This document shows, one piece after another, positions 1 to 64,000 of a stretch of DNA of 64,000 bases. The notes beneath the pieces were generated by a model, which saw nothing but the letters and a program-made list of their open reading frames with translations, was not told the origin of the DNA and ran no database searches. Origin of the DNA: Jaapia argillacea MUCL 33604 (lineage: Eukaryota; Basidiomycota; Agaricomycetes; Jaapiales; Jaapiaceae); contig KL197736.1 of the NCBI GenBank assembly GCA_000697665.1, forward strand, positions 203,742-267,741. The letters are read 5' to 3'. A program made the translations under genes and the position numbers. Numbering within the stretch: the stretch's first letter is position 1; each line of letters opens with the position of its first letter.

Positions 1-960
1 CCACCGGTGCTGAAAATCAACAGGCTCGTACTTTCGGCTCTTCAGTTGCTGCAGTAATACCCTTTCCCACCGACCAACCCAGCGGGCAAGTAATCCTGTC
101 ATACGAGAACCTTCGGGGCTGCTGATCTACGTCTTACAGAACTGGTATCTCTCCAGAAGATCAGTCTGTCAAGGTGCTCGACAACAAGGAGTCCCCAGCT
201 TCGGCCACTAGTGCTGTTCAACACGCCATTGTTGTCGATTCCCCAGTTGCGGCAGGAATACCCTCTCCTAGCGACCAACCCAACGGGCAAGTAAGCTTGG
301 CATGTGAGAACCTTCGGGGCCGCCGATATACCTCTTACAGAACTGATCCCTCTCCAGATGATGAGCCCGTCAAGGTGCTCGACAGCAAGGAGTTCCCGGC
401 TTTGGCCACTAGTGCTGAAAATCAACACGCCATTGTTGTCGAATCCTCAGTTACGGCAGCAATACCCTCGCCTAGTGACCACCCCAACGGGCAAGTAATC
501 TTGGCGTATGAGAACCTTCGGGGCCGCTGATATACCTCTTCCAGAACTGTTTCCTCTCCAGATAGTAGGCCTGTCAAGGTGCTCGACAACAAGGAGTCCC
601 CAGCTTTGGCCACTAGTGCTGAAAATCAACACGCCATTGTTGTCGAATCCTCAGTTGCGGCAGCAATACCCTCGCCTACTGACCACCCCAACGGGCAAGC
701 AATCTTGGCATACGAGAACCTTCGGGGCCGCTGATATACCTCTTACAGAACTGATATATCTCCAGATGGTGAGCCCGTCAAGGTGCTCGACAACAAGGTG
801 TTCCCAGCTTTGACTACCAGTGCTGAAAATCAACACGCCAGTGCTGTCGATTCCTCAGTTGCGGCAGGAATACCCTCTCCCACTCACCAACCTAGCGGGC
901 AAGTAATCTGGTCATGTGAGAACCTTCGGGGCCGCTGATTTACTCCTCGCAGAACTAGTG
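1..960. repeat. 204-bp tandem repeat array (at least 4.6 copies)
   Basis: A phrase beginning GTGCTG near the start of each unit recurs at 7, 211, 412, 616 and 820, so the period is 204 bp with one 201-bp unit. Units also share blocks reading AACGGGCAAGTAA and GAGAACCTTCGGGGC. All unit lengths are multiples of three, and one plus-strand frame reads through almost a whole unit (68 codons). At the same place most units read CGCTGA where one reads CGCCGA, so the frame is closed in most copies. The array may continue upstream of the window. It could be a decayed coding repeat or a plain minisatellite; I see no match to a known family. Confidence 0.9.
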
Positions 961-1655
961 ATTCTCCGGATCATGTTCTCCACTCGTACGCGCTCTGTTC
1001 GCGCCAATCCCGTAGAGATTTGTTGACTATCCCCTCAGTATTGGTAAACACGGCGAACCACAGGTAATCCCGAGCCTGGCTGGTAATGCGGAGGCCTTCA
1101 GCTTGGGGGTTCAGGAGAAGAAATCTGCTAAAGAAGTCGGATCCCAAAAACCATTCCCCCCTCCGGTTTCAGAGACTAGCGCTGAAAATCAAGGACACCC
1201 CAACGGAGCTGGCTCCGTTCGCCGAAACCAACGACGTATCACTGGGATGTTTGCTGCAGGAGGCTCCTCCAAATCTGACAAACGGAACGGGCGAGTACTC
1301 TGATGATACGAGTTTCTCCTGGGTCGTTGACGTACTCCATGCAGATTTTCCTCGACGGATGAGGTGTGTATCCTTTCCTCGCCTCGTGGCTGTGAACCAA
1401 TGTCCTGATCAACACCGCGATCATTATGCTCAGTCGTATGCTCCTTTTCATCATTATCGAGATAGGAGATACTCATACACTTATTGTAGCACCGACCCAC
1501 CGGATAATAGTAAGGGATCAAGGGGTTGGAAACCGTAAATGCTTTCGCTTCTCAGTCCCACTATCCCATCTGATGCGTCGCTCCTCCCAGCATGAAGACG
1601 CTTTTGAAGCTCTCGGCATGTACCCTTCCTGTCATCCAGTTGAAATGAGTAATGA
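961..1655. other. Intergenic stretch, degenerate repeat-like DNA
   Basis: No gene can be supported here. Around 1,170-1,210 the motifs CTGAAAATCAA and CCCCAACGG recur close together, as in the 204-bp repeat, so part of the stretch may be a decayed extension of that array. Open frames over 100 codons exist on both strands but show no recognisable domain. Confidence 0.4.
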
Positions 1656-2777
1656 CGACCGTGTCAGCCTAAGGGAGGTGGCAGTCCGAAAACCCAACGT
1701 AAAGGCTCTTTTGATCAAACCTCTTCCCGCGCAACCGTCGTCAACATCGACGACCTCGGCACAGAGGACGTGGTTATTGCGTGAGCCGCCTAACCTCATC
1801 GTTAGATATCCGATATTCTAATATGTTCTATCCCTAGGGTGATGGGCCCCACAGGATCTGGAAAAAGCACGGTGAGAGAAGTCAACTTCATACTCAGATG
1901 GTACCTGCTCAGCCTCAAATGAAGTTTGTTAGCCATGTCACCGGAGCGGAAGCGAAAGTTGGCCACAGTTTGCAGTCGTGCACATCCGACATACAAGTAA
2001 TCAAGCTTCAATCACCGAATAGCGACTACGACGTGGTCTTCGTTGATACTCCTGGATTTGACGATACGCACAAGTCGGATACAGTCATTCTGAACTTGAT
2101 TTCGGATTGGTTGAATAAAACGTATGTCTTCTCCATCGCTCAGGAGCGCTTGGTTTACCTGTCCCAGGTATAATAACAAAATTCTTCTGAGCGGCATCCT
2201 CTACTTCCACCGGATTTCCGACAACCGCATGGCGGGTACGCCACTCAAAAATCTTGATATGTTTCAGAAGCTGTGCGGGAAAAACGCACTCGAGAACGTC
2301 ATTCTGACGACGACTATGTGGGACGAAGTCGATGAGTCAACGGGGAGCGCACGGGAAGAGGAGCTGAAGTCAAAGTACTGGAGTTACATGTTGGCGAAGA
2401 AATCGAGGACCTCGCGCTTTCTCAATACACCCCAATCGGCTTGGGCAGTCCTAGACCCCATACTACGTTCGGTGCATGAGGAACGCGCCCTACTGCTCCA
2501 AACGGAGATGGGGGAGTTGCGGCGAACTCTCCCCGAAACCTCAGCTGGGCACGGACTCTTCAATACCATGGAGGAACTTCTCAAGAAGCAGCAGCATGTG
2601 CTTCGGAGGCTTCAGGAGGAGACGATCAAGTCGACTGATTCAGACGTTCTGGAGACCTTAACAGCCGAATACAGTAGGCTTCGGCAGGAAGTTGGGAAGA
2701 CGATGGAGCAGATGAAAGCCTTGCAGTTGCCGTTTGGAAAGCGCTTGCTCCTCAAGCTCCTTCGATTCAACCGATGA
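1656..2777 (+). CDS. Single G-domain P-loop GTPase, family member 1
   Basis: The model joins <1656..1780, 1838..1871, 1925..2121 and 2168..2777. The 34-nt second exon encodes the Walker A/G1 motif (GPTGSGKST). The third carries G3 (VDTPGFDD). The fourth reads a segment typical of this family (LHRISDN-like, here FHRISDN), then TTMWD where G4 would be expected, and ends in a charged helical tail with a probable coiled coil. The closest known architecture is the AIG1/GIMAP-like TRAFAC GTPase group; nucleotide binding is inferred from motifs. No in-frame ATG lies between the upstream stop at 1653 and the P-loop, so a 5' exon is probably missing from the model. Unlike its downstream paralogues it lacks the shared KKARG ending and stops after LLRFNR. 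It is more diverged than the 18-35 kb copies. Confidence 0.75.
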
Positions 2778-3398
2778 CTACCGGGTGTTAGGTACGATTT
2801 CCACTTGTTTTTCGACAATTTCTTATAGTCGTCTACAGCATCGACATCGACGGTCAATTCTGAGATAAACTCTCACCCCTTTGCTTCCTGCCTATATCGT
2901 TGTTAATCCTGTATTCTTAACCATGTTTCACTTCAAATTGCTCTGTTTGCTTGGACCCGCTTCCCAACCTTCCATTGTAAGGGAACTATTGTTTGAACCT
3001 ACAGGCGGAGAGGAGCTTGGTTATTGATCTTTCCCATGTACTTATTCTATTTGAAAATACCCATAGCGACACCAATTGGATACGATTACTTTCAATGGCA
3101 GGGATACAGATGTAAGTACGAGTCCCGAGGATCGAAGCTACAAGAAAATATGAACGAGAGATGCACAGCGATGTGCGCCTCGACTGACTCGAAACGCGTT
3201 ATGATCAGTGGTCGTATTCGGAGATGAATGTGAGGCGATCAAGAAATGGGATCAATGCTGAGCTCCCGATGGTGGCGCAGTAACGTCGGGATGTCCGTTC
3301 GCAGATGATACATATGTGGCTCGAGTGGCGGACGAGTATGGAGACAAACACAAGACCAGATGACTTGGACGCAGCCAGAAAGCATAACTATTCAATCA
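2778..3398. other. Intergenic region between convergent G-domain genes
   Basis: This stretch separates the 3' ends of a plus-strand and a minus-strand G-domain gene. I see no conserved coding signal, repeat or RNA gene in it. Short open frames (for example 3,024-3,227) have no recognisable content. Confidence 0.5.
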
Positions 3399-5238
3399 TC
3401 AGAGCGTCATTCCCCTCCCCGCTGGGAGCATATTCCGAATAGGATAAAGCGAAGGGCTGAGAACCCTCTGGGCGAGAGCATCGATCTCCCCTTCGATTCG
3501 GGCGATGGATTGCTGACGGATGACAGCAAATTGCAGCTGGAAAACGGATTCCAATCGATGAAATACAATCGATATCAAAGGAACATACCCCGAGAATGTC
3601 GCAGGTAACGTCGATCTTGTTATTACAGGAGCGGACAATCTGCTCATCAGCCGATCCCAGTGGATAACGCGAGGTTGAACTATGGGTCGATATCTCCGTG
3701 ACAAGTTTCTGGAGGGTCTCCATTTCCCTGCCATAGAATCAAGTTAGTTCGGTTTTGAGACAAGGAGGCCATAACCGACTTCACGAAGCCGTTCACAGCA
3801 TCAGTCATCTCCTGAGAAAAGTCGGTTGACTTGATTTGGTCTCGGACAGCAAGGATCAACAGACAGGCATTTTGGGCCAATAGAATCAGGTCACGTTCTG
3901 TCGTATGCATGGCCTAACCGAAAAAGTGAAAAGGGGAATAATATGTGCCATAAAACGAAGCCCACCTCCACCAATTCCGCTAACTTCAAGGCCAACCCAA
4001 CAGCTCCTCGAAGGAAAGGAACCATAGTGAGATCATCAGCGTGCCAAGCCCCACGCAATACAATGATGATTCCTTGTAACAAGATCTTATCCTCGCGATC
4101 GGTAGGGTCTTCGGCAGAACCAGAGTGAGGTATACGCTGCGGCAGGGTATTGACTTGGGGAAGAGATTCCCCTCCAAGGTCTTCGGCCGTCACAACTGTT
4201 AGTGTTACGGAGCGTCTGAGAGGATGGTCAGCTCCGGTCAAATGCTGCTGCTGAACGGCGGCTCGACTAAGGAGATCCCGAGCATCAGCTAGCTCCTGTT
4301 CCGCCGCCGCACCAGGAGGGAGACCCGTGGCCTTCCGCAATGCAGATTCAAGTCGGTGAATAATGGTGCGGAATTCGTCGATAACCGTCATGAGCCACAG
4401 AAAGAGTGTTTTCCCAGCGCTCGTCTGAGAGAGAGGTAACCCCCTTCCCATCTCTTCCTGTATCAATAGGTTATGTCCCCTGCCTTTACACCGACCGATT
4501 ATGTCCCACGCGGACTGCTGGGTATAGCGGAACCGAACAACTTGAGATCCGCAGCAGATCATTGACCTCCAATACAGATCACGAAGCTCTTTCTCCCGAA
4601 GAGAGCCCACAGCCTCGTCGATGTCCCCCCACATTGTGGTGACAAGTAACACGTCTTGCAAGGCGGGATTTCCGCAGAGCTTTTGAAATAGCGACAGGTT
4701 CCTGAGAGGAGTCCCAGCCATCCTGTTGTCTGATATCCGATGAAGGAAAAGAAGGCCAGAGAGTGTGATCTTCCGGCGGTAGCTAGAGAAAACTGTCATT
4801 GTTGGCTATCAATGGGCTGGACGGGAGGACCTCACGTTGCATAGAGCCAGTCAGCAATAGCCTGAAGTATCTCTGTATCTGACCTCAGAGTGTCATCAAA
4901 CCCGGGGGTATCGACCAGGACAATGTCACCACCACCGGAGGGCCGAGGCAAACGGATGGGTTGGACAGCTTGCGTACACGACTCGAGTTTATGGCCAATT
5001 TCTACGTGGTCGTTTCCCGCAGCTAGGTTGATGAACTGTCACCCAGCGTCAATGATAAAGTGTGCATTGCTGGTAGATGGCAGGCTTACTGAGCTCTTGC
5101 CTGAGCCAGTCGGGCCCATGACCCTACGTTGAGTCAGAAATATTGCCACAATCCACCATGTACTAAATCACTAACTCACGCAATAATAGTGTCGTGGGCC
5201 CAAAATGAAAACTCACCCGTCGCGGTTAGAGTTGACAT
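3399..5238 (-). CDS. G-domain P-loop protein with a distinctive helical C-terminus, family member 2
   Basis: The model reads, from its 5' end, 5238..5180, 5123..5090, 5035..4836, 4782..3966, 3913..3762, 3727..3589 and 3536..3399, and stays in frame for 512 residues. The P-loop GPTGSGKSS again lies on a private 34-nt exon. G3 reads VDTPGFDD and the G4-like segment VTTMWG, so the aspartate is lost. After the G domain come a long helical region, a hydrophobic stretch near VGLALKLAELVEVG, and a final set of helices spread over three exons. That tail is absent from all other copies and loosely resembles the helical bundle domains seen at the ends of fungal signalling and cell-death proteins; this is inference only. 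The intron 3761..3728 is only 34 nt but carries CTAAC. An in-frame ATG at 5424 is an alternative start; 5238 was chosen because it matches the N-terminal length of paralogues. Confidence 0.72.
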
Positions 5239-5861
5239 TGGCTCTTCCACAAGAGTGGCGGAAGAGTTTTCTGGTTCATTGGCCAAGGAAGACCTACTCC
5301 GCCCGTAATCCGACCTTTGCTTTCGTCTCAGCGGGTTAACACGCCCGAGCTGATGGAGCCGTAAAAAAATCAGCATCAGCAGAGCTCTATTCCACCCTGA
5401 CAACAGGATACATACTTTCTTCATGTGAAGCGAACTGGCCTGGTATCAGGGTGAGGGAGATCTTTGACGTTCAAGGGTGCCAGCCACGGTCAGGTTGTGC
5501 ATGTTATTTATGAATAGCACAAGGTTTGTGGACAAGTGACGGAGCGACGGTGCAGTAACGCTGCTATCTGCTGGGACATCGCGCGATAATCATCATTGAA
5601 CCTCAGAGTTCTTTAGCCCTTGGAGGCTTGAAGGCTGGTACGTCTGGCATCGAAGGAGCGTGGAAGCAACGTGTGTTTCATTCTTGGCTTGAGTTGGGAC
5701 ACTGGCCGCGAGCAGAACCTGGCAAAGTTCGTGACAGTTCGTGACATTGGAGTCCGAAACCTTGTCCCTGAACCTCATTGCCACTGGCTCTCAGATCCTT
5801 GCTCAGATCGGATGGAACCTGCACACAAATGCATTGGATACACGCCTACAGTATGGTTTGG
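5239..5861. other. Intergenic region upstream of two divergent G-domain genes
   Basis: This stretch holds the possible alternative 5' coding part of the minus-strand neighbour (5,239-5,424) and otherwise no recognisable gene, RNA or repeat. The conserved upstream module of the next gene starts at about 5,862. Confidence 0.4.
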
Positions 5862-6118
5862 ATCGTTGATTGTAGGGTGTTCGGGGCGGCACCTCACCTT
5901 CGGGTCGCCGTGTCCTTCTTGTGCTATGATAGGCGAGCCAAGTGTGGCTCCACTCGCCATGATGGAACAACCCCGTGCGGGAAAGGCGTGTCCTCATATT
6001 CAAGTACTCAAACCACCAAAAGCCTTCGCACTTCACATATTCAGAATACTCTGACGTTCTCGCTGGACTAATAGCACTACACACCATCATCTTCCACAAC
6101 TTGTGCTGATTCTCAGCC
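5862..6118 (+). promoter_or_regulatory. Conserved upstream module of G-domain genes, copy 1
   Basis: About 250 bp upstream of the ATG at 6119 are clearly alignable with the sequences upstream of the ATGs at 20761 and 30491, and with those of the minus-strand genes starting at 19413 and 35381. Shared landmarks include CACCTCACCTTC, CATATTCAAGTACTC-like and CTAATAGTGCT-like blocks, and GATTCTCAG just before the start codon. It is probably promoter plus 5' leader copied along with the gene. I see no clear TATA box. Confidence 0.55.
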
Positions 6119-7263
6119 ATGGCCAAATCTAACATCGATGCCGAAGCTGTTAGCCCTGACGACTTGGTCATCGCGTACGTGGCTTGCCAGCTTATCCACT
6201 CATCTCTGGAATTAACACGAAAACAGAATCATGGGTCCAACGGGGTCTGGGAAAAGCACTGTATGATATCGCTTGTACTGGCCCGTGCGTTCTCTGACAG
6301 AGGAGTAGCTCATCGACACGCTCATGGAGCAGAAAGGCCAGCGATCCGGCACATCGTTGAATTCGTGTACGGACAAAGTTCAAGCTGTTCGAGTTCCCCG
6401 TGATTTAGTGTCGAAACACATCTCCGCCACCCAGAGCCGCGTTGTGCTGGTCGATACACCGGGATTCGACGACACGAAGAAGACGGACACGGAAATTCTG
6501 AAGATGATCGGCAACTGGTTGGCAAAAACGTGAGCGCGTCGACTTCAGATAGTTCGACGAACCAGACACTCAATCCCTAGTGTATAGGTACGGGAATAAG
6601 GTTAAGCTTGCAGGGATTCTCTATCTACATCGCATCTCAGACAATCGCATGTCTGGCTCCCCGCTCAAGAACCTCCGCATGTTTGGGAAGTTGTGCGGAG
6701 ACACTGCCGCCCGTCGCGTTGTACTCGTGTCATCGATGTGGGACAGATTGCAGGACCAGGAACTCGCACGAAGGAGGGAGGCGGAACTGAAGGACAATTT
6801 TTGGAGAGGGATGCTGGACAACGGAGCCAGCATTGATCGTTCCGCCAACTCGTCCGAGTCTGCATGGCGTATCGTCCGCAAAGTTGTCCAGAATAAGGAA
6901 GAACGGGAAGCGCTTTTACTGCAGGAGGAAATGGTGGATCTCCAGAAGCATCTCAACGAGACCGAAGCCGGAAAGGCACTTTACACCACCCTTCAGAAAC
7001 TCCTTTCGGAGCAGAAGGAAACCATTCGCCTGCTTGCCGACCAGGCATCCCAGGCCAATCCAGAAGTGGCGAAGGAGTTAGAAGCAGAACATGCACGTCT
7101 TCAGAAGGAGTTGGACGCTACATTCGTCGAAATCAAGCGGTTGAAGATCCCTTTCGGAAGGAGAATCATGATGTTCTTCAAGTTCAAGAAAGCCCGTGGG
7201 GTGAGTTCTACCTCTATCGTCCGTCTTCGCGTCGATCTGACTTTCATTCAGCGCGCCGTCTAG
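6119..7263 (+). CDS. Single G-domain P-loop GTPase, family member 3 (intact)
   Basis: The model joins 6119..6174, 6227..6260, 6309..6529, 6588..7200 and 7252..7263, giving 311 residues in frame. The N-terminus is short. G1 is GPTGSGKS at residues 22-29, alone on a 34-nt exon, and G3 is DTPGFDD from residue 79. The family segment LYLHRISDNRMSG and a G4-like SSMWD follow. Residues of roughly 215-290 form a charged, heptad-like helix rich in E, K, Q and L, ending in a basic patch (KRLKIPFGRRIMMFFKFKK). The last exon adds only R-A-V and a stop. The gene has the conserved 250-bp upstream module. GTP binding is inferred from motifs; no substrate or partner is known. Confidence 0.85.
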
Positions 7264-8186
7264 TTCCTTCAATGTGATCAAACGGCCGTTCGGAGTTGTG
7301 TTCTCGTTTTCGCGGAGGCGGGGGTGCGGGTGCTTCGTTGGACACTCTAGACTCCATTATCACTGGAGCGAGGGGTGTACGATTTTTGTTCGATGTACCG
7401 AGAAGTATGGGAGCTTGCTAGCCACTCCACCTATTCTATTGGATAATTGACAACGGTTTGGATCTTGTGCACTTCTTCGTTCAGAATTCAACCAAATGTC
7501 TTTCAATACGGTGAGACTCTGAAGATGGGATCAAGGATAGTGAGAATATGGTATTCTCGGTCGATGACGACGTATTGCCAAGCCGCTCTGCGTCAAACCC
7601 TCTCCCTATGACAATACGCACTAAGTTCACTCTTGTGGTCGTCACGACGGTATGTCGACGCCTTCCATCCAGGGTCAAAGAACGCGCATAGACTTGACTG
7701 TCTACTTGCAGGTCATCCCGGTGAAGGAAATGCAAAAGCATCCCTCATCGAACGGCTCAATACTTCAAGTTCAATAGCGGGCAACAAAGGGTTCACCTTC
7801 TGTGCGAACCTCACGAGAGTCCTCTTCTATTTCAACCTCAGAAAGCAAAACCTCCGAAGTCTAAGTACTCCTGTCGTCTTCAGCGTAATAGATAGAAACC
7901 GTGGATATTTCGGCGTACTCGGATGTGAGAATGTGCTTCCTGCATAACTTTGATATCTTCGTTGTTGTTAGCAAGTATTGAAATGAGTGGATCCTCCCTC
8001 GGTGGAACAGGTACTAGCATGGAGTGAGGCGAGTAGGATTGTTGTCGTCGTTGCATATCGCAGGGGAAAGATAGCCATTTGTTTTCGGCTCTTGCCGTAG
8101 ACCGTTGCTTGCCATTGCGTAGGCGGCTTTGGCGCAGCTTGAATCCCTCTCATCGAACAAGGCGACGCGCGAAGATAGGTCCCTCA
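7264..8186. other. Intergenic region with a possible P-loop relic
   Basis: Most of this stretch shows nothing recognisable. One segment could be a decayed GTPase start. From 7,606 a short exon would encode a hydrophobic beta strand, and after an intron ending near 7,711 the frame reads GHPGEGNAKASLIERL. That resembles a Walker A followed by the LIDTL helix of the neighbouring genes, but with the GK[ST] replaced by GNAK. The frame closes at 7,945 without other motifs. Confidence 0.3.
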
Positions 8187-11100
8187 ATGGCTAGCCCTGT
8201 CGCCCCTGTGGAGGAAGGCAAGATGCTCAGCGAGGCCTTGAACACCGTCAAGATACAGGTCCAGCAGATGAAGAGATATCTGGTGAGCATTTCGTTGAGC
8301 TGTTGGCTTTCTGGTCTCCTCTTGGGACAGACTTTGCTGAAGCTTCTCTGCTTTGTATCTGTCTAGGAACTGGATCAGCTGATGGACGCCTTGAAGGCCG
8401 CAAGCTTAATGCTTGCAGAGCTGCGAACATCTTCGTTGTCACCCAAGCAGTATTACGAGCTTTGTCAGTGTTAAAGTCTTCTTCCATGTTCTGTGTATTC
8501 ACCTCCCATCCTCAGATATGGCAGTTTTTGACGCACTTCGTCATTTATCCAACTATCTATACGACGCGCATATGCAATCACGGCACCACCTCGCCGACCT
8601 GTACGAGCTTGTACAATATGCTGGCAATATCGTCCCTCGCCTATACCTGATGATAACCGTTGGTTCGGTCTACATGTCGGTACCGGATGCCCCAGTCAAG
8701 GAGATCATGAAGGACATGATGGAGATGTCGAGAGGGGTGCTACATCCTATCAGAGGGCTGTTTTTGCGACATTATTTAAGTGGTCAGACGCGCGGACATC
8801 TGCCTGTTGGGAACGACCCTGGGTACCTATTTTCACGCTCCTGACCCTTTCCGTTGCTGATATGTATGGTTGCAGTCCAATGGGAAATCTTCAAGATTCG
8901 ATAACCTTCGTTCTAACCAACTTCATGGAAATGAACAAACTTTGGGTTCGACTTCAGCACCAAGGACACTCTCGCGACCGCGAGAAAAGAGAGATGGAGC
9001 GGAAAGAGTTGCGTATTCTGGTTGGCACGAACCTCGTTCGGTGTAGTCAGCTGGATGGAGTGGATTTGGACATGTACCAGAAGGATATTCTTCCCAGCAT
9101 CTTGGAGCAGATCGTGCAGTGTAAGGACGTCATAGCTCAAGAGTATCTGATGGAAGTGGTTATCCAGGTGTGCTGCAGCTCGATCGTGTCTGACCCAGTT
9201 CATCTACTAATATATTTCCGACGCAGGTATTTACAGACGAATTCCATTTGCACACTCTTGGGCCTTTCCTATCTGCCACAGCTCAACTCCACCCCAAGGT
9301 CAACATTAAGCAAATCGTAATCGCTCTCATAGACCGTCTCGCCGCGTACGCTGCCCGTGAAGCGGAGAACGAGGACCCCGAGGAGACCAAGAGGCAAGAG
9401 GAGGCGGCTGCAAAGCGACTTGCCGAGCGGGTGAAGTTGCAACGTGCCAGAACAAGAGAGAATGGTGCGGTGTCCAGTCCATCCACAGATGTTGGACCTG
9501 GTGGAGATGCTTGGGGTGGATCCCTGACGCTACCGGAGAAAGAATTCGGAAGCTTGAGTTTGGATGGCTCGAGTGGAGAGGTCAATGGGGAGAAAGTTGA
9601 CAAAGGGAAAGGAAAGGAATCCGAGGGAACTGTCCCTGTAAAGAAATTCAGGGGCATCCCAGAAGATGTCAAGCTGTTTGAAGTCTTTTGGAAGCAGGTG
9701 GTCGAATTGATCAAGGTGAGAAGTGTGCCGCCATGGTTGGATCTCATCGCTGAGGCAACGTCTAGGCTCGACCGGATTTATCAATCCAAGACATCACCGC
9801 GCTTCTGGTTTCTCTAACAAACCTGTCTTTGAGCTGCTATCCTGACCGTTTGGAATATGTCGACCAGATCCTTGGCTTCGCACATGATAAAATCCGAGAG
9901 TTTGCAGACAGGTGAGCGCCTCGTCAGCCTCTCTTCATCCGTGCTTACTGATGCCGGTTAACAGCCCTGACCTCCATGCACCACCAACAATAACCAATCT
10001 AGCATCGCTACTAGTGGCGCCTATCAACTCCTACCAATCCGTCCTGACCCTTCTTGCTCTACCACGCTACGCTGCCCTTCTCGCTCTTCAGCCCTTCTCC
10101 ACTCGCCGAACCCTTGCCCACTCCATCATTTCTTCGATCCTGAAGAACGAGACCGTTGTTGAAACTCCTGAAGACGTGGATGGCGTCTTGGAACTGTGTC
10201 ATGTTCTCATCAAAGACCAGTCAGACTTCGGTGGGTCGGCGGGCTCTGCCAATGGCGGTATTCCCAGTCTTAAGGATGGGCGCAGAACACATGCATCATC
10301 TTTCTATTTGGAGAGGGAGGAGATCGCTGAGGAACAAGGCTGGGTTGCGAGAATGGTCCATCTATTCCGAGCAGAGAGTCTGGCTGTCCAATTCGAGGTA
10401 AATAATTCTTTCCGCTCGAGTTCCCCACCACCTTCGCTCATATTTGTTGAACAGCTTCTACAAACGGCTCGGAGACACTTCGAGACCGGTGGTGAACGCA
10501 TGCGATTCACGTACCCCGCCTTGATCACGTCTACAATCAAACTATGTCGACGTTACAAGAGTCGCGAGCACCTGGTGAGTACCAGAATACCATCGAAATA
10601 TGGCTCACCACCCATTTCGTACTTCAGGAGGACGACTGGAAATCCAAGGTCGACACCATCCTCAAATTTGCCCGTCAGCTTACGACAATCCTAGCAACGC
10701 AAGTTGAAGCACCAACAATCGCTCTCCGACTTTTCCTCCTCTCTGCTCAAATTGCTGACGAATGCGGTTTCGAAGATCTCACATATGATCTTTACGTCCA
10801 AGCCTTTACAGTTTATGAGGAATCCATTTCAGAGAGTCGAGCACAATTGCAGGCCATTACATTGATTATCGGAACCCTGCAGGGTGCTCGAGTGTTTGGG
10901 GTGGATAATTATGATACTTTGATCACAAAGGCAGCCTTGCACGGCGCCAAGTTGCTGAAGAAACCTCATCAGGCTACGGCCGTGAACTTGGCGAGCCATA
11001 TGTGGTGGCAGGAGCCGGCGGAGGGTGGAACTGAAGATGGGGCATTGGTCGAGGCGGAGAAGAAGGACGGGAAGGAGTCTGAGGGCGCCACGGCTGTACG

Positions 11101-11631
11101 TTGTTTTGAACTGTGTTGTGTGTCCGACAACGTTCCCTGACCCTCTCGTGCAGTTCCCCCACCAAGACAGTAAACGCGTCCTGGAATGCCTGCAGAAGGC
11201 ACTCCGGATTGCAAACTCCGCCATTGAGGAAATCGTCACAGTACAACTTTACTGTGATACCCTTGATAAGTACCTATACTACCTCGATCGTGGTGCGGCA
11301 GCTGTGAGTCATATCCACTTCTGCGATTCTACTGGGTACCTCAGTCTTACGCCCAATCGCTCAGATCACCCCCAAATTCGTCAATTCCCTAGTCGAGCTT
11401 ATAACTTCGTCAATTGACAACATCTCTTCACCCGACGTCCATCCGTCGCAACGGGCTCCCCCTGGACTTGTTGAAGGGGTTCAAACACCTGAGATGATCT
11501 CACGGCATTTCCGGAACACACTGATGTTTATTGTTGGGAGGAAGGGCGGGAGCGGTCAAGGAGGGTCAGGAAGATGGGACGAAGTTGACATAGTTGGTGC
11601 CTTGTTGAAGATGGGGATTGGACAGCGATAG
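8187..11631 (+). CDS. VPS35: Vacuolar protein sorting protein 35, retromer core subunit
   Basis: Eleven exons join 8187..8282, 8367..8463, 8516..8822, 8876..9167, 9227..9715, 9766..9911, 9965..10397, 10455..10574, 10628..11095, 11154..11303 and 11365..11631, giving 954 residues in frame. VPS35 is the alpha-solenoid scaffold of retromer. It binds VPS26 through its N-terminal PRLYLM-type segment and VPS29 through its C-terminal half, and recycles cargo from endosomes to the Golgi. The sequence shows the family blocks [73 protein letters not shown] and ITLIIGTL. A low-complexity charged insert lies between the solenoid repeats (about 9,370-9,650). It lies between G-domain genes without evident functional link. 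Confidence 0.97.
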
Positions 11632-12615
11632 GGTGGTTTGGGCTCGCGATGGGTGGTACTGCTTGTTGTGCATTCAATGTGATCGCCTTGGTGGTATATT
11701 CTGACAGCCTGTCATCTTTGTAGTCGCTATTTTACATTCTACGTCGTGTACATGGACCATTCTTTCGTGCGACTGAGTCGAGTGCGCAGACCGCATGACA
11801 ACGCTATCATAGATACCTGATGCGTACGCACTCGAACTCGAAGTAAAGTATCTGATCGTTGATCAAAGACTCGGACAAGCACAGATATCCATGGTGCATG
11901 TCAGGCGCCGCAGACCACTCCATCGATAATCATCACCGCAAACTTACCGCCCCGCAGGAGCCCCCTGGCAGGCTCCAATCCGAGTCACTGGCATGTTATT
12001 CATAACTTATCCCAGTTCACCCACATGCCATCCTGGCATTTGGCTCCAAGAGGCAACCTGCCGATAGTATCACATTTATCCACCCCAACAATTCGACATT
12101 CGTGTCGGGGATTGGGTGAAAGAAAAGGTTCAAGAAGTGCACGTATCTCCGCAGATCACACCATCCATTGACCACCTTCCATCGATCCTGCAGCTGTTAA
12201 ACGTTCAACTTAAGTTTCATTCGCATTTTCGCATTTTTCGAGAGGTTCCTGCACGGGAATTTGGGCGGACATTGAGAACCCGGCGAGACACACACAGTTG
12301 TGGATCTCGATAACCGCTGACCTCCGGAGGCTCGTTGGATGGCTTCCACACCCTCATCACGCTGCGTTCCCTTGGTTCAGAATGCACGCGCGCTGTTCCA
12401 AGGCGGCGGGATCGATGCTGATCGATGCACCTTACATAATGATCAGCACAACAAGTGGGAATTCGCGTGCAGGCAAGCTGAGGGGCGAAAGGTCCGTTCT
12501 TCTATCTAGGCTACGATCCATCAGGGTCCTCCACTGCATCTTCCGGGCCCTCGCCCGACATAAACATCCATCTCTTCTTGACGACGGGCATTATCCCGCC
12601 CAACTTTCCTCAATC
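11632..12615. other. Intergenic region between VPS35 and a G-domain gene
   Basis: No gene, RNA or repeat can be supported here. The stretch holds the 3' flank of VPS35 and the 5' flank of the gene at 12,616. It lacks the conserved upstream module found before the other plus-strand G-domain genes. Confidence 0.45.
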
Positions 12616-14565
12616 ATGACCATATCCTATTCACCCCCGGAGGACATTTCTCCCGAAGACTTGATTATTGCGTATGGGCTTTTTCAAATAATCGAACTCT
12701 TCGACAGTACTGACGAGACTAATCCAGAGTTATGGGTCCCTCGGGATGTGGAAAAAGCCATGTATGTTATTCCTTGCCTGTGCTCGCCCAAATTCTGACC
12801 ATTTACTAGCTCATAGACACACTTATGGAGGAGACAGGATCCGAGAACAAACGATCCGGCGATTCGCTGGACTCATCCACGAATAAGGTTCAAGCCTTTC
12901 GAGTCCCTTCCCAGCTGTCAACCCTCCACCTTCACGACAACGTAGCGGCAAGGGATAGTGTTGTCTTGGTTGATACGCCATGGTTTGACGATGCGCAGAA
13001 AACTGACATGGAAATTCTGACAATGATTGGCGATTGGCTGAGATTGACGTGAGCTCTGTCTCAGTTATCACAGCTTGCGATCTACTCACCCACGCTTAGT
13101 TATCAGAAGAACGTCCGACTTGCTGGGATACTTTATCTGCACCGCATTTCAGACAACCGCATGTCTGGCTCGCCACACAAGAACCTCCACATGTTTGGGA
13201 AGTTGTGTGGAGACACTGCCGCCCAGAGTGTGATTCTAGTGTCGACGATGTGGGACAGAGTCGGAGAATCGATGGCAGAGAGTAGGGAGACACAGTTGAT
13301 TGGGACATATTGGAAGGGTATGCTGGATAATCATGCGAAGACTGCGCGCTTCCATAACTCGCTTGATTCCGCTTGGGGCATCATCGACCAAGTCGCGGAG
13401 AACGCAGCAGATAAGGAAGCATTCAGGAGGAAATGGTCGTCCTTCAAAAGTGCCTCAATGAGACCGAGGCCGGCAAGACGCTTTATAGTTCCCTCCAGAA
13501 CCTACTTTCGGAGCAGAAGAAGAATTTTCGCATGCTCACCGACCAGGCAGCGTCCCAGGGCAAATCAGAGCTCGCAAAACACTTGGAAGCCGAATGCGAT
13601 CGGATTCAGAAGGAGTTGAACGCTACATTCACTCAAATCAAACAGCTGAAAATCCCATTAGGAAAGAGGATCCTCATGTTCTTCACCTTCCAGAAAGCCC
13701 GCGCGGTGAGCTGCACTCGTTTCTACCTCACTTTACCTCGGGCTGACTTTCCGCCAGCGCCCCATTCATGTTCCCCGGGTGGAGGTTCGTAAGCGAAAGG
13801 ATATGGCCATTGCGTGAGTGGGATCGTCCGCGTGCTCGCGCCTGGCTGACAGGAAAACTAACCGCCTTCTCGGATAGGTTATTGGGTGCGTCGGGCTCTG
13901 GAAAGACTTCGGTGAGAGTCGTTTTCCATGATTGAAATGATTGGAATTATGTGTAGTCACACGAGTCCACAGTTCGTTAACTGGGCTGGCGTGGCTGGCG
14001 AGCTCCCAAAGGTTGGGGATGACAGTTTGCAACCCTGCACGTCGGAAATTGCGTCACACAAGCTCATGGGAGATCGTGGGTTTGACATTGTCTTGGTCGA
14101 CATACCTGGCTTGGGCGACGCAAAGGAAGCTCTAGATGAAGTGTATCTGTGGCTGCAAGAGAAGTACACTCATCTACATCGCTGTTGTTTTTTCACTTGC
14201 CCATGTTTCTTTGGCTCTTCAGGTACGGCGCTGGATCTGCACTCAGCGGACTCATCTACTTTCACAACATCACCGACAAGAAGCTCACATATTGTTCAAC
14301 CGATAATCACCCAAGGTTTCATAGACTCTTGGGGAAAGGGTGGTTCGAAAAGGTCGTTATTGTCACGACCATGTGGAATGAATCCGAGCAGGGATATTTG
14401 GACGATGAGGACGAACTTCAGCGAGAGAAGGAATTGAGGGGACACTGGGAAAATATGCGTCCGCAGACTGAGAAATCGGGAGCCGTTATGTGCCGATTCC
14501 AAAAGACCAAGGCATTAGCTCGCAAAATCCTCGAAAACTTGACGAGGTCCTCGGACACTTGGTAG
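12616..14565 (+). pseudogene. Dual G-domain gene, family member 4, broken by a 7-bp deletion
   Basis: Exons are 12616..12671, 12728..12761, 12810..13048, 13100..13705, 13758..13813, 13878..13911, 13973..14163 and 14223..14565. Domain 1 has GPSGCGKS on a 34-nt exon, but its G3 reads DTPWFDD, losing the invariant glycine. Around 13,421-13,424 the sequence is 7 bp shorter than in paralogues, which shifts the frame. Exon lengths total 1,559, and adding the 7 bp restores a multiple of three. Without it translation ends at 13,619. Domain 2 downstream is still open: GASGSGKTS on its own 34-nt exon, VDIPGLGD as G3, and VTTMWN. It would be reached only if the upstream frame were intact or a separate transcript were used. 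Domain 2 has no usable ATG before its first beta strand. Confidence 0.72.
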
Positions 14566-15121
14566 GGCTGCCGAGAAGCGATGCACAGCGCTTCAAGTTC
14601 TTGAAGGGGTTCCACTCATACTTTCCCTTCGAACACTGTTGGTTTTATTTCGATGGGATGTATCTTTGGCGGAAGTTATGGAATACTATATATGTAGCCA
14701 TGTTGATGGACCCGGCCTTGCTCCGTGCTCATTGGTACCACGACGTTATAGTATCAATGCAAAGGTTAGCTTAGGTTCTTATCGATCCCTTCTCTCCATG
14801 CAGCGCCGATCGATCGCCCACGTGTGGGCTCGGGGCTTGCTGCGTCTGCACCTATACATATTATTTTAACTTTTATCTGTCGAGCCTCCAGGGTCCAAAC
14901 TTTCGGAAGGCAGCCCTTGGCCATGTCTTCCCTTCACCAGATCCATGCTCCCTGGGGCCCGGTACTTCATGTACAAGCTCTTCGATGAGATGTCTAATCA
15001 TTTCTATTCCTGACCGTCTTGAAGAAAGAACTCCCCTCTTTCCTGTCGTCCAGAAATCTTACAAGTACGTGGTACCTTACTCCAGGTTCGAACGGACTGA
15101 AGGAACACGTCACGACAGGAG
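14566..15121. other. Intergenic region, nothing recognised
   Basis: This is the 3' flank of the dual G-domain locus and the 5' flank of the gene at 15,122. No conserved coding signal or repeat is visible. Confidence 0.4.
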
Positions 15122-16177
15122 ATGAGCTCTCTTCCCTCAGATCATGTCCTTTCTGTATCCACAATCCAAGAGCTTCCTTCCGCTCAACGACACAAGCTTC
15201 ACGTCCAAGGCAATCCCGTCGATAAGTTTGTAGAGTGGGCCCACTCTGGGGACGCAAAAAACGACGATATAGACCTCATATACATCACTGATCTCAACTG
15301 GATGAAGGAACCAGGCTACCCATCGCACGAATTCCTCCTTGTATCAATCATGGGCCCCCAATTGAAACAGCCTACGGCTTTGCGTATCGAACGAGACACC
15401 GAATCTTGGGCCACCGTGTTTCGGCCATACTCCAGGTCAGTGTGCAAGGACACGGTGACTTTGGCAGAATCATACGGATGGGGTTCCCTTCTGAAGACCC
15501 AGCCACGCCAGTCGCAATCTCTCGCTTCCGTCACGTTTCAATCCAACAACATCCCTCTGCTCAAGCTCGTTATTCTTTTGGATGTCATCAGCCAGAGTCC
15601 TGGGTTTTATAATGTGTGGACGGTAAACTGCTGGTGGTTTGCAGAGACTATTTGGAGGAACATCGTGGAGCTTGCCAAGGAGAACGAGATGAAGTTTTTG
15701 TTGGTGGAAGAAGAGGAATTAGCTCGGTTTTGGGGATCGGTCACCGACGGCGCCGATGTCAAAAATTGGGATGCGAGAAAGTTTGGGTTAGTTCAGGAAC
15801 AACTTCACGCTGTTTGCTTGATGAGGGCATTTGGGGACAATGTCGCAAAGAGTAAAGTGGACCATTGGTCCAAGGAGGTTGATGACATTTTCACGTTGAG
15901 GGCGTACAATGCAAGTATTCACCTCTGATCACTGAGCTAGCATTATTTATAATTGTATACTTAGGCTACCCCGAGGAACGGTGCAACTCTTTCAACGCCT
16001 CAGTCGAAAACGCAACGCTCCGCTGTTTCATCTCCCCGCACCTCAACAACCACAATGCCATCTACGCCCGCAAAAGAGCAGCTCACCACTGCCCCTCAAC
16101 TCCAAGGGGGCTCGGCGACTCGTCTTTCGCCCACTTCCACACTGACGAGAGCTAGTATCGACTCTGGTCCGTCCTAG
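15122..16177 (+). CDS. Conserved-looking hypothetical protein with an NCWWFA motif
   Basis: The model joins 15122..15910 and 15965..16177 (333 residues, in frame). The intron uses a GC donor (GCAAGT) and ends TTAG. The first exon encodes a compact globular domain with a PSHEFLLV-type strand, the segment LLKLVILLDVIS, then YNVWTVNCWWFAETIW and charged helices. The asparagine-cysteine followed by WWFA in front of a helix resembles the nucleophile region of uncharacterised basidiomycete proteins that I recall only as a hypothetical family; a papain-like fold is speculation. The second exon is a Ser/Thr/Pro-rich tail of about 70 residues. It lies downstream of the dual G-domain gene on the same strand, with no shared motif. 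Confidence 0.6.
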
Positions 16178-17989
16178 AAGTGCAATATCCCGCCAACGTT
16201 GAATATATCATGTTCCAAATCCTCATTTACTCGGCTCGACATCGCGAGTGCAAGTCCCCCTATCACGGCTTCATTGGCAAGTCAGACTTGCGTCGAGAGT
16301 CCATCTTCAGGTCAGTTCCTCCCTCATACCGAACAAGCGAAGCTATATGCTTTCTCACCTGATACCACAGCCTGCCGTTCCCACCGCCCATAGCCTGGCA
16401 TCCTCCAATTGCTACTTCACCTCGTTGTCCCAGCCCCCGATCACCCCACCATCCTTATACATCCGTTGCACCGCTTCTTTGGCTTGGTCTTTTGTCCCAT
16501 CTCGATGCCACCCAGGTGTGCTGTCACCATCTACATTCGTATGATATGGCTATTCTCTCGCCTTCCGCGATATTGTGCGAGCTCTTCGTCGACCACCCTG
16601 TTGTACGAGTTTCAAGTGTACCCACATTCGCTTGTCAAGATGTTCATCGTTTGGTGAATATGCGCTTCTTCTCTCCTGAGTGCGATGCACTTTGTCTGTT
16701 TATTTCTCAGTTTTGGTTCGCGTTTGTAGCCCACATAGGTAGTCAACTTGTGAACTTGCTCGCTCTTGCCAGCGTTATAGGGCTTTTCAAGAGTATGCGG
16801 AATCTGCCTTTTCTTGTTTTCTCGTTTTGCGAGTCTGAGTCCGCGACCGACGTTTTTCCGCAGCTCTGGGCCTCAAGCCTTTGATGGACATCGCGTGTCA
16901 TGTCGGGTTTGTCCGAACCCTCTTAGAGCAAGAATGGACTGTAATTTCGCTCGGGGGCATTGTGGACTCGTTTACACAACTGCAGACAGTAGAAGTGCCT
17001 CTTTGGGACCAACTGTGTACTCCAAAATTACATGGTTTTGTCACCAAGCGCGTAGTACACAATGCGTACCATTTAGCGTTGATACGCCACAGTTGCCCAA
17101 ATTGGCGACATGTCTCAAGGACTGGTCTCGGGGACATTGTTGGGAGATGTCCTGGGACTTGTCTCACGGTCCTACTTGTGGCTGAAAGGAAAACAAAATT
17201 TCAAGTTTTCCGCATAACGATGCAAGGCGCTGTAAAGCAGCCTTGCATTGTGATCGAACGTGGCCTTCCCTTGCCTGTGAGGGCCCGCTGTTTCCGGTAC
17301 TCATGTAGCAAATCCCCTCCCTGATGTTCTCAAGTTTCCAGTACTTCACGTCTTCCCTTGGAAGTTACACTGAGGAGAGTGCCACTACGGTAGACGTGCA
17401 CCGGAGATAAACTGGAAGTGGTTGAATGCGTAGGCCAGGCAGATTGATTGCTTCTGATGTATAGGGGAGAGGGTAAAGAAGACGGCTGATGAAAGCAAAG
17501 TCGAAGCAAATCATGGAAGGTGTTTGGTGAATATTAATGGTGGGTTGTGGAGGAGGGAGGTTAGGGTTTGGACGGGTACTGGGGGGGGTATTTTACGAAA
17601 AGTCAAAACAAATTCAGGGAAGCTTCCCCACATCCGTGCACCTTATAATCATTAAAGGACTATCACGGATAAATATAAAGTTGTGGTCGTAGTTGTAACC
17701 CACTGGTCACGACAATCTCGAGAATCCAAACGTAAAGAAGCATATATGAAGTCGAAACAGAATCCGTTGGTCAGAAAAGGGAACAAGATACAATCTGAAG
17801 CCTCTATCAGTGTAACGCTGGTCGGAGAATTCGGTTAACGGCGCAAGGAGCGCTTCAGTTGAGCTTTTGGAAAGTTTGAAGCGGCGCAGGATTACTCAGT
17901 CGGGCCTGCAAATTCTGCGGTGACATTGTTTTCCAACACTTCAACGAAGCACGCATACTCGCCTCCGCGAAAAGTGAAGCACCTCCGGG
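16178..17989. other. Large intergenic region without recognisable genes
   Basis: About 1.8 kb show several open frames (for example 16,492-16,884 and 16,881-17,324), but none has a recognisable domain, plausible splice pattern or homology to other parts of the window. A G9 run lies at about 17,581. Confidence 0.45.
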
Positions 17990-18258
17990 CGTACGCGAGG
18001 CTTGAGAAATCGATTACTCCAACGGATCGACGACAAGACACATGTCGTGAAAAGGATATTTAGATGGCCTCCACAAGTGTCCAACAAACTCCTAGCCACG
18101 AAGCGACGACTACATCGAACAAGGATCGTATACGTCTCACTGCAGCAAACGGGGTCCTTTGTGTCCAACGAAGTGCCCCCATACCCGACCTCCACGAGAC
18201 AGAGAACATATCTGTGAAAGGGCGAGAAATATTCACTGGGATCATAGCGATGAAGGGA

Positions 18259-19413
18259 CTAGACGGCGCGCTGAAGGAAGGTCAGATCGACGCAAACACG
18301 GATGACAGAGCGATAGCTCACCCCGCGAGCTTTCTTGAACTTGAATAACAAGATGATTCTCCTTCCGACCGGGATCTTCAACCGCTTGATTTGGACGAAT
18401 GTAGCGTCCAACTCCTTCTGAACACGTGCATGCTCTGATTCCAACTGCTTCGCCAGTTCTGGATTGGCCTGGGATGCCTGATCGGCAAGTAGGCGCCGAA
18501 TGGTTTCCTGCTGGTCTGAAAGGGCTTTCTGAAGGACAGTGTAAAGTGCCTTTCCGGCTTCGGTCTCGTTTAGGCGCTTTTGAAGATCCACCAGTTCCTC
18601 TTGTAGTAAAAGGACTTCTCGAGCTTCTTTGCTCCTGACAACTGTGTTGACAATTTCCCATGAAGAATCGGTCGTGTTGTGGAATCGAGCATAGCTGGCT
18701 CGGTTGTCCAGCATCCCTTTCCAAAAATTGTCCCTCAGTTCCACCTCCCGCTTTTCTGCCGTACCTGGGTCCACTGTGTCCCACATCGTCGACACTAGGA
18801 CGACACGGTGAGCGGCGGTGTCTCCGCACAACTTCCCAAACATGCGGAGGTTCTTGTGGGGGGAGCCAGACATGCGGTTGTCTGAGATGCGATGGAGATA
18901 GATAATCCCCGCGAGTTTAACCTGCTTCTTGTACCTATACACCGAGAGTCAAGTTCGCCTGGCAGTCTGAAGTTGTTGGCCTCACGTTTTTTCCAACCAG
19001 ATGCCGATCATATTCAGAATATCCATGTCCGTCTTGTTTGTATCGTCGAACCCCGGAGTATCGACCAATACAACACGTTCCGTTGTGCCCGGGAGGTGTC
19101 TCGTCACCAACGCAGGGGGCAGTTGAACAGCCTGAACTTTGTCCGTACACGATTTCAGCGATTTGCCGGAGCGTTGGTCCCTGGTCCCCTTCTGTTTCAT
19201 GAGCGTGTCGACGAACTACTCTGCGGTCAGCAAACGTATGAACCAGTGCGAGCGATATCATACATTGCTTTTCCCAGAACCTGTTGGTCCCATGATTCTG
19301 TTGTTGGGGTTAATCTCATAACTATGAACGTATTGATGATTCGAGCAAAGCACGTACGCGATGACAATGTCGTTAGGGATAACAGCTCCAACGTCGATGT
19401 CGGATTTGACCAT
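18259..19413 (-). CDS. Single G-domain P-loop GTPase, family member 5 (intact)
   Basis: From the 5' end the exons are 19413..19358, 19297..19264, 19215..18986, 18934..18322 and 18270..18259, giving 314 residues in frame. The architecture equals that of the gene at 6,119: a 34-nt exon with GPTGSGKSN, then G3 VDTPGFDDT, IIYLHRISDNRMSG, a G4-like STMWD, a long charged helix with LNETEAGKALYT and SEHARVQKELDATFVQIK, and a basic hydrophobic end. The last exon again adds only R-A-V and a stop. Serine after GK is present, but the following residue is asparagine. This is the intact counterpart of the broken copy at 34.2-35.4 kb. Confidence 0.85.
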
Positions 19414-20159
19414 AGTTAAGAATCAGTGTAGCTGGGTAAAGATGTATAGCGCTACTAGTCTACAGAGAAGGCCTATATCAGATGTGAGGCGATTGTGGTC
19501 CGAGTACGTCAATGTGAAGATCGCCCACCTTTCCTTCACCAGGTTATTCCATCAATGCTAGTGCCTCACCTAGACGGGATGCCTGAGGAAGGTGAGGTGG
19601 AGTCCTTGTTCCGGAGAACCCAATCAGATGAGACCGGGTACAATTAATAGCGCTCGTATGTACAAACTCACATGCAGCTAGTGCTAGCACTCTCGCTTCT
19701 TGGAAGCACATGTGGTGTCAATGTGGTTGTCGTAATGTAACCGTACCATGAACCTTGGGCTTACTAGCCCGGAGAATCGTCCCATAGCTGGTTTCGCTCC
19801 GCACCTTCAGCACACATTTACACCCTTCACTGGCACAAACCTTAACTTGGTATTAATTTGCTTGTCACTTGTTATTCGAATAGTTTAAGCTGTCCAAGAA
19901 GTGGGAGGGGCTCCCAGGAGCCCCTCATGATCAGCAACCAAAGCAACAAAGGTGTGTCGTGGGTGTTTCTGACCATCGCTGATGATGGTCTTCCTTCAAG
20001 GTATCGACAACCCTCAGGCCTCAGGCTCGACACGTCTTCGACGACTTGAGTCCCTTTGATTCATTGTTGTAACGCGTATAAGGTATGGTCAACTCAAAGC
20101 CCAACACCCCTACACGAGGTTTCCTGCCACCCGATCCACCAGAGCTGATACGACCACAG

Positions 20160-20440
20160 ATGAATCATGGTTTCACCAGGGCATGGGAAACTTGAGGTGT
20201 GTAGGTTGTCTCTTTCATTTCCCAAGTATGCGATCTCTGACCACGAAGCAGCTAATGATCGATCAGACAAGGTTCACGCTGCTCGGATTCTAGCTACCTC
20301 GGTGAACCTTCACGCTCCGGCAGTCGATGATCAGATCATGATCGTTGATACGTCGGGTTTGAGGACGGTTTCGAATGAGGAAGATGAAGATGCAGATAAC
20401 CTGAAAATCACTGGCTCCTGGTTGGGTGGCGGGAAAGTGA
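20160..20440 (+). pseudogene. Relic of a G-domain gene 5' part
   Basis: A decayed frame reads MVSPGHGK where the P-loop would be. It continues with DKVHAARI (compare CTDKVQAVRV in intact genes), then MIVDTSG in place of VDTPG, and ends near GSWLGGGK at the position of the GNWLAKT splice site. The remaining domain is missing. Relics with the same wording occur near 29,555 and 36,240, so this is an old paralogue copied with the flanks. Confidence 0.6.
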
Positions 20441-20504
20441 GAACAACTAGATGTCTACGCGAAAGGTTACATGTGCTAACATGATTTGCTAGTGGACCGT
20501 TGAT

Positions 20505-20760
20505 TGACTGATGTGCGGACATAAGAGCTCCACCTCACCTTCAAGTCGCCGTATCCTTCTTGTGCCATGATAGATGAAGCAAGTGTCTCCACGAGCCTTT
20601 GAAGGAACACCTTACCCGGTGCGGGAAAGGCGTATCCTCGTATTCAAGTACTCACTCGAACCACCAATTGTCTTCGCACTTGACGTACTCAGAATACTTT
20701 CTCTCCGGACTAATAGTGCTGCACATCGTCATCTTCCCCGACGTACAGTGATTCTCAGCT
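20505..20760 (+). promoter_or_regulatory. Conserved upstream module of G-domain genes, copy 2
   Basis: This segment ends at the ATG at 20761 and aligns with 5,862-6,118 and 30,228-30,490. It begins at GCTCCACCTCACCTTCAAG and includes TATTCAAGTACTC, CTTGACGTACTCAGAATAC, CTAATAGTGCTGCACATCG and GATTCTCAG. Its conservation in front of intact and broken copies fits block duplication as well as selection. Confidence 0.5.
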
Positions 20761-22433
20761 ATGACCATATCTGACGTCGATGTCGAAGCTGTTAGCCACG
20801 CTGACTTGGTCGTCGCGTACGTGCTTTGCCAACCTATCAACACATTTATGGGATTGACAGGACAATAGAATCATGGGCCCAACGGGGTCTGGGAAAAGCA
20901 ATGTATGATGGCGCTTGTACTGGCCCTTGCGTTTTCTGACAGAGGAATAGCTTATCGACACGCTCATGGAACAGAAGGGGACCGGGGACCAACGATCCGG
21001 CAATCCGCTGAGATCGTGTACGGACAAAGTTCAAGCTGCTCGACTGCCTCCCGCGTTGGCGGAGAGACACCTCCCGGGCACAGCGAAACGTGTTGTATTG
21101 GTCGATACTCCAGGGTTCGACGACACAAACAAGACGGACATGGATATTCTGAACATGATCGGTGCCTGGTTGGCAAAAACGTGAGCACATAGATTTTATA
21201 TAGTTTGACGAAACAGAGACTCAATTCTCAGTGTATAGGTACAAGAATCACGTCAAACTTGCAGGGATTATCTTTCTCCATCGATCTCAGACAATCGCAT
21301 GTCTGGCTCGCCGCTCAAGAACCTCCGCATGTTTGGCCAGTTGTACGGAGACGCTGCCGCGCGCCGCGTCGTACTCGTGTCATCGATGTGGGACAAAGTT
21401 GCCCGGGTCTCGCGCAAAAGAGGGAGACGGAACTGAAGGATAATTTTTGGAAAGGGATGGTGGATAAAGGAGCCGGCGTAAACCCTGTGGGGTGAGTTCT
21501 ACGTCACTCTACAGTGTACTGTCTCACCCTAACCTTCCGCCAGCGTCCCGTCCATGTTGACCGTAGGCGCGCGATCATTGCGTGAGTACGACCATCTGCA
21601 TGCTCGTTGGATAAGATGCTTAATCGTCCTCTTGGATAGGTTGGGCACATCAGACTCTGGAAAGAGTACGGTGAGAACCTTTTCCATGATGGAAAAAGCT
21701 GCAACCATCCATGCTCACACCAACCGACAGTTCGCCAACTGGGCTGGAGTGGCTGGTACACGCCCGAAAATTGGGGCCGGTATCTCGCCCCGCACGTCAG
21801 AAATCGTTTCATATAAGCTCAGGGAAAGTCGCGCCGATGACATCGTCTTGGTCGACATACCTGAGGGCGATGCGCTGTTTACTGCTCTACTATGCTTGAA
21901 GGATTGGCTCAAGACGAAGTATACCTATCCCATCGTTTTTTCCTTTTATCACTTGTTCATACCTTTGTTTCTCGTTCAGTTATCCTGGTGTTCCTCTCGG
22001 CGGACTTTTCTATTTTCACAAAACCACCGATAACAGACTCACGTACATCTCCCAGAAACCGGCTGAGAAAGAATCTCCTGATCGAGGTTTGTTTCATCTA
22101 CTCTTAGGGGATGACTTCTCCAGCAAGATCGTTATCGTTACGACCATGTCGAATTCCACAGCGGGAGAACGGCGAGACGCAGGAGAGGTGGAACTGGCGA
22201 AGGAATGGAAGGATAAACTGGGGTGGAGTCTCACCATTCGCCCCTTCCAAGAAACCAAGGAATCAGCTAACCAAGTCCTTGACACCCTCGATGATCTATG
22301 TCGAGGAAATATCACCAACCGAAAGAAATCTCGGAGCGTTGGTGTTGGTTATCGCTGTTTCCTGACTCTGTTATTTTCCAAAGGACTTTTCTGTCTGCAT
22401 ATACGCTTTCGATATCTATTTTCTCATCAGTGA
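20761..22433 (+). pseudogene. Dual G-domain gene, family member 6, decayed
   Basis: Recognisable exons are 20761..20816, 20869..20902, 20951..21180, 21239..21491, 21544..21581, 21640..21670, 21731..21918 and 21980..22433. Domain 1 begins normally (GPTGSGKSN, VDTPGFDDT), but one base is missing near 21,284 inside LHRISDN, which shifts the frame. About 350 bp encoding the whole coiled-coil region have been deleted at about 21,480, joining the sequence directly to the next intron. In domain 2 the 34-nt P-loop exon has shrunk to 31 nt and reads TSDSGKST, G3 reads VDIPEGD, and the rest (VTTMSN and following) is open. The intact relative is the gene at 30,491-32,408, with which it shares upstream and downstream flanks. 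Confidence 0.75.
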
Positions 22434-22695
22434 CCGGGTGTCGCATCTCAAAGTCGTTGGATTGTATGTGTTCGTTGTAGTAACACATATTCTTGATCGC
22501 CATTAATATTAACCAGCGAACCTGAATCCCATTTTATAACTCCAATAAACACTCCGTCCACCCAGGCTCAGGAAGGTTTGGGTAAGCATCTCGCTTGCGA
22601 CAATGTCGGTGCCTACATTTCCACGGCGTCTACGGAACATCTCAATTCCACCTCTTCACTCCACCTATTCAAGACCAACCAAATCCCCTGCCGAT
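22434..22695. other. Duplicated 3' flank between dual G-domain gene and BCP1 copy
   Basis: No gene is present. The stretch aligns with 32,413-32,770 and, in part (GGGTGTCGCAT, GTCTCAAAGTCG blocks), with 37,230-37,290 upstream of the intact BCP1 3' end. It is therefore part of duplication unit B. Confidence 0.5.
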
Positions 22696-23875
22696 TACCC
22701 AGCATCAACATAAACCTTTCCCAACCCCCTCACCAACCCCTCAAACTTACCAGCTGGTACGAGCATGATTTTCGTACTCAGCTCGAGGCCAAAACTTTCT
22801 GATGTGCGGGGTGTAGAGGTTGGGGTTGAGAAAGTGTATGTTTAGGATGCGTACTATGTTGCGGATTAGTTTGAATTGGGGGATGGGGAGAGAGGAAATA
22901 TGTTGGGGTTTGTAACGGGGACAAAGGGAGATCACAAGGGAGCGGAGCGGTGGGGGAGAACAAAGGCAGGACGGTACACTAACCTTTTCGATTACCTCAT
23001 CCTCGGAATGAAAGCTAAAGACGCCACCTCCTTCTCCTCCACTCGATAAACTAGGTCTTAGTTTCTTGCTTTTATTGTTGCGAGAGGAAGAGTTTGGTTG
23101 GGAGGAGAGGAGGAGTTGGGCTTCTTCGTGTGAGGGTGAGATGAACAAGAGGTGTGTGAATGTGTACGGTTCGTTCTGGTGCGAAGTTGATTAGTCCATC
23201 GAGAGATGGGGAGGTGAAGGTGGAGGAGTGACGAGTGGGGGAAGAGTACTCACGTCGTCGATAGCCCATTTGATCTCGCCGACCAACATCCTATACATAT
23301 GCGGAACGATTTGGACTGGCATGTTGATGAGCCTTTCGGATAGGACTGGGCCTATGTGCTGTGAGGGGTTGGCGTTTGGGCCTAGGATGTTTTGGAGAGT
23401 TGTGTGGAAGGAGGGGTTTGTGGGTTGTGATTTTGAGAGGAGGAGGGAGGTTAGGGCTTGGATTGATGGGTGATCCTGTACCGAACATGCCTTCAGTGAA
23501 CATAACACCGAAATACCCATGGAGGACACACCTTATGAATGGTCATGTTCAACACAGTGAGGATGGCGTAAGGATCTCCCTCCCTCCCATCCATCTTGAC
23601 GGTAGTCCCAACGAGTGGTTGACCGAGAATCAAATCGGTGAGGGCTTCGGGGTAGAGAGAGGGAGAGGAGGAGTGGAATAGTTCGGAGAGTAGGTTACGG
23701 ATTGCATGATAGTCGATTTGGGGATTTGCAAAGTCTACGTTGATGAGGGACTACTGGGAGGTGGATGTGAGTGTGGAAAGTGTGGAATAGCAAGGAGAGG
23801 GCGTACGACGTCTGAATCGCTGTCTTCGTCCATGTCGACATCCTGTTGTTTTCGTTTTGCCACGGACCATGGTGG
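22696..23875 (-). pseudogene. BCP1 pseudogene, copy 1
   Basis: All five exons of the intact gene at 37,523-38,653 can be aligned. The first codons carry a 7-bp insertion that shifts the frame. Exon 2 has lost 12 bp, removing the conserved FEFFDP-type motif. Exon 4 has a 12-bp in-frame deletion. Exon 5 has a CAA-to-TAA change at 22,842-22,844. Exon 3 is still open, and splice sites are mostly kept. Confidence 0.85.
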
Positions 23876-24030
23876 TGGATTTCGAATGATAGCACGGTAA
23901 AAAGTCAAAGATAAAATGGAATAATATGGTGCACCGAAAAGGAAATGATGAGCAGCCGACGGAGGACGGGAAACGAGCCGGAAGGAACTTGGGATGGTTG
24001 TTGGCTGAAAAGCCTAGGGAAAGGGGAACG

Positions 24031-24038
24031 TATAAAAA
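24031..24038 (+). promoter_or_regulatory. TATA box retained in the PUT1 pseudo-copy
   Basis: TATAAAAA lies 43 bp before the ATG at 24074 and matches the TATA box at 38,811 of the intact PUT1 gene in sequence and spacing. Confidence 0.6.
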
Positions 24039-24120
24039 GGAGGTCTGTGAGTGCTGTGTTATCGTTGTCGAACATGTCGTTGAGGCATCTGCTAAGTCCA
24101 TTCCATCTGCAGACCCGTGT

Positions 24121-25221
24121 ATAAATGTATTTTTCAACAAAAATTTCACTTTTTGGAGATCTAGGGACTTTTCACGGGATAATGCTATCCAGAAACCCCA
24201 GTTTCTGCTGGAAACCCGAGAAACCGCTAAGTCAACGAAAGCTGAGCAAAGTCAGGGAGGGTTGCTGATCCCGAAATCCAGGGATTTCGGGCGGTGTCAA
24301 GCCCGAGGGCGCCTAGTTCTAGCCGAGGAAGACTGATGCCGGTATTAGCCGAGAAGCGCCAAAGTGCGAGAGCCTGTTGGCAATGACATGAACGGCGGCG
24401 AAATAGTCGCGCTCATCGTCGGAGACGGCGGCTGCTGCTTTTTTATTTTTATTTTTATTTTTTACCGAAAATCAAGAAATTGGAAGCACCATTCCTCGCG
24501 TTATCATTAATTATATAATTTAAATTAAATTGTTTTATTTTTGACGTTGTCTCTAACGACGAGCGCGACTATTTCGCCGCCGTGCCAACCGACGTTCATA
24601 TCATTGCCAACAGGCTCTCGCACTTTGGCACTTCTCAGCTAATACCCGCATCAGTCTTCCTTGGCTAGAACTAGGCACCCTCGGGCTTGACACCGCCCGA
24701 AATCCCTGGATTTCGGGATCAGCAACCCTCCCTGACTTTGCTCAGCTTTCGTTGACTTAGTGGTTTCTCACTTAACCCGGGTTTCCAGCAGAAACTGGGG
24801 TTTCTGGATAGCATTATCCCTCCATGTTGGCAGACGAGGTAGAATCATTCAGAGACTTCGGTGTCGATGCTTGTTGGAAGCACCCTATTGACACCACCTG
24901 AATTTTCTGAAAAAAGTATTTCGATATTATAAGTCTAAAACAGGCTCTCATCTTGCCTAAAGTGGCCATTGGGTCCTCAAAATGGTTCAAACGCGTTGCA
25001 AGGAAAATTCCAGTTCAGAAAAAGTATCAAAGGATGGGTTGAGGGCCTCTGTTACGTTGCTGTAGTGATGATCCGTCACGTGAAAGTATCAAGGAGCGAC
25101 GCAGCTGCTGATGTTGTTAGTGAGAAGTTGAAAGTTGAACATGGAGGGTCGAAACAAGGGTCGAAAGTTATCGAATTCCCTGAAGTTGGATACAGGAATA
25201 TTTGATGAAAAATACTGTCAT
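24121..25221. mobile_element. Non-autonomous element with TIRs inserted in the PUT1 copy
   Basis: Comparison with intact PUT1 exon 1 defines both junctions. The flanks are ACCCGTGT on the left (24,113-24,120) and ACCCCTGT on the right (25,222-25,229), an 8-bp target duplication with one mismatch. The ends are imperfect inverted repeats of about 27 bp sharing GTATTTTTCA and CAAA. The element is 1,101 bp, has no convincing transposase frame, and contains the long foldback at 24,178-24,831. An 8-bp duplication suggests hAT-type mobilisation, but the terminal bases are not CAG...CTG, so the superfamily is uncertain. Confidence 0.75.
24178..24831. repeat. Long foldback (inverted repeat) with AT-rich loop
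   Basis: The left arm (24,178 to about 24,430) and right arm (about 24,552 to 24,831) are reverse complements with few differences. The outer 40 bases, starting GGGATAATGCTATCC and ending GGATAGCATTATCCC, pair perfectly. The roughly 120-bp loop is AT-rich (runs of T4-5A and TTAATTATATAATTTAAATT). It is either the core of the surrounding element or a second MITE nested in it. Confidence 0.85.
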
Positions 25222-25497
25222 ACCCCTGTCCCGCTCTCGTCCCATCGCAGACTCGCCCGCGTCACACTGCTCGGCGGTGCTCTCCTTGGCACATCTCTGT
25301 ATCTCTCTGCCAAGTCGCCGCTCTATGCAGACCATGACCAACAAGACCCCAAATGGAAAATCCCAAACGTCTCCCTCGGTTCCCTGATTCGCTCCTATGC
25401 CATCTACTCCATGTGCTCCATCCCTGCCTTGGTCGACGCAGGCCCTGCCATCCTCAAAGCCTTCACCTCCGTACCCAGGTTGAAGCAGGTCACAGAT

Positions 25498-25762
25498 GTT
25501 CAGCTCGGTCAATTGTGCCAGCTATAGCTGTGAACAAGTCGGAAGGAAGGAATGTTGAAAGATCAAGCCAGGAGTGAAGATTCATGCCGCAGCGAAGCGC
25601 GGCAGCTCTCGTGATCGACCAAGAGGGGAACGGCATTAGAGCGTATTTACAACCCATGAAAATCCCACTTCCTTAGTGAAATTAGATAAGCTGATTGGTG
25701 AAGTGGAGTGCTCCACTTCACAACACAACGGAAGTGATACCTGAAACTGAAACGGACACACG
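25498..25762. other. Short unique stretch before the hAT element
   Basis: Nothing recognisable lies between the end of the PUT1 fragment and the left end of the hAT element. The last 8 bases are the left target duplication. Confidence 0.5.
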
Positions 25763-28700
25763 CAGTGTTGGGGCTGACTGGGTCATGACCGGTCAGACCC
25801 CTGTCACCAGAGGTTTGACGCGTTGACCCGACAACAAGGTCAACAGTCATAAGGTGCCAACGACGTTGGCGAGAGTTCGATTCTCAGAGGTACCTTCGTA
25901 CTTTCGAATGGTAATAGAGAATAATTTATATATAAGTTCTAAATTGTACATTGGATTTGTTCTAAATTGTACATTGATATACGAGAACATCAGCAAGAAG
26001 GACCACCCTCTGAAGGAGTTGTGGTTATTTCAGAGGTGGAGGGGGACTCGGAGGACTCTTCATTCATCACCTCGTGAAAAGTCATCTCTGCTGAGAGGTT
26101 GAGCTCGCCCCGAAGCCAGAACTCAGTCATAGCTTCGAGAGAAGACAACACAGTCTCACCAGTTGAGGGATACGGGAAAAGATTCCTCAACAGCTTCGAG
26201 TCCTGAACAGGGGTAGTGGTGGGAGGGGCTGGTAGCACAGAAGCAGCAGTTGGAGTCGGTAGGCGAGAAGTTGGTGGAGGGGGGGGACTGAGGTTGGGTC
26301 CAGCAGAATTACTTGCCTCTGTAGCTTGCTGGACGAGATCGCGAGCAAGTTCGTCGAAAGACTGAACGTCGTCGTCGATGGTGCCGGCATCACCTTCGCC
26401 AATGCCATCATTCGTGGAATTCGATCAAGTGGCATCGGCAGGGAGGGTTGTCGTGGTCGTTGAATCAGTGTTTGTGCTGTCTCGAGAGGTGCTTGTCACT
26501 GCTGTATCATCCCGATTGTCGCTCTCGCATTCGGCAGATTCTTCTTGAGACTTGCGCTTCTTTCCACGTCGAACAGAACCAAATTTCGTAATGGTATCTT
26601 GCTTGACAAGAACGATCTTGTGCACCTTCTCGACACCAAGCCGATTATGAATCTTGTTTTGTAAAATCCCCATGTCGCTGAAAATCCGCTCGATCCCTGC
26701 GGAATTGGGAACGATGCTCACGATACGCATGGCAAGGTTGACGAGGCCATTGGTGCCATTGACGCCATTCTCGAGTCCCCAATCGTGACGGCGCCACACT
26801 GCAACAAGATTCACATCGACACCCTCCATAGTACATTAGTTCATTGCAATGGGAGATCCCACAATAACTTACATACCTGTTTCATTGCCATCTCCTTCAT
26901 CTCTCGCAATAGCATTGCTTCATCTGAGAAGTCTCCACAGTTGTGGATGTAATCGGCGAAACCCAGTGAGAACTCGAGATCTGGCTCTTGAGAGAAGAAC
27001 CGTACAAAGGCTCTCTTCGTGACCATCCACAACTGGGCTTCAGTTCGAAAGGGGCTGTTGGGGTGGAAGCATTGGTTGCGAAGGTACGGATTGAGGACAA
27101 CAGCAAGAATAAAAATTTCCTGGTCGGTGTTTGACCAACGCTTCTCGAGGCTCTCCAAGACCTGCTTTGAGACATTTGGATCCATATTGGGGAGGGAAAA
27201 GAGCTGGTAGAGATTGGCAAGGGTGAGGAGAACAACATCAAGACGAGCATGATTTGCTTGAGTGGCATTTGCGGCGACAGCAAGTGGGTGGAGGTGTTTG
27301 TGGACACTGCCATATCGGTTCCATGAGTATACACCAAATCAAAATTTGATTGGAACGGCAACTCATGTTCTCAGGTCATCCCAGAATGAGTTATCCCCAA
27401 CGATGGCGAGAATCTCGGCAGCCTTTCTAATTGCATCAGCTTTCTTCCCAGCACAAAGTTTCAGTGCTTCGTAGGAGTTGATCAGGAGCCGCTTGAAGGG
27501 TTTTTCAAGCTCGAGAAGACGCCGCAAAGAGAGGTAGTGTGAGGTCCATCGTGTTAGGACAGGAAGGATCAGAGTGAGGATTTTACCCAGAGGGTTTCCG
27601 ACGAGCTGCTCAGCCTGTAGCATTCCGAGAGCACGGCTATGGTTGTTGAACCACTTCACAACCTCAATCGCTTTGCTCATCACATCTATGTAGCCTTCTT
27701 TCAACTTGAAGTAATCCCCAACAATAAGGTTAACCTTTGCAATTCCATGTCAGCTCGTTGCACGAGGTGTTTGCATGGGGATCAATTCGTACCTGATGTG
27801 CCCAACATTCCACTGTCACCATCCACACAAATTTCTCTCACAGCAGACGGCGCATCTTTTTCACATCACCACCATTATCTGTGCACCAGGCAACAACAAC
27901 CACTCCAAGCTTTTCTTGGCAATATGTGATCTCCTTCAGGACCAAGTCGAGGAGGTTTTCAGCAGTTTTCGCCATCGCTGAGATATCGAATGCGTTGAGA
28001 ACATAAGGCTGTCATCCAGGGGAGATAACCAGTCAGTTGGAACCATGTTTCGCAAATGAGGGTCTCACTTACCATATACTCAACATTGATCAGTGACATC
28101 ACAATCGACTTCCTCCCAATATTTTTCCATGAATCTGATTGCCCTGTACCAAACCGACCTGAAACCACTCCCCTAATCCCGTCAACCACCTTCCCGACCA
28201 AGCCATTCAGCACTGTTTCTGACAATTGCTGCCTTCCCGGCACCATAGCTCCTGGAATCCATCTCTTGAACCAATGCCGCCAGTACGGTATCTCGACAAC
28301 ATGCCATGCCACATTGCCTGCAATCAGCAAACAGCAAAGCCCTTCAGCAAACTCTTGCTGCATAGGTGCAGGCCACAGGGCACGCGGGACAGTCTCCCCA
28401 TAGAAAGGAGGATCATCTTGATTCGGAAGGTCAGTTTCGATTTGGGGGCGCTTGTTTGTTCTCCGGAATTCGAGTGGTGATTCAGGGGCATCGTGAGAGG
28501 AAGATGAGTATGATGATGAGAAGCTTAACCCCCGAATCGGGCTGGAAAGCTGAACAGGTGTGGAAGGGATCAAGTTCAGGAAGCCTGGAGCCGGTATAGT
28601 GGGAGTATGATTTTCTTTGTTATTTCTGTTTAGCTCGGTGTTCGCGAGGTTCCGAATGGCTTCGTTGACATTTTGGCATTGGGTGAGATGTCGGACGAGG

Positions 28701-29221
28701 TTGTGGACCTTTCCACACATAAAGTATGGCTTTCCATCCCTCTTGGCCATCGCCAGTACTGAGTTTAGTATCAGTTCCAGACCATTACTTATGTTATCTC
28801 GACTGTGACGCACCGTCCTTCTCGATGCCTTCCCTTGATCGGGGAGTTGATCCAAGGCCTCGTTGAGCAAAGTCAAGTTCCGAGGTCCATATCCGATCAG
28901 TCTCCTGCCTGGTACATTGCTTGCACCAAGCAGGATAATGACTTTTATCGTTCTTATAGTGCCTGGTACCTTTGTGGAACTCTGCCCACCACCGAGAAGG
29001 TGGGGCCATAGTGGGGATGAAAGATATTGATTTGGTTTCCATATCTCGAATACTGTATGCTACCGCCTCTCGCTTGTACAATCCAGCCCCGTATGGCAGG
29101 CAAAGATCACATGATTACGCGACTTGACTTTGTTGACTGAGTCATGACCGCGTCAAACATCTAGACAACTGTAGACCCAGTCAAGTCGTCAAGGGGTCCA
29201 GGCTTGACCCCACCAACACTG
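25763..29221 (-). mobile_element. hAT-superfamily DNA transposon with perfect 8-bp target duplication
   Basis: The element starts CAGTGTTGG and ends CCAACACTG, perfect 9-bp terminal inverted repeats, with weaker similarity continuing inward (GGGTCATGACC- and GGGTCAAGCC-type blocks). It is flanked by GACACACG at 25,755-25,762 and again at 29,222-29,229. Eight-bp duplications and CAG-type ends are hallmarks of hAT elements. The 3,459-bp interior carries a minus-strand transposase pseudogene. Confidence 0.93.
25990..29081 (-). pseudogene. hAT transposase, inactivated by in-frame TGA codons
   Basis: The N-terminus (about 29,000-28,700) has a BED-type zinc finger split by an intron (WCKQC, then LVRHLTQC). 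Further on come VVAWCTDNGGDVKKMRR and WAHQ/VNLIVGDYF blocks. Near 26,700 is the C-terminal dimerisation region (SIVPNSAGIERIFSDMG, HNRLGVEKVHKIV). The coding frame continues through four TGA codons at 27,838-27,840, 27,363-27,365, 27,339-27,341 and 26,425-26,427, each of which could derive from CGA by one C-to-T change. The C-terminal tail is S/T/P-rich. Several introns are inferred (for example before PYVLNAFDIS and before VNLIVG). The copy cannot be autonomous as it stands. Confidence 0.85.
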
Positions 29222-29554
29222 GACACACGTGGCCGAGCAATCCCAGATATCCTCACGAAAGACAGAGGACAAGTTCGGTTGTTGCTGGCTAGTTATTCCC
29301 TTAGGCTACTCTCTGATTTTCAACCGTTCTCCTTCTGTTCCTGCAGCCCACAAGCGGTGACCTCAAGCGTTGCGGGCGATGTGGAATAAGAACCGTTGTG
29401 GAGACTTGCTCCATTCGGAAGGTCTCGCGATGGTCCACCCAGTGGTCTTAGTGAAATGGGACCTGTGGCGTAGTGGAGAAAATATCGGTTGCAAATACGC
29501 TCTATTGCAATACCAAACACTTGGGTCAAGAGCAAAGGGGGTTGTGATCTGTTG
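29222..29554. other. Stretch between the hAT right end and duplication unit B copy 2
   Basis: It begins with the right 8-bp target duplication. No gene or repeat is recognised. Confidence 0.4.
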
Positions 29555-30185
29555 TGATCGATCAAGCAAGGTTCACGCCGCTCGGGTCCCAGCAAAGTAA
29601 CCTTCACGTTCCGGCTGTCGATAATCAGATGGTGCTCGTTGATACATCGGATAAGGCCCAAGGCCGCATGCGCGGCACAGCCTGCTACCTTTCAAAAACA
29701 AAACAAGCCGAAGAGGATTGCTAGTAGATGCATTCATATCTATTTAGTACAACATGTCGCAGCGTGGTATTAGACGGAACGAATGCCTGAGATGAGTTCA
29801 AATCAGCAAGGCGACAACGCCAAGTTCCTGAGACTTGATTTAGACTACGAGGTTTGGGAAAAGGGGGTAAAGGAGTTAACCAGCTGGAAATAATGCTAGG
29901 AGTCAGTCGAATCAATGGGATATATACCACAAGTCCAAAGACAGTCATAGGAATTGTACAGTGAAAGGTGTGGCAGTCAGAAAGTGAAAGCGAATCAGAA
30001 GGGAAAAGCCGAAACTCAGACACCAACCCTAAATCGAATCAATTGGATCGCAGGAATGATAGAAAACTTGACAGGATACATCAGTGTAAACCCGCTACCA
30101 AGGTAGCGGGAATTTGAGGACGCGTTCGAATGGGGGACGCGAAAATGATTGGCTTCTGGTTGGGCGGCGAGAAAGTGAGCACAAC
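29555..30185 (+). pseudogene. Relic of a G-domain gene, split by a 456-bp insertion
   Basis: The frame KVHAARVPAK and a degraded VDTS segment (29,555-29,650) correspond to the relic at 20,160-20,440. The continuation (MIGFWLGGEK-like, about 30,130-30,185) is displaced by about 456 bp of unrelated DNA. Downstream DNA continues collinearly with 20,430-20,760. Confidence 0.6.
29651..30106. other. Insertion relative to the paralogous segment at 20.35 kb
   Basis: Alignment of GATACATCGG | TTGAGGACG-type sequence with 20,346-20,366 shows about 456 extra bases here. The insert has no clear terminal repeats or open frame. Near its right edge lies the perfect hairpin CCCGCTACC-AA-GGTAGCGGG at 30,091-30,110. 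Confidence 0.6.
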
Positions 30186-30227
30186 CAGAAATCTACCCTC
30201 ATGGATACACGCTCATAACATGCTTTG

Positions 30228-30490
30228 GATCGTTGATTGATTGATGTTCGGAGACAAGAGCTCCACCTCACCTTCAAGTCGCCATATCCTTGTGCCATGA
30301 CAGGTGAAGCAAGTTTGTCTACACGAGCCTTGAGGGAACAACCCACTGTGGTAAAGGCATGTCCTCATACTCAAGTATTCGGATGACCCATTGACTTCGC
30401 ACTTGACATATTCAGAATTCTCGGGCGTTCTCGGTGGACCAATAGTGCTTTGCATCGCCCATCTTCCCCAACGAATACCGATTCTCAGTT
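30228..30490 (+). promoter_or_regulatory. Conserved upstream module of G-domain genes, copy 3
   Basis: This segment ends at the ATG at 30491 and aligns block by block with 20,505-20,760 and 5,862-6,118, including GCTCCACCTCACCTTCAAG, CTTGACATATTCAGAATTC, CCAATAGTGCT and GATTCTCAG. Confidence 0.5.
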
Positions 30491-32408
30491 ATGTCCAAAT
30501 CTGGTGTTGATGTCGAAGATGTTAGCTCCGACGACTTGGTCATCGCGTACGTAGTTTGCCAACTTATCAATACGTTTATGGGATTAACACGACAATAGGA
30601 TCATGGGCCCTACAGGGTCTGGGAAAAGCAATGTATGATGTCGCTTGTGCTGGTCTGTGCGTTTTCTGACGGAGGAGTAGCTCATCGACACGCTCATGGA
30701 GCAGAAGGGCCAACGATCCGGTAACCCGCTGAGATCGTGTACGGACAAAGTTCAAGCTGTTCAACTGCCCCCTGCATCCGTGACGAGATACATGCCCGCA
30801 ACCGGGAAACGCGTTGTGCTGGTCGATACACCGGGGTTCGACGACACGAAGAAGACGGACGCGGAAATTCTGAAGATCATCGGCAACTGGTTGGCAAAAA
30901 CGTGACCGCGTCGACTTCAGATAGTTCGACGAACCAGACACTCAATCCCTAGGGTATAGGTACGGGAATAAGGTTAAACTTGCAGGGATTCTCTATCTAC
31001 ATCGCATCTCAGACAATCGCATGTCTGGCTCCCCGCTCAAGAACCTCCGCATGTTTGGGAAGTTGTGCGGAGACACTGCTGCTCGCCATGTCGTACTCGT
31101 GTCATCGATGTGGGACAGAGTGGACCTAGGTGTCGCGCTAAAGAGGGAGACGGAGTTGAAGGAGAATTTTTGGAAAGGGATGCTGGACAATGGGGCCAGC
31201 GTTGATCGTTTCACCAACTCGCCCGCGTCTGGATGGGAAATCGTCCGCAAAGTTCTCCACAACAAAGACAATTCGGAAGCGCTTTTACTGCAGGAGGAAA
31301 TGGTGGATCTCCAGAAGCGTCTTAACGAGACCGAAGCCGGAAAGGCACTTTACACTGTCCTTCAGAACCTCATTTCGGACCAGCAGAAAGCCATTCGCCT
31401 GCTTGCCGACCAGGCATCTCAGGCCAATCCGGAGCTGGCGAAGGAGTTGGAAGCGGAGCACGCACGTCTTCAGAAGGAGTTGGACGCTACATTCAAACAA
31501 ATCAAGCAGTTGAAGATTCCCCTCGGAAGGAGAATCATGATGTTATTCAAGTTCAAGAAACCTCGTGGGGTGAGTTCTACGTCACTCTACAGTGTTCTGT
31601 CTCGTTCTAACCTTCCGCCAGCGTCCCGTCCATGTGGACCGTAGGCGCGCGATCATTGCGTGAGTACGACCATCTGTATGCTCGTTCGATAAGAAGCTTA
31701 ATCGTCCTCTTGGATAGGTTATTGGGCACATCAGGCTCTGGAAAGAGTACGGTGAGAACCTTTTCCATGATTGAAAAAGCTGCAACCATCTATGCTCACA
31801 CCAGCCGACAGTTCGCCAACTGGGCTGGAGTGGCTGGTACACCCCCGAAAATTGGGTCCGGTATCTCGCCCCGCACGTCAGAAATCGTTTCATATAAGCT
31901 CAGGGAAAGTCGCGCTGATGACATCGTCTTGGTCGACATACCTGGGGGCGATGCGCTGTTGACAGCTCTACTATGCTTGAAGGATTGGCTCAAGGCAAAG
32001 TATACCTATCCCATCGTTTTTTTCTTTTTATCACTTTGTTCATACCTTCTTTTCTCATTCAGTCATCCTGGTGCTCCTCTCAGCGGACTTTTCTATTTTC
32101 ACAAAACCACCGATAACAGGCTCACGTACATCTCCCAGAAACCGGCTGAGAAAGAGTCTCCTGATCGAGGCTTATTTCGTCAACTCTTAGGGGATGACTT
32201 CTCTAACAAGGTCGTTATCGTTACGACCATGTCGAATTCCACAGTGGGAGAACGGCGAGATGCAGGAGAGATGGAATTGGCGAAGGAATGGAAGGATAAA
32301 CTGGGGTGGACTCCGACGATATCCCCCTTCCAAGAAACCAAGGAATCAGCTGACGAAGTCCTTGCCACTTTCGATGATCTCTGTCGAGGAAATCTCACCA
32401 ACCCATAG
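30491..32408 (+). CDS. Dual G-domain P-loop GTPase, family member 7 (intact)
   Basis: Eight exons join 30491..30546, 30599..30632, 30681..30901, 30960..31569, 31622..31659, 31718..31751, 31812..31999 and 32063..32408, giving 508 residues in frame. Domain 1 has G1 GPTGSGKS (residues 22-29, private 34-nt exon), VDTPGFDDT, LYLHRISDNRMSG, SSMWD and the long charged helix. Instead of the R-A-V stop of the single genes, the next exon encodes RPVHVDRRRAIIA, which supplies the first beta strand of domain 2. G1 of domain 2 (GTSGSGKS, about residues 323-330) is again on a 34-nt exon, followed by VDIPGGD as G3, LSGLFYFHKTTDNR and VTTMSN. The coiled coil therefore lies between two G domains. Catalysis is inferred only, and domain 2 has a changed G3. 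Downstream lies a BCP1 pseudogene. Confidence 0.83.
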
Positions 32409-32770
32409 TGGTCTCGGAGCGTTGGTGTTGGTTACTGCTGGTTCCTGACTCTGTTGTTCTCCAAAGGACTTTTCTGTCTGCATATACGCTGTCGATATCT
32501 ATGTTCTCATCAGCGACCGGGTGTCGCATCTTGGACGGTCTCAAAGTCGGTGGATTATATGTTCATTGTAGCAACACATGGACTTGATCCCCAGTTATGT
32601 TAACCAGCGAACCTGAATCCCAGTTTATACCTCGAATGAACACTCTGTCAACCTGGGCTCAGTCGAGGGAAGGGTTGGATAAGCGCCTCACTTCCGACAA
32701 TGTCTACGGAACATCACAATTCCGCCACTTCGCTCCTCCGCCTATTCAAGACCGCCGAAATCCCCTACCG
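32409..32770. other. Duplicated 3' flank, no gene
   Basis: This stretch aligns with 22,434-22,695 and belongs to duplication unit B. Confidence 0.5.
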
Positions 32771-33783
32771 ATCACCCACCAACAACATAAACCTCTCCCA
32801 ACTCCCTCATCAACCCCTCAAACTTGTCAGCTGGTACGAGCATGACTTTCGTACTCAGCTCGAGGCCGAAATCTTCTGCTGTGCGGGGTGTGGAGGTTGG
32901 GGTTGAGAAGGTGTATGTTTGGGATGCGTACTGGTAGGATGTTAGTTCGGTTACATGGAAGGATGGGGAAGATAGTGGGGGTTGTAACGGGGATAAGGGA
33001 AATCAAAAGGGAGCGGAAGAGTGGGGGACAACAAAGGCAGGGCGCAATACTAACCTTTTCAATTACCTCCTTCTGCTCCACTCCGTAAACTAGATCTTAG
33101 TTTCTTGCTTTTATTTTTAGGGGAGGAAGGGTTTGGTTGGGAGTGGAAGACTTGGACGACTTCTTGTGTTAGGGTGTAGGTGCGGGAGATGAATAAGAGA
33201 TGGGTGAGCGTGTATGGTTCGTTCGGCGGCGGGGGTCAGAGGTAGTATATGAGTGGGGGAAGGGCACTCATATCGTCGATTGCCCATTTGATCTCGTCGA
33301 CCAACATCCTATACATGTGTGGAACGATTTGGACTGGCATGTTGATTAGTCTTTCAGATAGGGCTACGCCCATGTGTTGTGAGGCGTTGGCGTTTGGGTC
33401 GAGGAAGCTGTGGAGGGTTGTGCGGAAGGAGGGGCTTGTGATTCGTGATTTTGAGAAGAGGGGGATAGTTAGGGCTTGGGTTGATGGGTGTTCCTGTACC
33501 GTAGTGCCCTCGCTGAACATGATCACCAAAAGACCCATAGAGAGCACACCTGATAAAGGGCCATGCTCAAGACGGTGAGGAAGGCGTAAGGATCGCCCTC
33601 CCTCCCGTCCATCTTGACGGTAGTCCCAACGAGTGGTTGACCGAGGATCAAATCGGTGAGGGCTTCGAGGTGGAGAGGGAGAAGAAGAGTGGAATAGTTG
33701 GGAGGGGAGGTTACGGATTACATGGTAGTCGATTTCGGGATTTGGGTTGAAGAATTCAAAGTCTATGTTGATGAGGACTATTG
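32771..33783 (-). pseudogene. BCP1 pseudogene, copy 2
   Basis: Exons 2 to 5 of BCP1 can be aligned. The first exon is missing: homology stops at the exon 2 acceptor near 33,783. Exon 2 keeps FEFFNPNPEIDYH but has lost 2 bp near 33,680, shifting the frame. Exon 4 is heavily degraded around 33,070-33,230. Exon 3 (MPVQIVPHMYRMLVDEIKWA) remains open. No PUT1 sequence follows. Confidence 0.82.
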
Positions 33784-33984
33784 CAGGAGGTGTGTGTGAA
33801 GTCAGGGATGATCGATGACGCCCGTCGGCACTTCCAAATGCGGCTATTTTTAGTCCAAATACGGCTACTCCGCTGTGCCAGAAACCGCACCGGGGCTGAA
33901 CACACATGGTGGCGACACCACATTCTCGGGGGACCATGCACACACGAAAATCGCACTTTTCAGAAGCGAGCTAACTTGAAGCTT
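33784..33984. other. Junction sequence between duplication units
   Basis: About 200 bp with no match elsewhere in the window separate the truncated BCP1 copy from unit A copy 2. It ends in a short direct repeat GAAGCTT-GAAGCTT. Confidence 0.4.
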
Positions 33985-34238
33985 GAAGCTTCATCAATCG
34001 ATGACTCCAGCGGATCGACGACGAGCTGCACAGTAAGTACATTGTCGTGAAAAACTACTTAGATGGCCTCCACGAGTGTCCAACAAACTCCTAACGACGA
34101 AGCTACGATTCCGTCGAATAGGGATTGCACATGTTTCACAGCAGCGAATGGGGTCCGTAGTGTCCAACGAAGCACCCATACCCGACCTCCACGAAACAGA
34201 GAACATAAACATCCACTGTGATCTTACTGATGTAGAGA

Positions 34239-35381
34239 CTAGACGGCGCGCTAAAGGAAGGTCAGATCGACGCAAACACGGACGACATAGCGATAGTTCA
34301 CCCCGCGAGCTTTCTTGAACTTGAATAACATCATGACTCTCCTTCCGAAAGGGATCTTCAAACGCTTGATTTGGACGAATGTAGCGTCCAACTCCTTTTG
34401 AAGACGTGCGTGCTCCGCTTCCAACTGCTTCGCCAGTTCCGGATTGGCCTCGGATGCTACCTGTTCGGCCAGCTTGCGAATGGTTTCCTGCTCGTCCGAA
34501 AGGAGTTTCTGAAGGAGAGTGTAAAGTGTCTTTCCCGCCTCCGTCTCGTTGAGACGCCTTTGGAGATCCACCAATTCCTCCTGTAGTAAAAGCGCTCCCC
34601 GTTCTTCCTTATTCTGGACAACTTTGCGGACGATATGCCATGCAGACTCGGGCGAGTTGGCGAAACGGTCGACGCTGGCTCCATTGTCCAGCATCCCTTT
34701 CCAAAAACTGTCCTTCAGTACCGCCTCCCTCTCTTGCGCAACAGCTGGGTCCACTTTGTCCCACATCGATGACACGAATACGACGTGGCGGGCGGCAGCA
34801 TCTCCGCACAACTTCCCAAACATGCGGAGGTTCTTGAGCGGGGAACTAGACATGGGATTGTCTGTGATGCGATGTAGATAGACAATCCCTACAAGTTTAA
34901 CGTCATTCCCGTACCTATACACTGAGAATTAAGTGTCAGGTTCGCCAAACTATCTGAAGTCGTTGTGCTCACGTTTTTGCCAACCAGTCACCGATCACTT
35001 TAAGAATATCCATGTCCGTCCTGTTTGTATTATCGAACCCCGGAGTATCGACCAACACAACGCGTTTCCTTGTGCTCTAAAGGTGTCTTGCCACTAACGC
35101 AGGGGGCACTTGAACAGCTTGAACTTTGTCCGTACACGATTTCAGCGATTTACCGGATCGTTGGCCTTCCTGCCCCATGAGCGTGTCGATGAGCTACTCC
35201 TCTGTCAGAAAATGCATGGGCCAGTTCAAGCGACAACATACATGGCTTTTCCCAGACCCCGTTGGACCCATGATTCTGTTATTGGGTTAATATAAACGTA
35301 TTGATAATTCGAGCAAAGGACGCACACGATGACAAGGTCGTCAGGGCTAACAGCTTCGACGTCGAGGTCAAATTTGGCCAT
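34239..35381 (-). pseudogene. Single G-domain GTPase, family member 8, with a premature stop
   Basis: Exons from the 5' end are 35381..35326, 35275..35242, 35193..34973, 34914..34302 and 34250..34239. Lengths total 936, as in the intact gene at 6,119. A TAG at 35,077-35,079 replaces the proline codon of the PG segment before G3, and G3 itself reads DTPGFDN. The P-loop GPTGSGKSH is on the usual 34-nt exon, and the 3' part is intact to the R-A-V stop. The single nonsense codon suggests recent loss or, less likely, an assembly error. Confidence 0.78.
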
Positions 35382-36159
35382 AGTTGAGAATCAGCGTAGA
35401 TGGTAAAGATGCGCAGCGCTACCATTCCAGAGAGAAGGCCTGTGTCAGGTGTGACGACAATTGTTGTCCAAGTACTCGAATGAGAGGACCGTCCACCTTT
35501 CCTTCACCGTGTTGTTCCATCAAGGCTAGTGTCAACGCGGTTGCCTCGCCTAAGACGGGATGGATGAAGGTGAGGTGAAGCCCTGGTCCCAGAACGCACC
35601 AACACTGCGCAAAAGTTGGACATTGAACCCAATCAGATGAGACCAGATACAGTAGCGCTCGTAGAAACTCGCCTACGGCTCGTGAAGTGCTAACCCTCTT
35701 GCCTCGGAAGCACAAGCAGCGTCATTGCGGTCGTATTAACCCCAGGCCTATCATGAACCTCGGGCTGAGCTCGGAAATGAGGTCTATGATTTCGCTCCGT
35801 ACCTTCAACACACATTTTGAACCTCTTCACTGGCATAAACCTTGCCTTGTTATTTGCTTGTCATACTTGCAAGACCGCAACCCGAAGTTATTCGAAGATA
35901 GACCGTACCCTGTCACATGTCACGCGGGTACCGTGACCTCAACCTCTTGATGCTCCGACGCGTCGGTCATCAATCGGTCATTAACCTGTGAGTACTTTCC
36001 AATCGTCCGAGTACTGTTGTGGGCGGACCAGGATTCCCTCAGCAACCAATCCATCGGAGGTGTGTCCTGGATGTTTCTGACCGTCCCTGAGCATCGATCT
36101 TCCTTCAAGATCTCCGCAACCTCCACTCGCGTTCGACCACCCATCGATTCATTTCTCTT

Positions 36160-36545
36160 CACTTGAACCGTCTATTATTGTCAAGTCCAACATCTCACAC
36201 GAGGTTTCCTGCCGCCCGATTGACCGGAGTGATACGACCACCGAATCATGGTTTCACCAGGGCACGGGGAAAGCATGTAGGGTTGTCCCTTTCATTTCCC
36301 AGGCATGCGATTTCTAACCGCGAAAATATAGCTTATGATCAACCAGACAAGGTTCACGCTCCTCGGGTCCCAGCTACACTCCTGAAGCTTCACATCCAAG
36401 CTCGAAGCAGTCTACAAATCACATCATGCCAGTCGATCGATCCGGTTTGACGACGCGACTCGGGATAGTATGCACGTATAGGGAAGATGGGGATGGCTTG
36501 AACATGCCTGGCTCCTGATTGGGCGGCAGGCAAGTGAGCACAATA
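36160..36545 (+). pseudogene. Relic of a G-domain gene 5' part (third copy)
   Basis: The segments GFTRARGK, DKVHAPRVPATL and a remnant near ACATGCCTGGCTCCTG correspond to the relic at 20,160-20,440. Several frame breaks are present. Confidence 0.55.
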
Positions 36546-37522
36546 TTAATTTAAGAGAATGCGAGGAACGAGCATGAGCGGAAATGGTGGTCTACATGCA
36601 GAATTTCCTGCCTCTTCCGTCAAAATTTCAGTCACCCACTACTCGACTCCCAGCAGCTTGTCTTGTTTCTGGGCCCGCCACTCCCTTCCTTTAACGGCCA
36701 ACACTTCACATCTTCACTGGCTCTGGTTCGGTGACTCGACGTATTCTCTTTGCGATCTGAAGAGGTCTCTAATAGCATAGGCTGCTTGAGCCCACCCGCC
36801 CATATCACAGTTCATATCAGACTTTCTCCTCCTTAGATCCGGGCAGATGTTTCTGGTCGAACAACCGTTAGGGTTTTTGTCCATGCTCGCCTTGCTTGTC
36901 CTCACACCACACTCGCACACCCTCACACATTTGTACCACAATTATCATGATATGATTGAGATTGCTCGTGAGACTCGTAACTATCGCAGACGTTGACCAG
37001 ATATCTTGCTCGTCAAGTCGATTTATACATGTGTGAACAAAAGTCCAACTGGCCAGGACCGTTTGTTCAAGCTGGTTTCCTTCGGAGCCTTGTGTGATCA
37101 TTTCACCGAATATCCACTTTGGAGGTTTATTTCAGTGGGTTTCTTGGGATGGACACCTAGCCAGAACCTCGAATGTTGGGTCGGGATTGGGAGGACGCAG
37201 CCTTGAGTTCTGCTGAGCCACGAGGAGGATCACCGACTGGGTGTCGCATTCCGTCCATGAAGGTCTCAAAGTCGGTAGACGTCTGTTCGTCGAATAGCCA
37301 ATATAACTGGTTAACCATGGATCTCAATGATCCTAACAGACGAACTTAACCCCCAATAACCAATCGGCCAACCATTCTCGTAACCACCGCATATTTCAGC
37401 CAAGCAAAGGGTTGGAGAAGCGTCTCGTATCCAACAACAATAATACATACATCTTCACAGCACTTCAATCCCCCCCCCCTGTTCCTGTACTCGAGACGAC
37501 CTAAACCCAAAATTCATCCCCA
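36546..37522. other. Intergenic region before the intact BCP1 gene
   Basis: No gene is supported. From about 37,225 it shares blocks with the 3' flanks of the two dual G-domain genes, marking the parental side of unit B. Confidence 0.45.
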
Positions 37523-38653
37523 TCACCCACCAACAACATAAACCTCTCCCAACTCCCTCACCAACCCCTCGAACTTGTCAGCTGGTACGAGCATGACTTT
37601 CGTACCCAGTTCGAGACCGAAATCTTCTGCTGTGCGGGGTGTGGAGGTTGGGGTTGAGAAGGTATATGTTTGGGATGCGTACTGGGGGTTTGTTGGTTCA
37701 GTTAAATTGGAAGCATACGGAAGATAGTGGGGGTTGAAACGGCAGGACGGCACACTAACCTTTTCGATCACCTCATCCTCTGGGTGAAAGCTAAAGACTC
37801 CTCCACCCTCTGCTCCGCTTGGTAAACTAGGTCTTAGTTTCTTGCTTTTGTTTTTACGAGAAGAAGCGTTTGGTTGGGAGGAGAGGAGGAGCTGGGCTTC
37901 ATCTTGAGTTAGGGTGTAAGTGCGGGAGATGAATAAGAGATGGGTGAATGTGTATGGTTCGTTCTGTTGCGAAGTCGTTAGTTCATCGATAGATGGGAGG
38001 GAAAGCATAGAAGGACATGGGAAGGGAACTCACGTCGTCGATAGCCCATTTGATCTCGTCGACCAACATCCTATACATGTGTGGAACGATTTGTACTGGC
38101 ATGTTGATGAGTCTTTCGGATAGGACTAGGCCTATGTGCTGTGAGGGGTTGGCGTTTGGGCCTAGGATGTTTTGGAGAGTTGTGTGGAAGGAGGGGTTTG
38201 TGGGTTGTGATTTTGAGAGGAGGAGGGAGGTTAGGGCTTGGATCGACGGGTGGTCCTGTGGCCTCAGTGAATATGACATCAAAACACCCATGCAGAGGAC
38301 GCACTTTATGGACGGCCATGTTCAAGACGGTGAGGAAGGCGTAAGGATCTCCCTCCCTCCCATCCATCTTGACCGTAGTGCCAACAAGTGGTTGACCGAG
38401 AATTAGATCGGTGAGAGCTTCGAGGTGGAGAGAGGGAGAGGAAGAGTGGAATAGTTGGGAGAGGAGGTTACGGATTGCATGATAGTCGATTTCGGGATTT
38501 GGGTCGAAGAATTCAAAGTCTACGTTGATGAGGGACTACTGGGAGGTGGATGTGAGTGTGTGGAAAGTGTAGAGGAGTAAGAAGGGGGCGTACGACGTCT
38601 GAATCGCTGTCTTCGTCCATGTCAACATCCTGTTGTTGTTTTCGTTTTGCCAT
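37523..38653 (-). CDS. BCP1: BCP1/BCCIP-family protein
   Basis: From the 5' end the exons are 38653..38594, 38535..38305, 38255..38034, 37963..37760 and 37681..37523, giving 291 residues in frame. BCP1 is an essential nuclear protein in yeast, linked to nuclear export of Mss4 and to chaperoning of ribosomal protein Rpl23; BCCIP is the animal counterpart. The sequence shows a Lys/Arg/Gln then acidic N-terminus (KRKQQQ, DEDSDSD), the diagnostic FEFFDPNPEIDYHAIRNLL, LINMPVQIVPHMYRMLVDE and a Lys/Arg patch (RKNKSKKLRPS). It is divergent from PUT1 across about 200 bp. It is the only undamaged copy of three in the window. Confidence 0.93.
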
Positions 38654-38854
38654 GGTGGATGTGTAGTGGATTCGAATGATAGTTAGCACGGTAAAAGTCA
38701 AAAGATATGGTGTACCAAAAAGGAAATGATGAGTAGCCGACGGAGGACGGGAAACGAGCCGGAAGGAACTTGGCTTGTTCGTCGGCTGTAAGCCTGGGGA
38801 AAGGGGAGGGTATAAAAAGGAGGTCTGTCGTGAGTGGTGTTATCGTTATCGAAC
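38654..38854. promoter_or_regulatory. Divergent BCP1/PUT1 promoter with TATA box
   Basis: Only 201 bp separate the two start codons. TATAAAAA at 38,811-38,818 lies about 40 bp upstream of the PUT1 ATG. A comparable block is present in the duplicated copy at 23,876-24,073. Confidence 0.65.
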
Positions 38855-40978
38855 ATGTCGTTGAGGCATCTACTAAGACCATTGCATCTGCAGACCCGTG
38901 TCCCACTCTCATCCCATCGCAGACTCGCCCGACTCACACTCTTCGGCGGTGCTCTCCTCGGAACGACGCTGTATCTCTCCGCCAAGTCCCCGCTCTACGC
39001 AGACAATGACGAACACGACCCCAAACAGAAAACCCCCAACGTCTCCCTCGGTTCCCTGATTCGCTCCTATGCTGTCTACTCAATGTGCTCCATCCCCGCC
39101 TTGGTCGACGCAAGCCCCGCCATCTTGAAAGCCTTCACTTCTGTACCCGGGTTGAAGCAGGTCACAGAGGCAGTCGTGAGGGTCACTTTCTTCGATCAGG
39201 TTTGTCGGTCCCCTCTCCCATCTCATTCTCTCCCTTACTTACCCCCTCCCTCCCTCCCTCCCTCAGTTTGTAGGAGGCGACACAGCAGAAGACTGTCTCC
39301 CCCTCCTCGCCTCCTACCGTGCCCAGAACAAAGGCGTCCTATTCGGTTACAGCGTCGAAGTCGATGAATCAGCTCCCACTCCCGCTCCCTCTTCCACTCA
39401 CGAAGAGGATGTACCAATCCACAAACGAATCGTAAAGGAGATGATCCACTCTATCGACGTAGCAGCCGATTTTGAGGATAGATATGGGAAGAGGGATGGG
39501 AGAGGGAGGAAGACTTGGGTTGCTGTCAAGTTGGTGAGCAACTCGAGTCTTTGGTTTGTACCCCCCAGCCCCTCATTGACTTCTTCCCTCCCTCCCTCCC
39601 CCTTTCCCTCAACGGATATATGCGCATAGACCGCACTCCTCCCAGACGCACAAGCCCTAATCAACTTCTCATCCCACCTCGTCAAATCTCGTCCCAACTC
39701 ATACATCCCCTTCCCAGGCTGCCCACACCCAACCGACCTAGACATCCTCTACTCCCCATCCCCAGAATCAAACTTGCGTCCGGAAGATATCAAAGCCTTG
39801 AAAGAGTTGGATCAGGATTTGGTTGCTATTTGTCAGAGGGCGCAGGAGAGGGGTGTTAGGATTATCATGGACGCTGAATATTCTTGGTATCAGGTGGGTT
39901 TCTCACTTGCTTGATCTCTGAGTTGAGCTGATGGTGTTGTGGTGGGTTGTAGCCCGCTATAGACGCATACGTCCTCTCCCTCACTCGTCGGTTCAATAAA
40001 TTGGATGGAAAGGAAGCAAAAGGTCAACCCGTCAGACCCCTCGTATACCAAACCTATCAAGCTTATTTACGAAGGTCCGCTCTCTTCATGCCTTCCTCCC
40101 CTAGTCCTCCCCAAACTAACTTTGCGCTCCGCCAGAACCCCAATGTACCTATCCCACTCTCTCAAAAACGCCAAAGCAGGAAACTACGCTCTAGGCGTCA
40201 AACTCGTCAGAGGCGCTTATCACCCACACGAAATGGCCGCTCATCCTTCTTTACCCTCCCCTCCTACTTCCGGTTCAACACAATCGGCGGAGATGGAGAA
40301 ATCACACTCGTTGTCGATCTCACCTGACCCGCTCCCACCTGTTTGGTTCTCGAAAGAACAGACTGATGATTGTTATAACAAATGTGCCAAACTCGTTCTC
40401 GCGGAAATCAAATCGGACCTCTCTCCCACCCAAACACGTTCATGGTGGCCCGCTAAATCCAAGCCAACGGGAACGGAGGTGCCGAGGATAGGCGTATTAT
40501 TCGGAACTCATAATTGGGAGAGCTGTAAATTGATTTTGGGGCAGATGGTACAGGGTGGGTTGGCAACAAGTGAAGGAGATGTGGTGAGAGTTGGTGAGGA
40601 GGTTTGTGAGAGGGTTACTATCGCTCAATTATATGGTACGTTCTTCCCCCTTTTCTTTCCAAGAGAGGATGGCCGCTGATGGGGCAATGGAATGGGGGCT
40701 TTTTTGTAGGGATGAGTGATGCACTTACGGATTATTTGGTGGGGAGGACTAGGTCGGACGTCCCCCTTGTTATGAAGTATGTACCGTATGGTGCGCTATC
40801 TGAAGTGAGTGTCCCTCCTTTGGTTGGTTTGTTCTCGCGTATTGATGATGTGTTGGTGTAGGTCATGCCGTATCTTAGTCGACGGGCGATAGAGAACAAG
40901 AGTGTGCTTGGGAATGGAGGCGCTGCTGATGAGAGGAGGAGAGCTGGAGCTGAGATTTGGAAGAGGGTGTTTGGGTAG
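38855..40978 (+). CDS. PUT1: Proline dehydrogenase, mitochondrial
   Basis: Seven exons join 38855..39199, 39267..39533, 39630..39893, 39953..40074, 40136..40635, 40710..40804 and 40862..40978, giving 569 residues in frame. The enzyme is an FAD-dependent oxidase of proline to pyrroline-5-carboxylate, the first step of proline catabolism. The N-terminus is Arg/Leu-rich without acidic residues (mitochondrial presequence), followed by a hydrophobic stretch (LTLFGGALLGTTLYL). Family motifs include IMDAEYSWYQPAIDAYV, VYQTYQAYLR, GVKLVRGAY, GTHNWES and the C-terminal VPYG...MPYLSRRAIEN that binds the flavin and substrate carboxylate. A Ser/Pro-rich insert follows the GAY motif. Introns 1 and 2 contain CCCT-type runs. 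Confidence 0.95.
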
Positions 40979-41255
40979 ATCTGGAGAGGGTCAAGTATTT
41001 CGGTTCAATGGTTTGACTTTGGGGAACTTTTTTGGGTTGCGGTAATCTCATGTTGTAGAACGAGACTCTTTGTAGATTGCAAGGTACTTCACTGTCGTTC
41101 AGTCCAGGAAGTAAAGTAGAATAACGCTGGTAATTTTCTTTGAATGACTGAACTACATCGTATGGTCCTTACAACACTAAAAACATGACCTCAAAACCAA
41201 ACATACATTGACGTCCAACAAACCTTGCATTCTATTCCATTCCCTTCATTTCCCC

Positions 41256-44200
41256 TCAAGCACCAACCAACTCCTTAAACTCCGGACCCCACTGACTACT
41301 CTTCTGCAACTCATCAACAAACACATCAAACTTCGGACTTCCCCCACCACTATTAATCTTGCTCAGGGCAGCAACAGCCCTCAACGCACTCCTCTGCAAC
41401 TCCGCTGCTCTCTCCAAATCTTGCTTCACCGTATCCTTCGTAACCGTCGCTCCCTTCATTGTCTTCTCCAATTGGGGAGTCGCTTCGTCTAGGCGTTGGG
41501 AGACGGCAGTAGGAGCGAGAGAGGAAAGACGGAAGAGCATCATGTGCGATATCACTTTGATCTCATCAGAGTCGTCTGAGAGGCCTACCAAGACTCGGCC
41601 AAAGAACTCGTGCAAGTCGAGTTTGGCGAGGCATGTGTCGAGCTGTGATTCGATGATCAGTTGATTTATAGGATAATCGAGGAGAGGATAGGGTACAGAC
41701 GAGAGTGTACATCGTCTCATACGCTGTCTTGCGCGCTTCGAGACCATCGTCGACCTTGTGCGTCCAAGGACCCATTTGCACGGTACGGATGAGCTCGGGG
41801 TTCACTACCGTCTCCCTGTACAAGCTAGGGAGGAGTGATCCGAGGTGTTCACGGATCAGATGAGGTTTGGTACGAGCCGCAGAGTTCAACGTTGATAATG
41901 CTAGCCTTCGCACGGTCTGTGGTTCGCCATGAGTGGATATAGGAATCGACTAGCGAACGAATAACGTACCAGATCCTGATCGTGCATGAGGGAAAGGAAG
42001 TCGATGACTAGAGGAGCGAGTAGTTCATCGTATGATTGTGCCGTATCAGCGAAGGTGTATCGTATGGCAGAGACGACGGTCGCCCTCGTTGCGGGATTTT
42101 CGTCGTGGATACGAGCCTGGATAAAGGTCGATATTTGAGTGATCAACATCGCTGAGGTCAACGAATGAAATCCTACATGAAGTTGGGGCAAATAACGGGA
42201 TGGGTGGGTCACAGTGAGTTTCCCGAGACACGCGGCAGCAACATTGCGAGTTGTTTCTTCCGAGTTTTGAGAATTCTCGAACAATGGAACCCAGAGGAGT
42301 TCCGCTACACTTTCCAGTTGACCATGTGAGGAGTGAGTGACAACCTGGACAGAAATTTTAACGGGGATGGTTCCATAGGTTCGACACATATCTACATACC
42401 TCCTTTACAGCGTGGAGCGACAGGAGTCGCTTCTGAGCATCACTCTTCACCATCTTTACGATTGTCGGGAGGAAATGGTGGAGGTTGCCAATGGCAACGT
42501 TCCCTGTTATTCACGGTCAGGCCAACTCGGGAGGTAGAGAAAGAGGCACCTACCTGCAGCGAACGCAGCAGCGGATCGCACTTCGTCTTGTTCGGCAGTG
42601 AAGTATGTAATGGAGCAGGCAAATAGGTCTTGTTGCGGAGACATGTCACTGACGATAACGATGAGATAGTTCATGGATCGGAGGGAGAACAACCTACATA
42701 AACCGTCCAAGTTCACCCAGCACGAGCAGGCTGAGAACAACCTGATTGGGCTTGGCTTTAGAACCCTTCTAACAAGGTGTAGATGTGAATCGGATAGGTC
42801 ATAGGTAATTAAGGATAGTCATACCTTGACGTGCTTAGAGAACTCTGCGATTGTACCGGCAGCGACTCCTTGCTGACTCCTGACAACCTGTGCGATACAC
42901 TTCGCCACATTAGCAGGTGATGCCTCCGCTCTCGGTGCCTTGTCAAGTGAGATCACAAGATTGGGAACAACGTGGGTAGCAATCTGCCTATCCGCTACGA
43001 CAAGAGCAGAGAAGAAGGCGAGGAGTGAGTCAAGGGCGGCTCCAGCAAGAAGTGGAGAATGCGCAATGTCATAAATATCCTTAAGAAGTTCGCGTTCAAC
43101 TTCTGGGAAGGTTATCGAAGGCGAAAGTTGTAGAAGGAGGGAGAGGGTTGTCAGGGTTGAAGCCAAGAGGGCAATATCTGTTGTCGTAACGAAGTTCTTG
43201 AGCTGGGGAACAAGGTTCGGTGGGAGGTCAGCAGGAATGCCAGACTTGTATCTGGACAAAAAGATCGATTATAAACTTTGCCAAAGACGAGAAGGGAAAG
43301 TGCGAACCTGCCCAGCAGAGTATCCAAACACACGAACAAGTCGCTCTTTCCGCTTCTCCCGCTCTTCTTCAACAAGGTCATCACCCACTGCATACATCCA
43401 TTGACCCACTCGTCTCCAATCTCAACTTCTGCGGCAACATTGGTCACAACTTTGACTGCGCCCTCCGTCCTCCCAGTGGTCCTACAAATCGCCTCCCACT
43501 CTTTCCTATCCTTTCCTTTGACCACATCAGTAGCGCAGACCCATAAATCACCGATGCAATCTTCTGCGCAGGAACGAACTTCAGCGTCTGTATCGTGACT
43601 GCTGAGTCTCTTGACGGCCTCTGTGTAAACACGGTCCGCCCAGTCACCGTTCTTGATCGGCTTGAGAACGTTCAAGAGAGCAGAGAATACCCGGAACGCC
43701 TCGGAAGCAACTCGAGGGTGTCGTTCTGAGAGGCCCTTCAAGAGCACCGGTGTTAATGTCGAAAGCGAGCCGGAGAAGGTCGGTGGGGAGTGGGTGGAGA
43801 AAAATAGTGCAAGGAATGAAAGACAAGTGACATGGAGGGTTGCCGTTGACGTTGTGGGAGGTTGGGATAAGACCGACTTGGATGTGGTGATGATAGCGGC
43901 CGATTGATTAGAAAGACAACCCGGCAACACACTGAGTAATGTGTTGAGGAGTTCAAAGGCAGCTCGAAGGGTTCCGGGAGGGGTTCTAGGAGACTTCAAC
44001 TGGTTCAACAGAGCCTTGGAAAGCGCCGGTACTTGGGACCTCAAAAGCGTATAGGGAGTTTCCTCAACATCCATCCCCTCTTCATCTTCACGTTTACGTT
44101 TACCTCCAATGGCCAACTCTGCTTCCTTGACGGCGATGCCTCCGCCGTATACTTTCGTCTGATTCAGGAAAACCACATAGGTCGCCCATACTTCGAGTCG

Positions 44201-45793
44201 GACTGTCTCCTCACGATCACCGAATCTCGAAATAAGAACGGGAGAGACATCTTTGTACAAGGAGTTGAGAAGTTCAGGTCGGGTCCCAATGATCGCCGCC
44301 AGGAGTTTGGTTGCGGAGCGGCGGATTTTGTATGATGTATCTTCCTCGTCGGAATACCTAACGTACTCTTGGTCAGCGGAGAACATCACAAAGGATACAG
44401 AACAAATTCACTCGTCGAGCTCTGCATCATCATCGTCATCTCCATCAGCCATTTCTTCATCCTCGTCATCATCATCATCTCCCGCATAATTCTGACTTTG
44501 ATCAGAATCGAGATCACAAGAGGAAAGAGGCTACTTACGGGATCGTACTTGATGTATTGACACCCCAGCTGAGTGATAGAACCCAAGAACGGTGTGATTT
44601 CACTCGGACACCTCAACACCAACACTTCGAATGCCTGATATCAAGTCATCAACAACTATTCCTAACGCACCATAATAAACACAAACCTGAAGACAACTCT
44701 CTCGGAGTTCGTCATCATCCCTCTGAACAGCCTTCAACATACCGGGAACGATGTCGTTTAACGCCGGAGATATTTGGGATGGCGAATGTCTCGCCACAGC
44801 GGCCACTAGCTGGATAGTCGTTCGCTGCCTCTCGAGGCTTGCATTGGCAGCGAGATAAGGATAGATATCCGACTTCAGGAGGTCCGTAAACAGGGCAGGG
44901 GGGGACACGGGTATGAATTGGGCGAGGGTGAGGATAGCACGTTTGCGAACTGCTGGTCTGGAGTGAGCGAGAAGAGGAGGAATTGCCTTCAGAGGAGGTG
45001 GATCGAGTGTTGGGCTCGATATGTGTGCGGGGAAGCGGGTGATAAGGATTGAGAGGATTGAGAGAGTCTCCATCAGGGTTTCGGGTGGAGTTTGGGGCTG
45101 TAAAGGACATCAAGAAAGGAATCGCAGGGTGGAAAGGTAAACCGACGTTTGATATTTGAGCAAGAAGCTTAGGTCCTAGTTTGGCACAGGCTTTGAGCGC
45201 AACCTTGCCATCCGCAGGCAATTCTGCTGTGATTGTCTTCAGGGCTAAGAGTCGGCTTCGGATCAGCTCATCCACAAGAGTCGGGACCACGGCACACACC
45301 TAGACCAGAGATATCCCTCAATTCATCGTCTTTGGAGGAAGAGAACTCGATCAACTGATCCACGACATGATCCATCTGAGGCTCGCGTATGATCTTGATC
45401 AATTGCCCCAAGCTTCACGACGAGCATTAGAATTTTTTGATAGTGATAACAGTCAAGATACATACCATTTAACGGCCTGATTTTTGACTTCCGATATCTT
45501 GTCCTGGACCAGTTGCAATACCTGGCGGATGACTTTGTTCTCCGTCGGTTCATCTCCCAAGAGACTTCCTGAGTCTTGTCTGATCTCGGTCATGAGATCG
45601 TTCAAACCCATAAACCTGGGTCATCGAGCCACAATGAATGAGTGTCCCTTAAATCGAACACGAGTATAATCCGCACCTAAAGTCCTGGTCCGGGGATTGC
45701 ATCTATGCATCGGCTGGTCAGCGATAATCAATAGACTATATAACCGATATGAACCTTTTCGATGAGACTGTTCATTAGATACGTTTTCGTCAT
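41256..45793 (-). CDS. CAND1: Cullin-associated NEDD8-dissociated protein (CAND1/TIP120)
   Basis: Seventeen exons (5' to 3': 45793..45755, 45703..45678, 45615..45466, 45412..45300, 45244..45147, 45097..44687, 44634..44539, 44491..44412, 44357..43308, 43251..42825, 42768..42698, 42648..42554, 42503..42400, 42344..42177, 42116..41970, 41916..41701, 41642..41256) give 1,225 residues in frame, near the roughly 1,230 of animal CAND1. CAND1 is a HEAT-repeat solenoid that wraps around unneddylated cullin-RBX1 and exchanges substrate receptors. Diagnostic segments are DQDFRFMGLNDLMTE at the start, an acidic stretch at about residues 311-338 followed by SYKIRRSATK and SPVLISRFGDRE, NVAAACLGKLT, RTVQMGPWTHKVDDGLE and SALRAVAAL near the end. 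Exon 2 is 26 nt. Confidence 0.95.
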
Positions 45794-46162
45794 GATGGGA
45801 GGTCAGTTGTGTGAAGAGAGAACGGTATCTAGTCGATGTGGTCGGCGGCAGAGGGCAAGAAATGCAGAGTGGCGCCTAAAGTCCTTTCGACTTTCTCGAA
45901 TCGCGGTCGCGTCGACCAGCCCATGATGACTCCCTTATCTCTCCTGTCCCACCGTCTCCACTGATCAGCTGCAGTTCTCGATGGCCCAAGGTCGGCCTGC
46001 ATGGGAGGAGGCAAGCTCAACTTTAACCAAGTTTCTGCTCTAGCTTCGATTGCAATTTTCTTTGAGATTTAATCCAATGTGCATTAAAATCACCGTGCAA
46101 ATAACGTATGCGTACAACAGTCACGTCCATCCATGTATGCGAAGAACCTCAAACCTGCAACC
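45794..46162. other. Intergenic region between CAND1 and VPS27
   Basis: This stretch holds the CAND1 5' flank and the VPS27 3' flank, both genes being on the minus strand. Nothing else is recognised. Confidence 0.5.
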
Positions 46163-48652
46163 TCACAAATCGATCAATAGCGCCTCCTTTCTCTCTTCCT
46201 GTTCAATCCCAGAAGGAACGGACGGTCCGTACCCGAATGGCTGAGGGGCTGAAGTGGGAGCGACAGGGAAGGCAGGGAGAGGTGCTGGTGCTGCAGGCAT
46301 GTACTGTTGCTGGTATTGTTGAGGCTGCTGCTGGGGAGGGGCACTCGGCTGCGAGACAGGGTTGGGCCGCGAGATGCCATACGGTTGTTGCTGTTGGGGT
46401 GACGATGCCGAGGGGTAGGCAGAGAACGTATTGTGTCGTGATACAGAGGGGTGTGAATATTGTGGGGAATTAGCGTATTCCTGTGGCAATACTGATGATG
46501 TTGTTTGACCCACGGAGGGGAGTTGAGAAGAGAAAGACTTCGGCGTGGGGTCGTACACGGATGCGGGAGCCGAGCTTTGGGGAGAAGTGACTTGAGGCGG
46601 GCCGTAGGGAGATGAAGTGGCCAAAGGAGAGGATACCCGTGGTGACGAAGCGAACGGACGTGAGCTCTGTTCGTACTGTTGGCGCAGGGCCTCCGGCTGC
46701 TGAGAAGCCAGTGGTGACTGGGGCTGGGCCTGATACATTTGCTGCTGGGAGTATGATGGCTGCTGCGTTGTTTGCACACCGTTTACTTGAGAAGCGTACT
46801 GCTGAGGCTGCTGCTGCTGCTGCTGGGAATAGCTGGGACCATCAGCTGGAACTTGTTGTGGCGCTTGAGATAACCGCCAATCGTACGAAGGAGTTGATGC
46901 CGCTGCGTATTGTGGGCTGTATACGGGTGTCGCCACCGGTTGTTGAGGTTGATACGGAGCTGTAACAGGAGCGATACGCCATGGAGGATGTGAGACTTGC
47001 TCCGTGAGAAGCCTGTCGTAGAGCTTCACAGCTTCAGAGAGCTTGTCGTTCATCTCTATCAACATCTCTGTCCGCCGATAAGAGCCAGATTATGAGGACA
47101 ATGGGCGGAATGCACTCACGTTCTCTCCGTGTACTATCATCCAAACTTCGGGCTAACTTGGGTCGTAGCCCGTTGGCCTTGTCGTAGAGCTCCGTTACGG
47201 CTGGATATCGAGAAATATCCTTCTTCGATTGAGCTACCTGATCCATTGTCTGACTGAAAGTCAAAATGGCATCTGCCTCGACTAACTCGAGATCATAATT
47301 TGGGAGTGCAGGAACGGAAGGCAGTGCGGATGTCGACGCAGAGTATCCAGCTGGCGAAGTGCCAAACGCAAAGGGTGGGGCTTCTGCTCGTGGTGTCTCA
47401 ACCGCGACGGGAGCACTCGGTTTGGGCGCGCTAGCCTCACGCAAACTGGCCTCAATGGCAGCCCTGAGGTCTGGATCTTCTTCCTCCTCGTTCACAACTC
47501 CGTGGATTGAGGGAGTACTTGTTGGTCGGGTTGTGCGATCAATGAGAGGGGGGGACGATGGTTGCCAGGGTGAGGGAGATGGTTGAGAAGGAATGTAGCC
47601 AGGGCGGTAGCCTCCCATGGCACCGGTCTCTTGTAGAGAGAGCTGGATAGCACGTTGGAGTTCGGTATCCTCGAATTCACGAGCATTCCGATGTCGAGAG
47701 GAGGAGTGGCGATGAGATTTGGTATCATTCCTATATTTGGGGTCAATTACGATAAGGTTTAGAGTATGCAGTGGGAGTACGCACGACTTGTCTCGATTCT
47801 TTGTGAGTTTGGCGTAGCAGCCATCGCATACCCTGACCTCCTGTGTGATTCCAAAATGTGGAAGGGGCATATTCTTGGCAGAACACTGCTGGTCAAAGAC
47901 TTGACCACAATTCCTACAGTGATGCTTGCGGTTGGTGAAGGAGAAGGGCGTGCGACAGCGAAGACAGACTTCTGAGTCAATCCAGTCCGGGGCTGTTTGA
48001 GTGTCTACCATAGCCGAACTGGTGACTGCAGGGTCCTTTGGCGGGAACTTGAAACCTGCGTAGAAGGCTGAGTGAGTGTGACGGTAGAAGTCGGTCCAGT
48101 GGAGAACAAACCCTCAGTTTGTAGTGTCTTGTACGCCTCCCCAACGTATCTGAGCATAGGTTTGCCCTCGAATGCGAGAGCCCAATTCTGGACGAGCTTG
48201 AGGATCTTATTCTTGACTTCAAGGTTTAAGGCAGGCATCTTGAGAATGGAAACAAGATTATCCATAAATTCTCGGGATGCAACCTCAACCAGAAAGTGGT
48301 CGCCGCCATTCTTGATGCACACATCAGTCAACTACGCAAAGGTGTCAGTGATGGATCGGGGTATCGGCAGAGCGGCGTACGATGAGAGCCAAGATTTGAA
48401 CGTTGGGGTTCTTGTGGTTGAGTCGACGCTTGAGAGCACGCATGGCATCCTTGGGAGGGACGGCTTTTGAGCGGATTTGGTCGCATATCTCGAGATTGAG
48501 AGCGATATCCTCAGAGCCAGCTGGGAGCAGCTCTGATGTGGCCTTGTCTGAAACCGGAATGAGCGGTAAGCGAAGCTTTGAATTGGAGATTGCTCACCAA
48601 TTACCTCGTCTACTTGAGAGGTTCCCCATAACCAGTTACCAATAGATGCCAT
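46163..48652 (-). CDS. VPS27: ESCRT-0 subunit Vps27/Hrs
   Basis: Exons 48652..48598, 48547..48381, 48331..48112, 48055..47785, 47730..47120 and 47067..46163 encode 742 residues in frame. Vps27 binds endosomal phosphatidylinositol 3-phosphate and ubiquitinated cargo and recruits ESCRT-I. Visible domains, in order, are VHS (about residues 5-145), FYVE zinc finger (about 165-230, with [12 protein letters not shown] and paired CxxC), two ubiquitin-interacting motifs (about 256-272 and 322-337, each with the A-I-x-x-S-L core), and a helical core region that would pair with Hse1. A long Gln/Pro/Ser-rich tail follows, and the protein ends in LLIDL, a clathrin box. PSAP tetrapeptides, the Vps23/TSG101 docking motif, occur in the linker after the second UIM and in the tail. 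Confidence 0.95.
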
Positions 48653-49196
48653 GGTGCACAATGTCTAGCATAAAACAGTTGAATTTATCTCAGCAATGGT
48701 CTCGTTGGTTCAAGTAATGGGCAACAGCTGCGGGCCAGAGCTTGTCAGACTGTTGACTGAGCTAAGCAGGGTAATTGGAACTCCGACCGAACTGGCGGGC
48801 CCGCGCCAGAGTCAAACGTTGGTCGTCTCCCAGCCCTCTTCGTCAACGACCATACTGTCGTCGTCGTGCTCAACGTTCTACTCGTCTTTGCACGCTCTGG
48901 AACCCTCTCTTACCCTTGTCTCTTTCGTGCTGTTGGCGCCGACTGCTGCCAGATCGTGCTTCACTCGTCGTTTTCGCCGCTAATTTTTGCCGTCGGATTG
49001 CGTGGACCGCTGCAACCTTGTGAAAAGGATTCCAAAGGACCTGAAATCATCGTTGCTTACCCTCAAGACCGCCCCGTATAATTTAATCTACTCCTAGGAC
49101 ACTACACGATCTAGTTTTCTTGTGGTTTCAGCCCTTCTTCCTGATTTCTCCCACTCCCTTAAATATCTCGTATAACCTCTCCTTCGTATCGCAGCC
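48653..49196. promoter_or_regulatory. Divergent intergenic region between VPS27 and RPB1
   Basis: The 544 bp between the two start codons must hold both promoters. A C/T-rich stretch precedes the RPB1 ATG. I see no clear TATA box. Confidence 0.4.
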
Positions 49197-55833
<6,637 letters not shown>

Positions 55834-56423
55834 CTTTCCCTGGGCACCAGCGAAAGCTGTTGGCAACGCTCACATATTTCTAACCACCACCCCACCAGGC
55901 TCGCATCTATCTAGCTTTGACATTCGCCATCATGTAGAATACCGCACTATACTATCACGCTAGATGTGTTGACAATATCCTCGTCCAAACATATTCAAGT
56001 GAAGTGGGTGTCCCCAAGGTGAAGTCACAGCGTGGTCCCTACACATTGCGATGCAAAAGACAACAAACAAAATATGCAATTCAATGCTGAGTCGAGGAAG
56101 TGAAGAGCATGGAAAATATACTAAACAAGCACTACTTGTCGTGGGCGTAAGGCCGATTTATAGTCCGTCCAAGATCGGTGGATCGCAAAAGGAGTGAGAT
56201 TGGCAAGCACGGCACAGCGTACTATATATTTGTAGGGACCGAAGTGACGAAGCAGGTGTGCATCAATAAAAGTACAAGTGAGAGGGTATAGGATGAAATG
56301 AAATGGACAAAATATTGGAAATCCGAACGTACGAAAATCGTGAAATATGCTGTCAGTGAGGCGGGCGGGCGCAGGAGGCCTTCGACTACGTCGCACGTAT
56401 GGGTGTGACGGTCCAGGATTGTA
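55834..56423. other. Convergent 3' flanks of RPB1 and the BNI4-like gene
   Basis: No gene is supported here. The stretch should contain two 3' UTRs and polyadenylation sites; none can be pinned down. Confidence 0.45.
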
Positions 56424-59346
56424 TCAAACAAAGAATTGCGTGCTGGGCAGCAGTTATTAGTGAACCTCTGATAAAGAAAGAGGTAGGGAGAATAGCATAC
56501 TGGATTCGACTAGCCGCATGCACTTCCATCTCCTCCATTTTATAAGAGTTGAGCTCCTCTTTGATTCGCTGTGCGAGCGCTGGAGTTAAACGACTCCATG
56601 TTGCAGGTTCGCTTCGTCGGTCGTAAACTGATGGCGGGAAGGTGTCGTAAACGGAGAGATTAGAGGCAAAGGCCAGCCTTTTCGAGGGAGACGTAGCTGA
56701 GCGATGTTGAAGAGTGGGGGGGCCGTTAGTGAACACTGTCGATAGGGCAGGCGCAGACGAATTGGGATGACTGAATAAGCCCTTTTCATGGACCAGGGAT
56801 CCATGCCCATCGGGTGAAAGCTTTGGTGACTCGGAGCGAAGACTTGCAGATTCAGCCTTCAACGCAGGAGAACCATCGGTACCATGATGCGAAGACTGAG
56901 AACCATGTCGGTGCAGCCCATCAATATGATCCGGATCAGGGGAAGGTATCCGAGCAAGGGGGCCAAGTTCCGACGAGGATGTTGGTCGAGAATTGTACGA
57001 GTTGGAGCGCGTGCGCAAGGACGTGGGTAATGGTCCTTCAAGATAGGATTCCTGAGTGTATTTACCTACAATACCCGAGACGTCAGAGTTAACCATACGT
57101 AGAAGAGAAACTGGAAACGCACGCTTGAGAATCCCCTTCGTCGGAATTCTTGCCCGCTCAACACTCCGGCGAATATGGACAGCCCAAGGCTCCACATCTC
57201 CTCCGTCGTCCACATCGTCGATATTAGTCTTTGCCAAGGCTGTTCGGATGGTGATGTCCTCTTCCTCGTCCTCCTCGCCCCAAGGGTGAGGATCATCCCA
57301 ACCATCTACTTGATAACCGGGTCGCCCATGATGGTCTTCATAAGTACCGTCTTCGCTGGCAGAATCATCGTCTTCAACAATCACCCTAGTCCCATCCTCA
57401 CCCACTATCGTACTTCCGCTCGGATGACTGGTAGATTCCTGCTTATTGGTAGTATTCTTCTCCCAGGTCGTCGGTAACTCGCCGTTGGCGAGATCTGGTT
57501 GCTTCGCAGCTGCTTGGGCCTTTGCCCTTGCTTCCGCCTCAGCGTTACTCTTAAGCGTATGCTGCCTCGCCAGCTTGGCAGCGGGACTCAAGCCAGTGAA
57601 GTCCGCACCACCCCAATCTCCACGATCCAACTCGGCGGTAGCCATCGACACGCTTGCCTCGGACACCTCCCCTTTGCCACCCTTCTTATCCTTCTTCTTC
57701 CCCTTCTTCCCACTGGACTCCTCCTCATCTTTATCCTTTTTGTCCTTGAATAATGAAGTGATCCCAGCCAAGGAATTCCGACGAGCGAGTTTACCTAGGG
57801 ATCCAATTTTTCGGATCATGACAGACGCCGACGACGATACAGAGGATATAGAGATGTTGTCCGTCGACCTGTTGAACCGAGAGTTGAAGACGAACCTCTT
57901 CTTCTTGGTTTGTACAGTAGCATTGGAAGCGGCATCGTCACCATCGCCGCCGATTGAGGTGTCACCCGGCCCTATGTCGGATCGGCTGGTTCGTAGGGGT
58001 CGCGACGAACCAGGTTTGGTCGATTCACCATCCTCTTCCTCTTCCTCTTTCAGAGTATGTTGAGCGTTCAAGGATAGTGCTCGTCGAAGCCTTCCCTTGA
58101 TGCCACCCCGTCGCGTCTCCAAAGTCGTACCTCCTGGTTGTTCGAGCATCGCAGCAAGGTCACTATCATCACGAGACATACGCTTCTCGGCGGCAGTATA
58201 GGTACCTTGTGATAATGGGGATGGGCGCATCGGGCGAGAGACGGGAGCAGTGGTACTGTGCGAACTCGACGATGACGTCGTGGATGGAGGGGCGGGACGA
58301 GCGGGTGTAGAGGATGTGGAGGAAGAGGACGTATTTCGGTGATGAGGTCGAGGAGCGGAGGGTCCCGAAGTTGGACTGGAGGTGGCACTGGAAGCGGCGC
58401 TGTTGTTACTGCTCGTCCTAGCGTGTCCATTGGGCATGGCACTTGATGTTGATATTTGAGCCGGAGCGGGGTTACGACTGCGCGTGCTCCCGGACGAGCT
58501 GGCATGATTAGGCGGCTGGGGGGCACTGCCGCCACCTGACGACGCTTGCAGGCTATTCGTTCGCTGCCGATGACCACCATTACTCGAGTTGGAGTTCACA
58601 GATGATGATGAACCTGCGGCATCTGGGCGAGCGTACGGAGGCTGGAATTGGCTGGGGGCCGCTCCGGGGAGCCGCCACTCTGGGTCCTGACCACTATGCG
58701 ATCCCTGACGATTTTGTGGGCGACGGTAAGGATGGAAACCTCCAAACGGTGGTTGCACTTCGACAGGAGACTGATTGGCAGAGACACTCCTTTGCCCTTG
58801 ATTGGGTGGAGTGAAGTTGGCCGGGAGTTGAGAAGGGTGAGGTGGAGGTGTACCACTGGGGAAGACGTTGTATCCGGTCATTGCATTCGGTGTAAAATAC
58901 TCTCCTGGAGAGCTGGCGCTAGCCGACCTGCCCCTGCCTTGTGTAGGCATTTGGGGAATGTGGGCAAAGTGATGTGTCTGCTGGGCACTATACATCATTT
59001 GATGATAAGCCCATTGAGCGAATTGAGCGTTAGCTGCAGGATCAAAGTAAGGGTTCTGCTGAGGGATCTGTCCTTGAGCTGGGTGACCGTGGACGGGGTA
59101 CGGTTGTTGATGGTTTTGATAAAAAGACGGATAAAAAGGTTGGGAGGGCGTCCATCCTGCCTGTTGCTGCTGAACAGGATATGGATAAGGTTGCTGCTGC
59201 TGCTGAGCTGGAGGAGGGGAGGATGAATGGTCGTTGGCAGGGGATGTGCGTTGACGTGGAACTGCCGGGTTTTGAGAAGCAGAGGAAGGTAGGTCCATTG
59301 TGATGTCTCTAGGAGGATGCCAATCCTGAGGAGCGAGAACGGCCAT
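56424..59346 (-). CDS. BNI4-like PP1/septin scaffold protein
   Basis: The model is 59346..56501 and 56442..56424 (954 residues in frame). Using the 58-nt intron, the protein ends VHAASRIHTQFFV instead of running on. The last 65 residues (KRLAFASNLSVYDTF, YDRRSEPATW, LTPALAQRIKEELNSYK, then that ending) match the conserved C-terminal block I know from yeast Bni4, which targets protein phosphatase 1 (Glc7) and chitin synthase to the bud neck. The rest is low complexity: a Gln/Pro/Tyr-rich N-terminus, long Ser/Thr-rich middle, a Lys-rich KKGKKKDKKGGK patch, an acidic segment and RIPTKGILKRAFP. A possible extra intron (57,069-57,114) near TTAACTCTGAC was not used because the frame is open without it. 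Confidence 0.75.
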
Positions 59347-60969
59347 GGACTACGGCTCGAGCAGCGAACTCCAGAAAAATCTACTGTTGAATCGCGTCAG
59401 ATCACAAAAATGCGTTGGCGGATGTCAAGACAATGAGAAAATGACATGTCAGAGATGTGCGCGCAGTCGGTTGAATATCTGAGGAAACACTGACTTATTT
59501 GGAAGAAATGAAAAGGAGGGTAGGAGAAGAAAGAATAAAGTAGAAGCTGAGCTGCTCAACACCGCGACCAAGGACGATATGTGTGAGACCAACGACAGCA
59601 ACGACGACAACGACGAAACCGAGTTGCGAGGCGACGGTTAACGGCCGATTTTGCCAGCCACATCAGGCAGTCACGGTTCGTCACACTTCTGTCATAATTG
59701 TCACCTAACAAGTCACGGCTTCTTCCTCCTTATCTGCTTGCTCTCGAGATTTATACTCACGCGCAAAAATACAGAAGCATATGTGCCTTGCTCGACTACG
59801 CTCGCAATGGAGTTCTAGTGGAGTTTGTATGAGAATAGGCGGAAATCGTGAACGGGCCTGAGACTCAATATCTCCGAGCCTGTTCACACAAACCCACATA
59901 ACATAAAACGCCTGCATCGCCTGCTCATCGCGTTCTTCGTTTGTGGTGGTCTTGTGTTTCGTATTCCTCAGCATCGAATCTGGCTGGAACTGATGGATCA
60001 AAGGGCTGACCATCCCGTTGTGCAATCTCTCGTCCTGCTGATCTGCATCCGGCCACATTTAGGACCATCCTGGGTGTAGAAGCGACCGAAGCACACCCAC
60101 ACCCGGCGCCGTCCATGGCTTGGAGTCCTTCCTACACCGAATCAACCTCTCGTAACACACGTACTAACTGCTAGAACTGCCGGGACTGAAGAAAAGTCCC
60201 AGCCAGTCGCTAGTCGCAGTAATCTAAACCCGATGTCGCCGTGCCGTTCTACCGTGCATATGGCACAATGCTGCGCTGGGGCACAACACATCCGTGCATC
60301 TGTGCATTTTACAAGGCTCCTAAACCTTTTCGAGGAATTCTGAGAGAGGCTTTCGGGTTGAAAGGGCCGCTTGTTGGCCAGAGCCACCCACAGATAGTGG
60401 GGAGATTGATTGCAGGCTTCAATTGGTTGATCTGTGACGAGTGGATGACTGGCCCCCGTTTCATTTGTGCGATGAGGACAATGTGACCTCGCTGGTTCCT
60501 CCGACGAACCCTCTTCGGGATGTGGGTTCCATCTTTTGCTAAATCCCCAGGCCAGCGAAGACGTCATCGCGTTCGAATACCCATGCCAACAGATCCCACC
60601 AGAATACCTGCGATAAGTCGTCGCCATCACTTAGCCATCCCACGAAGCTCAGTGTTCTCGTGAACGACTGGTGGGAGTCGGCGCCAACGCGCCGGCGACG
60701 ACATCGCTAACATCCTGCTAGCCGAGAGTCAATTATATCCCCCGCCACAGTGCTCCCTACCCAAATCATCAATATCCGCGCTGCCTTGTTGCTCGAGCCT
60801 CTGTCTTGTCACGTTCTGGATGCTACAATCCAATCGACATCGCAAAGATATGTCGGCAACGCACATGCTATCTCCTTTGTCGATATCGGAGCCCTTCGGC
60901 CTAACTACTATTTATTGAATTGAGGGAAGACTCTTTTTTCACGTCCTCCACTCCAGTTTTGTTCTCGCG
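59347..60969. other. Intergenic region upstream of the BNI4-like gene and amidase
   Basis: About 1.6 kb with no recognisable gene. Open frames at 59,705-60,058 and 60,142-60,630 (minus) lack domains and splice support. A purine-rich segment with GACAACGACGA repeats lies at 59,590-59,620. Confidence 0.45.
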
Positions 60970-63273
60970 ATGACTGAAGCCAACCTCCAACAAGACTGGG
61001 AAACCCTGTGCAAAGAGCGGAAGCAGAAGCAGCTCGACTCTATTCCGAAGGAATGGATTATTCCAGCAGTTCCGGCGGATGTACGAAATGTCCAAGAGAT
61101 TCCGTACACTTGCGGTCTACTCTCTGAGAAGGAGATCGAGATTACAGACACCACCGACGTTGAACTTTTGTTACAGAAACTCAGCTCGGCAGAGTGGTCG
61201 AGCGTGGAGGTTACCACGGCTTTTACCAAGAGGGCTATTATCGCACATCAGCTTGTGAGTATTCTAATTTCTGCCACCTCTCTCATATGTGAGCTGGAGA
61301 GACTGCTGACAGGGACATATATTTGCGACAGACGAATTGTCTCACCGAGATCTTCATTGAGCGAGCGTTGGAACGGGCCAAAGCTTGCGATGACTACCTC
61401 AAGGCCAATGGAAAGGTTATCGGCCCTCTGCACGGCCTCCCCATCTCCTTGAAGGACCAGTTCTGTATCAAGGGCCTCGAAACCATCATGGGTGAGTGGG
61501 CAACACATTTCCAGCTACTCTCTGTTTACCAAGGCTATTCATACAGGATATGCCGCGTGGATCGGCAAGCCCGCAGAGTCCGATTGCGTTCTGGTTCAGA
61601 TCTTAAATGAACTCGGTGCCGTGCCTTTCATTCGCACCAATGTCCCTCAAACCCTCTATGTACGATGTCATCCATTCCCGCGTTCGAAACTGATGCTTAC
61701 TTTTCCGTCTTGCGTTGTTGGATCTCATTGTATAGTGGGGTGAGACATTGAACAATGTATTTGGACGGACTGTGAACCCCTACAACCGGTACCTAACCCC
61801 AGGAGGCTCGTCAGGAGGTGAGGGTGCCTTACTCGCGATGAGAGGCAGCCCGTTGGGTGTTGGTATGTACTTTCCCCTTCGCTAGTCCTCACCTTCTGAC
61901 CCCTGATCGCTTCTAGGGACCGATATCGGCGGGTTAGTACATTCTTCGCAACTTCTGCTCCATTCTTGATCTTTCTTCTCCTTCAGCTCTGTGCGGATCC
62001 CGAGTGGATTCTGTGGCCTCTACACCCTCCGGCCGTCATACGAACGTCTCCCCTACTGTGGCGCCGTCAATTCCCAGGAAGGTCAAGAGTCCATTTCCTC
62101 CGTTCTAGGGCCCATGACCAACTCGCTATCCGGAGTTAAGATCTTCACCAAAGCCATCATCGATTCCAAGCCGTGGAACAAAGATCCATTGGCGGTGAGA
62201 AAAGAGTGGTCGGACAGGGAATATGCGTTGGGTGATCACGGTGGAACTGGCGCGAAGTTGTGTTTTGGCATGATGTGGGACAACGACGTTATCAAACCCC
62301 ATCCATATTTGAGGCCGGCGATGGAGATTACGAAGGCGGCCTTGGAGGCTCAGGGACATACGGGTGAGTTATCACGGTCTTTTGATACGGTCTGGTGACT
62401 TATCCCTGGGTTTTCAGTGATTGATTGGGAGAATTATCAGCATATGGAGATCTTCCGGGTCGCGGTATGTCCAAGTCGCTTACGACATCTCATTTCGCTC
62501 CTTAACCAATGTAACAGGAGTCGATCTTTGTCGCCGACGGACTGTATGATTTCCGTAAAGCATGCGAAGAGTCTGGGGAACCTTTTATCCAAACTTGCAG
62601 CCCCATAGACGACCCCCATGCATGGACCCTCGAGGAGACACTCACAACTACTTTGCTTGGAGAAATAAGACCCATGAGCGCGTGGGAGGTGCGTCGTTCT
62701 CTCAAGCCTCCTTGAGACCCCTATACTGACTGGAGGGGTAGTTGTGGCAACTTCACAAGGAGAAGCGGGCTCTCCGGAAGGCTCAACTGGACCACTGGCA
62801 GGCTACGGTGAAGCGAACTGGTACGGGCCGACCCATTGACGCCATCATCTCCCCAGCGGCTCCTTACACTGCCGTACCCCATGGGCTCAATACGTTCGTC
62901 TTTCTTTTCCTCTAACTCATCCCTAGCTTACTATGGTAACCAGCGACTACTTCTACACCACATACACCAACGCAATGGACTACGCAACCACCGTATTCCC
63001 AGTTACCTTTGTCGACTCGAGGCTGGACCAACCCGACCCACCCCACGAGTTCCACAATGACCACGACAAGGCGGTCTACCATCTATGTAATTCTTCAAGT
63101 TATTTGCATGGCCTAGTACTTACTGACGAGCATGTCACCTAGATGATCCCGAAGTATTCCATGGTCTTCCCGTCGGCCTTCAAGTGATCGGACGAACCCT
63201 GGAGGAAGAGGGAGTGATTGCGATGACCGAGATCGTCCATTCTGCCTTGCAAACTCTCCGGAAGGAGTCGTAG
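60970..63273 (+). CDS. Amidase-signature family amidase (acetamidase-like)
   Basis: Eleven exons join 60970..61254, 61332..61491, 61547..61659, 61736..61862, 61917..61932, 61987..62363, 62418..62464, 62518..62688, 62742..62893, 62944..63086 and 63143..63273, giving 573 residues in frame. The family hydrolyses carboxylic amides with a Ser-cisSer-Lys triad. Here the lysine is in PISLKDQF (about residue 136), the cis-serine in GGSSGGEGAL (about 211), and the nucleophile in GTDIGGSVRIPSG (about 235). The gene resembles fungal general amidases/acetamidases (amdS type). No targeting signal is evident, so cytosolic nitrogen scavenging is likely; the substrate is unknown. Exon 5 is only 16 nt and lies immediately before the nucleophile. 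Confidence 0.93.
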
Positions 63274-63401
63274 CCACCAGCCCTAGATTGATGGGAAACT
63301 GGGATACCGAACTATTCTTCGTGGCTTCGGCTTGTGATGTTTGAGGGGAGCACGGCGTAACGTTTCTACTCGCACAGCGAGATGTATTAGGGGTCGGTAA
63401 T
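63274..63401. other. Amidase 3' flank
   Basis: Short non-coding stretch between the amidase stop codon and the microsatellite. Confidence 0.4.
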
Positions 63402-63500
63402 CCTAATATATCCTATCCTATCCTATCCTATCCTAATCCTATCCTATCCTATCCTATCCTATCCTAATCCTAATATATGAATCCTAATCCTAATATATGA
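63402..63500. repeat. TATCC/TAATCC microsatellite
   Basis: Tandem TATCC pentamers are mixed with TAATCC hexamers and ATATATGA spacers over about 100 bp. The unit is unlike the fungal telomere repeat. Confidence 0.9.
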
Positions 63501-64000
63501 AGGGAAGGATGTCACGTGCACACGTGATTTTTAGCTAAGCGTTAGTCAGCTCGGCTGTGCTCCCTAAGAGAGGGCGGTTAATTTCCGTTTTGGGAGAGAA
63601 ACGTCAAACACGACCAACGCCTCAGCCACCTCGGATGTCTCCGTGGTCTGCGGTCCGTGGTCTCGCGGGTCTCGCGGGTCCACGAGACATGTGGCAGGCT
63701 CCCACATTGCAAACTCACGAGAATTGGCTGCTCAAGCTGTTTCTTTCACTCATTCCCCTCTTTCTGTGGGGTTTTCTGTTCAGATCTTCGAAAATACACC
63801 TGGGAAAGGTCCTCTGACTTGGAAAAAGGTCAAATAAATCGATTTTTTGAGGTATTTTTGCCCTGATTATGCTTTGATCACAACTTGATCAGACTGATCC
63901 TGTCTGATTGGACTTGAGTTGAAGCTGCTTTGAACACCCACCCTTCAGATGTGAGTTTCAAGGCCCCATTAGACTTCTTTTCAACTTCTGATCTGTGTTA
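63501..64000. other. Window end, nothing recognised
   Basis: No gene, RNA or repeat can be supported in the last 500 bp. A short direct repetition TCTCGCGGG-TCTCGCGGG is seen near 63,661, and TGATC/TGATT-rich DNA near 63,880-63,910. Confidence 0.4.

Follow-up and report, generated by a model that had tools for sequence, protein, structure and literature searches.

Two GTPase (G) domains follow one another within about two kilobases of this fungal genome, and the locus raises the question of whether they are read as one spliced protein or as two neighboring genes and, if they share one chain, what the second domain does there. The gene under study (locus E) lies in a window, as we call the whole stretch of 64,000 nucleotides that was analyzed (C28:203742-267741 in a genome of 43.7 Mb), together with its paralogs A, B, C, D and F; the paralogs G and H are found outside the window (Table 1). 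We rebuilt the gene model from the DNA and found that the eight exons (30491-32408, forward strand) give a single frame of exactly 508 residues followed by a stop codon, as the preliminary description of this DNA had claimed. An alternative acceptor for exon 8 at 32084 would give a protein of 501 residues instead. The order along the protein is G domain 1, a helical tail and G domain 2.

Table 1. Exons of locus E and location of its paralogs (window positions, unless a contig is named).
Feature	Position	Strand	Description
Exon 1	30491..30546	+	start codon (ATG) and domain 1 beta-1; the ATG is aligned in A, C, F, D, B and H
Exon 2	30599..30632	+	domain 1 P-loop GPTGSGKSN; phase-2 intron before, phase-0 intron after
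Exon 3	30681..30901	+	domain 1 switch regions, G3 DTPGFDD
Exon 4	30960..31569	+	remaining domain 1 (G4 position SSMWD) and helical tail
Junction intron	31570..31621	+	links domain 1 to domain 2; GTGAGT..CTAAC..CAG; GT..AG in 8/8 loci
Exon 5	31622..31659	+	38 nt; codes for the linker RPVHV and domain 2 beta-1; lacks an in-frame ATG
Exon 6	31718..31751	+	domain 2 P-loop GTSGSGKST; intron phases as for exon 2
Exon 7	31812..31999	+	domain 2 switch regions, G3 DIPGGD
Exon 8	32063..32408	+	remaining domain 2 (G4 position TMSN, no Asp) and stop
Paralog A	6119..7260 (end of DNA match)	+	single-domain; domain 1 and tail, junction intron, stump exon RAV-stop
Paralog B	12616..14565	+	fused; helical tail frameshifted by a 7-nt deletion; domain 2 open
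Paralog C	18262..19413	-	single-domain; junction intron and RAV-stop stump
Paralog D	20761..about 22340	+	fused; frameshifted ahead of a deletion that removes the second half of domain 1 and the tail; domain 2 open
Paralog F	34298..35381	-	single-domain; junction intron; RAV-stop stump just past the DNA match; exon 3 interrupted by an in-frame TAG
Paralog G	C28:177.8-181.8 kb		fused; 1.9-kb insertion in domain 1
Paralog H	C20:490.2-492.1 kb	-	fused, uninterrupted

The seven introns of locus E all begin with GT and end with AG, and a simple branch-site pattern is present in six of them, the exception being 30902-30959. In the junction intron, between the GTGAGT donor and the CAG acceptor, the A of the CTAAC motif lies 11 nt before the end. 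Alignments read by eye indicate that the GT..AG borders of this intron are kept in all the loci compared (E, A, C, F, D, B, H and G), and those of the three introns inside domain 2 in five out of five (E, D, B, H and G). Indels make the length of exon 5 vary (E and D, 38 nt; G, 44 nt; B, 56 nt; H, 59 nt), yet it leaves a remainder of two on division by three in the five loci, so that the joined frame of domain 1 and domain 2 is kept. The intron phases are 2, 0, 2 in domain 1, 0 at the junction and again 2, 0, 2 in domain 2, and the intron positions also match between domains (at the end of beta-1, directly after GKS/T and after WL). These shared phases at the same motif positions show that domain 2 was copied from a gene with the exon plan of domain 1. 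The preliminary description had also stated that domain 2 has no ATG before its first beta strand. This holds for the spliced reading; an ATG at 31632, within exon 5, nevertheless starts an unspliced frame of 258 residues (ORF 31611-32408) that in E, and only in E, is open through the three domain-2 introns. The corresponding frame ends after 159 residues in D, 55 in B, 13 in H and 9 in G, so the 258-residue reading is not conserved. Retention of the junction intron would yield a single-domain product of 331 residues ending at a TAG, and this product could be a real minor form. The claim that one spliced protein carries both G domains is upheld by the conserved junction intron, the remainder kept by exon 5 and the lack of any free-standing domain 2 among the matches described below, and we are highly confident that locus E is one spliced fusion gene.

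A search of the genome's own DNA with the locus returned 11 matching stretches, locus E itself included, and protein searches returned at least 25 stretches with domain 2 as the query (E ≤ 1) and at least 55 with domain 1 (E ≤ 0.01). Domain 2 proper is present at five loci (E, D, B, H and G) on two contigs, where the stretches of D, B, H and G are 34-82% identical to that of E, and each time there is a domain 1 immediately upstream of it. This rules out that the fusion is unique to locus E, as the same order is carried by four other loci. No free-standing domain 2 was found among the 25 matching stretches, and those outside the fused loci all fall within loci matched by domain 1. Among the fused loci, E and H are uninterrupted and B, D and G are broken in domain 1 or in the tail; decay is common in this group (3/5). 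The insertion in the domain-1 exon of G (C28:178469-180329) has a final portion of 260 bases that recurs, entirely or in parts, on nine other contigs with 73-86% identity, and the insertion is probably a mobile or repeat element. Within the window, positions 20403-23728 and 30141-33744, which carry D and E, respectively, constitute a segmental duplication of 81-87% identity, and parts of it recur at 37519-38901. Many single-domain relatives are located in C28:140-335 kb and in C20, C26, C15 and C4. In the 15 that were read, the P-loop occupies a short stretch of its own, detached from the conserved piece that follows, which would fit an intron after GKS/T. Four single-domain genes of the same genome (I, J, K and L) are 39-42% identical in exon 4.

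To place the fusion in time we used a tree of 27 rows, in which domain 1 of D was left out for being frameshifted and domain 1 of G entered as a fragment; loci known only from 25 of the 55 domain-1 match rows stand outside it. The domain-2 sequences form one clade with a support of 100/100, and the tree program flagged meetings of long branches between domain 2 of G and those of E and D, and between M and X. For domain 1, the branching order from the outside in is B, H, C, G and (E, A, F), with fork supports, in the same direction, of 98/99, 87/59, 95/93, 94/79 and 85/76. The single-domain genes A, C and F are nested among the fused loci. In three of the four outgroup singles examined (I, J and L) the stop codon comes directly after the tail and there is no terminal intron, and the fourth, K, reads on out of register. 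A, C and F keep the junction intron followed by a short last exon, RAV-stop, that aligns with the start of exon 5. Since they are nested among the fused loci and retain both the intron and this stump, A, C and F look like former fusions that are now devoid of domain 2. The simplest reading is that a single ancestral fusion brought the junction intron and that domain 2 was lost later in some copies, the dual state of the domain-1 ancestor resting in part on moderately supported branches. The AU test rejects one clade of A, C and F (p 0.012), and also one clade of the domain 1 of the fused genes (p 0.009), so it is likely that domain 2 was lost more than once or that gene conversion took place, and conversion may have blurred the order of the domain-1 branches. 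Also, B and H differ by a dS of 1.24 in domain 1 and only 0.47 in domain 2. The two halves of these genes have different histories, perhaps through conversion, to which this inequality also points.

Regarding the family to which the domains belong, a profile of domain 2 (5 rows) aligned with a profile of domain 1 (4 rows) in hhalign with a probability of 99.8 and an E value of 9e-29, which indicates that the two G domains of locus E have a common origin. A P-loop G domain is detectable with the Pfam model MMR_HSR1, which scores 45.4 bits with the 508-residue protein and 27.4 bits with domain 1 alone (cutoff 21.9); domain 2 of E alone just misses this cutoff with 21.2 bits. At an E value of 0.01, three of the five domain-2 copies match MMR_HSR1, two match nSTAND1 and two AAA_29. 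The AIG1 model (PF04548) scores 27.0 bits with the whole protein, at its cutoff of 27, and 24.9 with domain 1 alone, and the Septin model 26.7 against a cutoff of 26.2 with the whole protein and 24.8, below the cutoff, with domain 1 alone. Domain 1 touches AIG1, Septin and Dynamin_N weakly, and its PDB profile matches include septin-3 (E 0.00028) and GIMAP4 (0.017). The PDB profile matches of domain 2 are weak and mixed (GIMAP7, E 0.034), and Pfam searches with the unspliced raw exons gave weak matches only. A KH domain was absent among the best 25 of 59 Pfam families, the chain ending with G domain 2. The best explanation of these scores is that both domains belong to the septin/AIG1 (GIMAP)/Toc class of TRAFAC G domains, domain 2 being a divergent member. 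Between the domains a coiled coil had been proposed. With nine related rows, AlphaFold2 folded exon 4 into three long helices and the second half of the G domain, at a mean pLDDT of 76.9, and the heptad periodicity of this region is not significant (p 0.385), so helical tail is the better term. The tail ends in a basic hydrophobic stretch. A Foldseek search with the exon-4 model gave no match at E < 0.001, the best being GIMAP7 with an E value of 0.09. The AlphaFold2 model of the contiguous domain-2 frame, which includes two in-frame introns, had a mean pLDDT of 37.3 and was unusable.

Domain 1 has the P-loop GP[TS]G[SC]GKS, the G2 threonine, DTPGFDD at G3 (DTPWFDD in B and DTPGFDN in F) and S[ST]MWD at G4. 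The five copies of domain 2 retain a GxxxxGK[ST] P-loop, although in D its inner glycine is gone (GTSDSGKST); the G2 threonine is present in E, D, B and H and absent in G. At G3, domain 2 reads DIPGGD in E, DIPEGD in D, DIPGLGD in B, EVPGLVD in G and DVPGFDD in H. The preliminary description took G3 as the mark of one active and one regulatory or degenerate domain; the motif is indeed strongly altered in E and D and mildly in B and G, but it is canonical in H, and this variability excludes G3 as a hallmark of domain 2. The distinction between the domains finds firmer ground in G4, where the Asp selects guanine. Domain 2 reads TMSN in E and D, TMWN in B and H and NMWS in G at this position; the Asp is replaced by N or S in every copy, a non-conservative change in a motif that contacts the nucleotide. 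In domain 1 it is present in the seven readable copies (E, A, C, F, H, B, and G after its insertion). The Asp is also missing in 3 of the 15 single-domain relatives (N, Q and R). Its absence from domain 2 is better evidence than G3 for a divergent second site, though not proof. In E and D, some 16 C-terminal residues (window about 32360-32408) are out of register with H and G, whose proteins end in PLIxSAEK, and this is consistent with a small indel before the split of E and D.

How could a second domain of this kind work? The G domains of GIMAPs and related proteins commonly pair across their nucleotide faces. Septin G domains do the same, and septin pseudo-GTPases sit at the G interfaces, in the available part of that report (PMC10731463); SMG8-SMG9 is described in the corresponding part of another as a heterodimer of G domains in which one partner does not bind nucleotide (PMC5473137). 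We consider it somewhat probable that locus E encodes a fusion protein with a nucleotide-binding domain 1 and a tethered pseudo-GTPase domain 2. In such a protein, domain 1 would bind guanine nucleotide and switch, and domain 2, with its P-loop kept and the guanine-selecting Asp lost, would be a permanently tethered partner that packs onto the nucleotide face of domain 1. The intramolecular pair would then replace a homodimer for switching, with the helical tail setting the spacing between the domains and its basic end possibly contacting a membrane or another protein. That domain 2 is a pseudo-GTPase partner of domain 1 is a tentative proposal drawn from the motifs, one that falls just short of being probable. 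SMG9 binds GDP despite missing the G4 Asp, according to the portion of the study available (PMC5473137), so the loss of the Asp in domain 2 is no proof of lost nucleotide binding. SMG8-SMG9 and the septin pseudo-GTPases resemble our reading of locus E in associating a degenerate with a nucleotide-binding G domain, but as far as these partial sources describe them the partners are separate polypeptides, and in locus E they form one chain (PMC5473137, PMC10731463).

An alternative explanation is that domain 2 is a decaying passenger: the fusion would be old, with the function fading at E and its duplicate D while the frame survives. In agreement, three fused loci are broken, three single-domain copies lack domain 2 entirely, E and H are 46% identical in domain 2 and 65.7% in domain 1, and the most altered G3 motifs are those of E and D, the latter being also the copy without the inner glycine of the P-loop. 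Against it, the five domain-2 frames are all open through the three introns, and the substitution ratios reveal constraint. We estimated dN/dS by the Nei-Gojobori method with bootstrap limits for 15 domain-1 pairs (tail included, except for B) and 10 domain-2 pairs; the rows include the broken genes B, D, G and F, and for three pairs involving B we discarded 3 to 12 saturated bootstraps out of 300. The ratios range from 0.16 to 0.47 in domain 1, with an upper 95% limit of at most 0.76, and from 0.43 to 0.69 in domain 2, where the upper limit is at most 0.95 and all ten pairs are below 1. The upper limit stays below 1 in the 25 pairs, the ratios being rough as several dS values exceed 0.8. For E and D, the two copies in which fading would be expected, domain 2 gives 0.48 (0.25-0.87). 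Domain 2 is constrained, though more loosely than domain 1, and evolves faster, and we regard a passenger in decay as unlikely, while giving it more weight than the explanations that follow.

It is rather improbable that both domains bind and hydrolyze nucleotide in sequence, in the manner of Der/EngA, a bacterial ribosome-assembly GTPase with two canonical sites and a KH domain, whose G domains are not known to be separated by a long helical tail. Locus E shares with Der/EngA the presence of two G domains in one chain, but these are not both canonical and its best 25 of 59 Pfam families include no KH domain. The P-loop found in the five domain-2 copies, and in H the canonical G3 together with the G2 threonine, would suit two active sites. 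The G4 Asp missing from all five, the G2 threonine from G and the inner glycine from D speak against them, as do the MMR_HSR1 score of domain 2 of E, just below the cutoff, and the match of only three of the five copies at an E value of 0.01.

The preliminary description knew of no named family with this exact layout. The tandem immunity-related GTPases (IRG) of vertebrates argue against a novel kind of protein, since in layout and genetics they are closely similar and also include a canonical unit with a quasi-GTPase, in the accessible sections of two reports (PMC1297648, PMC3810784). The transcripts of mouse Irgb2-b1 and Irgb5-b4 span two neighboring coding units, whose spacer is spliced out, and zebrafish irgg-irgq1 consists of a canonical, truncated unit and a quasi-GTPase with a proposed regulatory role (PMC1297648, PMC3810784). 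As in locus E, there are two related G-domain units per protein, a spacer removed as an intron, which in locus E is read from the DNA, and a cluster of paralogs; the second unit has no autonomous transcripts, which would be a further likeness, and in zebrafish it is a quasi-GTPase, resembling our reading of domain 2 (PMC1297648, PMC3810784, for the parts available). The differences are also clear. IRG units are of about 47 kDa each and typically have one exon in these partial sources, whereas each domain of locus E has the same three internal introns (PMC1297648, PMC3810784). Domain 2 of locus E, unlike the units of IRG tandems, has no helical tail of its own. IRGs are a different GTPase family, hence of independent origin; the IRG model (IIGP, PF05049) is not reached, with 20.8 bits for the whole protein against a cutoff of 24 and 12.3 for domain 1, so the fungal gene is not an IRG and would at most work like a tandem IRG by convergence.

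The mouse tandem Irgb2-b1 blocks the ROP5/ROP18 kinase complex of Toxoplasma, in the section of the report available (PMC3810784), and by analogy the fused protein could be a decoy that binds a parasite or rival effector aimed at the single-domain GTPases of the cluster. The genetics are like those of the IRGs, with a cluster of related GTPases of which a subset is joined via a spliced spacer (PMC3810784, same section), and paralogs are many on C28. However, nothing in these data points to an immune role for this fungal family, and dN/dS is below 1 throughout, though a whole-gene average would hide a few positively selected sites; we find the decoy doubtful. Least credible of all is a pair of genes, the first with domain 1 ending in the retained junction intron (331 residues and TAG) and the second with domain 2 starting at ATG 31632, which we reject on the conserved junction and domain-2 introns, the length of exon 5, the lack of a free-standing domain 2 among the 25 matching stretches and the breaks in the 31632 frame outside E.

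Returning to the fusion protein with a tethered pseudo-GTPase domain, other systems resemble it in part. GIMAP8 belongs to the septin/AIG1/Toc class, which is broadly shared with locus E. Both have several G domains in one chain, of which GIMAP8 has three potential ones, as stated in the available part of its description (PMC4201521), and domain 1 of locus E alone stays under the AIG1 cutoff (24.9 against 27). Among the fungal G proteins with a single domain and a helical tail, which match MMR_HSR1 and, weakly, AIG1, Septin and Dynamin_N, domain 1 with its tail is an ordinary member; this family is possibly like the Sordariales orthogroup OG0000027, judging from the part of that study available (PMC12258605). 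In contrast to locus E, its single-domain relatives have no second domain and, in I, J and L, no terminal intron. In the limited set of open-licence literature, we found no description of this tandem layout in fungi.

The family of locus E offers a clear example of a fusion and its subsequent loss within a single cluster of genes, recorded in a junction intron that is absent in three of four outgroup singles, present in the five fused copies and left as a relic in A, C and F. Should domain 2 be a pseudo-GTPase partner, comparing fused and single copies would allow the role of such partners to be tested within one organism, and the tandem-GTPase layout would have arisen separately in animals and fungi. 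A bolder view, which we consider a long shot, is that this fungal cluster independently evolved the solution of the IRG tandems, a canonical GTPase of immune type with a pseudo-GTPase arm that some copies keep and others have repeatedly shed, and that it may serve in self/non-self recognition or defence against parasites. If this convergence were true, single and double forms of one switch would stand side by side in one cluster. Elsewhere in the window, positions 1-967 contain direct repeats that overlap one another, with a period near 200 bases and 82-87% identity, and 24176-24398 and 24589-24820 form an inverted repeat of about 230 bases with 92.7% identity.
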